Shown in pieces: positions 1 to 64,000 of a stretch of 64,000 nt of DNA. The position numbers and the translations under genes were made by a program. The stretch is taken from positions 58,791,554-58,855,553 of the forward strand of contig OX485803.1 in assembly GCA_950295325.1 (NCBI GenBank), given 5' to 3'. The notes beneath the pieces are model-generated. The model searched no databases. It was not told where the DNA came from and saw only the letters and a program-made list of their open reading frames with translations. The DNA comes from Polytrichum commune (taxonomy: Eukaryota; Streptophyta; Polytrichopsida; Polytrichales; Polytrichaceae). How positions within the stretch are numbered: position 1 is the stretch's first letter; each line of letters opens with the position of its first letter.

Positions 1-1260
1 CATCCGGTAGGACTGGAATGGTCCGAGCAACTAAGTGTCTGCCATGGACACCCGAAAGCACCAAATCTAGACCCACATTGACGGAAACCTAAGCCACACT
101 GACGTTCTGTGCGGGTCCACAAAGAGCGCATGACTTTCCGGAAATATGGCAAACTTGAAAATGGGCCTCAATAGTCGTACACATCATCAGCCAGTGCTTC
201 TCCGAAGAGATAAGCAGAGATTAGCTCGCACAACTTCCGAGCGATGAACTACCATGAAGTATGCTAGTTGCGCATTGCCTTACAAGCTTTCTACTTTCAT
301 CACTAAGAGGGCTCCCGTGCCTACGTCCTGCTTGCATTCAAAAGTTGGCATAAACCTCCATGAAAGGGCATTACCTGAGTCAGTACTGGAGGCAAATGAC
401 AGAGAAGAGCAGAGGACGAGCAGCAATACGAACTTGGCGAAGGAGCGCATCCGTTGTAGCTGAAACCAGGCCGAGAGGCCTGCACCCAACTGAGCCATCC
501 ACGGAGACCTCAGAGGAGCAATGCCCTGCTCCTTCTATAACACCACACTGCACTGCTTGCCAGATCTACCACACAAACAGTTCCCTGTCTCCCTATTGCC
601 TACCCTGTGTGCTACTCCCCTCAGACTTGCGTCTGCCTCTCCTCGACACCTTACACTTGCACCACATTGTTGTCAACCCTGTCCAACCATTGCCACCCTA
701 ATCCCAATACACGGGCCTCCTCCGCAAAGCCTCGCTGTACGCCCACAGATCCTGCAGCTCCAGTAGCCAAGCACCTAACTTATCCGCCCTTCCCTTTGTC
801 ACTCTGTCGGTCTAGAGACACCCGCATGCGCCGAGACTCAGCTGCGCCTTGGCCGGCTTGCCTCGCCTCCTCCCTCGTCTAGCTCAGAGCATTGCCGGCA
901 GCTCACACACAGATAGATCGATTTCAAGCAGCGCCAAAGGCGGCGTATTGGGCCGAGCGCTGCCTGTCCTTCCCTGGGCCGAGAGTCCCAAGTGATGAGA
1001 GTGCTGGTGCAATGCCTAGCTAGCTAGCTGCTGATGAGAGTGGCAGCAGAGTCGCAAGCTAGCCCGGCGACGACGGAAGGAAGAAGGAAGGAAGGAGCGA
1101 AAGAGCGAAGGAAGGGGGCGTCCAAGTTCTTGTGATCTGTGTGTGCGCGCGCGTGTGTCTGACAAGGAGATCGACAACCAACCAACAACCAACAACCCAA
1201 CCGTCCGTTGCAAAATCACCGTGACATTGTGAATAACTTTCACTTCTTATAACTTAAGGT
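1..1260. other. GC-richer island, no gene recognised
   Basis: This stretch is richer in G and C than the AT-rich DNA that follows it. It contains pyrimidine-rich tracts at about 530-880, a purine tract of GGAA/GAAGG units at about 1075-1125 and a CAACC-rich segment near 1175-1200. Short open frames exist on both strands, but none shows a family motif or convincing codon structure. The composition is what one sees at a plant promoter or first non-coding exon, so it may be the 5' end of a transcription unit. I cannot identify a coding exon that it would belong to. Confidence 0.3.
1138..1159. repeat. alternating GT/GC tract
   Basis: A run of strictly alternating purine-pyrimidine steps (TGTGTGTGCGCGCGCGTGTG followed by TC). 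It lies at the edge of the GC-rich island. Such tracts can adopt Z-form DNA, but here it is only a simple repeat. Confidence 0.8.
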
Positions 1261-1438
1261 ACTCTCCTCTGTCACCTCATGTAAGTGAAGTTTGGAGCCG
1301 ATGAAGTTGTCTCTGTTGCTGTATGTTCAAATGTGTTGATTGAATCCCTTTGGAGTTTGCAAAAAATGCTACTGTGCTGTACCTTACTGTTTCGCATGCT
1401 TTTGCAATTTGATCATCAGTGACCGAGTCACACTTTAC

Positions 1439-2088
1439 CATTGTTTATGGTATTCAATGTCACTTGCGTACTAGCATTGCTCATCCTATTATGCACATTG
1501 AGCTATCTCTTAGGGCCGTTTCACACTACGGCCGCCCAAGTCGAGTGGTTGTGGGATTGAATGGCCAAACTTTGTTGAGAGTCCAAAGAAGTGGGCTGAA
1601 ATTACATAGCCAATAAAATATCGGAATTGGAGACTTCGGCCAAGCATGGTGTGCAGCCTCCAAAGGCCAAGCCCAAAGTCCAAAGGAAGAAGGAGCATCC
1701 CACTTTATTCCATGTCCAAAACAACCCCTCCAATCTAACGCCCAAGATCTTATCATTTTATTTTTATTTTTTAATGAACAAAAGTGACAGCCTTTCGACC
1801 ATAGTTTGGGTTTCCATTCCTGTCTGACCTAAATTTCCTTCGAGACTGTTGTCTTTGGTCAAAAAATATTGCCATGTATGCATTTTGGAGAGCAACGGTC
1901 TTTGGACTTTGCCCTCTAGTGTGAAGGGTCCAGAGGCCAAATTCTTGGTTTCTTGCACTATGATTGGTGGAAATCGATAGCCTCTCGACCTTCGGCCATA
2001 GTGTGAAGCGGCCCTTACATTGTTTACGGTATCCAATGTTACTTGCGTATTGGCATTACTCATCCTACTATGCACATTGAGCTATCTC
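1439..2088. repeat. 71-bp direct repeats flanking a MITE
   Basis: The 71 bases at 1439-1509 recur without gaps at 2018-2088, with seven differences by my count, all transitions. The MITE at 1513-2014 and its TTA target duplications lie exactly between the two copies. The repeat is therefore far longer than the 3-bp duplication expected of this element class. Either a 74-bp tandem dimer beginning with TTA existed and was hit at the unit boundary, or the duplication was made during insertion. Confidence 0.85.
1513..2014. mobile_element. Tourist-like (PIF/Harbinger) MITE, family GGGCC-TTCACAC, copy D
   Basis: The element begins GGGCCGTTTCACACTACGGCC and ends with the inverted form of GGGCCGCTTCACACTATGGCC. 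It is flanked on both sides by TTA (1510-1512 and 2015-2017), the target duplication typical of PIF/Harbinger elements. At 502 bp, with no transposase-like open frame, it is a non-autonomous MITE. Subterminal copies of the motif AGTGTGAAG occur inside it. Related copies lie at 45184, 57288 and 60657. Confidence 0.88.
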
Positions 2089-2092
2089 CTAA

Positions 2093-4940
2093 TTGAATGT
2101 CACCAAACTACAATGCATACTTATCTCTATTTGGCAAACACATGGTTGAAGTACATGCCACTCATTTGAACATACTTGCTACATTTCATTTTTATCATTA
2201 AATGATCATGAATGAATGTTCTATCTTTGTTTAGTTTAGAAATCTTCTCATCTAGTTTCAACTTCCCCCTCTTTCAAGATTGCAACATACCCCCACCTTG
2301 TCCATCTATTAATGTGAGTCACCTTGCCAAGCTATTTAACATGTCCTTATTGAACTTAAACCCATAATTAGTAGTTACATGTCATACATGTAGGCTTACA
2401 AGTACTCGTTATTATAGAAAATAAGATTGTTTGACCTTGACCATGCTTTAACACAACCACAAATATAATTCCAAGCCTTTTTTTATATTTGTTGGTAAAG
2501 TAAAAGTGAACCTCGTTGTAAAAACTTATAGAATTTCGTAAATCTACCATGAAAATGTTATATGTGTTGTAAATCATCTTTGGTTGTTACATGCCATCTG
2601 TAAAATAAAAGACTATTGACTAATATTTGAGTAAGTATGGACATGAGACTTGTCCAAACTTAATAATGGATATGAGAGTGTGTTTTTTTTTTTGCATAGT
2701 CAAGACATGCATATTGCATAAAATATATTTGAGAGAAAAAATAAAATAAATAAGACAAAACTCCCAATATTACCCATTTTAGAGTGCAATATGGTAAAAA
2801 AATCTCTTAAGGAATCTTTTTTCCCACAAAAAAACACAATATGCATGAACTAAAAAGTGTTGTACAACAAGAAATGCATTCCACATCTAGGATTAGTTGT
2901 TGTCATTTTTATCGGTAGGGCTGCTAATACAAATTCACATGTATGATTTCATTATGCCTATAACTCATGCATAAGTCCATATTTACTTAAGACTTATTTC
3001 ATTGTGAATTTTGCTATTTACTTACAATGTTTGTGAATTGTTGTTCTCATTTCCAATGTCATTTTTCATATTTTAAATGATAGTGTGCCTTATTTATCTA
3101 AACCTTGTGAATATGGATTGGTTCAATATGTATGTAACTTCAAGTTCGTGATTGATATATATTGTCTTAACTATACATTTACCATGTAACTCTTTCAAAA
3201 GACCTTGGCTTGTTTTCTCTAATGAATAGTTGATGAAAGTTTAGGATGTTATTGATTAACATACAAAAGAACCAAGGCTTATAAGAAAATCGTATTTTGG
3301 GGTTGGTGGAAAATTCACTATCATCTTCTTAAATTCCTATGTGTTGTTCTTTGCTCAAAGAGTTTTTTTTTATGGACTTTTTATGAGTATTTCAATTTGT
3401 TCATGCTCACTCAAAGCCAAGGGGGTGGCTTCTCAAACAAGAATGGTCAAAGGCTTTTGAGGTTCTTCTAGGGTTTTAGCATCACAAGTTTCAAGTTAAT
3501 TTCATTATCAAATGATACATAAATTGTAGTGAACGATCCAAATCTTAATGTTTTAATCCTCTAAAGAGACCATTATTGAAAGAAAAAAATATTTTTGATG
3601 TAACTCATCGCATATTCCCTCCCAACATAGGCTCCAATAATGCCCAAATCACACCTCTACTCATATATTTGTTATGTTATTTTAATATGTGAAACATGGG
3701 AGGCTTTGAAGATTATTAGATCTTATGAATTTCACCTCATTTACATCCATAATGTTAGATTTATGAGTTGGATGTTTCTTATTTTTATTTAACAATGCTC
3801 AAAGAGAGGGCTTCAAGATCACTTGTTTCATACCCAACACCCCTTTGTGGAATAAAGTGTTTAATAATCTTCACATGTACATTTTGTGACAAAAAAAACA
3901 CTCCTTGAGAACACGAGGCACATGGCTCAAATCTTTGAACCACCGTTGTCTAATCTATTAGACTATAAATAGGCATAGAAAGGGGACCATGTTATCAACA
4001 TGTGCATTTTTAATTTTTTACATGTGGTATAATTCATAATATTCTTAAGCATTTATAACACTTACATGTGCATTGGGACTAAACCACCCATTACACCCAA
4101 ATTATATTGCAAGATAACCTAGGTATTCAAGCATTCAATCTATGCATTGAGTTCATACATTTAGTTGCTCCAAATTTGTGAAGTCATTGTATTAAATTGA
4201 ATCTATTGAATACATGTTCAAAGTCTTGCTCATAGTAGGTCACAACCACTTCACTTGTTAGGCCCAACTTGTATTGGCAAGTCAACCTACCCACCCCAAT
4301 TCACACATACCAAAGAGGAATTCACAAATTTGCAATAAGCATGCTTTGATGTACAGGCCAGTTCACCTTTGCTTAAGAAAGTGGCAATTTTGTTCTTAAT
4401 TCTATAATGGACATGCTATATAGCTCATGAATCGACACTCAAGTTTGGCAAGCATGCACGGTTTATCAAATCTTCACAATCAAGTGAAAAGTGGTGAAAA
4501 ATGTCATTGGTAGGCTAGCTTAAGGAAGGACTTGCTACCACATTGCCATTGGGTTTAAATCATCCCATGGGTAAATTCAAGATTTATTCTTGGTTGGGTG
4601 CAAGCATAGGAAAGTGGACAAAAAACGTGCGATGGTATCTTAAAACCATAGTTTTTTTCTTTTTGGTCAAACACCTAAAAGTAGTAGCAAAATGTTGTTT
4701 AAATTGATTTTATTTTTTCATGGTGACTTGTATTGTTGTGTTAAGTACTAAATGTGGAACACCAAGTTGAGGTCTTCAAAACTTAATAGAAAAAATAATG
4801 CTAAAAATAATGGTTAGATCTGGTTTTGAACGTAAAGCGAATGAACTTAACTGTTTTGATTTTGATTTTGTTCATATTCCTTAAACTCGTTATACATTCG
4901 AGGTCATTACCAAATATTAATGTAGAAAATCACCAATTCA
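2093..4940. other. AT-rich intergenic DNA, nothing recognised
   Basis: Nearly 2.9 kb of AT-rich sequence with homopolymer A and T runs. I saw no family motif, no long open frame and no clear repeat pair. The short open frames present are what chance gives in this composition. Confidence 0.7.
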
Positions 4941-4941
4941 A

Positions 4942-4962
4942 TGTGTGTGTGTGTGTGTGTGT

Positions 4963-5022
<60 letters not shown>

Positions 5023-5029
5023 GTGTGTG
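4942..5029. repeat. compound microsatellite (TG)n(AC)n(AT)n(GT)n
   Basis: Four dinucleotide blocks follow one another: TG repeats at about 4942-4964, AC repeats at 4965-5003, AT repeats at 5003-5022 and a short GT block to 5029. The TG and AC blocks are reverse complements, so the tract is also a long imperfect palindrome. A 96-residue open frame crosses it but is an artefact of the repeat. Confidence 0.97.
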
Positions 5030-7720
5030 AAAATTACTTGTTCAATATCATCACTTGCACACCCACTTGCCACGTCTTCTAAAATATGTAGACTTTTTTT
5101 GAGGTTGTTTTTGTGAACACCATTTGCTTGGCCTTATAGATCAATATGATAGTTTAAATATCATGGATTTTTTTTCTTCACAAAATTGAAAGTTAGCATA
5201 TTATTTTATATCACTTTCACTTAAACATTTGCAAGGATCAAGAGTGGACAACTCAAACAGGTGAGTGTTACCACCATTGTAAATTTTAAGCTAATTACTT
5301 GTATACTTGTAATACTAAAAATGGTGTTAAAATAAACAAAAATACACCCTCCCATCCCCCCCATTTGATTTGGTTTTTTTAATAGGATATTAAAACTATA
5401 AATTTCACCTTGTTTACATAAGGTTCAAAATTATACATTAAATGCTTCTCTATTTCTATCTAAAATTGCTCAAAGGAGGGGTTGAAGATGACCTATTTTG
5501 GATTAGAAGTGGGACTAGATTGTACCTAAACAAATTAATAAGTCATCCATGTCATCTCCAGTTGGTTAGTGAAGGGCCTTCCAGTTGGCACGTGAGACCC
5601 CCTTGTCTCCTCTTAGCTGTTGTGAAACTTATCACTGAGTTGTAAATATCAATGAATTGGCAAAGGGCTATGATGTGACTTTGGATACTTTAAATCCATT
5701 TTCTAACAATCAACGAATTGTTATATCAAATTATCCTCAGTGACACGAGTTATTAATATATTTGACATATGTTATGTGTCATGTAAATTTTATAATTATG
5801 ACCTTACAATAATTTGTGGATTAACAGTTTGTTGTAGAAAAAAAATATAAAAAATATTTGAGATGATATTATAAGACAAATAATCATTCAAATGATGACC
5901 ATATAAATCAAGGTATCGAAAAAAAGTATAACAATATAGATCAAGGTATCAAAAGAAACAATGACAATAAATTAGAAGGTATCGAGAATTTCAAAACTAT
6001 TAATTAAATGCTATAATGTGATGTATAAAGTATGGTTATGAAGAACATAAGTATTGAGGATACATTTTCCAATATAATCATCCACGTCTATTGTGTCAAG
6101 TCACTTGAAAACTACATTCTTTTGTATAATTAGTATGAGCCACACTAATTTCCCATTGCCCACACTATTTTCCGACTATAATTTGAAATAGCCCACTCTA
6201 GTTTCTGGTGTGAAAATTGAGTGTGGGCATTTTTGCCTACATATTTGGATGATTTTTTTAAAAAATTATTCATTTTTTAAAAAAAATTCTCCATAAAATC
6301 TTATATTTTGTAACTATCCATTTTCAATCACTTGTATTTTGAGATTTTGATCAAACTTGCAACAATAATATAAATACCACTAGGGAGTGGATTGTCTCTC
6401 AAATAGGCGGTGATGTTTATTGCCTATACTTGAGCAACCATCCTTGACATGGAATATTGTAAAGTTTTATTATTAGATCAAAGATTTTGTGCAAAGTGTT
6501 ACCTACTCTTGCATATTTGACTCATGGGGTTTCAATCGAGGTTGCAAAAGCTTAACACAATTATAATAGGCCCATGCATTCTCTCCTGAGAAGTTTTCAA
6601 GCTTTGTAAACCCCATTGAACATCCTTTAGAGACATGTGTTGAAAGAACGTTGTTGTCCAAGTCTTCCATTAAAATTCTCAACCTAGTGCCAAACCTTAG
6701 TCATGTCTTTACTATAACCTAAGATACTTCTAGATTCATTCCTTCTATTGCCAAATCTATCTTACACTATCATAACTATCTAGAAGGCTCTACACCGTCA
6801 ATGCATACCTCAAGCTTCCAGACCATACAAACTTCAAGTGAAGTATACTAGATGTATATTAGAAAAATCTAAACCATGTAGACAATTGTGCAAACTATAC
6901 ACACTTAATTTCGTATCCAACATCACGTTATTGTATATTGAAGTACAATTGATATTACTAAACCTTCAACGACTAATGCAACAATGCATTGCAATGAAAA
7001 CATATATTCAAAAAATGAAATCATCTTGCCAAAGTTTACGGTACAAGCTCCCTTTCAAAAAAAAAAAAAGATTTTTCCTCATGTGGTCCTGCAAATGTGG
7101 AGGGAAAAATATTTAATTTGCCACCTCATGTTTGTGTCCAATGATAATGCACACCTGATCATGGATCCCCTTGCTGCAAACACACCATGAGAACGAAGAT
7201 ATTCATTAACATGAGGGAAGCTAGCATGTGAGTTGTGAGCGATAACATGTGAATAATGAGCAATAACATGAGATATCATTTTCCATTTATAGAATATACT
7301 CCACAAATTCCGAATAAGTTGGCTATAAATGGAACGCAAAGAGACATTTGACATAAAAAAAACTCTACTACCATGGAATTCATGCTCTATATTTTGTCAA
7401 GGGGTCTATTACCATTTAGTCATCATGTTTTTGCAGATCTATAAATAAGCCTCAATATATTTTTGTAATTTGAATGCTAGTGAATGGAACTTCAAAATAG
7501 CTACAATTACCTACATATATTGAAGGTTCATAGAATTTATATTTCAACGATGTACTAACAACACATCTTGATTATATATCATTGATTATCAATGCTCAAT
7601 AATAGTTGCAACCCTATATCATTTGGGTATGATGCCCATGACCTTGTTGTAATTCAAAGTTACAGTTGCATACACGAAGGTGCTTGCCATCATGTAGTCA
7701 ACATTGCATATAGATTATGA
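5030..7720. other. AT-rich intergenic DNA, nothing recognised
   Basis: Low-GC sequence with scattered A and T runs. The region at 5880-6000 has short repeats of an ATCAAGGTATC-like phrase. No protein motif, RNA gene or bounded mobile element could be seen on either strand. Confidence 0.65.
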
Positions 7721-7727
7721 ATACGTG

Positions 7728-8360
7728 ATACATCCATACACATACTCACCTCCGTTTTATACTCTTAACAACAATGGTATTAATGTCCATGTGGTAGAAT
7801 TTATCTAAGACAACAATATACATGAGACCGTGAAATTGATAATGACACATGTGCAAATATCCAGAAGATATACATATTGGTATTGCAAAATGTTGGGTTA
7901 GCTATGTTACACCCACACATACTTACCTTCATTTATACCCTCAACAACTTCGGTCTAAATGTCTGAATGTCTTTGCGGTATAAAACTATCCAAAGATGCA
8001 ATGTATGAAATACCATGAAATTCAAGAACAAGGCTTTTGGATGGCTGACCAGGCGGACTAGTTCCTCCCTCTTCACCCCTGGGAGGCCCTACGAGCAATT
8101 GTGGATTGCCAGCCCAACCTCCCCCACGATGTGCAAGCGGTGGTGGAGCAGTGGTCATAGTTGCAAAGGATGTTGCCATCCAAAATGGTTTTGATGAAAT
8201 AAGTCGCGGAAATTTAGGGTTTATGAGAATCGACGGCCAAGGAGGAAAAAAAAATGCATCATTGGTCAACCCTAAAAAAGAGGTAATGTGGTTGTGCTAC
8301 ATGACATTTTTCTTGTTATGCACTCGGGACCTTTACCTCAATGACATATGTGCAAATATA
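7728..8360. repeat. diverged tandem repeat, about 180-bp unit, second unit interrupted
   Basis: The segment starting near 7731 (CATCCATACACATACTCACC) recurs in diverged form from 7911 (ACCCACACATACTTACCTTC), a spacing of about 180. The shared phrases continue through ATACCATGAAATTC-like sequence. In the second unit the match breaks near 8025 and resumes near 8338 with AATGACATATGTGCAAATAT, suggesting an insertion of about 310 bp that is richer in G and C. A third, partial unit lies near 9575-9700. Confidence 0.6.
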
Positions 8361-9049
8361 AAATAGATTTTATCTAGATAAATCTATAGTGTTGTCAAGG
8401 AAAATCTCATGCCATAGATGCATGCATGATACATAACCATTTTGTACATAATTTGATTACATGAAGAGACACACCTATTCAAATTGTCAATGGTTATATA
8501 TTAAGAGCAAGGCTTCCTTATTTCCTTATGGGAAGGAAAGATAGCAATGAAGGTTGTCAACGGTTTTATATGCCGAGCAAAGGATTCTTACACATGCTAT
8601 TACTAGAGAATGTTTAGAATTTATTTTCATGGATGGTCTTGGGAGCTTGACTTTAATCTTTATTGCTTTTTTTCCTCCCCAAAACATAACATTACTCAGT
8701 TGATCAGCTGTGTTTAGTTGCCTTGACTTTAGATTCAGATCATTAGGATTCCAACACCCATAGGCTTTATTCTCAAATGTATCATGGGGCCCATAAACAC
8801 AACTCATCAACCGAGTAATGTTATGAACCCCATTGTTTACCACTGCATCATAAAAAACCCAATAATTTGTATATAATACACGACTATGATGTTCATGTAC
8901 TTATTATTATCAAAATATGTAAGTTATTTTTTCCTCCGGAAACAAACTCACCTATTCCATCTTAATTTGAGATGTCAAATAGAAAAGTTTTGCAATACCT
9001 TTGTAGATGATTGTGGATGGAAAAGAAGGTTCACATAACCTTGAATTTT

Positions 9050-9530
9050 TGAATAAGATCAAAATTTTGAGGAAAATAAAAAAATAAAAATTTAAAGAAT
9101 AAAATCAAAACTTTGAATAGAAATAAATTTAAAATAGAAATAGATTTTGAGTAAATTTATTTTCTGAATATATATTTTAATAGTGAAAGTGCATTTTGAA
9201 TGAAATTAAAATGGAATAAAATTAAAAAAGGGAATAAGAATAAGAATTGAATATTTTAAAAATTAAAATACTGAATAGAATTAAAATATGGAATATAATT
9301 CAGATACTCAATGGAATTCAAAAAATGAATAAAATTCAAAAAAATAACATTCATAATAATGAATAAAATTGGAAAATTGAATGAAATTCAGATATTGAAT
9401 AAAATTCAGTAAAATTAAAAATTGTAAAAATTGTATAAAATTCAACACTGAATAAAATTCAACATTGAATAAAACTCAAAATTGAACAAAATTGAAAATT
9501 GAAAAAATTGAAAATTTAAAGAGAAATCTA
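9050..9530. repeat. degenerate AT-rich minisatellite
   Basis: About 480 bp made almost wholly of variants of TGAATAAAATTCAAAAAT, with many GAATAAAATTCA cores. The units are degenerate and their period is irregular. C is very scarce. It has no coding capacity on either strand. Confidence 0.8.
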
Positions 9531-9784
9531 GATCTCTCTTCCCCAACCACATATTTGTAATGAATATTGGCACTGAAAAATGTTGGGTCGGGCCAGATAA
9601 AAGTACGTTACACCCATACACATATCATACTACCTTTACTGCTTCTTCTTTTATTTATAACCAATACGGCTAGAAACTATATTTGAAGACAACGTCCTAG
9701 GTTCAAAAGAAAAAATCACAAATTTTCCATATAATTTTTGTAGATTTTAGAAAATACAAAGTTTCCCAATTTTTCAAACAATTG

Positions 9785-9841
9785 AACGAGTGCCGAAGTG
9801 GTAAAGGTACTCGGTACATATTATTCATTTGGGGCTTGAAC

Positions 9842-9878
<37 letters not shown>

Positions 9879-9990
9879 CCACAGTCCCTGCAGTAAAGTA
9901 GATTTGTGGACGGACAGTGAGCTTAAGTGTGGGAGTCTAATTACTCCTCCTTATTATGCTGACTGGACAGGAGTGGTCTGCCTTATAGCT
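9785..9990 (+). mobile_element. possible tRNA-derived SINE head with (CT)n
   Basis: TGCCGAAGTGGTAAAGG near 9791 resembles a Pol III A box, and GGGGCTTGAACGG near 9829 resembles a degenerate B box at the right spacing of about 40 nt. A (CT)n run at 9844-9873 follows, then CT-rich sequence. This arrangement is seen in plant tRNA-derived SINEs. No clear tail or target duplication was found, so the 3' boundary is a guess. Confidence 0.4.
9844..9873. repeat. (CT)n microsatellite
   Basis: About 15 uninterrupted CT units, directly after the SINE-like B box and about 1 kb upstream of the ATE1 start codon. Confidence 0.95.
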
Positions 9991-9999
9991 CCCAAGGGA

Positions 10000-10878
10000 T
10001 ACCCTAGGTTCCCTTGGTGCCCCGTTCCCATGAAGCGTTCTCATGGTTCCCCACTTCGTCTCGCTCCCTTCCCAGGTTCTGCCTTTCTTTCTCTCTCTCT
10101 CTCTGCTCTTGGGATGATGCGCAATCGGCTTCCCAGCCCAAGCCCCTTCGATGATCGCCACAGCTAAGCTTATAGCCTTGCCTTTCCTCCAGCTTGCCAT
10201 GCACGCCTTCCTTGTACATGGCATGTGAAGAAGTAGAGCTATTTCCTGCACCGTATGGCCATGGGATCGCACCAACAACTCTGCTGCTGACACACACCCA
10301 TTTTTGACTCCAGTCTTCGATTGCATCTCCGTACCTGCTGCACCTTTCAATCGCGACTCTTTTGATTCTCCAAGCCCCCCTGCTCTCTCTCTCTCTCTCG
10401 TGCGCGCGCGCTGTCAGATTGATCATCTCGAATAATTTCCTGTACAGAGTGAGTGTTTTGGTCTTTTTCTCACTTGGCTCATCCCCCCCCCCCCTTTTCT
10501 CTTTAATTAGGGTTCAAATTCACACCAGACTCCGAGGTTGGAGCTACCTGAAAGCTTTGTATCTGTGCGACTGCCTCTGTACATAATCGGATTGGAACAT
10601 AAGGTTTGTGGAGGATTTGGGTTGTCTTGGAATGCTGTAGAATCTACATAGGACATATGTTGGTTTGGGAGGGACAAGAGCATCGGATGATATTGGGTTG
10701 CACACAAGGTGTTGATCTTCTGGATGTGAGTTTTGTACGTGAAGGTTTGGTTCAACTGGGAAGGGGAAGGTGGTAGCATTGGTGCAGCCATACATGAAAG
10801 ATCGACGACCTCGGAACCTGAGGGCATGAATTGGAGGGTGGATCAGTGAAAGGTTTTTGATGTTTGAGCACTCGGAGG
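10000..10878 (+). promoter_or_regulatory. ATE1 promoter / 5' untranslated region
   Basis: The 880 bp upstream of the ATE1 start codon are richer in G and C than the intergenic background. They carry pyrimidine patches: CTCTCTCTCTCTC near 10090, a (CT)n run near 10382-10399 followed by TGCGCGCGCGC, and a C run near 10485. Such patches are common around plant transcription start sites. No TATA box could be placed with confidence. The transcription start, and whether a leader intron exists, cannot be fixed from sequence alone. Minus-strand open frames of up to 140 codons cross this region but depend on the low-complexity tracts. Confidence 0.5.
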
Positions 10879-15108
<4,230 letters not shown>

Positions 15109-15760
15109 TCAGGCCAGTGGCAAATATTTCCTTACTACAAAGAAAATCGTGGTGGTTTCAGAAGCTGATAGATCTGTAATGTTGATTTCTCGAGGTCTTT
15201 CTTCCTTCTACTCCTACCTATTGAAGTTCACATGCCTAGTTCTCAATGGAAGCTGTCAAGGACTCATAGGTTGTGGGTTTCATGAGGCTGGCAGTTCAAC
15301 TAGAACCATGTCTTGCACCTGCATCCCTGAAATGTGGTGGTTACATGTAAATAATTTAGTCATCCCTAGGGCATCAAAATACAGATGAGTTCTTGTCACA
15401 GTCCAGTTGAATATCCAGTTCCTGCTGGATACTGTCATAGTTTAAATTGGAATGCACTCATTGTGCAACCCCCTCAACCCATACTTATGGGAATGACATG
15501 GTAAAGGGCAGTTTAGGCTCCGAGCTCAAGCCCTCATAGATCATCTGCTTTTCTCAAGCCAGGTTACTCATATTTGATATAGCTTCTGCCCACTTTACAT
15601 ACTCCTGCATTCGAAACATTCATGAGTTGATTGAGGTCTTATCTGCTTGCAGGTCAGCAGTTTGACTACGTAAGCAAATGGCTGGTATCCTGATGATTCA
15701 GTTTATTGTGGTTGAGAGTTTCTTTGTAGGTATGTATTTCATGGGTGAGACCAGATCTAT
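15109..15760 (+). other. likely ATE1 3' untranslated region
   Basis: Sequence after the ATE1 stop keeps a transcript-like composition for several hundred bases. No clear polyadenylation signal could be chosen over others. A 79-codon open frame at 15149-15388 shows no family motif and follows the stop, so I treat it as part of the trailer. A C run followed by an A run sits at about 15773-15790. Confidence 0.4.
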
Positions 15761-15789
15761 AGTGATTGTGTCCCCCCCCCCACAAAAAA

Positions 15790-17950
15790 AAACTAAGTTG
15801 CACGTATTATAACGTTTTGTTATCATTTATGGGCACCATGAGGACTACAATGTATATTTTAAGAAATTTGCTGACTGTTAGAATGTTGCACTAGGGTAGT
15901 GGTGCCTTAAAGTAACACCTTCCTTTTGGTGGCACCTATCATATTTCATCCTCAATCCATCAACAAGTGAGTGCAATGGTGCCATTGAGGAAGTCATAGT
16001 TAAAAGCAATTAATCATATGCGGCATTAAGTACCAAATAGCACCACTTTGGCCATTCATAGTAGAGGTGTAAGAAGGATGCAAAAATTCCTGAAGAAGAG
16101 TACCAACTTTAGCCAATCATAATGGAAAATTGAAAAATTGAGGATCTATCTGTTCAACGAGGTGGTGTAAGAATTGTTCCACAAAAAGGGAACAACATCA
16201 TCATTCACTAGAAGTTCTTTGCAATGAGGCTGATTTTGTGGCTGATTTTGGATTCACCCAGTAATCCAACATCAATGGGACCCTCTAGTGGATAGTAAAA
16301 GGTTCATATTCTAAAACACCTTTGCAAATTCTTGTAGGTTGCATATGAATTTTTTATTTCTTGAAAAAATAATCTTGTAGTTTCTTTATAGATACGTAGA
16401 TCTATGAATTAAAAAAAAAATCAAGCTATTTAACCTGCTCAATATAGAAAAAGTTTATGGAAGTGCTGCTTCTAGGCTCAACTACCTCAGGGCAAACCAT
16501 AATCAACAAGAATTAGTATGAAATGCTTAGAACACAAAAGTGGTAATGAGCAATGTTCTCCAACAATCATCATACCATATCTTCTACACATGCTTTTCTG
16601 CTTATTCTACCTTTGGTGCTAAAGAAACATGTCAATGGAACATCTACACTTGCTACAATAGAGAACATCCCAATGTGTTGACACTAACTTGAAAGCATTG
16701 ATAACTCATAGCGAGATCATGGTTTGCAATCTCAAGCATAGCTTGCCATAGTGGTAATAAATGTAGAGTGGTGATTGATGCGGTAATGGTATGGCAATGC
16801 ATGGTCATGCCCATGCTTGTCAGTTGACCATGGAACAATTTCCGGCCTGCAAACTAGTTGGAAATGCTCCCAATAATAGATTCTCCCCCTCGTCAAAACA
16901 AATGGATCTTCCATTGCAAGAAAATGCAAATACAACTTGGACATCAAAAGCCCAAAAGTAGATGTGCTCAAAGGGGGTTGGGTGACCACACATGGAATTG
17001 AGTAGAGAAAATATGAATATGTTGCCATATGAAACAAACAAATTTGAGGCAAGCCACCTAAAAAGATGAGTCCCTACACTCTTCCACTGACGTTGAGATA
17101 CCATGGGAGAGGGCAGGTGCAAGATAAGAAGAAAACAAACACACTCATTTAAAGGGAGGCCTAGATACTTGCCATTAAACTATCTTAGTTGTAGGCTTGC
17201 AATGGACCTCGTGTAGACACTAAAACTTTGTCAAACTGTTCAAGGTACCAACCTTCACATGTAGGTGTAGCTTTAGCGCTACAAATGACGACTTTGAAGT
17301 TGCCATTGGTGTGGATTTTGGTGTCACTTCAATTTTAAGTTGATCTAAATCTATATGTAATCCTAAAATGGGCATTATGAGAATTAAAGGCCCCCTAAAG
17401 AGTGTTGCCTCCTTTCGAAGGTGAACACCTTGAACATGCATGGACAAGCTGACCAATACCTATCTTTCCCAAGGGCAAGCCCCTAGGTTCCCCATGGTTA
17501 GTTGAAAATATTCAGTTCACTTGAATAACCGTCATTATGACTGGGTGGATCATAGGTGGTACATTGCATTGGAAATCAAGTGCTAGGAAGGTCACTCATC
17601 CGAGTATTATTCTGGCCTTAGTTGGCTTAAGTTAGGAGTTCTCATGGAATCCTGGTTAAGGTGTTGGGTTTGAGGCAATTTTGGATGATGCCAAACAATA
17701 ATCTTGAGCTTGACGATGGGGCCAAATTTTGTGATTGAAGAATTTGTCATTTCTACATACCCTTATAACTCTAAGTGATGCCAACTATGTAGCATAGATG
17801 TGATACCAAATACCATTAAGCTTATTGAGGTCATAAAGGGATAGTCTCTAAAAATGAGTTATCTACATGACAAGTGCAACATGGGGCCTTTCATGGATGG
17901 CCTTGAAGTCATCATTTATACAACTAGTATGAACCCATGTGAGCTCTGCC
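15790..17950. other. intergenic DNA, nothing recognised
   Basis: No convincing gene. Minus-strand open frames at 16732-17122 reach about 106 codons but overlap one another in different frames and show no motif. The right end grades into the repeat that flanks the Tigger-like element. Confidence 0.55.
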
Positions 17951-18068
17951 CTTTATACCTATAGATATGACACATCACTTTAATTTGGTCCCCCTACCTT
18001 TCCAAGAAGGTGGGGAACGGCCCCGTGATGACCTCACAACCACCACATTGTCCCTTGTATATAGACTA

Positions 18069-19762
18069 CAGTCTAACCTTGTTAGTACAACACTCGTTTA
18101 TACGACACCCTCGATGTTATGACACATTTTTGCTTGTCCAAACTTTTTAGTTCAAAACTCCCTCTTTTATACGACTATGACACTTGATAATACGACATTT
18201 AGAATCTTTGTTTTGTCATATTAAAGAGGTAATCAATGCTAAAATCCCTTTCATCTATGTTATGTACATCTAAAATACATTCATTTTTACTTGGGAACTA
18301 CTTGGGAACTTCACTTATCATTGGGAACTTAATGATAATTAGGGTTACTAGTGTAGAATGGACATGGTTAGGGTTAGAGTGGCCTCCTTCTTATTCTTTT
18401 GTCATATTATGAGCTTGACGATGTTTACAACATGAATGAGACTGGATTGTATTTTAGAGCACATCCTAATAAAACATTAGCACAAGGGAAGGCGAAGGGT
18501 CGGAAGCTACAAAAGGAGCGTGTAACACTTGCTCTTGATGTTAATTCAACTGGAACTGATAAGTCGAAGTTGCTTGTGATTTATACGTCCAAGCAACCAC
18601 AATGTTTTGGAAGGTGGCAACCTCATGAGTATATTCAGTGGCACTCAAATATAACATTTTGGATGAAGGGGGATATATTTGAAGCTTGGATTTTGTTGCT
18701 CAACTATCAGTTCAAAGGCCAAAATCGAAAGGTGATTATGATTTTGGATAATGCATCTTCACATGTTGTTAACTATGCCAAAGTTGGTAAGTCTCATGGT
18801 TTTTCAACCTTGGAATTGAGCAACATGACTTTGATATTCCTTCCTCCCAATGTTACAAGCGTAGTTCAACCTTTGGATCAAGGTACAATAGCATCTTTCA
18901 AAAATTCAGTACAAGAAGAAACTTTTGGAGTAGCTTTTATCACAATGTGATGATGCTACATTGAAGGTGGTGCCCAACATCATACTTCTTATCATGTGAA
19001 GTTATGAAGTATGGAGTGAGTTGGATGCATAGATAGTCAGGTATTGTTGGAGGATGGCGCGTATATTACCTGCGACATGGAATGTTGATTTTGCCCTAGT
19101 TGATGAAATGGAGAAGAATAGAATGCAAGACGAATCATATGGACTTGGTGCTCTGATTTCAAAGTTGCGATTGGGTGATGATGAGATGTCAATCAAGACT
19201 TACATTCAGATGGAAGGGGAAGAGATTACTGAGCTAGAATTGAGCTTTGATGAGTTGGTGGATATTGCCTTGGGAATCAATTATGCACAAGGCTTTGATC
19301 TTAATGTTGATTTACATTCAGTAGATGTGGATGATGTTGCTCCACTTTCAGTAAAGCTTAGTGATGTTAAACGTCATGCATCATTGTTGTCTATTTTCTT
19401 ATTAGACAACTCTTTACATTTTGGTATTAATGAAATGATTAGTTCTCAAAAGCTAATAGGGAATTCAGATAAGATGACAATTGCTAACTTGAGTAGGCAA
19501 CAACAGAGATCTTTGAACTCCTAGTTCAAGAGTTCTTGAGAATATTTGTATTTTTTTGGAGTTATAAGTTATTATTTCATACAATCTATATTGCTTAAAC
19601 TTGTTGTATATATTTTGAAGCTTATATTGCTTATGTTTTTGTATTCCCTTGATAGTATGAAAATTTTACGCCATTTGTCATATTAACTAGAAGATGACAC
19701 CTCAAAAATACGACATTGTTTGTGTTTCCCAAATGTGTCATACTAAAGAGGGAGAACAATAG
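18069..19762 (+). mobile_element. Tigger/pogo-like Tc1-mariner element, decayed
   Basis: The left end, CAGTCTAACCTTGTTAGTAC, follows TA. The right end inverted reads CTATTGTTCTCCCTCTTTAG and also abuts TA. Both resemble the CAGT...CCTCGTTAATACGAC style of Tigger termini, and TATACGACA-like phrases recur just inside. At 1694 bp the element is shorter than full-length Tigger elements. It lacks the N-terminal part of its transposase, so it is an internally deleted and mutated copy. Confidence 0.82.
18399..19524 (+). pseudogene. Tigger-like (DDE_1/CENP-B type) transposase, broken
   Basis: The first open segment (to 18950) has the signature order of a pogo/Tigger DDE domain: YNMNETGLYFR, then GKAKGRKLQKERVTLAL, VIYTSKQPQCF, MILDNASSH and FLPPNVTSVVQPLDQG. 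The acidic residue normally found in the first motif (family form ADETGL) is N here, so the catalytic triad is damaged. The DNASSH and QPLDQG aspartates remain. After 18950 the frame is broken by stops. A second segment, 19054-19524, continues the C-terminal region (start TWNVDFALVDEMEKN). The N-terminal helix-turn-helix part is missing from the 330 bp upstream. The enzyme cannot be active. Confidence 0.88.
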
Positions 19763-19879
19763 TATACACTCTTGCATATCACACATTAGTTTAGTATGTT
19801 TCATCCACCTTTCTAGAACGGTGGGGAACAACGGCAACGACCTCAACTCCACCACCACGTTGTTCAGTGTATATAGATG

Positions 19880-20420
19880 TTGATGGACCATTGCCATACA
19901 ATTCAAGCCATGGGACAAAGCCAATATTTGTGCTCCTCAACTTCATGAACATTTGGTGTGCAACATCCCCGCAACATTCACATATTAGAGGCATGGGATC
20001 TTGGAATTTGACACAGTCATAAGCTTATGAGGGTCGGTTCATGAGGTTAATTGATATCCCAAGTGGTAGATTTTGCTCAATTTTCCTAAATGATTAAACC
20101 TTACTCTAGATCCCCTGGAAACCTTGAAACCGAACCCCAAACTCTAGGGTGTTGGTTTGATGATGGGCAATGATAGTGGATGAGCCATTCATAGATTGGA
20201 TAAAAATACGAAGGTGTTAGATGATTAGCTCACGCTTAAGCAACACCTAACCTTCTATAATCTCCTATGTATGTATGGCCTTATTGTATATTTATGCATG
20301 GGTTTAAATATTCCATGGGCACTATAACCCACGCAGCCACGGATCTAAAGTTCGTTGGAACCGGATGTGGTCAACTACGTTTTGAAGAGCTCAGTGAGGA
20401 GCATGATTTGAGCAGGAAGG
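19880..20420. other. intergenic DNA, nothing recognised
   Basis: About 540 bp between the Tigger flank and the MITE-like repeat. No motif or bounded element was seen. Confidence 0.5.
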
Positions 20421-20785
20421 GTGATATTCAGTGTCACCAATTCGAAATGTCTTGCTCAATACTAACTGTAAACTACGGTATAGTGTCACCAACATTAAAC
20501 GTTAACCCAAGATTATTTGTCGTTCCTTGTAATTTTTTGGGGGACAGATTCTAGATTTACAGTGTTGCAATTGCTGTCACTTACAAAGTGAATTTCCATC
20601 CAAATTTCAATCATCTGTGACAATATGTCATCTCGAGTTGGTGACAAGAGAAGGCAGGAGGTTTTGGCCAATGGATGGACTCATCCATCATCCATGACCA
20701 CACTTGTTCACTCATTATTCATGGGAAGTGTCATCCGAAAAGTTACCAGAGTGGCATAAAATACCATATGACACCAAATGTGAAA
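20421..20785. mobile_element. MITE-like repeat, second family, copy 1 (worn ends)
   Basis: It aligns in direct orientation with 25690-26060. Shared phrases include AGTGTCACCAA, GTCTTGCTCAATA, TGTAAACT, TTGTCATTCCTTGTAA-like and GATTTACAGTGTTGCAA, then CAAATTTCAATCATCT and CCATATGACACAAA-like near the right end. The outermost termini are not preserved in this copy. Confidence 0.65.
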
Positions 20786-20879
20786 TTGAAGTCCAGTCTA
20801 ACTTAGACTGTAGCCATAAAGGTTGGCCTGAAGCGAGGTGATAATGGGAGGCCTTTGAAGAGGAGCTCATTACTCCCAC

Positions 20880-21050
20880 TAATAAAGAACCCCCCACGTT
20901 CCTAGATTGCTGTGCCCTTCGCCCCCTCTCTTCTCACACTTTCACCGCCATCCCCTGGCCTGCTACCTTCCCTTCCCTTCCCTTCTCCTCACTTGCAGTT
21001 GCTGCTGGCCTGTACTCAGCAGTAGTTAGGTAATGTACCAAACACAGGCC
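20880..21050 (+). other. CT-rich tract, promoter- or leader-like
   Basis: A pyrimidine-rich stretch containing four CCTTCCCTTCC-type units near 20970-20990, followed by a possible splice donor (TTAGGTAATG near 21030). It resembles a plant leader exon but no coding exon follows. It directly precedes the tandem repeat at 21070. Confidence 0.25.
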
Positions 21051-21069
21051 ACTGCCTCAGTCCTCATCT

Positions 21070-21830
21070 AGCTCTAACATCAAAACAGAGTTTGCAAACT
21101 CCCATTCAGCTGACAAACCTCATGACACGCTCCAGGATTTGGTTCAACATTCAACTGAAAGAAAAATATGTGAAAGTTGCCCACGGTTGATTCACTGCAC
21201 ACAACACTAATGGCGAGCTTGTAACCCTAGTGTGTCCACCTTAGGGTACTACAGTTCTAGCTTGAATGATCATGAATGGCTTACCCAAGAGTTTGCATGG
21301 AAATCTCTCATGATTCGACATGTTAATCAGAGTGGCGTATACTAATTAAGTTTGGCGTTGGTACCAAAGTTTGGGTACTAATCCTAATTTCTAACATCGA
21401 AGCAGTGTTTGCAAATTCCCTTTCAACTGAAAGTTAATGTCGAGCTTGTAACCCTACTGTGTCCACCTACTATGTCTTAGGGTACTACAGTTCTAGCTTG
21501 AATGATCATGAATGGCTTACCCAAGAGTTTGCATGGAAATCTCTCTTGATTCGACTTGTTAATCAGAGTGGCGTATACTAATTAATTAGTTTGGCGTTGG
21601 TACCAAAGGTTGGGTACTAATCCATATCTCTGACATCGAAGAAGAGTTTGCAGATGCTCTTTTAGCTGACGAACTCATGACAATCTCCGATATGTGGTTA
21701 AACGTTCAAGTGAAAAGACATGTGAAAATTGCCCACTTGTTCATTAAATCCACAGATTAATATTTGTCAAGCTTGTCACCTTACTGTGTCCATATACTAT
21801 ATCTTGGGGGATATATTTCCACTTGAATGA
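21070..21830. repeat. tandem repeat, about three units of up to 330 bp
   Basis: The phrase GAGCTTGTAACCCTA starts units near 21215 and 21442, with a diverged third near 21767. The first two units are almost identical over GGGTACTACAGTTCTAGC, GAATGATCATGAATGGC and AGAGTGGCGTATACTAATTA. The middle copy lacks about 100 bp that the outer copies keep (CATGACA...GTGAAAATTGCCCAC-like). The third unit is much more diverged. Confidence 0.85.
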
Positions 21831-22640
21831 CCATAATTGACTTGCTTTGTATGACTTAGCTACCTATCGCCATGACCGTTTCCCAAAAACAACTGTCCAA
21901 AGGAAAATTGACAGGTGCACCCCACTCATTACTGCCATTGGCACTAGCGGTTGGCAAATTCAACCACTTATTGTGCTTATAGCTCGTTAGCGAGGAGGAA
22001 TCACACTTCCACTCAAACTCTTTACCAACCGCTTCAATCTTCCCTCCATGCACGTCAAAATGATGCAAACACAACTACACACCATCGCCATCTACTCCGT
22101 CTCTACCATCATCGTTACCAAACATAGACATGAAGACCAACCCTGCAATACTCCCTAGAAGTGCTCCTCCCGCTACAAAATTCCCACTTGAATGATCACA
22201 AGTGACCTACTTTGTAACCTCAGAGGTTGACATGATTTGACATATAAATTATAAACTTGCCTGCATAATTTTGCTTACGAATAATGCAAAATTTAGATTA
22301 GGCATAAGGTAGAAATACTATAAACCATGAACTACCCTCTACCCGTGCAGTAGACTTCCATTTGCATAGCGAAGTGTCATTCCTGAAAGTGATAATTGTG
22401 AGGCTAGCAGCTTGAAATGCATGTACAATCAATTTTGCCAAATTTAGTCATGTTTGACTACAATCAATCACAGTTTAATGTACTCCTGAGTTAACCGGTT
22501 TAGGTAATCTTCTGTATGGAACTGAGCATTACCATGTTTGGTTTAAGGAGAATCTAGTGAACAAGTAGGGGGTTTGACAAACTTTCCGTTGTGAAAAATT
22601 GTAGGATTTTTTTTTAACAGGGAATAAAAATATGAAACAA
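21831..22640. other. intergenic DNA, nothing recognised
   Basis: Mixed-composition sequence without a recognised gene, RNA or bounded repeat. Confidence 0.55.
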
Positions 22641-22642
22641 CT

Positions 22643-22690
22643 TGCATTCTTCATAATATTTTTTTTTGAGACAGAATGCATTCTTCATAA
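22643..22690 (-). mobile_element. possible retroposon stub with 14-bp target duplication
   Basis: TGCATTCTTCATAA occurs at 22643-22656 and again at 22677-22690. Between them lie only 20 bp, with a T run next to GAGACAGAA. Read on the - strand this is a few bases followed by an A tail, as left by an extremely 5'-truncated SINE or LINE. Chance slippage is the alternative. Confidence 0.5.
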
Positions 22691-24990
22691 ATCCTTCTCT
22701 TCTATCTTGGAAAATTATCTGATGAACCATATCTTCAATGCGAATCACCTCATTTTCACGGTTTATGGTATCTCTACCTTCGGTGTATGTAATCCAAGCT
22801 TGGAGTTTTGTGAAGCAGGGTTCAAGACATACAGGTGCACACATAACGCCACACCTCCCACTGTAAAGTTTGCTGATCGAGTGACAAAATTAGGTCATGA
22901 AGTTGTCAGTAATAGCTCCTCACCAACCAATCAAGGAGCATGTGCACAAAGTCAAGGTCACGAAAGTCTCTCTAAATGTGTGTGCGTTGTGAATTTCTTG
23001 TTACTGTGAGGATGGGGGCCCTGAAATTTTATCAACAGGTGGGAGAAGCCCAATTAACAGCCTCCATGTATGATGACCGATTTGATGCGCACCTGGATGG
23101 ATCTCTTTGAAAAGGGTGGACCAACATATACACTCTATCCCACCCTGAATGTACATATAAAACAATGCACATATACCACAATTAAGCTTTATCTCAAGAA
23201 TCCCGATCTGTGCAAAGGATGAAGAAGAGTTGAGATGATGACACCAGAATGAGGTCTTAAGTGCACAAGCATCTCAGTGAAGAAAGTAGAACAGAGTGCT
23301 TTTATACATGTTCAGATTTTTGTCAGGAGGAACTTCTGAGCATACACAGTGTTCCAGTTAATTTAGAGTCCAATGAGGAGCACCAGCAGATTGCCCAGTC
23401 AAAGGTGTTTGAGAGGGATGCTAATTAACTTATGAGTGCATGTAATGAATGTGTGAACTTGTAGTGTACCCCAAGTCCTCTGTTTGACGCCCGAAATCTT
23501 GAATGTGACTAGAATTGATGAAGTATTTGTAGAATTATCTGCCAACAGCAATTGATTCTCGACATGAACAGTTGCCCCTCTTTGGCCAAACAAGATCAAT
23601 GATAGCTCTCAAGTGTTTGAACATTCAGAGTGTGCTAATTTTCAAAGATGCTCGATTATCGACAATTCAGCTGATGACTGACCAAACTTCCCGTGTATTC
23701 AGACATCCTATTCTCAGGAAGAAGTTTTCACATCCATTCCAGTTTATCCAAGAAGTCTTCAGGAATCAGAATCCACAGATGTTTGTCCAATATGGTGCCA
23801 AAAGTTACGTATGTTCTTTACAGAGGAGAATGGCACCCCTTTCCAGCCCATCCAAAAAATTCGGGCCATGCCACTAGATCACCCTGACCCTTAATTTTCC
23901 AAATTCTCTTATATACGAAAACCATGGTGAGGAGTGACTTGGAAAGGCATTTGTGATTGCTGTCCTCGCAGATCACTCTTACTCCTGAAAACATTTGATG
24001 GGCCATGAGAAGTTGATCACTGACATGTCATAATTAGTCTCGAATATTCTTGCGCCTTAAGCTGTTTGCTGCATGCACAAATCAATGCTCGGGTCGTGTA
24101 TGCTGCCAGGTCCCAAGACATGAGTGGCTTATTTGTTATTACGCGAGTCTGAGCCAAATTCTGTGCAAACTCGATTTTCTTGGGCCTCCGAAATGTCCCA
24201 AAATTGGTGTTTATGAGTACTGAATGTAGTGGCTACATAGTACGTGATTTAATAGGCTACCATGCCTCATCATGTCGCTTCATTCCTGTCTGAAACTGCA
24301 GGATTACGTCATCTTTCTGAGGAAGAATTTAAAATATACATTCAGTAACTTACATCTGGTGGCAGGCCACACAGATCACCACAGATTTGGAGGCAGGAAC
24401 TAGGTGTTCAACTGACCCAATATCGGGTGGGGTTACGATGGGCAGTGAAGCTATGTTGGTTTGATTGATTGATTGTTTTGTCAAATTCCACAAGTTTGCA
24501 CCTCTCTCTCTCTCTCTCTCTCTCTCAAGATGGGGACAAAGTCGGGGGCTGCTGTAAGTTTTATGAATTCTAACTTCATGTAAGTTAAATAAGCTTTGCT
24601 TCAAGAGCAATAGTACCATCATCCTTGGGACAGTTGCCAACAGCGTATTGCAGCATTCACTGCCAACTGGTATCATTACTGGCTTTCCTTGTCTGTTGAT
24701 GTCAGACGTTAGAGAAATTGGCAGAGAAAAATTCAATAGGAAATGGAATTAACTTACATCTCAGGTACGGTGCTATTTTCTTGGGAATTAGAGAATCTTT
24801 GTTCTGTTGTAAAAGCATGACCAAACTGGTGTACCGAATATAACCGTATATACTTATACGGGCACCTATACAAAGTACTCGCATACTCCTTCAAATATAA
24901 GCTACACTGACCATCCCATTTGTTGAGGGAGGGCTAATCATGCGTGGGAAATTTCTGAATGTGATACTACAAACTTTTATGCAATGAAAT
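22691..24990. other. intergenic DNA, no gene recognised
   Basis: Open frames of up to 125 codons (22632-23009, 23572-23877, 24350-24736 on the - strand) show no family motif. A (TC)n run lies at about 24502-24526 and explains the arginine/glutamate repeat in the last of these frames. Confidence 0.5.
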
Positions 24991-25670
24991 TAACGGCACC
25001 AGAAGGCCTAGGGTTTCGGGAGCCCAAAGTGTCTCGTCACTTGGCGCTCATTTGGTTCTCTCAATCAGTGGTTCTTTGAGGAGGAGGCTTGGAGTTCCCC
25101 ATGTTCCCGTGAACAGGATTTAGGGTTTGAGGTTTTGCATCCGTGGGTTTTTATTTTGTTGATGTTTTCACTGCTGCTTTTCACTGTTTAAAACTTGGTT
25201 CTCCGGAATCAAATTTTGGTTTGTGTCCATCTCCTCGGGCCACATCGTCGTGTGTGTTGTATTTCATTTTCGTGTGAATGGTTGGGTGAAGTCGAGCTTG
25301 CAATCTGAACTAGCTACTTGATGCTAGCATTGTAGTTAGTTTTTTCTTGGCAGCACTCATCAAGGCAGGCAAGGCATACTGTGCTCCTGCTTGGTTACTT
25401 CACTCACCAAATTGTGCACATCGCCTCGAAGACTACAAAGAGTCAACATGTAGTGGTAGGGCATCCTGCTGCCATTTCAGACACATGATCACTTGCTACC
25501 TTCAAGATCACTTTAAACATTTATGTGGAAATGTTATTGCATTCATCCTTGCATTCTACCATGATGACAGGTCGAAATGGACAGACTCGAAGCTTGTACA
25601 CTTGGAAGGGACTTCGGATGTTTCGGTTGATTGTTGTTGAAGTTGGCCTTGGAATCTCAGCCCAATACTT
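24990..25670 (+). other. leader-like stretch, gene remnant not identified
   Basis: CTAGGGTTTCGGGAG near 25009 and ATTTAGGGTTTGAGG near 25118 resemble the telo-box phrases common in plant 5' leaders. A possible splice acceptor (TTTTCTTGGCAG, near 25353) precedes an open frame of 97 codons. The translated product matches nothing I recognise. It could be the captured 5' end of a gene or a small unrecognised gene. Confidence 0.25.
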
Positions 25671-26076
25671 AATGCTACACTAAACATGATATTTAGTGTC
25701 GCCAATTCTAATTGTCTTGCTCAATAATAATTGTAAACTGCAGTGTAGTGTCACCAACACAAAATGTTTACCTAACAGTATTTGTCATTCCTTGTAAAAA
25801 CAATTTCGGCATTATAGATTTACAGTGTTGCAAGTGTTGTCGCCTACTCAGTGATTTTGCATGCAAATTTCAATCATCTATGACAATATTTCATCACAGA
25901 TTTGTTAGGATGCAAATTATACCAAACTTTGTTTCAATGATTGGCATTTGGATGAACTAAAAGTTAAGTTGGGACGACAATACATATAGACTTATTAATT
26001 GAAAGTGTCACTAAAAATGTTACTGCAGTGACAGTAAATGCCATATGACACAAAACATCATATTTAGTTTAGCATT
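25671..26076. mobile_element. MITE-like repeat, second family, copy 2 (406 bp)
   Basis: The left end reads AATGCTACACTAAACATGAT and the inverted right end AATGCTAAACTAAATATGAT. The match continues inward for about 33 bp with a few changes (ATTTAGTGTCGCC against GTTTTGTGTCATA). No clear target duplication was found. The interior matches the copy at 20421-20785. No open frame encodes a transposase. Confidence 0.7.
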
Positions 26077-26189
26077 CTGATAGTTTTGTCTTGGCAACAT
26101 TCGTTCCTTTCCTTTCCTTTATCAAAGTGAATGCAATTTGTCCCTAAAGTGTAGTTTCGTACTCTCTTTTTGTCCCGGAGGTTTGAATT

Positions 26190-26480
26190 GGAGTAAAGCA
26201 ATCACAAGAGAAGAACATACAAACTTACTTGAGAAGCAAAATCCAAGTACATGGACCCTCAAAGGAACAAGACTACAAAGTGAGATCTATCTCCGGATAT
26301 CTGGGTTTCCACGAAACCGCAAGATTACTCACATAATATCTCTAGCACTAATGTCAAATGGATTTGAACCATTCGCAGCATCATTTGTTGTGAATATGAT
26401 AAGTACCATAAACCAAGAGAGCTTCTCAAATTGCTCGTTGAATTTTCTTCTTTTGTTAGCAAACATACTACAAAATATCA
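26190..26480 (+). pseudogene. possible copia gag relic
   Basis: The frame reads SEIYLRISGFPRNRKITHII, then SLALMSNGFEPFAASFVVNM and an acidic/leucine segment. The pattern of a short hydrophobic SL...L motif, then a YEPFV-like GFEPFAASF segment, then a leucine-rich stretch resembles the C-terminal part of copia gag (UBN2-type). There is no adjoining polymerase, so it is at best a fragment. Confidence 0.35.
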
Positions 26481-27079
26481 ATTGTGTGGTGTTAGCCTCC
26501 AGAGCCTACCATTCTATCTGTAAGGTTCGCCTTTGACCAAACATGGACCTAAATATCACTTAAACAAGACCACTCTCTAGTCTTTCATACTAAGATATCC
26601 TAAAAGTTGAATTTCTTTTCTTCGTACAAAGTTGATGGAGAACTTAGATTCTTATTAAAATGTAAATGTTAAACCAACCTTTTTGGACCACAGTCTCAGT
26701 ATTCTTTTGTCACAAGGTTGTTGATGTCATGTTTAGAATGTAAAGCATCAAAACCTAACGAAATGTCAAACAAGCAAACCACTTATTAAGAATTCAAAAA
26801 CAACTTTCAAACCATATAATTGAACATCAAATGTCGCATTAGCTCACGATGTCATGTTTTGGATTCCCTTAGTACCGAAGGTGACTTATTAGGAGGGGTT
26901 GGATAAGTTTTTATCATTTAAGTGCAAGAGCCTGACACCACATGTTCCAATTCTACTTGAGATTATTCGGCTCCCAGAATGGACTGGAGCTAATACAATT
27001 GATGGTTTTTTTTTTAATTGAAAGATTGGAATTATGGATTTCATGAAAGACAATTCTCTCGGCACACACCATGCAACAA

Positions 27080-27360
27080 ATCCTCCCAAGTGTTCACGAG
27101 TTTCCCATCCTTCACAATGCACATGTGTTGAAGCAACAATTCATTCCTTTTATGTATGATACGTGGCCTTTCCAAATACAAACATGCTCGACCATTGGAT
27201 TGAATAAGGAATCGTTTTATCCGGTTAGTAATTACAAATTACGAAGGTTGTCGTTTCAAGTTTTAGAATTAGAGTCTAGAAGCAAAGTTACAGGAGGTCA
27301 AATGAAGATTGGTCTTCCCTTTAAACTACCACATGTGCCTTTTCAATTGTGTTGACGAGA
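27080..27360. repeat. dispersed repeat family R1, copy 1
   Basis: The phrase TTGTCGTTTCAAGTTTTAGA with GCAAAGTTACAGGAGGTCAAA is shared, in the same order, with about 44260-44480 and 58870-59110. The shared segment is roughly 100-200 bp. It looks like part of an LTR or untranslated region of a retroelement. No protein motif is visible. Confidence 0.55.
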
Positions 27361-28660
27361 ATGGTTTAGTTCATTTGAGCAAATGATCCAATCTTAGAAC
27401 GTGTTTTTTTGGTTTTATTTTTAACTACAAATTTTGTCATAAAACACTAAAATAACTTAACGAGGGGATACTTTACATTCTAAGATGTGGTTACATATGC
27501 AACCTTTTATACGCATCTTTCAAATGAACAAGGCTTGCTAAAATTTAAGGTGATTTGAGCAATATTTTATTTTAATGCGAGTTATTGAAATATTCTAGAA
27601 GTTCCAAAAGCTTAATAAGAGAGTTTTAACAATGGTCATCCTTTAAGCCTCATGAAGTGCTCACATCCCATACCAAGCCACCTTTATAGTTTTGTTGCTT
27701 CATGAAGATAATAATGTTTGTAAATTCCCATCAATCAATAGTATTTGATTTTAACCAATTGTATCAAGATCCTCATCACAACAATGACATTTATGTTTAT
27801 GATTAATTTGGGGGCTATCATGTGAGCGATGAGCAGTAACATTATGAGCAACGAGGGATAAAAATTGTTTCTCTAAGTAATGCTCCTAGATTCAATATGG
27901 GGGAATAGATTTTAGTTATATAATTCATATCTATGGATGCATATTAATCTTTTATACTACATCATTTAGATGGCACTTTGAAGAATATTTTGATGAGAAT
28001 CTCAATAGAAATTGACTAAAATTATAAATTGCATATATTGATGGGAAGTTGCAAACGTTGGGCAAACACTACATGTTCCTCAAGCAACAAAAACTATAAA
28101 GGTGACTTATGGGATTTTAAAATTTTGTGAGAATTAAAGGATAATCATTGCTAAAGAAAATTACCAAGCTTTGAGGTTCTAGAGATTCATTAGCTTGTGT
28201 GAAGAAAATATATCGCTCAATGTACCTCTATTTTAACAAGATTTGGCCATTTGAAGCTAAAAGTCTCGTTTTGGGACAACTAGATTGTTGCTAGGAACTA
28301 ACATCTCATTCTTGGATCCGATAAAGATCCTACTTTGAAATCCAAGTTGAGAACCATGGCAAACAACTAAGCCTAACCATTTAAAACATTGCTAGGTTAA
28401 CTTTGATCAAAGTTGTAAGAACAAGAACACCAGTTGTTTAACAAATCAACCACCTTTGATTCAACCCTATTTAGTACAGGTTAAGTTGCATGCATCTAGC
28501 TTATGAAATCAAAAGCATGAGGGGATGCAGAGAACCCAAACATCACACCGCCACGTAACCGGCCACAAAACCACCACAAAACAAGAACAACCCCCCTAAC
28601 CACTAGAAAAAGAACCTAGCCTTGCCCACGATCTTCCATACTCTAGTTCCACTTAACCAC
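27361..28660. other. AT-rich intergenic DNA, nothing recognised
   Basis: About 1.3 kb without a recognised gene, RNA or bounded repeat. Confidence 0.6.
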
Positions 28661-28664
28661 CTTA

Positions 28665-29175
28665 TGCCCCTTCCCCACTTGACATTAGCAAATAACCAAA
28701 GACTTCCCTAAAACCCGGGTAAAGCTCCCTCGGTTATAGCGGACACGTCCGGCTAACCCAATGCACCTACAAGAACTTGCTCCGGATATTATCAAGTAGG
28801 TTTTAGTTAAGTAGCTTTCACACATGGTCATTGTTTTATCTACCAACCAATGAATGTTGGATAGTTTTTGTCCCATCCCCAAATGCCTTAATACTTACCA
28901 TCGGTTTTTGTTATTGGAGCTCCGAGGGGCCTAATAGCTAAGACTAAAAGCAACCAATCACAAGGGCGGGAGGCGACACTTTTAGAGGTCCTATTTTCTT
29001 GCCTCATGTCTAGGTACCGATGGGAGGGTCGGTAGTTTTAGCTTAAAACCTCCACTTTTAAGCCATGCCACATCATTTGCCAACTAGGCTCGGCACTAGA
29101 TAATGTCAATGGTGCGGAAGCTCAGTTTTAAGGACCCACTTTTAGGCTTAGCTAATGTCAAGTGGGGAAGGGGCA
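28665..29175. mobile_element. PIF/Harbinger-type MITE, third family (511 bp)
   Basis: The ends are perfect inverted repeats for 25 bp, starting TGCCCCTTCCCCACTTGACA, and the element is flanked by TTA on both sides (28662-28664 and 29176-29178). The arms are undamaged, which suggests a fairly recent insertion. Further inverted phrases occur inside, such as ACCATCGGTT against ACCGATGG. No open frame encodes a transposase. Confidence 0.9.
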
Positions 29176-29205
29176 TTATTTCTCTACAACAAAGGCTCCC
29201 TCTAG

Positions 29206-29230
29206 CCCCCCCCCCCCCCCCCCCCCCCCC
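29206..29230. repeat. poly-C run (25 bases)
   Basis: An uninterrupted run of about 25 C, 30 bp to the right of the MITE. Its length is prone to sequencing or assembly error. Confidence 0.9.
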
Positions 29231-31680
29231 AACTACTCATGGAAGTTAAGGAGGATAACCGCCTCCAAAATCGGGCTAGTCTTGTGAGTCTCAAGGCCCA
29301 TTGCCAGGCCATTTTCTCATACGTGATGCACTCATCCCAAATGAGGCATTTTCCACTTTTGTAACATGCCATTGCTCTTGAGCCAAAGACTTCTAAGTGG
29401 GTGTGCTTCCCTCTTGTATTTACTTGTTCTAGGCATTGGCTTCTAGCTAGGTTGGCCATTTGTCTCAACACCAATACTGTATGTATATGTATGTATATGT
29501 GTTTTTAACTTTTTAATTTAGAAAACACGGCCATGAGAATATATGTTCGAATTACGTGTGAATCCAGGTCTGACTTACTGCAAGCCTCCCCAAGAAGGAA
29601 TTAGTTGAATTTGGATGCATGGGCCCTGGATCGTTGTCAGGCTGCTTCGATTTTACATCCAAGTTGTTGATGGTTCAAACAGCATGTACTTGCTTTGCAT
29701 TTATGTCCTCAATTACATTGAGGTGGATGGTGCAGTTATGTTGATAGCCATAAGCTATGAATGGCAAGATCCGACCGCTCGTTACAGAATGGCCAAATGA
29801 GTTTGAGAAGAAAAAACCAAACCGGTTCACTTTCAAGACAATAGACCGATCGCCGTTCTTTGTTAGAGAAATTTATGTGATATGCTTCACTTTACTACAG
29901 AAATTCCAAAAGAAAACCAGCATGTAAATGGTGGGACTTGGAAACATGAGGATTTGACCAATTTTGTCCGGAATCTTCATGTTCATTTGCCATAAGAGTA
30001 ATAATAAGCACCTCCACAACAAAGAAGAGGAAAAGAAAGGAAAGGAAAAAGATAAGGAACAAGTGTCCCACAATAGAGTTAAACATCTTAGTAATCATGT
30101 GATACATAACATTAGTCAGCTACTATTAGTCGTTTCATTCTTAATGATATTCAATGACAATGCTTCACTTGAATCTCAAAAAAAATCCAAGCTAAATCTA
30201 CTTACTGACAAGCATACGTAAGATATACTTCTAGCACCTTACGTGACATATTCCCAGCCTCATCCAACTTGGTCACTCAGTTGAATAATGTTATGTAATC
30301 GCAACTTCTTGCACTCTATTATGTTACTCAAAAAGTGTGTGGTTTTTTGTGGTCACTCTTCTTCATCGGACACCTACATTTGAGTGTGATATATTGTAAG
30401 GATGTAGCTAAGAATGGACACATAGCTAAGAAACAATTGGGATCATTGTGGCCCTATTGCTACCCTTACACCTAAGCCCAAACTATGTTACGCTTGCCAT
30501 TTGTGAACCTTGCGTTCTATAGAAATGAACTCACATTTGTCATATGATTCTTTACTCATATGGCACCAAGGGCTCCAAATGGTATTGTGCTAATTAGGGT
30601 TGCTATGCACACCCCCCCCCCCTTTGCGAATATCACTCTTTTGGCCCATTTTCATTGCTCAATGCGCGTTTGGTGGCTATAGGTTTTGCTATTTGAAATC
30701 CATGTCATATTATGGCTTGCATGGTTTTTCCAAGCTTGCATGCTTCAATCATGTCTAGATGTTTGTTTCTTGGCTTAGGTTTAGTTGTTGCTTCATATCA
30801 TGGTTGGTTTTTGAATGCTTCCATGTTGTATGTAATTTTTCAATGTAGCAACTTTCAATGGAAATGTGATCTTGTGCATTGAGGCACATGGGAGAACTTT
30901 AGCAATTAAATCCATACCTGCACTAGTGCAAATCCAATGACAAAATTGCAATTGTAGAATTCAATGAGATTTCTAATAGATGCACAAATCTAAGACATCA
31001 ATGACATTGAAATGAAATTCACGAGTCCTCATTGATAGACATTAGCCTAGTTCTCAAAAATATTGACCAAAATCAAATGCATACGGCCCACAACATGCCT
31101 TTAATGTCATTCTAGAAATTTGAATTGGGCCATGTTACAAAGGTTTTTTTTTTTTTAAATGATCAAAAAGTGAAGTAAAATGATAGGATTTAAGAAAACC
31201 ACTAGTTATATTTGAGATTATCATTGAGATTTTGAACAATGTTTGATTTTATTGGGACTAATCTAAGGATTAGTATAATATTTTTAAGATTAAAATGTGG
31301 ATTTTTGGAATGAAATGGGGGGGGGGGGCTGTTGGGAATAGGTGCAACTTGAACATGGCCCTCGCACACATGAAGACATCACAAGTGTTGACACAACAAG
31401 CCTTCATGCATTTCCTTTGAAAAAAAATTGTCATTTTTCAAGGTAATTTTTTTTTGGTAAAATTTGACAAAGAACAAGAAAAGTATATGAATGGGAAAGA
31501 AAGAAACGGAGAAGAATAGAAAGCAAAAGAAAGGAAGATAAAAGAAAATAAATAAATGACTAGAAACATAATAGAGTAACAAAATATAAGCATTGCCCTT
31601 CTCTTCCCAAAGGTGCTCAATGAAAAGCAAAGTAATGCAAAGTAAGCCTCTTCATATGCAAATTGGTGGGATTTACATTG
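29231..31680. other. intergenic DNA, nothing recognised
   Basis: Mostly AT-rich sequence with homopolymers (C run near 30610, G run near 31319). Minus-strand frames at 31379-31683 arise from an A/G-rich tract and carry no motif. Confidence 0.55.
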
Positions 31681-31686
31681 CAAATC

Positions 31687-32340
31687 TTAAAAAGTGAAAC
31701 CCATTTGAAGAGGAAATTGAGATTCTTCAGCAAGTATATTGAAGAGGCCATCTTCCTTTTCATCCTTTACTATCGTGTTGTACATGATAATACATGCGAA
31801 GATGTCGTCCATATACCACATACGACATGAGTTGGCAATTACCCCCCACCTTGATTGCAAAATTCCACATGCACGCTCAACATATCTGTGAAAAGCCTTC
31901 AAATACCTCTTAGCATCACCCAAAGCAGTAATTGTTTGCACCACAAGAATTATATATATACACCTTTGGGGCATATTTGATGAGCTAAATGATAATAACG
32001 GGGGTAGTCATTTCCGTTCACCTCAACCCTAGCCTATCACTATCAGCTCTAAGCATATTCCCAATTAAAGGAGAACAATCTAATACGTTAAAATTAGTAT
32101 TACAACCAGGCATGCCAAAAACATTATGTCGCGTCCATAATAATTGGTCAACAACCACCTCCAAAATGATGGGTCAGTTCTTATTGTCACAAAAAGGATG
32201 TTGTGCCATGGCAACTTCTCCATTCCTAGTGCATGCAATCCTAACTACCAAACATCCATGAGAATCTTCTGCGTTCCTTTACGAACATTTGTTTGAGGAT
32301 ATCATCAATACTTGGTTGATGCAATATAAATCCCCAAAAC
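31687..32340 (-). pseudogene. PIF/Harbinger transposase (DDE_4 type), broken
   Basis: Read on the - strand, three frames together follow a Harbinger nuclease. First comes RRFSWMFGS-stop-DCMH-stop-EW (family form MLGSIDCMHWEW). Next is WPIILEVVVDQLLWTRHNVF, then GMPGCNTNFNVLDCSPL, where the family form has NDINVL. After a decayed stretch comes KRYLKAFHRYVERACGILQS, the family's VERAFG motif. The second catalytic aspartate position reads N, and there are in-frame stops and frame changes, so the gene is dead. It may be a relative of the enzyme that mobilised the TTA-flanked MITEs in this window, but no terminal repeats shared with them were seen. Confidence 0.85.
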
Positions 32341-32457
32341 AACAACACACAACATAAGAGGAGGTTTTCAAGAACCAAACTTTCACAGATACAAATATAT
32401 TATGCTTTTTAATCACCAACTTCGTCATAAGTCAACATGCATAACACTTCAGTATAT

Positions 32458-33190
32458 CCCAGGTACCGACCCCCTTCATGTCTAGAACCGGGCCCCTTTG
32501 TGCTTTGTGGGCCTACCTCCTTGGCTTTGTGAATAGAATGGTTAGAACTACCTTTCCCCCCTCCCCCCTTGTATATTGAATGGCTAGAAAAGGCATTGAC
32601 AAGTCACCCTAACCCAACCTTGAACCAACCCAAGATAAAGTGCAGTCCGTTACCCACCCTACATGGAGGTAGTGGAGGCCACTATGAGGTGGCACCACTA
32701 ATTGCACCTAAAATTGTCACTTTGTGGGCCTGGGCACTCCTACACCATGGGGAATGGTTAAAGGTAGTAAAGTGTTGGCAATTGGGAGACATTTATAGGT
32801 GTCGGTTTTAGCACCCTCTACCTTAGGGTAGGTAACGGGCTCCACTCTATCTCGGGTCGGGTTTAAGGTGGTTTAGGTTGGCTTGTCAATGCCTATTCTA
32901 GCCATTATGTTCGCAAGGGATGGGGGAACAGTTCAAGCCCACAAATCCAAGGGCCCCAATTATGGGCAACAAGGGGGTCAGTACTCAATACTCGGGATGG
33001 AAGGGGACGGTTCTACAACCGAACGAGGTGGGATCATGAAGGTGGCCATGTTGGGCTTTGATCTAGCTTGGTTCCAGTAACTAACTATGTTGTGTTGGTT
33101 CTAGGCAATGAAGGCAAAGGTCCTCATTATACACAAGGTTGTCATACACGGGGCCTAGGGATCGGCTTAAGGAAGCTAGTGGTTTCAGCT
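32458..33190. repeat. dispersed repeat family R2, two copies tail to tail
   Basis: 32458-32817 matches 63250-63610 in direct orientation, sharing GCATTGACAAG, ACCTTGAACCAACCCAAGAT, CTACATGGAGGTAGTGGAGG, CTATGAGGTGGC and CTCCTACACCATGGGGAA. 32820-33190 is a second copy in inverted orientation: its parts match the reverse of 63333-63425 and of 63085-63240. The two copies meet at ACCCTCTACCTTAGGGTAGG. This end phrase recurs near 33340, 56800 and 63593. No protein motif was seen. Confidence 0.75.
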
Positions 33191-33199
33191 TTGAATATT

Positions 33200-33980
33200 C
33201 ATCAAATATTCAATTAAGGCTAAACACATTTTTCTTTTCTTTATACCTATGTTTAGCCCCAAAGGCTAATATGATTTTATAATATAAATCAACCACATAA
33301 CCATATGTATATGCAATAGCTTAAAGTATTGGTTTAAGCACCCTCAACCTTAAGGTGTTTGTTTTAACCATGTAGACTAGTCATGTTAGGGTTTTAATAG
33401 AATGGTCAAAGCCTCAAGAGAGGAGAGAGTTAAACTAAAGAAGGGAAAACCCACAATGGAAGCCCATTCGAAGTAAATGGAGCCTATGAAAGGGATTGGC
33501 AAAGCACATGTGTGTGTGTGTGACGAAGAGAGAGGGGTGTGGGGAAGTTCAGTATTTCATATGTAGGAAGAAAGAGAAGAAGTTCAAACTAGGATACTCC
33601 ACATTCCATGCTAGTAGGATGAGGGTTAATGGTGGGAAGTCGAAACATAAGTTTGGACAAGGGATCTATGTGAGGCCAAACCTCCCACCCTTATGTGTCG
33701 TAGTCCGGGTGGGAGTCCAGGATTCACACGTAGCCATATCCCAGATTGGTCCATAGGCTTAACCCAATACTCGATGATTTATATTCGACATGTAATATTT
33801 ATTCCACGGCCACCAAGATTGGAGTAATTAGAAATACTCTCACCTTGTTATGCTTACATCCCACATGCGGAAAGAAGCCACACTCTAACCCTAAAACATT
33901 AATCTAATGCTAGTTTAAATAATCTAGCTTAATCCAAGCACCCTAATCCTAATCACATCCCCACATCGGTCTCGGTGCTC
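33200..33980. other. intergenic DNA, nothing recognised
   Basis: No motif-bearing frame. A plus-strand frame at 33496-33756 crosses a GT/GA-rich tract and shows no family signature. Confidence 0.5.
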
Positions 33981-33989
33981 CCCAAATAA

Positions 33990-34950
33990 ACTGTGCAATC
34001 ACCTCATATTGGCCTGGCCTTAGTGCTGATCACCCACCCCTGTTGCCTTACCGCAGCTACCTTCCGACAGTTGGCCCAGAACAGTCTGCAACCCACTTTG
34101 GTGTATGCCCTTCCGGCTGAGGGAACTTCCCTACCCCCTGGCGGCCCTTCAGTTCAGTTCCCAGGTTGTTGCTGCCTCGGCTAACCCCTCTGGAACCGAA
34201 CTCTGTAGCGAAACAGTGGAACCCCCCTGGTCACCTTCCCGCGGCCTTGACCTGTTGGCTCGTCCCTCTTCGCCTTAGGCTGCCTCCTGGCGGTTGGGCG
34301 CATCTATCCAACCTTCACTCCATAGCCACCTCCCTGAGTGATTAGCTGTTGCCGCCATCCTAGCAATGCGGGGATGTGAGTCTCATATTTTCAAGTCCTG
34401 TGAAGGCAGAGGATTCTCGGCTCCAATCCACCCTACTCATTCGAATCCAACATTTTTATGTGCCGGCCAGTGCCTCCTTCTGCAATTCAATACTTACTGC
34501 CCCGAGCAATGTTGGACTTCTCTGTCCTCTCTGCTCTGTTCCGAATGTGCAATTCTGGTGTAAGCCCCGCATTGAGCCCACATTGTCCTGAATTGTGATG
34601 GCCACCCTGTCGGCCTTCTTCCCCCTCCTTCCAGCGTGGTCCGTCTTCGCATTGTGAATTTACTCGCCCCCCTCACCATCCATTTGGTGGCGATTCAGCA
34701 GAGTCTACTTGGGCCCAAGTCCGACTGTCCCTTCGCATCCTTCGGTCTCACCAAAAATTCCCCTCCTAGCCCCCTTCGGCACCCTTCTTCACCTCTGTCC
34801 TCTCTAACTGATGCACTGCCACACCTCTCGGCACCGAACGTCTCCTCCTCTCCTTGCTGGATCCGAGGATCCAGGCTTCTATCCACGGCCGTGAGGGTCC
34901 CCCAGTCTCAAAACGAACACCCATTAAGACTTAAATGGGCTTTAACCTAG
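33990..34950. other. C-rich, coding-like island without a recognised product
   Basis: About 950 bp with a clearly higher GC content than either side. Plus-strand frames of 60-104 codons cover much of it, but in different frames with stops between. No domain was recognised on either strand. It could be a captured gene fragment or the interior of an unrecognised element. Confidence 0.35.
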
Positions 34951-35379
34951 CCCTCAGCCCTTTCAATCCTTCTAAACCCCAACTAATTCCACACAATCAA
35001 CAATTCTCACATCTCCCTAGTCTAACCCCCCCCCCCCCCACATGTGACTAATAATTCAAGACTAGCTATCTTAAATCTAATCCTAACCTTTCACTCTTTT
35101 TATGTTTTAACAAAGTAATAATAAATCCAAACTCAAGCATTAACCAATTCCGAGCTTAAAACACGTGTGGGCACATGCTTTTGGGCTCACAATCTAGGAT
35201 GAGGTCGTTGATGTAGTAGTGCAAATCAAAGAATGTCAAATGAGCAACCCAACTGCTAGTTCCTCATTTTTATGCAACATTGAAATTCAATATTGCATAC
35301 GTTTTTATGCGTTCCTGCGTTTGTTTGGACATGCTATTGACCATGGTTAATGATGAAACTAGTAGAATCCCTCATTATC

Positions 35380-35560
35380 ACACTGTTGAGCCCCTTGAAA
35401 AAACATTATAATATTCTTGAAACTCATGAACATTTTTTCATGGAATGCAAGGCCCCCATGAAAGTTTGGGAGTTGTTTGGTGGCGTCGGAACTAACTTCA
35501 AGAAAAAAACTCTAGTATCTCTTTGAAAGAATCATCATAGACATCACTCCTAGTAATAGA
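35380..35560 (+). pseudogene. LINE 3' fragment (zf-RVT-like)
   Basis: The frame reads ILETHEHFFMECKAPMKVWE, followed by LFGGVG. This is the H-x-F-x-x-C-x-x-A-x-x-VW pattern that ends plant L1-type LINE open frames. Stops follow within about 60 bp. No reverse transcriptase is detectable upstream, so only the 3' end remains. Confidence 0.7.
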
Positions 35561-35569
35561 AATGATAGG

Positions 35570-36610
35570 AGATAATATACAATTATTACTAAGAATTAGG
35601 CATATGCATGGGACATGCTTAGAGGTGCAATTATCTAGCACATTTGGTGTGCTAGGTGTCATAAGGTGTTTTTAGACAAGGAAATGTTTGTTAACCTTAT
35701 CTACCACAATGCTTAGAGATAAACCATCATGCTAGGATGGTACATAGGAGAAAAGTTATGAAATGCATTGATCTTAGAAGTGCAAAGCCTTGAATGTCCT
35801 TGAGGAGGAATTTGTTAGAATATCGTGCGCCAGTGAGATGCTTTGTAAGGGTAACTTCTCTCACCTCCAATGGAAGTTAAATCCAACTTTTGCTCACAAC
35901 CAAAATGGTCCCTCACAAGATCCGGGTTGATTGTGCACTCCATTTGGTTTTGTGTGTTGACTTTGATTCTTTAACCAAAAGAAAAAGAATAAAAGGGAGG
36001 AAAAAAATAACTATGGAGAGGAATGCAATATTTAACAAATCAACACCATACTAGAGCCCCCTCCCATTTTTGTTAGCAAAGAGACCACCTCCAACAAGAG
36101 ACACAACCCTTGTCCCTTAATCATGCGCCCATGGTTGACATTTGAGTTTGTGGCTTTGATCAAGGGTGAAGCATCTTTCGTTCACGCCAACCTAAGGTTG
36201 GCACTATCTATAGATAATGGGGTAAGGCTAGTGGTGTGTAGTAAGTTTTTGCTATGACTGAAAACAACAAAACCCAGGGTACTAAGTCTCCAGGAAGACT
36301 GAGTTAGTGTCTATAAGGGTTGATGTCACTTTGGATTAAGGTTCATAATAACAACTTAGGTTCTTTCTTATTCCATTCCTTCTTTAATTTATCGTTCCTC
36401 CACTCTTATGGTTCGTTCGTGCTTATTCAGTCGTGAGTGATTCCGTCCTATCTTTAGGGTAATTTTCTATCACTCTACGTTGTTGACCTACTGCAGTCGT
36501 GAAGCTCAATAGCTTGGTCAATAGTCTTTTGGTATCCGGACAATAGTCTTCCAATGGATTTTCATCCTATTCGGGTTAGTATCTTTTGGTGACCACAAAA
36601 GAACAATTGT
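35570..36610. other. intergenic DNA, nothing recognised
   Basis: AT-rich to mixed sequence, possibly the degraded tail of the LINE fragment. No motif or bounded repeat. Confidence 0.5.
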
Positions 36611-36770
36611 AATGTAACTACACCTAGTTACCATCCTACGATGACGAGGCGTCCTCAACGACGAGGCTAATTGACAATATGATATTGTAAAGTAACTACA
36701 CCTAGTTGCCATCCTACGACGACGAGGCGTCCTCAACGACAAGGCTAATTGACAATGTGACATTTAATGT
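36611..36770. repeat. tandem duplication, 78-bp unit, two copies
   Basis: TAACTACACCTAGTT starts at 36615 and again at 36693. Both units contain GACGAGGCGTCCTCAACGAC and GGCTAATTGACAAT. The unit itself holds a short palindrome, GACGAGGCGTCCTC. Confidence 0.9.
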
Positions 36771-36901
36771 ATACCATGATGACGAGGTTGGGTGTATGGA
36801 CACCTAGTCATGGACGGTAGTGTCATTGTAAGGTAACTACCAATATTGATGGATAATTGAATATTCTAACCACATGTGCCAGTGTGTAAGCGGAGGATGA
36901 T

Positions 36902-37267
36902 GGAAGCTAGACAACTCCTAGTTGAAGATGGATGGATTGGAGTTAGACAACTCCAGATTGACAACATGTGCATTGGAGTTAGACAGCTCCGCATATAGTG
37001 CATTGGAATTAGACCATTCCATATTGAGAACATGTGCACATGAGTTAGAGAACTCTCGATGAGGGGCATTGGAGTTGGACCGCTCCAGAATTGGAAAGAT
37101 GAATGTTATTCATTGGAGTTAGACAACTCTTAATGAATAGATGGATCTAGTTGGAATTAGACAATTCCAACTAGAAGAATGAATGGATGAATTTAGTTGG
37201 AATTAGAGAGTTCCAACTAGAAAGAAGGATTGATGAATCCAATTGGAATTAGACAATTCCAATTGGA
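36902..37267. repeat. array of about ten hairpins with matched arm changes
   Basis: Copies of an inverted repeat with an AGAC-type spacer follow one another every 30-50 bp, for example GGAGTTAGACAACTCC (36939), GGAGTTAGACAGCTCC (36975) and GGAATTAGACCATTCC (37005). Where the left arm changes from GGAGTT to GGAATT the right arm usually changes from AACTCC to AATTCC. Arms lengthen to the right: CTAGTTGGAATT with its exact complement (12 bp, 37147-37174), TAGTTGGAA (9 bp, from 37194) and TCCAATTGGAATT (13 bp, 37238-37267), each perfect. Spacers remain AGAC or near variants. Confidence 0.9.
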
Positions 37268-37565
37268 AGAATGAGATTGAGATAAGAGATGGAAGAAGGT
37301 TCTAGAAGAACCAAAGATAGAAGATTCATAGTAGGACTAAAAGATAGAGCTATGAATATGATACTTTTACTATATGTAAAGATAGAAAGTAAAAGTAGTG
37401 CTTCGGCATAAGAAGAAGCTCGGGGGAGGAGAGAGCAGATAGATAGAAAGATAGATAGAAACTCCGGTCCCTTTTGAAAGGGGCCGGCGTGAATAAAGTG
37501 TCCGTTCGTAATGTCAATGACCCAATGCCCACTGGACAAGGGGACATTGGGGCAATACTACTCTC
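37268..37565. other. purine-rich stretch, nothing recognised
   Basis: A and G rich sequence with short GATA repeats near 37436-37460, between the hairpin array and the SINE. No gene recognised. Confidence 0.5.
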
Positions 37566-37569
37566 CCCT

Positions 37570-37815
37570 TTCGAGGATGGGCACTATAGTGACACACTAT
37601 ACTAGTTCCTAGCTAGCCACTAGTGCCTTGAAGATACCGGACATGGTATCCCCCCAAAGGGCTTTGAGGTACCCATACAACAAGGTCCAAGGACCCCCCA
37701 CCATAGTTGGGTGGACTAAGGTGGTGAGCACCACGCCGGCATGGGGAATAGAACCCACAACCTCCTCATTGGGGGCCATGAGCCCTAACCACCAAGCCAA
37801 GGCCCGTGGTGCCTG
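37570..37815 (-). mobile_element. tRNA-derived SINE
   Basis: On the - strand, GGCTTGGTGGTTAGG (37784-37799) fits a Pol III A box and GGTTCTATTCCCC (about 37743-37755) fits a B box, spaced as in a tRNA head. A tRNA-unrelated body of about 180 bp follows towards 37570. Neither target duplication nor tail boundary is clear, so the 3' end is approximate. Confidence 0.65.
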
Positions 37816-37819
37816 AGGA

Positions 37820-38430
37820 GAGAGCATCTTTTGTCTCTCTCCTATGGTCGGGTGGTCGAGCTTTAACCAAGATCTACTTGGTCTATGATTGTTTTGGGTT
37901 GATACTTGTTAGTGTGGAAGTTGGTGATAAACTGGTGAGAGGTTTGTTACAACAATGCAATGGCAGCAATTCACAATCCAATGAATTCATTTAATATAAT
38001 GGTTCATTTATTCATTTTAATGGCATTAATATTCATTCAAGAACTTATCTCATTCATGAACCATCACACATAACCTTTCGGTCTGCAATCTCTGCATAAC
38101 TCAAGATAAGATAAACATGCATGACTATATTCAATATTAACTTAAAGCTTTAATTAGCCAAGTATTAATCATGCTCAATACTATAATCCACTTCAACCAC
38201 TCATTTCCCGGTGGGACATCTCCATATCAAATAGTCACCTCATATACTAAGTAATGATGAGGGCAACACTCTCAACCCATATTTCTTCCACTTCTAGGGT
38301 GAACACGTCTGTAATCACATCATTAGACTGCACTCTTCTCTACCCTAATAAGCCTCTGTCTTTCTCTGCCCCTCACTCATGCTGAGTCTAATTAACTATC
38401 GGTCTCCTCACTTCTCATTGATGATATGCA
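37820..38430. other. intergenic DNA, nothing recognised
   Basis: AT-rich with repeated ATTCATT phrases near 37985-38040. No gene or bounded repeat recognised. Confidence 0.5.
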
Positions 38431-39320
38431 TTCATGCTTCTTTCTCTTTCTTTCTCTCTCTCGCTAACTTCTCCTCTTTGCATGTCGCTAACTCTCTCAA
38501 ATGACTATAGCCTTTCTCGGGCCCTGAGTATCAATGTTAAGCCTCAACTCCCTGACGCTATCTCTCTCTATGTTTCACTCCTTGCTGGATGTTCTCAACC
38601 TTGCTGGCTCTCGGCGAAACAACTTAGGTCAGCCTCCAATATTTCACTCAATTGCCTTGACTTGATGTTTTAACTTTCTTAGATTATAAATTGGCTTCTT
38701 CGACGTTGTTATGTTCCTCCTCGTACTGATTCGCTCAGTATTTCCTCAACTTCAAATGTTTCATTTCCAATTATCTTTCTCTCTGATCTGTCTCCCCATT
38801 TTCCGAGACGTATTCATCCGCACTCTCTATAAGACTACTTGCGCACATACACGTAATCTCTTAGGTTTCCACTCAGATTATGACTCTAATCTCTCTTCTT
38901 TTACATACTTGCTTCAATCATTCACTGCACATCATGGCATTGCTTTCATACACTTGCATACTCCGCAAAAGAACTCAATTACTTTCAAATTGATTACAGT
39001 ATCTAAACTTCACTCTATCACAGAGTTGAAGCAAGGCTTTTCACTCGGCATTTGGCCGATTCTACATGTTTTTCGCTTATCAGCGACTACTCTAGACTAT
39101 AGCCAGAAAACACTCTTTGAAAATGGCATGCTTTCTCCTTCAGACTATAGTCCTTTATCTCCCTTCCTCCCAGACGGTTGTAACTTCTCTCCGAGGTCAT
39201 TCAGTTCCTAAAACTGCTCTAAGAGCTCTTTCATCCGACTATAGTCCAACATTTTCATCTGTTCTTCAAAAAACTTAATTCAAGAAGTTTGTATTCAGAC
39301 TATAGCCCAAAAATCTGCTC
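38431..39320. other. pyrimidine-rich region with five GACTATAGYC motifs
   Basis: A plus-strand frame of 166 codons (38711-39211) is open but rich in S, L, F and P, as pyrimidine-rich DNA gives, and carries no motif. The near-palindrome GACTATAG(T/C)C occurs at 38503, 39095, 39143, 39237 and 39298. That is more than chance would place in this length. Confidence 0.4.
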
Positions 39321-39329
39321 TACATGGTG

Positions 39330-40110
39330 CATTTATTTTTAACTAATTTTTAAATGCATTTAAAATACTTGGAAAATATTCAAGCATTTTTATGTTTTTA
39401 ATTATAAATTCATGACTACAGTTGGTCCAACTATACATATATAAATATAGACATGCTCCACTTCGCCAATTGTCCCATATTACCAATATAAGATTAGTAC
39501 ATTTAAACTCAATGACAGTGTTTGAGCCTTGAGTGTTGCCACACGAACTGACAAATATTGAAATACATAACGCACCACATGGCACACCAGACAAGTCGTG
39601 AATGGTGGTTTGCATTTGCAATGTCTTCATTCTTGGATCAATACTTGGGCGGAGAAGAGCTCGAAGAATTGTTCTTAGAAGAGGGGAATGTTTTCAACAA
39701 TGATTTGCCTTAAAAGACCTCACGGATTGATGTCTTTGATGAAATTCAATAAATAAATCAAACACAAAAAGAATATTAAAAAAAACGTTTTATAATGCCG
39801 CCTCCAACCTCTAGAATTATGCAACACTAGGTAAGGCACACCTTACACAAGCCCACACTATTTACCAAACCATGTCTACTTAGATTGTGTACATTGGTAC
39901 ACAATGCAAAAAAAACACTCAATCTTGCAAGGCCAACTTAACTTTTGGACTGCATTTTGAGTTAATTGATTTAAAAATGACTATGATGTTGTCACCTCAT
40001 TGCGGAGAAACATGTTATGAATGTAATTCCATTCACGTCATTCTCTGCCAAAAAAGAACAAGAAGAAGTAATTGAAGACTTATTATATGGCAATCACATT
40101 TTTTTTGATT
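39330..40110. other. AT-rich intergenic DNA, nothing recognised
   Basis: No recognised gene or bounded repeat. Short frames only. Confidence 0.5.
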
Positions 40111-40116
40111 GTGATG

Positions 40117-40121
<5 letters not shown>

Positions 40122-40171
<50 letters not shown>
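40122..40171. repeat. (AT)n microsatellite
   Basis: About 25 uninterrupted AT units. Confidence 0.97.
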
Positions 40172-40175
<4 letters not shown>

Positions 40176-40254
40176 CAGATGCTATTGAAGCCTAATCCTC
40201 AAATTACAAAACACAATCTTTATTTGAAAAATGTGAGGAGCCCCGGTAGAAACA

Positions 40255-40727
40255 TTGAATGGCGGTAGTCACAATTGTAATGTTCCGGATTCGACAAATT
40301 CCTCAAAAAAATATCCTCATCTCATGCAAAGGGGATCAAAATGCGTGTGTGCATGGTATATGCAATTTAGACAAGCCATGAAGGAACATTGGATGGCGGT
40401 AGCCACAATGATTTGATTCCAATTGCACTACCTTCCTCGCCCTTCACAAAGATGCTCTTAGGACTGGTCAAGCGGCAAATATGCTTGTCTTCGTAGTACA
40501 TGCAGTTTGGATAGCCCATAAAGAAACATTGCGTGGCTAATTTCAACAAATGCCACGCCCTTAGGGAAGTGTGCTCCTCTACTACAAAGGCGGTGAAAAT
40601 TCTTGTGTTTGTGGGACATGCGCTTTGGATAGCCCTTGAAGAAACATTGGGTGGCGGTAGTCACAATGAATTGGTTCCGATTTCAACAAATTCCTCACCC
40701 TTGAGACGCATGCTCAACTACTAAGGT
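40255..40727 (-). repeat. tandem array of a copia-derived fragment, about 3.6 units
   Basis: Units start with ATTG-GTGGC-type sequence at about 40255, 40390, 40528 and 40646, with lengths of about 118-138 bp and the last one partial. On the - strand units read ATQCFFKGYPKRM and ATQCFFMGYPNCM. This matches the CxFLGYP segment after the integrase core of Ty1-copia polyproteins, followed by a conserved FVKGEE/FPKGV-like stretch. A single retroelement fragment appears to have been tandemly amplified and then diverged. Confidence 0.7.
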
Positions 40728-40784
40728 AGATGTGCCTAATCCAACACATCGATTAGCTTGTACTTCTATATTCAAGTAGTATGT

Positions 40785-40880
40785 GGTTAGGTGTGGATAT
40801 AAGAACAAACACCAAAGAGTCATGTGTTTAAAAGATATTGGACTACGTGCTCAAGATATGTTAACCATTATAAGCTCAAC
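40785..40880. repeat. dispersed repeat family R3, copy 1
   Basis: Shares AAGAACAAACACCAAAGAGT, GTGTTTAAAAGATATTGGAC and CAAGATATG-like phrases with 56470-56760 and 60055-60350. Only about 100 bp are preserved here. Confidence 0.55.
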
Positions 40881-41047
40881 AATGGATGTATTTGGGGGAA
40901 CCTATATGACCATTTGATGAGGCGTGGAATCTCCACTTTGATAATGAATAAGATATTAATGTGAGCTCTAAAGATTATGAGGCAAATGGCTACAAATGCG
41001 ATTTGGATTTCCTAATCATCTTGCCTGTCACTAATTGCGTATTTCAA

Positions 41048-41600
41048 GGGTTATTTACACCATGGACCATGAAGTTGTCCCAAGGCCTTGTAAAATTTGC
41101 GATTGGCTATTGAACTCATCCCAATACCACTTCACTTTACACCAAAGAAAAAATGCTAGATTGACTGTGGAGTTTAAGGTCCCAAAAAGACATATTCTTA
41201 AGGCCTACATTGTCCATTGACATGGTCCAATGGGTTTTGCAATGGGAGAGGCAAAAGAGGTGCTCGGGTAGAAAAAAAAGCAGGGGCCTATGGTAGATTA
41301 ATGTTGTTATAATCATTTTTTGATGAATTCTTTTTTGAGAAATAGAAGATGAAGACAAGAGAATAGTCAAACTTTACTCTTTTTTCTTTTCTTTTTTCAA
41401 AACTACCTTTTTTGGACATGTGTTAACAAAAAGCAACACATTCACAATTCGGTGCATGGTAATTCCTCCTGGTTCATATTCGGTTAATACCTAGTGAGGG
41501 GTCCAAAGGCTTTGTAATTTGATATTGTAAGAAATTGGACCATGAAAGTTGGACCATGGAAAAAGGTCATCTTCCATGGTCCATGGTGTAAACCGGCCCT
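41048..41600. mobile_element. MITE-like element with TTTACACCATGGACCATG ends
   Basis: TTTACACCATGGACCATGAAG at 41054 is matched by its inverted form at 41571-41592. Outside it the ends read GGGTTA and GGGCCGG. Several extra GGACCATG copies lie just inside the right end. Target duplications are not clear (CAA on the left, TCA on the right), so class assignment is tentative. No transposase frame. Confidence 0.6.
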
Positions 41601-42089
41601 CATATCCTACAAGAAAATCCACATAACTGAACACACATGTACCATACTACAAAGCATGGGAAAATGCTTCATAGTATTCATTGTACATACAATTTAGAAG
41701 TTGACACGTATTGTGACTTGTTAAGAAGGAAAACACACACACACACACGTGAATTGACACGTTACAAATTGAAATGACACATATAGGCAACTTAAGTACT
41801 ATAAATTGTAGTTCAAATATCCGGAAAAAATGACCCATAACATTAGGAGAACTTCTGACACTCACTTACATACTTAAGTTTTGCCTTGTTCTTGTAATTT
41901 CCTTTGTAACCGGGAAGAATCTACATTTGTGACGGTGATCAGAGAGTTGCTAAGTACAAGGCCAACAAGACCATTGTTCCTTGTCTCTTGCGGATGTACT
42001 TCCACGATTGTTTTGTGCAAATATGTGAATGAACAATTTGCTCCAACAGATCTCGACGAGTGATACTTTGGTTGGTTAAATATTGGGTT

Positions 42090-42990
42090 AATTTTGAGGC
42101 GTCTCGGCTTGACATTGGGATGATTTGAGGTAGACTTTGCATAGTGCAAAGATCCCCTTCAAATTAATGTACAACTTACAATGCCTAAAATGAAGCTAAA
42201 TTGGAAGCCGTATTGTTGTTGGGTATGTGATTTGAATGCCATTAGCGTTCACAAGTCCCTAAAGTTTGTCACGTACTCTAGACCAATGGTAGATTATCCA
42301 TTCTCACCAGTGGCACCACCTACATTTGTGATAGATATTTTTGTATGGTCAATTCCTAAGTCGCTTGATTTGAAGTTTCAACAATGGGAGGAAATTCATA
42401 ATGTTTTGTTCGATTAAGAATTGGGGAACGTAGCCAACTCAACTCATAATGATTTGAATTTTGAGGTCTTGCATAGGGTAGAGATATCCTTCAATTGAGT
42501 TTAATATACAATGTGAAATATACATTGCATTGATTCAATGCAATGCTTGAGTGGACATTAGATTGGAATCAATAGTGTTGTTGAGTCTATGAGTGGAATG
42601 CTATCAGTGTTCACAAGGCCCTGAAATTCATCCCTTAAGTGTGTCCCAATATCTAGGATAATGGTAGACATTCCACTCTCTACCAATGGTATCATCTACA
42701 CTCCTGCTCAATACTTTGTTTTGGTCAGCTCCCACCTAGTCCAATCTCTAGTCATTTAGGTTGATTAGCCAACTCAGCTTGATGTGATGATTTGAGGTGG
42801 TAGACTTGCATAAGGCACAATTCCTTTCAATTAAGTTCAATGTACAGTGTGAGAATTATAATGCCTCAATACAATGCTTGAATTGAAGTTCAAGGGATCA
42901 CATAGGATATGAAGAACGATGAATTGTGGCTCGAAAGGATATTGTGAAAGTTTCAATACACTAAAGAAGAAAGTGACATGTGTAAAGGAG
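42090..42990. repeat. diverged tandem triplication, about 335-bp unit
   Basis: The sequence GATGATTTGAGGTAGACTTTGCATAG-type starts units near 42117, 42448 and 42785, each followed by CCTTCAATTAAGTT-like and AATGTACA-TGTGA-like phrases. The first two units also share ATTGGAA...TGTTGTTG, GCGTTCACAAG and a TGGTAGA...CATTCTC segment. Divergence is high, so the duplication is old. Confidence 0.65.
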
Positions 42991-43026
42991 AACTCTTGGA
43001 ATTTATGAAAACACTTTGACACGAGT

Positions 43027-43305
43027 GTGAGAACAAAACGTTATTTGAAGCTTGGCGCACATATAGTAGGAATTTGGAATGGCACACAAATCGGCATGAA
43101 CTTTTGCAACTTTGGCACAAAAATTAGACTCATTCCATCATGTGAGAGAGGATTTTTCAAACAAAATGCAATCAGAAGCCGCTTGCGCAATAGGTTGGAC
43201 TTGAAGACCCTTGATGATCTTACGCGGATCTCTCTTTGTGAGCTTCAAGTGCATGCAACAGATCGGGCTACCATCTTCAACATTCAGAGAAACATGCAAG
43301 ACTGA
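43027..43305 (+). pseudogene. hAT-type transposase C-terminal relic
   Basis: The open frame ends with PSCERGFFKQNAIRSRLRNR, then LDLKTLDDLTRISLCEL. This is the CERGFS-x-x-N...RNRL...LDxLMRIS pattern of the dimerisation end of hAT transposases. Only about 55 residues of the conserved part are present and the catalytic region is not found upstream, so it is a fragment. Confidence 0.65.
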
Positions 43306-45180
43306 AGGATACTAGCGCTCGATTGATAGTTTTTTCTTTTGTTACGAATCAAGATCGCATTTTGATTATTCAAATCCTAGTTTTTTTCTAAAATATGGTG
43401 TAAACCCAAAATTGAGGTGACATTTCAGAATACAATGCATACGTCAATTGACATTCGTTTGTGTATTTGAAAATGTCACATGACACTCTGGATTCGAAAT
43501 TGAATGTCGAATGAAATTTGTCAAACATACACATGGATACACAGTTTGGATGTGTGAGATGCTAATTATAAGTAAAGTCACAACTTCCAAGTCATAGATC
43601 AAGTTGAGCAGCCACTGAATTTGTGGGGCGGGGCTAGGCTAGGCTTGCATTATTGAACCCGGGGTAACCCTTGCAGGCTTGTCCTATCCCAACCCCGGCC
43701 CGGATTTTGAATGGGCCGAAGTGTGAGCTAGAAAAAGCTGAGGTTTGTGCAATGGGGATGAGGCCTTGCCTGCCTGCCTGCCTCACATTTTATGAACTGG
43801 CCCACTATTTTCGCCATTACACCCACGATTTATGATAACCTCCCTGCCCACAAGCAGCAGGCAGGATCACAAGAGCCGAAGGCACCCAAACCCCCACATT
43901 AGTAGCCGTGCCCTAGATCCGGGATGCTTTCGTTTGTGAACTCTAAAAACAGACAGGCAGCCTCCACCATTTATTTCTAGTGCGTTTAACATGTGCAGTG
44001 CAAACTGGGCCTCGAGTCCCCTTCGGAACTTGAGTCTCCACTGCGCTCATTTATTAGATCACAGTGCTAATTTGTGTCATAAAAGCTTTACATGGGAGAG
44101 TTGATACCCAGCCCCTTTCACACTATGTGGCTCAACTGAGGAGATTACAGACAGAAAGAAAGAAAGAAAGAAAGAAACCACCTTAATACTACTAAACCAG
44201 ATACAAGGCCAGAATCACGTGAAACATAGGAATATCTAAGATGGGGAACCAACCTCCTACAAAGAGTAATGTACATATATAGAATGGGAGAAGCGAATTG
44301 AGGACTTGCTTCCTACTGTCCTTGAACTGCAAATCGATAAGATTGTCGTTTCTAAACTTCAATTGGAGATTAATGCAAAAGTTACAAGAGGTTAAAGTAA
44401 GTATCAATTTGTTGTCAAGTGATCACGTTGATCCTGTCAATCGGCTTACTTATTGAACTTGGAATGGTGTCTAAGTCACGTGAGCACATGCTCCAATCTC
44501 ATCATAACAATGTCTTGTTGACGTTAAGTTGAAGTCCCACGCCTCTCCTCACGCCGATAGTTGTAATAGTTGTATATTTATGTTTGTGTGGTGGAATTAC
44601 ATACTTTCAAATGTTTTCTAATCATGTCAAAATTCACATGATCCACTCAATTTGAAACGTGCACTTGAAGAATGAGTTAATTTTACAGAGGCCCATCCTT
44701 CTTGACATGATTGACTCAAATGGAAGTTTGTAACTCAAATATCTAGTATAGTGATCATCCATGTGAGAATTGACTATGATTTGTTTTCTCCTTGACACAA
44801 GATGACGTACTTCATATCATTTGAAGCCCACTTAAATCTTGAAACTCACATAAATCAAGAAGTGACGATGACTCATAGACATTGTACATATGTGACTTAG
44901 ACATTGGAAAGTTAAATACAAGCCTTAACTACAAAGGTTAACTACATTGATATGTGCAATTAGGTTGCCCATGCTGATATATCAACACTCCACATTGTTT
45001 GAATAATTACTAAAATAAATATAAAATATAGTTACTACTAAATTAAACTATAGTTTATATACAAAATAATAAACAAAGTTAAGAATTGTTGGAAAATGTT
45101 TTCGCCAAAGGTAATTTGCATGAGGAGAGTGACAACCTTTTCGCAAAGGCAACCTATTTGCACATACCAGTGTACAAACC
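43306..45180. other. intergenic DNA with one dispersed repeat
   Basis: A (GAAA)n run lies at about 44152-44177. The segment 44260-44480 belongs to repeat family R1 (TTGTCGTTTCTAAACTTCAA, then AAAGTTACAAGAGGT). GCCCCTTTCACACTATGTGG near 44110 resembles a solitary terminus of the GGGCC MITE family. A GC-richer patch lies at 43620-43930. No gene recognised. Confidence 0.5.
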
Positions 45181-45183
45181 TTA

Positions 45184-45660
45184 GGGCCACTTCACACTCG
45201 AGCCAAGTGTTGTGACCATGAATATTGTGAGAGCCGAAAAGAAGTGTCCAAAGGTTGTCCCAAGACACTTCCAAAAACATGTAGTGTGAAGTCATATGTG
45301 ACTAGGCCCTCAACCAAATTCTATTTTAATGAATTTCTATTCATGCAAGGTTCTCACACATGATAAAATACTATAAATCAACGATTGTGAGATTTTAGAG
45401 TGCCATGGTCTCCCGGTTTTGTGTTACGCTTACCTCCAAGAGGTAGTTGTTGAAAATAGTCCAAGCAACTATGAAACATGATCCATTTGGTTGCCATGTA
45501 AGAATCCATGTAGACTTTACATCCATCTTGCATTCACTTACTCCATTGGTCCCTCGAGCATAGTGTGAAGCAACCTTGGACCAACTCCATTTCTTTTTAC
45601 CAATGAGAGTGCTTGAAGTGCAACGGTCACAGGCCCTCAGCCTTGTATGTGAAATGGCCT
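45184..45660. mobile_element. Tourist-like MITE, family GGGCC-TTCACAC, copy A
   Basis: The left end GGGCCACTTCACACTCGAGC follows TTA (45181-45183). The right end is inverted and slightly worn (AAATGGCCTCA). The interior matches copy B at 57288 along its whole length, including GTGCCATGGTCTCCC, TACCTCCAAGAGGT and CATCTTGCA. Confidence 0.85.
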
Positions 45661-46850
45661 CATACTCCACCGTGGACACGTAGCCATGAATGGACGGCAT
45701 GGAGTTGCAAAGCTAGGTGCACTACCTCAAATGAGCTTTGAAAATCCCCCTTTAGATTCAGTCATGGATAGAAAATCCCTTAAAAAATGGTGATTTCAAG
45801 TTGACGTTCGGTCTGACGCCTAACAACATTTTCAGTCGTTGGGACCTAGTAGTAGACCGCATGACATCATTCGTTCTATAGTTATACATGTGTCATGAAA
45901 TCCCTCATTTTCCTACTTGTGAAATGACCAAGATGACTACACATTCAACACTAACCTTGAAAACTCGAACAAACCTTCCACACCGCTCTCACATTCAGTC
46001 TGAATGTGGGGAACATTCCGGAAATACTACATAGAATATCATCAGTCCCACATAACATTGTTATGGATCTGAATAATGGTATGTTGGCCCAAACACAGTC
46101 CGAACGCATTTATTTTGCAGTCATATTGAAAACCCCTTTTCTAGTTGCGTTAACTCTAGCCAAACGGGGATGACCACAATACTCAAACATTGACCAGCCC
46201 AAACTCGGGGGTGGGTTGCTAGCCATTGTCGGGTTCGGTGCATGGACCGAGGCTGAATATAGAGCCCGACCTCGGCTGCCACACGGCTAATAAGATGAGG
46301 TTAGTGATGTGCTCGGACCAGGCTTGCCATTAACTTAGTACCCTCCAAAGTCCCTTTTCAATGCTCCCGAAGCCTATCAGGTAGGCAGACCACTACAGCT
46401 TTTAATGTCCCCGATGGCTTTAATACGTTCCCACTTGAATTGAGAGGTTCCCATTGAAAGTGATTGAGTTCCCAAGCGGGCCTCACATTTCCCTCATTGA
46501 TTTGGGTGCATTCCCGACTCGTCTCACTCTGCTCCCATACGGAATCATTGAGTTCCTTAAATTTAGCCCATGTTCCCAATGGCATTAAGTGGGTTCATGT
46601 GTATCGTTGAGCCTTTCCATGCTATTTGAGGGTGTTCCTAACCTCACTCATCCATATGGGACATCCCAAATGAATCTTGAATGAATTTCCCGTATGTCAT
46701 GTGGTATTGTCCAAGTTGATTGTGAGTTGGTTGTGAGGGGTTGTCATCACTTACAACCAAGGTCGTTTAGTTTATAATGTGTGTGTTGTTTGAGAGTGAG
46801 AGAACCCCACTTATTTACGGTTTGAGGAGTTGTGATGAGCTCCTCCGACA
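45661..46850. other. intergenic DNA, nothing recognised
   Basis: About 1.2 kb of mixed composition without a recognised gene or bounded repeat. Confidence 0.55.
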
Positions 46851-46854
46851 CTAA

Positions 46855-47232
46855 GGGCAAGCCCAGTGGCCCTGGATCCGCATCTGCATATGCATTTTTT
46901 TCATCCGCGATGCAGATGCAGATCTAGGTAAGAGGCCTAGTGGTCCTTGTTAAGGATAATTTCGGATGAAAATTTAAGCAGGAATTGACGCCCTCCCTGC
47001 ATAACGTTGACTTATGCAGGGAGTCCGCTATTTCAATAAGACGTAGTACTTGTCAGATAAGACAAGCCAACTACCGACTTCGTAGCGCATGCCCTTCCCT
47101 TGCATTAGAGCAACTTTTGCTTGTATGCAGGCATGACTGGCCGACTTACCTGCATCTGCTTCTGCATCCGGATGGAGCCCACTTTTCGTTCCCGGATGCA
47201 GATGCAGGTGCAGGAAGTCATTGGGCTTGCTC
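46855..47232. mobile_element. PIF/Harbinger-type MITE, fourth family (378 bp)
   Basis: Ends GGGCAAGCCCAGTGGCC and inverted GAGCAAGCCCAATGACT, flanked by TAA on both sides (46852-46854 and 47233-47235). Subterminal GCATCTGCAT repeats occur near both ends. A perfect internal hairpin CTCCCTGCATAA / TTATGCAGGGAG (12-bp arms, 7-nt loop) lies at 46993-47023. No transposase frame. Confidence 0.85.
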
Positions 47233-47235
47233 TAA

Positions 47236-48580
47236 TAGTATAGTCCGGGTCGGTCACTTAGAAAAGTTAGAAAACTACGTGCAATTAAACATAGGGTACT
47301 TTCTATTCTTTTGAGATAAAATTTTCAACATTTAAAAAAAAACCAACAAAAGCCTAATATAATATGAGAGTCATGTGTATAAGAAAACATACGGGTCTGC
47401 TTATTGCTCATAAAATCTTTAAATTAACAAAGGTCATGAAAAGGAAAAGGAGGGAAACCATGCCTACATGTGATAGTTTGTTCCATGTAGGAGGGCGTAG
47501 ATTGATGAAAAATTGTTCATTTTCATCTACTATCATGGATGATTTTGTAAGATATGTCTCTTCCTCATCATCCCTAAGGTTTGTGCCCCTATGTTTTTTT
47601 GGTCTATCATTCTCTTTCTCACGGCATTATTTGTTTTTGTAGTGACTTTGAATGGGGCTTTTAGGGGTGGGGGTTTTCTTAACAAACAAACCCCTTAAAA
47701 AATTAGTGCGCAATTTTTTCTTAATCAACTATACAATACCGTTAATATTTTCTTTAAAAAAATTAAACCGAAGGGGTTCCAAAAATAATGGTGTGCACTA
47801 AACTTACCCCAATGAAATTACCCTTTCAAGGCACCTATATGCTTGAAAACATGCCAAATGACCGACCTAGGTAGTATAGAGAGCTCTTTGCCGGATTCCA
47901 GAACCAAAAGTTCTTCTAGGTCAAGTAGTAGCAATGATGCATTGGTTGGAATGAGGATACATACATTTTTATACAAATGGGTTTCTTAAAATAGAACTAG
48001 CAACACATAAAATTGTTTCCATGCCAATGAGATGGAGGAGGGTGGTCAATGCTTAGTTAATTCAACCAAAGGTGTCAAGGATTGTCTAGGTAGCATTTGT
48101 GCCACCCCAGCTAGGTTCAAGACCCTCACCAACTTTATTTTAGACAAATTTGATGACATGTGTTTAGATGAGGTCTCAATTATTGCAACCCACGCTCACA
48201 CCACCGGGGGTGGGGGGGGGGGGCTACAAGCCATACATGTTGTTACCAACACAATGGTTGGTTTCATTTGGGTTGTTTTTAAAAGCACAACAACACTATG
48301 TATGAATCATTTATGTGAAATTGGGTCAAGAGTGTCCTAAATGACGATGCAATATTTGTTGCATCTTGTATCAACAAGGCAGTCATTCATGAGATAGAGT
48401 GGCTTAATTTTATTGAAAAGGAGGAGTTGATTGAGGTACTTAGGATTCTATGAAAGTGTAGGAATAAAATATGGCATGCCGGTCAAAATGTAGACCATAC
48501 GAGGATCCAAATCATGCTAGATGATCTAGTGGTAGGAAAATATGTATTCAATTAATAACATACAACCTTTACTAGAAAAA
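47236..48580. other. intergenic DNA, no gene recognised
   Basis: Plus-strand frames at 47364-47642 and 48032-48340 carry no family motif; the latter crosses a G run near 48210. AGGTTCAAGACCC near 48113 fits a Pol III B box but no convincing A box precedes it. Confidence 0.45.
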
Positions 48581-48589
48581 TTATCGTCA

Positions 48590-49442
48590 AACAACAAGTA
48601 GGTTGGTGACTTTGGCCTTGAAATCCTAATCAATAATGATGCCAAGTTCCTTGGCTTTCTCTAAATTTTTCAATCTTAGAGTTATTTACTTTCCATTTAC
48701 AAATTTCATATTCTCTTGCTTGGACTCAATCCAGGCCAAGTTTGCATCAACCTGGGACCATCTCTCTTTTGCCCTAGCTACAATTAAGTCATCCTTGCTT
48801 GGATCATCCCCACACAAATGCTCCATGATTGTGGCAAAGCTCTTGCTTTGGTTGGAAACATTTCAGCTATGGTTAGTGGTTTTCAATTTGAGTTAAGGTT
48901 AGGGTTTTGGGGGTGGTCAATTGAGATGAAGGAGGTAGGTCAACTGTAGCTTTTGGAACCATAGATGTTGTTGAAGAGGACGAAGTAATGGTAGAATAAT
49001 GGGTTATCAACTCTTGCCTTCACTTAAAAAGATTGTGGGTAGCATGCCCGTTTGTGGTCTTTAGTATTTCCAACACCTCATCATTTTGATTAGCAATTAC
49101 ATCTTTGTTCTATGGGTTTAATATGCTCATTTTGATATGCTCTAAAGTTTTCCTCAAGCAAACTTTTCGCGTTTCTTCCACAAAGCTGAAGTTGGGGTAT
49201 TGAGCAATGCACTCTCTATAGACACTCTTCCACACTAGATAACTTGCAATGATTTGTGTAAGCTTGATGTGACCCCTACAATAAATCTTTAATTTTTTGT
49301 TTTATGATGCAACCAAGCATGATAGTTGCTCTAAGTCTACTTTGGGTCTCACGACCTTCTCCCTATGTGGAGCTTTGGTTGGACAAGGAGGACGAGGGTT
49401 ATTATCGGTTGTAGTAGGATTACTTTCCTCCAATGTAGCCAT
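48590..49442 (-). pseudogene. degenerate ORF of unknown family
   Basis: From ATG at 49442 on the - strand one frame stays in register for about 140 codons through three isolated stop codons. It reads MATLEESNPTTTDNNP, then a basic linker, then HIKLTQIIASYLVWKSVYRE and KTLEHIKMSILNP. A later segment near 48840-48620 reads TIMEHLCGDDPSKDDLIVA and IESKQENMKFVNGK. This looks like a decayed coding sequence, probably from a mobile element, but I do not recognise the family. It lies just beyond the methyltransferase end of the retroelement at 50.55-53.9 kb. Confidence 0.45.
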
Positions 49443-49559
49443 AATAGTGATGTGGAAAAGAAGGAAGAGAGAATGAACCTCAACAAATTACGTCAACATC
49501 CTAACTATAAGGGCAATAATCTTCAACCAATATGGTAGCAATCTAAAGCCATAAGGGCA

Positions 49560-49775
49560 ACGACTTATAGTTAAGATAACGTCAACCTTAAGCCGAGAGG
49601 CAACAACTTAAGTTAAGCGACAAGAACTTAAGCTGAGAGGCAACAACCTAAGCCATTGAGACAACAACTTAAGCTAAAGAGGCAACAACCTAAGCCATTG
49701 AGACAACAACCTTAAGCCGAAGAGGCAACAACCTAAGCTGAAAGGCAAGAACCTAAGCCAAAAGTGCAACATGCC
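49560..49775. repeat. short tandem repeat, AGGCAACAACCTAAGCC-type unit
   Basis: About nine variants of GAGGCAACAACCTAAGCC(A/G) follow one another at about 22-26 bp spacing, some with CATTGAGA in place of the AAGA linker. The array appears to start from an isolated unit near 49545. Confidence 0.85.
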
Positions 49776-50554
49776 AAGGTGAGAGTGCATAAGAAAACAA
49801 CCCCTCAACCTCCATAATGAGACTTGGCCCAAACCCCAAATTTTGTTGGGAATGACATGACCCACTGCTTCAAACTCCCTATTGAAGCCTAAATGCCTTT
49901 CTTGAACTTTCAAACATCATTTTTGAGTTTGGGTGGGCATTTAGTATTAATAGCCATTTAGTATTAATAGCCCACGATTCCCCTAATTGCCCCAACCAGA
50001 TGGGAGTTTTGAGAGGCTAATGGATAACTCAAATATGAGCAACAAAAACATTTTTTATTGGTAATGAAACATGTCATTTGAAAACTTCACATATTTTTTA
50101 ACACCATCTTCCAAGTTCACAATTACTTACAATTGGATACTTTCATTATCAATATGTAGTGCTCTAGTTATTGATAATAGGGCAAACTATATCACAAGCT
50201 ACAACTAGGGGTGACAACATAAATTTTTACATCAAGAATTTGTAAAAACTTGCAATATAGACGGTATTCTTTATTCTACTTTGCAATAAAATTTTCATAT
50301 TTAAGGAAACAAAACCTACAAATAAGGTCTCATAGAAGATGTTCATGAAATCATAATTTCATTTTGGAGTTAATGTTGTCCAAATATACATTTTTGGTAT
50401 TTTTACTTTCATAATCCAAAGAAAATGCATGCTTCATCATGTTTGCATGATATTTGTCATGTTTATCACAACTATGACTATGCTTGGAAAACAAAACCAC
50501 TTTCAAATGTTCTATTTAGTAAGTGATTTACATAAAACCAAATCCTACCTCATT
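49776..50554. other. AT-rich DNA, no pol region recognised
   Basis: This is where the downstream part of the minus-strand retroelement would be expected. No reverse transcriptase, RNase H or integrase motif could be read on the - strand. CATTTAGTATTAATAGC is tandemly duplicated near 49945. Confidence 0.5.
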
Positions 50555-51540
50555 TTTAAGTTTTGTTCTCTAAGATATGAGCAAAACGAACACCAAGGGT
50601 CCAGACCAAAGAGGTAAGATCCATGGCATGGCCCAAAAGAAAACGTCTTTGGCCTTCAATGAGGACATGGACTTGTGTGGTACTTGTGGATAGTCCCATA
50701 GCTCTTAAAGGAGTGGGTGTTGGTGTCATACACCATGCTCAAACCTTTATTACAGAAGGCATAACAACCCATAAATGTGATAAAGGTAGGAAATACGACA
50801 TGAGGTGCCCCCACCATATTCACCAATACAAGAGGATAAACATCATCCTTCACAACTAGTATAGAGAATCGATTTGGATTGAGAAAATCATGAACTCCAT
50901 GACTTGGTGGTTGAATTACATTGGATAAAGCCATTGCAAGGGTGAAAAATGAACCATGTTGGTCCAAATTTGTCAAGGTTGATGGGAAAAGGAACCAACC
51001 TTAGCGGCATCCAGAAACATGGGTGGCCCAAGAAACTCACAAAGGTATTTGCCATCTTCATGAAACTCTCACGTGTACCATCCAAAGGGGGAATATTCTC
51101 AATAATGTAACAAAATGGAGCAACTTGGTGGTGAAACCAACACTGAATAATTTGAACCAACTCCCTAAAAATAGAGTAATGATCTCCAAAACCTTGGCCC
51201 ACTCCAATAATGAATGCCCTTGGCTAGGCTATCTGGAAATAACAAGTCCACAACACCTAGGTTGTGCAAATCTTCCTCATTGATCAAGGATACATCTTGA
51301 GGCAATAAGGCGAAGGATGTAGAAACAACTGAGGGCGCTAATTGCTCAAGGTAGTGGGCTAGCAACTATTGTATTTGATGCCAAACGGCTTTGTAGCCTA
51401 CAATGTTAGATTAATCAAAAATGTAGTATGTGACATGAAGGCCTACCTGTAGCATGATTGCCAACCTGATGGAAATGGCTCCAAAAAGCTCCACCAAGGT
51501 GATGCCCTTTATAGAGGGTTGTCACCTCACAACTTGTGAG
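50555..51540 (-). pseudogene. retroelement-borne C5-cytosine methyltransferase, inactivated
   Basis: DNA C5 methyltransferases transfer a methyl group to cytosine through a catalytic Cys in a PCQ motif. On the - strand motif I reads ITLVELFGA (about 51500). A conserved lead-in reads LPQDVSLINEEDLHNLG. Motif IV then reads VISR-stop-PSQGHS at about 51211-51240: a stop precedes it and the catalytic Cys is Ser. After a frame change come GQGFGDHYSIFRELVQIIQC and motif VI IIENIPPL (about 51085). Further on are LNPNRFSILVVKDDVYPLVL and VGAPHVVFPTFITF, and a closing RRFLLGHAMDLTSLVW (about 50620), which fits the motif X region. The domain is thus nearly full length but catalytically dead. I rely on motif order and spacing; no search was run. 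Confidence 0.75.
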
Positions 51541-51849
51541 AGCAATAAAAAAAGTTCAATACATGCTAAGACCTCCAATATTAAGTCCTTGACCAGGACT
51601 CACATGTGTGTGTAACTAAGTCAAGTATGCCCATGGTGGGATAGGATCATTGGGATGGCAACAAGGAACTCTGGGAGGTGGCGGATTCTGCACTTCCTTT
51701 GATGCACTTCACCCTGAGTATAAGAAACTCGCCAAATAATGCATGAATTGAGTTGAACAAATCAACACAAATATTGCCATCGTGATCATAGTTGAGGCGG
51801 AAATGTAACAGGCATAGATAATATTTTGCCATCGTTTGTGGACCATCAT

Positions 51850-52700
51850 GCGCGTATCCAAGCCTCCTCGGTTCAAATGTCCAATGCCAAAACCAAATGA
51901 ATATAAAACTTATTGGCCAATCACAATGTCATAATTGGTGGCCCATGTAAGTGTACACTTCAATGAGAAGTAAGCATAGGTAGGGCCATTGCCTATGTAG
52001 AAAATCAATACAAAGCAGCCTTAGTTTGGCCCTTAACATATTCCTTGCCGCCAACCGCAGTGAGAATGGAATATGGACAAAGCTCCAAGTCATCATCTCG
52101 TAAGCCTAACTATTCAACAAGTTTCTTCTCAATATACATAGTGGTTGGGCCCCACTATCTCATAGAACTTGCAATGATTTAATGGTCGGAAGACTCTCAT
52201 GCATATAAACGACTTGAAAATGCCACTATCATTGGCTAATTGCACAACTCCAAGGATAAGGCATTCTTGCTCTCAAGAGGATTTGGCTATAATTGGAGGC
52301 ATGTATGCAGCTCCAAAATGGGCCTTTCAGGTAGAAGACAAGATGGAGGAATCATCTATGCGCTCCTTGAAGGCAATGATAGCCTCACCAACAAGTTGGG
52401 CTCATGAAACTCCCAAATTTATTTACATGACTTGAGAAGGGGAGTCTACCAATGAATGAGCTACAAAAACAATGGGGACAACCATATTGTCCTCCGAAAG
52501 TCAACTGGCTAAGTAAAATACCTTATCCAATTTAAAGCCGGGGAGACATAAATCATGCTCCGAGGACAACGGCAAGTATACAAGCCGGTTAGCCAAATCA
52601 AAATATGTGGGCACTACCAGGAGTTCAGTGTCTTGGACATGTGAAGTATGTGACCTTCCGGAAGTCAATGCTATACCAACAAAACCAAATTATAATCACA
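51850..52700 (-). pseudogene. retroelement protease-like region, decayed
   Basis: Minus-strand frames read ELLVVPTYFDLANRLVYLPL, then NHCKFYEIVGPNHYVY and WATNYDIVIGQ-stop-VLYSFGFGI. The last resembles the YDVILGxxFL segment at the end of retroviral-type aspartic proteases. The active-site DTGA/DSG motif could not be read with confidence. Several stops and shifts interrupt the region. Confidence 0.45.
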
Positions 52701-52739
52701 TACAAGCCTGACCAATTTCATTAGTCGGCCCAACATGAC

Positions 52740-53880
52740 GAGCCTTCGAAGTGCTTTGTATTTCAGGCAGGATGGCAAAAGTTTTTTCCTTTGTATGTGC
52801 TCGAGTAGTTGTTGCTTCGTTGACTCCTCTGGTTTGGACTTTTGTTTCTCAGGAACCTACTTCTTCCCACCATGAAAGTGGTTAGGCAAAGGCCCGTATT
52901 GAAGCCATTCGACCACTAGATGTAGGGATGGATTTCTTTGGTTTCTTCTTGGCATCTATGGTTGGTGGAAAAACCAATCACCCTACCTCTTTGTTGCAGT
53001 GAGCATTGTCAATCTTCTCTACCACTAGGAAGGCCTGAGCAAGTGTAGCTCGGCCATTGAACTTGTACTAAGTAAGCTTCGGCCTCGCCAACTCTTGCAA
53101 TTTCTTCTTTGCTTCAAGATGTACATATTTACAAGTTGAGCTTGTATGAAGGCATCTCTTGTCTTTCAAGCAAACGTCTCTAGTCTAGCATACATAGTAC
53201 GGGGGGTATCATCCATCTCCTTTTGGAAAACATCGTTGGCTTGCATTTGATTACAAAAAAATGCATGTGAATTTCCTTTTTCAGATATCATAAGAATACC
53301 TCCAAGGTCAAAATGTAGGAGGTTCTCCCACCTCTTCAATGGCAGCTTGGGTTACTCTCATAAACTGAGTCATGAACAATTTAGGAGCCACCCGCTTAGC
53401 TACAACAATAGTTCTCATTGATGAAGGTTTGTCCTCAACATGTTTTTTCTTGGTTTACTTGCTATTTCAATCATTAGCTCCAAAATATTAGAGCTTTCTT
53501 TGATGGTTGTGATGAGCTCCATCCGTTGAGTCTAGTAGGACTCCACCTTCTTGAGGTCTTCAATGTTGGCTACATTCCTCTCTTTATAGGCCAAAAACAC
53601 CTTGAACTCTAAGTGTTGTAGCAACAACGTAAAAATTTTATCAGTCATTGAAATTGGACATGCAATGCTTCGTCTCCCGCATCCAAGTTGCGAAACTGGA
53701 TCCTCCACTCATTGAGGGGGATGGCACAAGCTCTCCCTAAGAACTTGCCTTGGGTGCCGGAGCAATTGTCATTCTTGATGGCCTCAAATGAATGGAAAAC
53801 GCAACCTTAAGTAGTCTGAGCAAATTCCAACTTCGATTGAGGCCCAAAAGCGTTGTCGAGATCCACCAAAGGGGCCCCGG
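52740..53880 (-). pseudogene. retroelement gag-like region, decayed
   Basis: Minus-strand segments read KFLGRACAIPLNEWRIQFRN, then MTDKIFTLLLQHLEFKVFLA followed by YKERNVANIEDL, and later KPSSMRTIVVAKRVAPKLFM. The helical, charged composition and its position before the protease-like region fit gag. Stops are frequent. The start of the frame was not found. Confidence 0.5.
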
Positions 53881-53900
53881 CATCGGATTCTTCATCACCA

Positions 53901-54528
53901 ATCAATATAGGTAAGGGGAAGTCTTAATAAAAAAAAACTATGTATCCTCACCATGTACCAATCTAATGTCTATCCTACACTTGCAAAAACGTAAGGATAT
54001 TCATGCACTTAGGGCAAATTGCACAATCACTTTGGTTACGGTGGAATATCAACTTAGCCTTGCGAAGGGTTTCATGACACCCACACAATGGTTTTGCTAG
54101 TGGTCAACCTGACCTCCTCACAACATACAACTACAACTTTGAAATAAATCCTATCCACAAACAATTAACGGGGTTTAAACCATGACTAATGGGAAGGTAC
54201 CAATCGTAATCCAAGCAAATTGCATCCCTCTCCCATAAAGGTAGCCATTGCCACCAAAAATACCATGTACCTTAACCTGGATGTAATGATGGCTAAGCCA
54301 CAAGCAAGGCATGCTATGGGTTGGCACCTCCCATCCATGTCTAAGGCAAACAAATGGGAAAACCAATGAAAGTACTTAAGGTGGTTTAAAATAAGTCAAA
54401 GGCTAAAAAACTAGTACAATACAGAATTGGTAAATATCCATGAGATTCCGTAAGTCACTATAGGTAGACTGAAATGGTTTTGTGTAGCACTTGATGAGGA
54501 AGAGCAATTATGTGACAAAATTTTGGAT

Positions 54529-54530
<2 letters not shown>
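53901..54530. other. possible 5' part of the retroelement, unassigned
   Basis: A minus-strand frame at 54175-54366 is open for 63 codons but shows no motif. No primer-binding site or LTR edge could be identified. Confidence 0.35.

Positions 54531-54595
<65 letters not shown>
54531..54595. repeat. (GA)n microsatellite
   Basis: About 32 uninterrupted GA units. It explains the leucine/serine-only minus-strand frame that crosses it. Confidence 0.97.
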
Positions 54596-54599
<4 letters not shown>

Positions 54600-54600
<1 letters not shown>

Positions 54601-56465
54601 AAACCTAGTCCATAACTATGTAAGTCCTTCAAATGAAATGACAGTTTTGAAGTTGTATTCATTGTTATTTATTTGTGCAAAGGAAGGTATATTTGTATGG
54701 TGGGTGATTTTGCTATAATGTCTTTGTCTAGGTTGCATTCGGAGATTTGGAGGGTAAGGTGTGATATATCAAGATTATGGCATATTGCTCGTCGGTCACG
54801 TGATTGATAGTTTGTAGAAGTTTATTTTTTTTATGGCTTGTTTGTGTTTTACAAGAGTTTTGTAAAGAGCAATATGCTATTGTTCATATAGAATGTAAAT
54901 TTACATAGGTAGTTGTATTAGCCCATTCTTTTCTTAAGTTTCTATAACTTCCAATAAGACTTACAACATACTACCAATGAATTTGTATTTTTTACCTATA
55001 AAATCACCCTATTTATGTGGATAAGTTTTTTGAACTTGGCCTTCACAAACAACATGGAAAATCTCTTCAAGCCTTTAGCCGATTCCAAGGCTAAGCATGC
55101 CGGCCTACGGTTTTGAATTATTTTGTGAATCTTGAACATGCAAGTCATACCAAAATATGACATCATCAATATCTCTCAATATGTACGTTATGAACTAGAT
55201 ACCAATGCAAGGAGATTGGATCTCAAACCAAGTCAACCACGTACTAAGTTAGAATATGTATCAATCATAACAATTCAACTCGTGAACATAGAGTGGAATC
55301 ATGGATGATATCGCATATCCATGGATAAAACATCGTGATGTGTTTTAATAACCCTTTTGCTCTTGAATGAACAATCAGTTATGAATAAAAAAAAATGTAT
55401 CCATTCATAATCTATTAGTATTATCCTCGTCTTCTTCTTCTTAAAACACGAGAATGTCATTTATGAAAGCAACATGGAATCCGCACCAGAATTGTATGTT
55501 ACAAAGTCATCAAAATCGAGAACAAAATAACCCATTTTAAAGTTATGCTACATTGCTTGAGTGTCATGGGCATGTGGAGACATTAGCCCACTATTTTATT
55601 GGAAAGCACTTTAAGGTACTACTTAGGAATATGCTAGATACAAGAGTACAACGCTCAATCCAATGCCCGAATGCTCCGGTAGTTTGAACATGGCTTCAAC
55701 ACGCCACGTGATGAACTTGAACTCTTCATGAGTATCATAGTACACATGGCAAATTTAGAGTTACTCTGCTTCAGCTAAAGTATAATAAAATTGTGCATGC
55801 AAATTCCCTCCGTTTATTGGGAAGAGTTTAAAAAACATTGTATAGGTCATTGAGACTTGAGAGTAGTTTTGTCCACTTCAAGGTACAGCGTACGAAGAAA
55901 AACAATATGGATGCAATGTATCAACTTGGAACATGGGAGGAGAGTTTCTTTTCGGCATTAGTACCCTGGTTCGTGCAATCCTTCACCTCTCAAGCACAAC
56001 ACCAAATTATATGAACAATATGCACGTTGTTCAAATTATAGAACATATATTTTTCCTCTTCTTCTTTTTATACAACATTATCCAATTGAGTTTGTGCTCT
56101 AGGTGGGGTCGGAAATGAGCCAAATTCTATTTGAATTATACTTTGTTTATACTGCACTAGCATATTCAATTTGATAAACTCAGGTGAAGTAGTGTCACTG
56201 ATATTATTAGAATGGAACGATTGATAGCAACTGAATAATGTCATGTAAAGGACTAGTTTGTGATTAGTATGATCATTTTTGTTATAGTGAAGGTGACATA
56301 ATTTGATGCCATATGTGGGGGGTTCTTTTTTTTTGGCACAAATTGAAAATCAATTGCAAGAAAGAACCGAAACAATTTGTGATGATTTGGCATGTGATTG
56401 CAGTTTAAGGTATGCGGGTAAAGGCAAGCGGTTCTATGTGGTAAAATTTATGAATCAAATGTGAC
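54600..56465. other. AT-rich intergenic DNA, nothing recognised
   Basis: No recognised gene, RNA or bounded repeat in about 1.9 kb. Confidence 0.6.
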
Positions 56466-56469
56466 CAAT

Positions 56470-56760
56470 AATTTGAGTGGTTTTTGGGTTGGTGGGGATC
56501 TAAGAACAAACACAAGAAGAGACGTGTTCAAAAGACATTGGACTATGTTCTCAAAATCGATTCACTATTATGGATTTAGTATTGAACACAATTGCGAGAC
56601 CTAAGTATTCAATTGAAGAACCATCACATGTGTACTATTGATAAGCATAACTAAAATCAAATGGCACAATATTCAATCCATTTTTTTGTTTATCCTTCAT
56701 CATAGATTTGCTCATACAACAAAAGTTTTGTTATGTAAATATTGCTTATCGGACTCTAGA
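56470..56760. repeat. dispersed repeat family R3, copy 2
   Basis: Shares GGATCTAAGAACAAACAC, GTGTTCAAAAGACATTGGAC, CACAATTGCGAGACCTA and a CAATCCATTTTTTTGTTTAT-like phrase with 60055-60350. A shorter match lies at 40785-40880. CTAAGTATTCAATTGAAGAA also resembles 59155-59180. Probably part of a retroelement; no protein motif. Confidence 0.6.
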
Positions 56761-56764
56761 GAAG

Positions 56765-57280
56765 GTGATAAACCAACCAAACAACAACCACATACCTTAC
56801 TACTTATAAGGTAGAGGGTGCTTAAACGAACACTTTTAGCAATTTAGCTTATTTTTGGAGTCCTTTTGGATTAGTGTTGATGGATGATTGGATTAGACAT
56901 AGTAGAAAAAAAAATGATAAATTGCACACCATGTGAATGTACTACAAATTAATGAAGTCCCCTAGCTTACTAAATTCATCCCTAGACCCACTTTCTTTTT
57001 TACATTGGAAACAACTCCCAAAATTGTTCTGACACTTGTTCAAAACTGTCCCCGTTTTTTCATCCCAAACCAATCCCACTTTCTCCCAAAACCACCCCCA
57101 CCTTTTGTCCAAACCGCCACTGCACTAAAACCAACCTCTTTACTTATGAGTATCTTCATTTAGGCATCTTGCATGACTGGCACCCGACCCCTCGTACCAC
57201 CCGCCCTTCCTTCCTCCATCACCCACACACAACAAGCAAGTAAACACAATTCAAAAGATCCTAATCCCGTACGTGGAACA
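56765..57280. other. intergenic DNA, nothing recognised
   Basis: Contains a TAAGGTAGAGGGTGCTTAAA phrase near 56808, the inverted end motif of repeat family R2, and a C-rich stretch at about 57030-57220. No gene recognised. Confidence 0.5.
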
Positions 57281-57287
57281 CATCTTA

Positions 57288-57786
57288 GGGCCACTGCACA
57301 TACGAGCCAAGAGCCATGACCATGAAATCGTAAGAGCCCAAAAGAAAGTGTTCAAGGCCGTCCCAAGACACCTCCAAAATCATGCAGTGTGGTCACGGAT
57401 CCTCAAGTGTAGTGTGAAGCCATATGTGACCAGGCCCTCGATCAAATGCTACTTCAATGAATTTTTCTTCATGTGGGTCCTTGCACATGATAAAATAGAA
57501 TAAATCAACGGTTGTGAGCATTCAGAGTGCCATGGTCTCCCAATTTTGTGTTAGGCCTACCTCCAAGAGGTGGTTTTTGAAAATAGTCCAAGTGACCATG
57601 AAACATGATCCATTCGATGCCATGTAGGAATGCCATGTAGACTCTACATCCATCTTGCAGCCACATACTCCGTTGGTCCCTCAAGCGTGGTGTGAAGCAA
57701 ACTTGGACCGGCTCCGCCTTTTCCACCAATGAAAGCGCTTGCAGTGGACTGATCACGGGCTCTCAGTCCCGTGTGTGAAGTGGCCC
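57288..57786. mobile_element. Tourist-like MITE, family GGGCC-TTCACAC, copy B
   Basis: Starts GGGCCACTGCACATACGAGC after TTA (57285-57287) and ends AAGTGGCCC before TTA (57787-57789). 499 bp, aligning along its whole length with copy A. The interior contains GTGCCATGGTCTCCC and TACCTCCAAGAGGTGG. No transposase. Confidence 0.92.
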
Positions 57787-57839
57787 TTAAAATTGTAAGA
57801 ATGTCTCTGGCGCAAAGCAAGGGTAATTTTGGGTGCGAA

Positions 57840-58014
57840 GGAAGGGTGGGTTTGGAAGAACGTGGGGTTAGTTGTGGGCGAAAGTGGAACCTCCACCTCC
57901 AATCCAGCTGAGCCCTGTGGCCCATGAAGTAAGCACAGCAGCAGCTGGTGGAGGGGGTGGGTAAAGGAGAGAGAAAGCTCAGAGAAAGTCGACAAGGTGG
58001 ATGAGAGCGCGAGC

Positions 58015-58051
<37 letters not shown>

Positions 58052-58440
58052 TGTGGATCAACTGGGGCCTACAAACCGTGTCCGTTCAGGTGTGTTTACA
58101 ACTGGGATTCCAAATCCACACATGAAATGGCCATCATGGCCAGGCAAAAGAGGCCCGTAAAGAGGAGGCCACAACATCCATACAGATAGATAGATAGATA
58201 GACAGATAGAAAAGCACATGATTCCCTTCTGTACGTGGCCTTGAGCTGTCTATCATTTGTTCCCCACAAAAGCAAAGGGATGCCGAAAAGAAACAGTCTG
58301 GCCACAGCAACTATGCATGCTGCCTCGGTCACATGGTGACAACAAACAGCGCTCTCACCAGCAATATCATCGTTAGTTGTTTTCTGTGAAGGATGGAGGA
58401 GGAAGGACCCCCCCCCCCCACCCCCACCCATTTCTTCGTC
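57840..58440. other. GC-richer, GA-rich region, leader-like
   Basis: Purine-rich sequence with a (GA)n run at 58018-58048 and a (GATA)n run at about 58186-58205, then a C run near 58408. The composition resembles a plant promoter and leader. A 62-codon frame at 58001 crosses the GA repeat and is not convincing. Confidence 0.3.
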
Positions 58441-60050
58441 TGCTCAAATACATTACGAGCATTTTTTTTTTACTTACATTTTATGCTAATCTCACTTTTC
58501 CTGATTGTCTGATCTAGAGTTAGTGAGCACTGTTGGGTTAATTGTCTTGAATTAGGATCTACTGTTGTAAGTGGTTAGTTAAGCTTTTAACGATGACTCT
58601 CCTAAGCAAGCTGTGGAAACAATTGCAAATGGGCCAAGGGCATTGTAGACAACAGCCATGTAAGTACGCCAAGCTCAATACTTCAGTTATGCAAGCCAAA
58701 AACAACTGCCAGAAACAAATGGTCAATCACATGAATGTGCTTGACCTACTACACACAGCCCGAGAGAAATATGTTATTAGTGGCCGACAAACGTGAACAA
58801 ACACAATTGAACAGCACAGGCCCTGAACGCAGGAAAAGTATGTGGCCATATTGTGGTGGGCATCTCCAACCCCACAGATAATTTTGACCGTAGGATCGAA
58901 TCAGAAATTTGTCTCATCCAGTTATCATAACGTTTCGGATGTTGGGATCAAATCATACAAATTGTCATTCAAAGTTTCAGAAGCTGAGTAGAGACGCAAG
59001 AGTTATAGGTGGTCAAAGTGAAGATTATGTTTCTCTTCAAGTGAGTGAGTAGACTCTCTTAGTGACGCTAACCATTAAACCTAGAATGGTGTCTATATTC
59101 TAGGCACATAGTCCAATCCTCTTTAATTACGAAGCTCACAATAAACCACGCAAATCTAAGTGTTCAATTAATAGAAGTGCCATCACATATCTTTGCTTAT
59201 CTAAGAATGTGAATGGCTCAAGACCTCTAGACCTATAACCACTAACCTCACTTATGCTTGTTGTTGGTTAAAGCACATAAAACCAAAACGGAATTGAGTG
59301 TGTTTATACCCAAAACCAACACTACGTATTACATGCACACAATTGGAGGAACGCAAATGAATGACAATTGTACATAAGGTAAATAGTGTCAAAATCGTCA
59401 CTTCAAGTGCATGTTATATCTCTTATCATTATATGAATATACTTTTAGAAATTTGAACTTGGATTCGAACTCAAAAAAGTATGCCTTCTTTGAATTTCGT
59501 ATGGGAAAGCTATAAGTTTGTTGAGTGACTCAAACTCAACAAGGGACCTTAAGGTGAAGGTGGTGGACATTTCACAAAATCAACTTGTACTTATAGTGCA
59601 AGGCTTTGAGGTGTTGGTTTTAAGTGGGGTATTGGTTTCGTCTTGGTTTTGGGAATTGCCTAGCTACATTAACCCAAGCTGAAGGACCGTTGAACCCAAA
59701 GGTGATTCTACTACTCCATATTCTACATTGTGTGAGGGAATGGCCTTCGTATTTGTAGTAGCTTAGCAAAATAAACTTGTGGACATAAGTGCAAGGAACC
59801 CTCTTACTTTTGGGGGAAGAAGAAAAAAAAAACAAATATGAAAATATGAATGTGTATGCTCGTTACGAGAGCAAATTACTCATAGTCACGACCGCTAAAG
59901 ATTACATAATCGATACTACGCAAAACATAGTGCAATGCTTCTTATGGGGCTAAGTTAACTTAAAAAAAACTTCATATAATTCTGTGTATTCTCTCAATAA
60001 GCTACAACTAAGGTATATGGGTCTTGAGTGGCTTGTTTTCTTGATCAGAC
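58441..60050. other. intergenic DNA with repeat family R1, copy 3
   Basis: 58870-59110 carries the R1 phrases AAATTGTCATTCAAAGTTTC, CAAGAGTTATAGGTGGTCAA and CTAGAATGGTGTCTA. The rest has no recognised gene. Confidence 0.5.
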
Positions 60051-60054
60051 CCCT

Positions 60055-60350
60055 ATATTGATTGATGTGTGGTTCGGCGAGGATCAAAGAGCAAACATCA
60101 TCAAGACATATGTTTAAAAGAGATTGGATTGTGTCTTCAAATGCTATTCTTTCTTAAAATTAATTCCTTTCAATTTGTGCCAACACACACACACACACAC
60201 TCTAAAGAATGAACACAATTGAGAGGACCTACATATCTAGTTACTGAATCAACAAACACGCACTTCCAATGACCATAACTAAATCAAAAGAGGTCCGATT
60301 TTCAATCCGGTTTTTACGTATGTTTCATCATGGAGTCGCTAATGCTGCAA
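60055..60350. repeat. dispersed repeat family R3, copy 3
   Basis: Shares GGATCAAAGAGCAAACATCA-like, GTTTAAAAGAGATTGGA and AATGAACACAATTGAGAGGA phrases with copy 2, and a TTTCATCATGGAGTCGCTAA-like right end. An internal (CA)n run lies at about 60183-60201. Confidence 0.6.
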
Positions 60351-60656
60351 CATGAGTGTTGTTGTGCAAATGTAATCGGTAGAAGTTGGAGAACATGGAA
60401 AAACAAAGCAAACCACACCCACATACCTTAAAATTAATATGCACCCCATAGCCCATCCATCCGCCTGCAACGGGGGATCCAGCAGGTTGACTTTGTGTGC
60501 AAGCCGATGGTAATTTCCCCAGTACGGAGGCATACAGGAGCCCAATCCCACCCAGTGCCCATTATTTCACGCATCTCATCAGGCTATGGTGGGATGGAAC
60601 GGCTACATAATATTGTTCATACTTCTTTAGGGCAAAGGGGAAGGGCTTTAGGTTTA

Positions 60657-61245
60657 GGGCCACTTCACACACAAGGCTGAAGGCCCTTGACCATGGCAAT
60701 GTAAGAGCTCTCATTGGTCGAAAAGGTGGAGACCGTCCAAGTTCACTTCACACTAGGAGGTGAAGGCCTAAAGGCCCAAAGAAAAGTTCGTGGATGAAAA
60801 GTCTACATGGAGTCCTACATGGCTAGTTGTGGATAAGGGTGCATGGTCTACCGGAATTTGCGTCAGGCCCACCTCCAAGAGGTGGGCTTGACGCAAATTC
60901 CGGGAGACCATGATTTTTTTAATATTTTTTCCAGCAGGACATATTTCAGGACAGACTGCATGGCAGATTCCAAGACATATTCTAGTACAGACAAACACCA
61001 CCAAGTAGTTATCTTGAATTGATAAACTTGGAGACATATTATATTAAACCAAACCCTCCCCTCTTTTTCCGCCAACAAAATATGCAATGGTCCCGCAACA
61101 TGGTTCATTCTCACTTCACACTATGCTTGAGGGCCAAAGACTACATAAAATGGCTTTCCAACACCCATGGTACGGCCTTTGGATGAGAGTCAAGGGTCCT
61201 CACCATTACAAGGTCACGGCTCTTGGCTCATGTGTGAAGTGGCCC
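60657..61245. mobile_element. Tourist-like MITE, family GGGCC-TTCACAC, copy C, rearranged
   Basis: Starts GGGCCACTTCACACACAAGG after TTA (60654-60656) and ends GAAGTGGCCC before TTA (61246-61248). 589 bp. The left half follows copies A and B up to ACCTCCAAGAGGT, where a long hairpin replaces the expected continuation. Between about 60913 and 61095 the sequence is unrelated to A and B. The motif CTTCACACTATGCTTGAGGG (about 61114) is the inverse of the corresponding part of A and B. Confidence 0.88.
60842..60912. repeat. 34-bp-arm hairpin inside MITE copy C
   Basis: Arms 60842-60875 and 60879-60912 pair with two mismatches around a 3-nt loop (CAA). The core ACCTC-CAA-GAGGT is present in sibling copies A and B as a short palindrome only. 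In this copy the left flank, including CATGGTCT and CCGGAATTTGCGTCA, has been repeated in inverted form on the right. Confidence 0.93.
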
Positions 61246-61249
61246 TTAG

Positions 61250-62550
61250 TGTAGTAGAATGTAAGTCGAGGGGTGCAGTGGTCTGGGCACCCTCAACGGA
61301 TTCATCCCTGAAACTGTAGTGTGTAAGCCCGCTGCACCAATCACCAGTGTTGGTGATGGGCCCATGACATCACCTGATTGTTTACCCCTTCCAGGCCGAA
61401 GTATAACCACTCCAAAATCATCTAAAACAATTCGGTTCGATTTGTAAGCTCGTTGGAGACAATTGGTGCCTCTTATGGTGGATTTGACTCTATGCATGGA
61501 AGCTTTGTATAAGTAGATTTGTTTACACAAAATTTCAGTCATTCACGTGTCCAGAATCCAAACATTACAACATAGGTTTATATCTTGGTGTTTGTCAAGC
61601 AGCAATGACTATCTGCATGAAAATGTCCACCTTGGCTTGTAGGAGATTGAGACTATGATTACACAACGATCAAGGTCCTAGAAAGTTGAGGTCTAAAACA
61701 TCCTTAATGAACCTTACTTTTGGATTGGAGCCAAGCTTGGAGATCAAGTTCTCAAACGAAAAATGAGTGTTTTCTTAAGTTGGGAGTGCCGAGACTTGAC
61801 GACAAAGGGGTGCCGCATTTGGAGCTACTTCATTCTCCACACCTTGGACCCATATTAAAGCATAGAGCATAACTTCTTGGATCTAAAATTGATCTCTTCA
61901 TCAGTAGGATTTGTTGATTTATGAAGTTTCTTTTGCCTTGGACCCTAGTGTAAATCCAACCTAAATCAAGAAAATATATCCTTCCTAGAGAGGGAAACTG
62001 GTGAGACAAGTATGCCTTGGCCCTAAGTATGTTGTTACTTTATCTTAATCATACACTTACAAGTGGTAGATGGCGAGGGCTTATAAATAAGATTGAACAT
62101 CAAGGGTGTTTGTAGTATAAATAATTTTGATGAAACCCTTGATGAAGGCAACTAAAGTATAAGCTTTCTGACCAAATGTTACTCTTTTGCATTGCCCCTT
62201 TGCATAGCAAGAATATCGAAACCCTAAGTAAGCCCCTCCATGGCTCTTTTAAGATAAACAATGTACATATTTCTAAATAGTTCCCATGCATGTTCATGGA
62301 ACACTTGCAACCAACATGTTTCGATGAGGGTTGTAATTAATTAGAAATTGAAGAAATTTACATTGGATTGAACAACATATTTCTCATACATCTATACATA
62401 CATATTCTTACATTCTTTTTTGGGTAATTTTACTCATACAAGCAACTTAAAATCCTTAGTATATGTATTTACTTCATTTCAATATACATATAGCTATATA
62501 GCTATGATAACTGAAAAAGTGTGTGATGTAAAAACGTTTCCCTGAGGCCA
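61250..62550. other. intergenic DNA, nothing recognised
   Basis: No recognised gene or bounded repeat before the tRNA gene. Confidence 0.55.
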
Positions 62551-62555
62551 CAACT

Positions 62556-62628
62556 GCCGACCTAGCTCAGTTGGTAGAGCGCGTGGCTTTTAACCACGTG
62601 GTCGTGGGTTCGAATCCCACGGTCGGCG
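62556..62628 (+). tRNA. tRNA-Lys (anticodon UUU)
   Basis: A complete cloverleaf with no intron. The acceptor arms GCCGACC and GGTCGGC pair fully. The D arm is GCTC-AGTTGGTA-GAGC. The anticodon stem CGTGG/CCACG carries the loop CTTTTAA, giving anticodon TTT at 62589-62591. The variable loop is TGGTC. The T arm is GTGGG-TTCGAAT-CCCAC. The discriminator base is G. The internal A box (TAGCTCAGTTGG) and B box (GGTTCGAATCC) match Pol III consensus. The nearest TTTT terminator lies some 60 bp downstream, which is further than usual. All stems are perfect, so it is probably functional. Confidence 0.97.
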
Positions 62629-62639
62629 GACCAAATGAC

Positions 62640-63080
62640 TTGACTTTCCTGAACTTGAAATCGTACTGATTGAATATGATCTACCTAATTTTTGTTTCAA
62701 TATGTGCCCTCTCTTTTCACAAAAATTTAAGAATGAATCAGATTAAATTAGAATCTTATTTTAAGTTCAAATTTATAATGACAAAGGTCCTTTCAAACGG
62801 TGAATCACAAAATTACCAACTCATTGTTAATAACGGATTTTTATATCTTTGACTTCCGAGTTAATTACATACTTGATTGATGGTTTCACTTCAGGAAAGA
62901 ATCCCAATCAATTTCTTTTTTACTATTTTGAAGTGACCATATATATGTGTGTGTGGTGTGTGTGTGGTGTGTGTGTGTGTGAAATCATATTAGCCTTTCT
63001 TTTTTAAACATAGGTATAAAGAAATAAGAAAATATTTGTAGCCTCAATTATATATGTGATGACTATTCAAAGTCAAAACC
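62640..63080. other. AT-rich DNA with GT-rich microsatellite
   Basis: A TATATATGTG then (GT)n tract with GGTGTG interruptions lies at about 62938-62980. No gene recognised. Confidence 0.6.
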
Positions 63081-63084
63081 ACTA

Positions 63085-63610
63085 GCTTCCTTAAACCGAA
63101 ATATAGGTCCCGTCTTCATTGCCTAGAACCAACACAACATACTTGGGTTCTAGAACCCAAGCTAGATCAGAGACCAACAAGTAACAGTGCGCAAAGCCAC
63201 ATGGCCACCTTCATGATCCCACGTAGTTCGCTTGCAACACCATCACCTTGCATCCTGGGTATCAACCCCTTTTGTGCTTTGTGTGCCTGCCTCCGTGACT
63301 TTGTGAACAGTATGGCTATAACCCCTCCCCCATGCAGTGTATAGAATGGCTAGAATAGGCATTGACAAGCCACCCTAAACCCACCTTGAACCAACCCAAG
63401 ATAGAGTGGAGCCCGTTATCTACCCTACATGGAGGTAGTGGAGGTCGCTATGAGGTGGCGCCACTAATGGCACCTGAAAGGGTCACTCCGTGGGTCCATA
63501 CACTCCTACACCATGGGGAACGCTTCAAGGTAGTAGAGTGTCGGTGATTGGGAGGCGTTTACAGGTGTTGGTTTTGGATGAGGTATTGGTCTTAGTACCC
63601 TCTACCTTAT
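63085..63610. repeat. dispersed repeat family R2, copy 3
   Basis: Matches 32458-32817 directly and 32820-33190 in inverted orientation. The left part (AACCACTAGCTTCCTTAA, TTCATTGCCTAGAACCAACA, CTTCATGATCCCAC) corresponds to the inverted copy's far end. The right end reads TAGTACCCTCTACCTTA. This is the most complete single-orientation copy in the window. Confidence 0.75.
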
Positions 63611-63810
63611 GGGTTTTGTGGACCACATGTATAACATTACTTAGCATTCAACTCTCATTCCGTGGGCCCTCATAATATAAGTTCCAGTTATGCTGGGAAA
63701 ATCATAATCAAAGCTATATCATGAACTCCCAACATCTTAGTGGTATATTCTAAGGGCTCTCATGTCGTTGAGCTTCAAGAACACAAAAGCAACCTTTTTC
63801 TAGGGTCAAA

Positions 63811-64000
63811 TGGCAACAAGTAGGGGATAGATGCTCCAAAGAGTTCTTTAAGTCCGTACGTCAAAAAAACACACATATGGTAATTACGGAACTTAAAGAC
63901 AAGAATGGAAGGAGCTTTACCAAGAAAGAGGACCTAAACCGAATTTGTCACGACTTCTACCAAGACCTATATAGACATAAGGACATTGATGAGGAGGCGC
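63811..64000 (+). pseudogene. LINE (L1-type) open frame, partial, runs off the window
   Basis: The frame reads WQQVGDRCSKEFFKSVRQKN, then THMVITELKDKNGRSFTKKE and ICHDFYQDLYRHKDIDEEA to the last base. This is the linker between endonuclease and reverse transcriptase in plant LINEs (W-x-x-GDxCSKxFF, then LKDxxG and FYxxLY). A stop in frame at 63769-63771 marks a break or truncation upstream. The reverse transcriptase would lie beyond the window, so whether the rest is intact is unknown. Confidence 0.75.

What the first reader, a model, noticed from the sequence alone, without database searches (positions are those of the whole stretch)
50555..53900. LTR retroelement relic that carried its own C5-cytosine DNA methyltransferase
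Seen: on the - strand a gag/protease-like region is followed by a nearly full-length C5 methyltransferase domain with motif I (VELFGA), a motif IV site, motif VI (ENIPPL) and a motif X-like LLGHAMDL, in order. Known: C5 methyltransferases captured by retrotransposons have been reported in some algae and dinoflagellates, as I recall. Inference: this plant lineage has or had such an element, which could have methylated its own or host DNA. The absence of a recognisable polymerase leaves the full architecture open.
Basis: partly seen in the sequence, partly recalled or inferred. Interest (0 to 1): 0.88.

Follow-up and report, generated by a model that had tools for sequence, protein, structure and literature searches.

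The report
Plant retrotransposon carrying a DNA methyltransferase
The window holds the decayed remains of a plant jumping gene that carried its own DNA-methylating enzyme, and better preserved relatives in the same genome show how such elements are built and suggest that they mark their own DNA.

Summary
Window 53872-50574 (-) is a broken Gag-protease-C5 methyltransferase (DNMT) frame; in pieces it follows residues 48-1271 of a 1386-residue polyprotein from the same genome (best E 8.9e-55). Direct Pfam and database searches of the relic fail, so the link rests on better preserved copies. The relic has lost the catalytic Cys; no LTRs and no reverse transcriptase/integrase were found in the window.

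The host genome gave 123 scored PF00145 matches. Of 26 that I chose and inspected, 25 are Ty3/gypsy-type elements: ORF1 Gag-PR-DNMT, ORF2 RT-RNaseH-integrase-PHD finger. In 25 of 25 a TAG-CARYYA leaky-stop motif separates the ORFs, putting the DNMT on the Gag side. In 9 of 10 copies tried the repeats run A-body-B-A-B, with TG...CA ends and 4-bp target duplications. In those 9 a 13-nt or longer primer site is complementary to the element's own repeat A and covaries between two subfamilies.

The repeat layout and gypsy+DNMT3 content match the charophyte KnitGypsy-Dnmt3 (PMC5890265); named relatives lie in liverworts. Most likely role, inferred only: methylating its own cDNA.

The parts
52915..53872 (-). 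Gag remnant (P0001 residues 48-360), several frame changes
   Evidence: tblastn pieces, E 1.2e-21
51631..52740 (-). Linker and aspartic-protease region remnant (P0001 residues 531-909)
   Evidence: tblastn E 7.8e-25
50574..51503 (-). C5 methyltransferase remnant (P0001 residues about 953-1271), five frame changes plus stops
51477..51503 (-). Motif I, ITLVELFGA
   Evidence: P0001 reads IVLVEIFGG
51211..51231 (-). Motif IV remnant, *PSQGHS where P0001 reads WPCQGHS; catalytic Cys lost
51083..51100 (-). Motif VI, ENIPPL
50580..50705 (-). Motif IX/X region ending in LLGHAMDL..GVRFA
   Evidence: tblastn 64% identity over 42 residues

Best explanation
The finding is an old, dead, truncated copy of a Ty3/gypsy-type retrotransposon group that carries a DNMT3-like C5 methyltransferase, with young copies still in the genome. 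SHOWN by sequence: ORF1 = Gag with a CCHC zinc knuckle, aspartic protease, DNMT; ORF2 = RT, RNaseH, integrase, PHD finger; one in-frame TAG in a CARYYA context between them; split direct repeats A-body-B-A-B with TG...CA ends and 4-bp target duplications; a site abutting repeat A that is complementary to a site inside A. INFERRED: ribosomes mostly stop after ORF1, so every Gag-PR-DNMT chain brings a methyltransferase into the particle while RT and integrase come from occasional readthrough; reverse transcription is self-primed by the 5' part of the mRNA; the cDNA is joined end to end or otherwise permuted and opened at the B.GC.A palindrome GACAGCTGTC by the DDE integrase; the PHD finger biases insertion by reading the histone H3 tail; the DNMT methylates the new cDNA, probably at CG, so that it arrives already marked. 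The window copy later lost its catalytic Cys, its frame, ORF2 and its repeats.
For: Relic homology, best E 8.9e-55. Domains of both ORFs of one copy. 123 PF00145 matches scored of 352 candidates; 25 of 26 inspected stretches match ORF1 and ORF2. TAG-CARYYA in 25 of 25: CAATCA 12, CAATTA 12, CAGTTA 1 (motif as given in PMC5382211, passage). A1/A2 repeat identity 99.3-99.8% in 5 of 6 A copies and 94.6% in one, 99.4-100% in three B copies. Split repeats and 4-bp duplications in 9 of 10 copies tried, duplications read by eye. Self-complement of 13-15 nt in 9 of 9 copies; none of 2000 control windows from E1 exceeds 10 nt; at two positions the subfamilies differ on both sides of the pairing. Motif IV Cys-Gln in 37 of 39 domain rows, the other two having a gap there. 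All 50 fold matches listed (of 481) are DNMT3 entries; DNMT3A tops the PDB sequence hits. DNMT pN/pS 0.25 for 30 pairs at pS 0.1-0.3. A copy of the relic's own old subfamily is followed by RNaseH-integrase.
Against: No methylation, expression or activity data for this host. The nearest tested enzyme, KnitGypsy-Dnmt3, gave no methylation in yeast; the authors call this inconclusive because DNMT3B failed too, while the SymbioDIRS enzymes worked (PMC5890265 section 10). For the closest DNMT pairs pN/pS is 0.47-0.53, and values between subfamilies are saturated. Elements have a higher CpG ratio than their flanks in 4 of 6 copies (0.65-0.66 against 0.53-0.83), so there is no footprint of heavy self-methylation. 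A plain two-LTR-circle model also predicts A-B-A-body-B, not seen in 9 copies. The related old copy on C2 lacks DNMT and RT, so in the relic's own subfamily the DNMT-RT link is not shown. The 25 stop contexts come from two subfamilies and are not independent. Inspected copies were chosen by me, not drawn at random.
Confidence: 0.62

Rival explanations
1. A host or bacterial C5 methyltransferase pseudogene that lies by chance beside an unrelated gag fragment.
For: The relic alone hits nothing in Pfam or the protein database; no RT found in the window.
Against: Collinear Gag-PR-DNMT match to one polyprotein; the same order followed by RT in 25 of 26 inspected stretches. The one exception reads as a different, DRM-like exon (label recalled).
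Confidence: 0.02
2. The element DNMT acts mainly on host chromatin or another host target (for example to silence competitors), not on its own cDNA.
For: The Gag-side position would give many enzyme molecules (inference); DNMT3-like fold.
Against: Gag-PR products of such elements normally assemble in particles where cDNA is made (established biology, recalled); nuclear-import signals were not tested.
Confidence: 0.2
3. The DNMT domain has become a structural or nucleic-acid-binding part of Gag and is no longer catalytic.
For: ORF1 is about 50-57% identical between subfamilies against about 74-89% for ORF2. KnitGypsy-Dnmt3 was inactive in yeast (called inconclusive there).
Against: Cys-Gln of motif IV in 37 of 39 rows, the other two gapped; motif VI ENV in 32 of 39; AHRxR in 37 of 39; purifying selection at intermediate distance.
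Confidence: 0.18
4. The element is a DIRS-type (tyrosine-recombinase) retrotransposon.
For: A-body-B-A-B repeats, the arrangement the 2018 paper calls typical of DIRS.
Against: DDE integrase (rve, H2C2) and no tyrosine recombinase among the Pfam hits of both ORFs; TG...CA ends with 4-bp duplications in 9 copies.
Confidence: 0.02

Closest known systems
KnitGypsy-Dnmt3 of the charophyte Klebsormidium nitens (PMC5890265)
   Same: Gypsy domains with a non-rearranged DNMT3-related domain, DIRS-like repeat layout, purifying selection (section 9)
   Different: The paper places the DNMT in the Pol ORF; here it is on the Gag-PR side of a leaky-stop motif. The words PHD and readthrough are absent from that main text. 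Sequence kinship not tested.
SymbioDIRS-Dnmt3 of Symbiodinium (PMC5890265)
   Same: DNMT3-type domain in a retrotransposon with A-coding-B-A-B repeats
   Different: Tyrosine recombinase there; DDE integrase and target duplications here
Tcn1 and Tf1/Sushi self-primed Ty3/gypsy elements (PMC6317226, PMC4600332, passages)
   Same: Primer site complementary to the element's own 5' sequence
   Different: The plant Tcn1 elements are chromoviruses; here a PHD finger ends ORF2 and the repeats are split
Liverwort hypothetical proteins: Marchantia polymorpha P0018 and P0022, Calypogeia fissa P0077
   Same: Same DNMT type; CCHC and DSGA motifs upstream of it in P0018, RT after it in P0022
   Different: 40-47% identical to the query parts used; their repeats and stop contexts were not examined; P0077 is a 329-residue record

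Membership tests
C5 cytosine methyltransferase (PF00145) | Profile match above cut-off | tested here: met
   Met by P0001, 45.5 bits against cut-off 22; not met by the relic itself
C5 cytosine methyltransferase (PF00145) | Catalytic Cys in motif IV | tested here: met
   Cys-Gln in 37 of 39 rows, two gapped; the relic has PSQ
DNMT3 subgroup | Closest fold and sequence to DNMT3 | tested here: met
   All 50 rows listed of 481 fold matches are DNMT3 entries, for a model of the homolog P0048; DNMT3A first in PDB by sequence, HaeIII and HhaI also hit. No tree against other DNMT classes was made.
DRM (plant rearranged DNMT3) | Rearranged motif order (recalled) | tested here: not met
   Order I, IV, VI, VIII, X in the alignment
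Ty3/gypsy | Order PR-RT-RNaseH-INT | tested here: met
Ty3/gypsy | RT phylogeny within Ty3 | not tested
   No reference RT set was aligned
Canonical LTR retrotransposon | A full direct LTR at each end | tested here: not met
   5' end has A only, 3' end B-A-B, in 9 of 10 copies tried
DIRS | Tyrosine recombinase; no target duplication (recalled) | tested here: not met
KnitGypsy-Dnmt3 | Gypsy domains + DNMT3 + DIRS-like repeats | tested here: met
KnitGypsy-Dnmt3 | DNMT in the Pol ORF | tested here: not met
   DNMT is in ORF1, before the TAG, in 25 of 25 copies
KnitGypsy-Dnmt3 | Common descent with the K. nitens sequences | not testable with these tools
   No record named Klebsormidium among the rows listed

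The most novel reading that the evidence does not exclude
A distinct Ty3-like group in bryophyte-type plants combines self-primed reverse transcription, integration of a circularly permuted cDNA by a DDE integrase (giving DIRS-like split repeats with target duplications), a PHD-finger integrase and a DNMT made in Gag amounts through a leaky stop, so that each new copy enters the genome already methylated.
Probability: 0.33. Interest if true: 0.88.

Novelty: new variant of a known kind. Interest (0 to 1): 0.72.

Why it matters
[quoted passage not shown] Named records from the liverworts Marchantia and Calypogeia and this genome with near-identical repeats show that such elements are not confined to algae. 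Why an element should carry the mark used to silence it becomes testable in these plants. The covarying primer site and split repeats also suggest how an integrase element could come by a DIRS-like layout.

Tried and rejected
Rejected: the 45174-45659 / 57278-57785 direct repeats as the relic's LTRs (a dispersed ~500-bp repeat, 5620 first-look candidates of which 40 were scored; at most 14-nt likeness to the element repeats). Set aside: tRNA priming (the site of subfamily A does not begin with TGG and both subfamilies match their own repeat A; no tRNA set was compared). Weakened: the symmetric two-LTR circle (one permutation only). Led nowhere: direct Pfam, direct protein search, CpG depletion as a footprint, a Polytrichum genome literature search. 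Host not identified: seven contigs of 42-78 Mb make up nearly all of 408 Mb, which recalled n = 7 mosses to me; a DRM-like exon fits streptophytes at large, so that the host is a land plant is likely but not shown. A test with a land-plant family (PF03018) did not complete.

Papers: PMC5890265, sections 9 and 10 whole and passages; passages only of PMC5784723, PMC12344493, PMC6338049, PMC6317226, PMC2864245, PMC4600332, PMC5382211; every other paper only as a search listing. On prior reports: the 2018 title phrase gave 20 papers, 19 listed, none on bryophytes by title; the rows listed (20 of 70; 9 of 9; 5 of 5; 2 of 2; 25 of 2807) showed no such element in mosses or liverworts by title or abstract start. 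This is no proof that none is in print.

Full report
What was checked. The relic is too decayed for direct recognition: Pfam on ten single ORFs and on three strings of joined pieces gave no PF00145, and a database search with the methyltransferase string scored none of 206 candidates at E <= 10. The host genome gave the answer: PF00145 had 123 matches scored of 352 candidates in G000 (407.8 Mb, 64 contigs), many in open frames of up to 1386 residues (counts there are lower bounds). ORF1 of one copy (P0001) then matched the window in pieces from residue 48 to 1271 at 53872-50580, - strand; best E 8.9e-55; residues 361-530 unmatched. The last piece (residues 1230-1271) is 64% identical.

State of the relic. 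Gag, protease and DNMT are present in fragments. The DNMT part changes frame five times and carries stops. Motif IV is *PSQGHS against WPCQGHS, so the catalytic Cys is gone. No trace of ORF2 was found: best P0002 hit E 1.1, and six ORF2-type proteins found nothing at E 0.1 in 44.0-50.6 and 54.0-58.0 kb. The relic DNA matches five other places at 71-77% identity (C7, C2, two on C5, C6); the remaining listed rows are short hits to the protease stretch or the motif X stretch elsewhere. The relic thus has an old subfamily of its own. On C2 the Gag-PR part is followed at once by RNaseH and integrase (P0002 residues 410-779, E 4e-48 and 1e-39); DNMT and RT are absent there.

Anatomy of better preserved copies. 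Six copies (E1-E6), chosen for long frames, were read; in five both ORFs are open, in E4 ORF2 is broken. In L021 (the E1 copy) ORF1 has 1386 residues: no Pfam Gag hit, a CCHC motif, an aspartic protease below its cut-off (E 0.001-0.002), and DNA_methylase (45.5 bits, cut-off 22). ORF2 has 1047 residues: RVT_1, RNaseH, integrase zinc finger, rve and a C-terminal PHD finger (40.9 bits, cut-off 24). Of 20 further stretches 19 match both ORFs; one (L037) does not and reads as a host DRM-type exon (label from memory). Two subfamilies appear in the 25: A (12 copies, about 89-99% to P0001 in ORF1) and B (13 copies, about 50-57% in ORF1 apart from short pieces, 74-89% in ORF2).

Recoding. In 25 of 25 copies the RT frame begins after a TAG followed by CAATCA (12), CAATTA (12) or CAGTTA (1). 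All fit CARYYA, the type I readthrough motif of plant viruses (passage in PMC5382211). The copies come from two subfamilies, so these are few independent events, but the variation stays within the motif. Several copies have further stops inside ORF1. The 15 homologs most like P0001 (P0003-P0017) end 81-140 residues after the DNMT and list no RT, in keeping with the same split. The DNMT is therefore on the Gag side.

Ends. In E1-E6 and three B copies the layout is A1-body-B1-GC-A2-B2 with TG at the start of A1, CA at the end of B2 and 4-bp duplications (GAAG, TTAT, CATC, TAGC, ACTT, TCTT; TGTC, GATG, GGTT), read by eye. For a tenth copy (L050/L051) the ends were not in the stretches fetched. 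A G-rich run stands just before B1, and B1-GC-A2 contains GACAGCTGTC. A1 and A2 are 99.3-99.8% identical in 5 of 6 A copies, 94.6% in E4 and 99.4-100% in the three B copies. The K. nitens element has a DIRS-like repeat structure with gypsy domains too (section 9); no mechanism is given in the sections I read.

Self-priming. At the end of A lies ACTTGACAACAAT (A) or ACTTGGCAAGAAT (B); the exact complement lies inside A at 189-201 or 126-138. Two positions differ between subfamilies, on both sides of the pairing. None of 2000 random 40-nt windows of E1 has a complement longer than 10 nt in A1. Self-priming was shown for Tf1, proposed for Tj1 and predicted for the plant Tcn1 clade (passages). Taken together: cDNA of the form B.A-body-B.A, joined end to end (giving A2|B2) and opened at the palindrome in one B.A copy, yields the observed order. 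A symmetric version should also give A-B-A-body-B, not seen in 9 copies, so an asymmetric, DIRS-like step is likelier. The mechanism in this paragraph is inference.

The enzyme. In 39 aligned domain rows motif IV Cys-Gln is present in 37 and gapped in two, ENV of motif VI in 32 and AHRxR in 37. A model of the homolog P0048 on 27 returned proteins (mean pLDDT 77, pTM 0.74) matches DNMT3 entries in all 50 rows listed of 481 (TM by target 0.39-0.78). By sequence DNMT3A is first in the PDB (E 1e-6); HaeIII and HhaI methylases also hit. For pairs at pS 0.1-0.3, DNMT pN/pS is 0.25 (30 pairs; 18 of 25 copies usable) and RT 0.12 (10 pairs; 17 of 25 usable); for closer DNMT pairs it is 0.47-0.53, and pairs between subfamilies are saturated. 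Pairs are not independent. The PHD finger is nearest to CHD4, PHF12, Lid/KDM5 and PHF21A fingers; that these read the H3 tail is from memory.

Spread. Named homologs are Marchantia polymorpha gene models (one with RT, P0022), M. paleacea and Calypogeia fissa; most other rows are unnamed environmental contigs, and P0044 bears a bacterial MAG label. In P0037 the DNMT lies between RNaseH and integrase, and in the record P0042 it stands before the integrase without RT; both end in a PHD finger. So the DNMT has moved or was captured more than once. In a FastTree of 79 DNMT domains, rooted at midpoint, subfamilies A and B lie with 19 environmental or mislabelled rows in a clade of 26 (support 0.98) without the named liverwort rows.

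What it most likely does. The best reading is self-methylation of cDNA in the particle; it is inference. Against it stand the inactive K. nitens domain in yeast, called inconclusive by its authors (section 10), and the CpG ratios: elements 0.65-0.66, flanks 0.53-0.83, relic 0.37, window 0.43. After reading section 10 I lowered the main confidence from 0.68 to 0.62 and the novel case from 0.35 to 0.33, and raised the non-catalytic rival from 0.15 to 0.18.

Noticed in passing
window 45174-45659, 57278-57785, 60653-60912: Copies of a dispersed ~500-bp repeat that is very frequent in the genome (5620 first-look candidates, 40 scored, 45 matches), in places with an adjoining copy, same or opposite strand.
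   Followed up: partly
window 18378-18950 (+): 190-residue frame with a DDE_1 (PF03184) transposase match, E 2.4e-23.
   Followed up: partly
window about 54530-54595: Long CT microsatellite just upstream of the relic.
   Followed up: no
window 49587-49771: Array of ~20-bp units downstream of the relic.
   Followed up: no
window 12285-13064 (+): 259-residue frame without a Pfam match; perhaps part of a host gene.
   Followed up: no
L024-L043: ORF1 is far more diverged between the two subfamilies than ORF2, which could mean module exchange or fast evolution of Gag-DNMT.
   Followed up: partly
P0037, P0042: Relatives with the DNMT next to the integrase instead of after the protease.
   Followed up: partly
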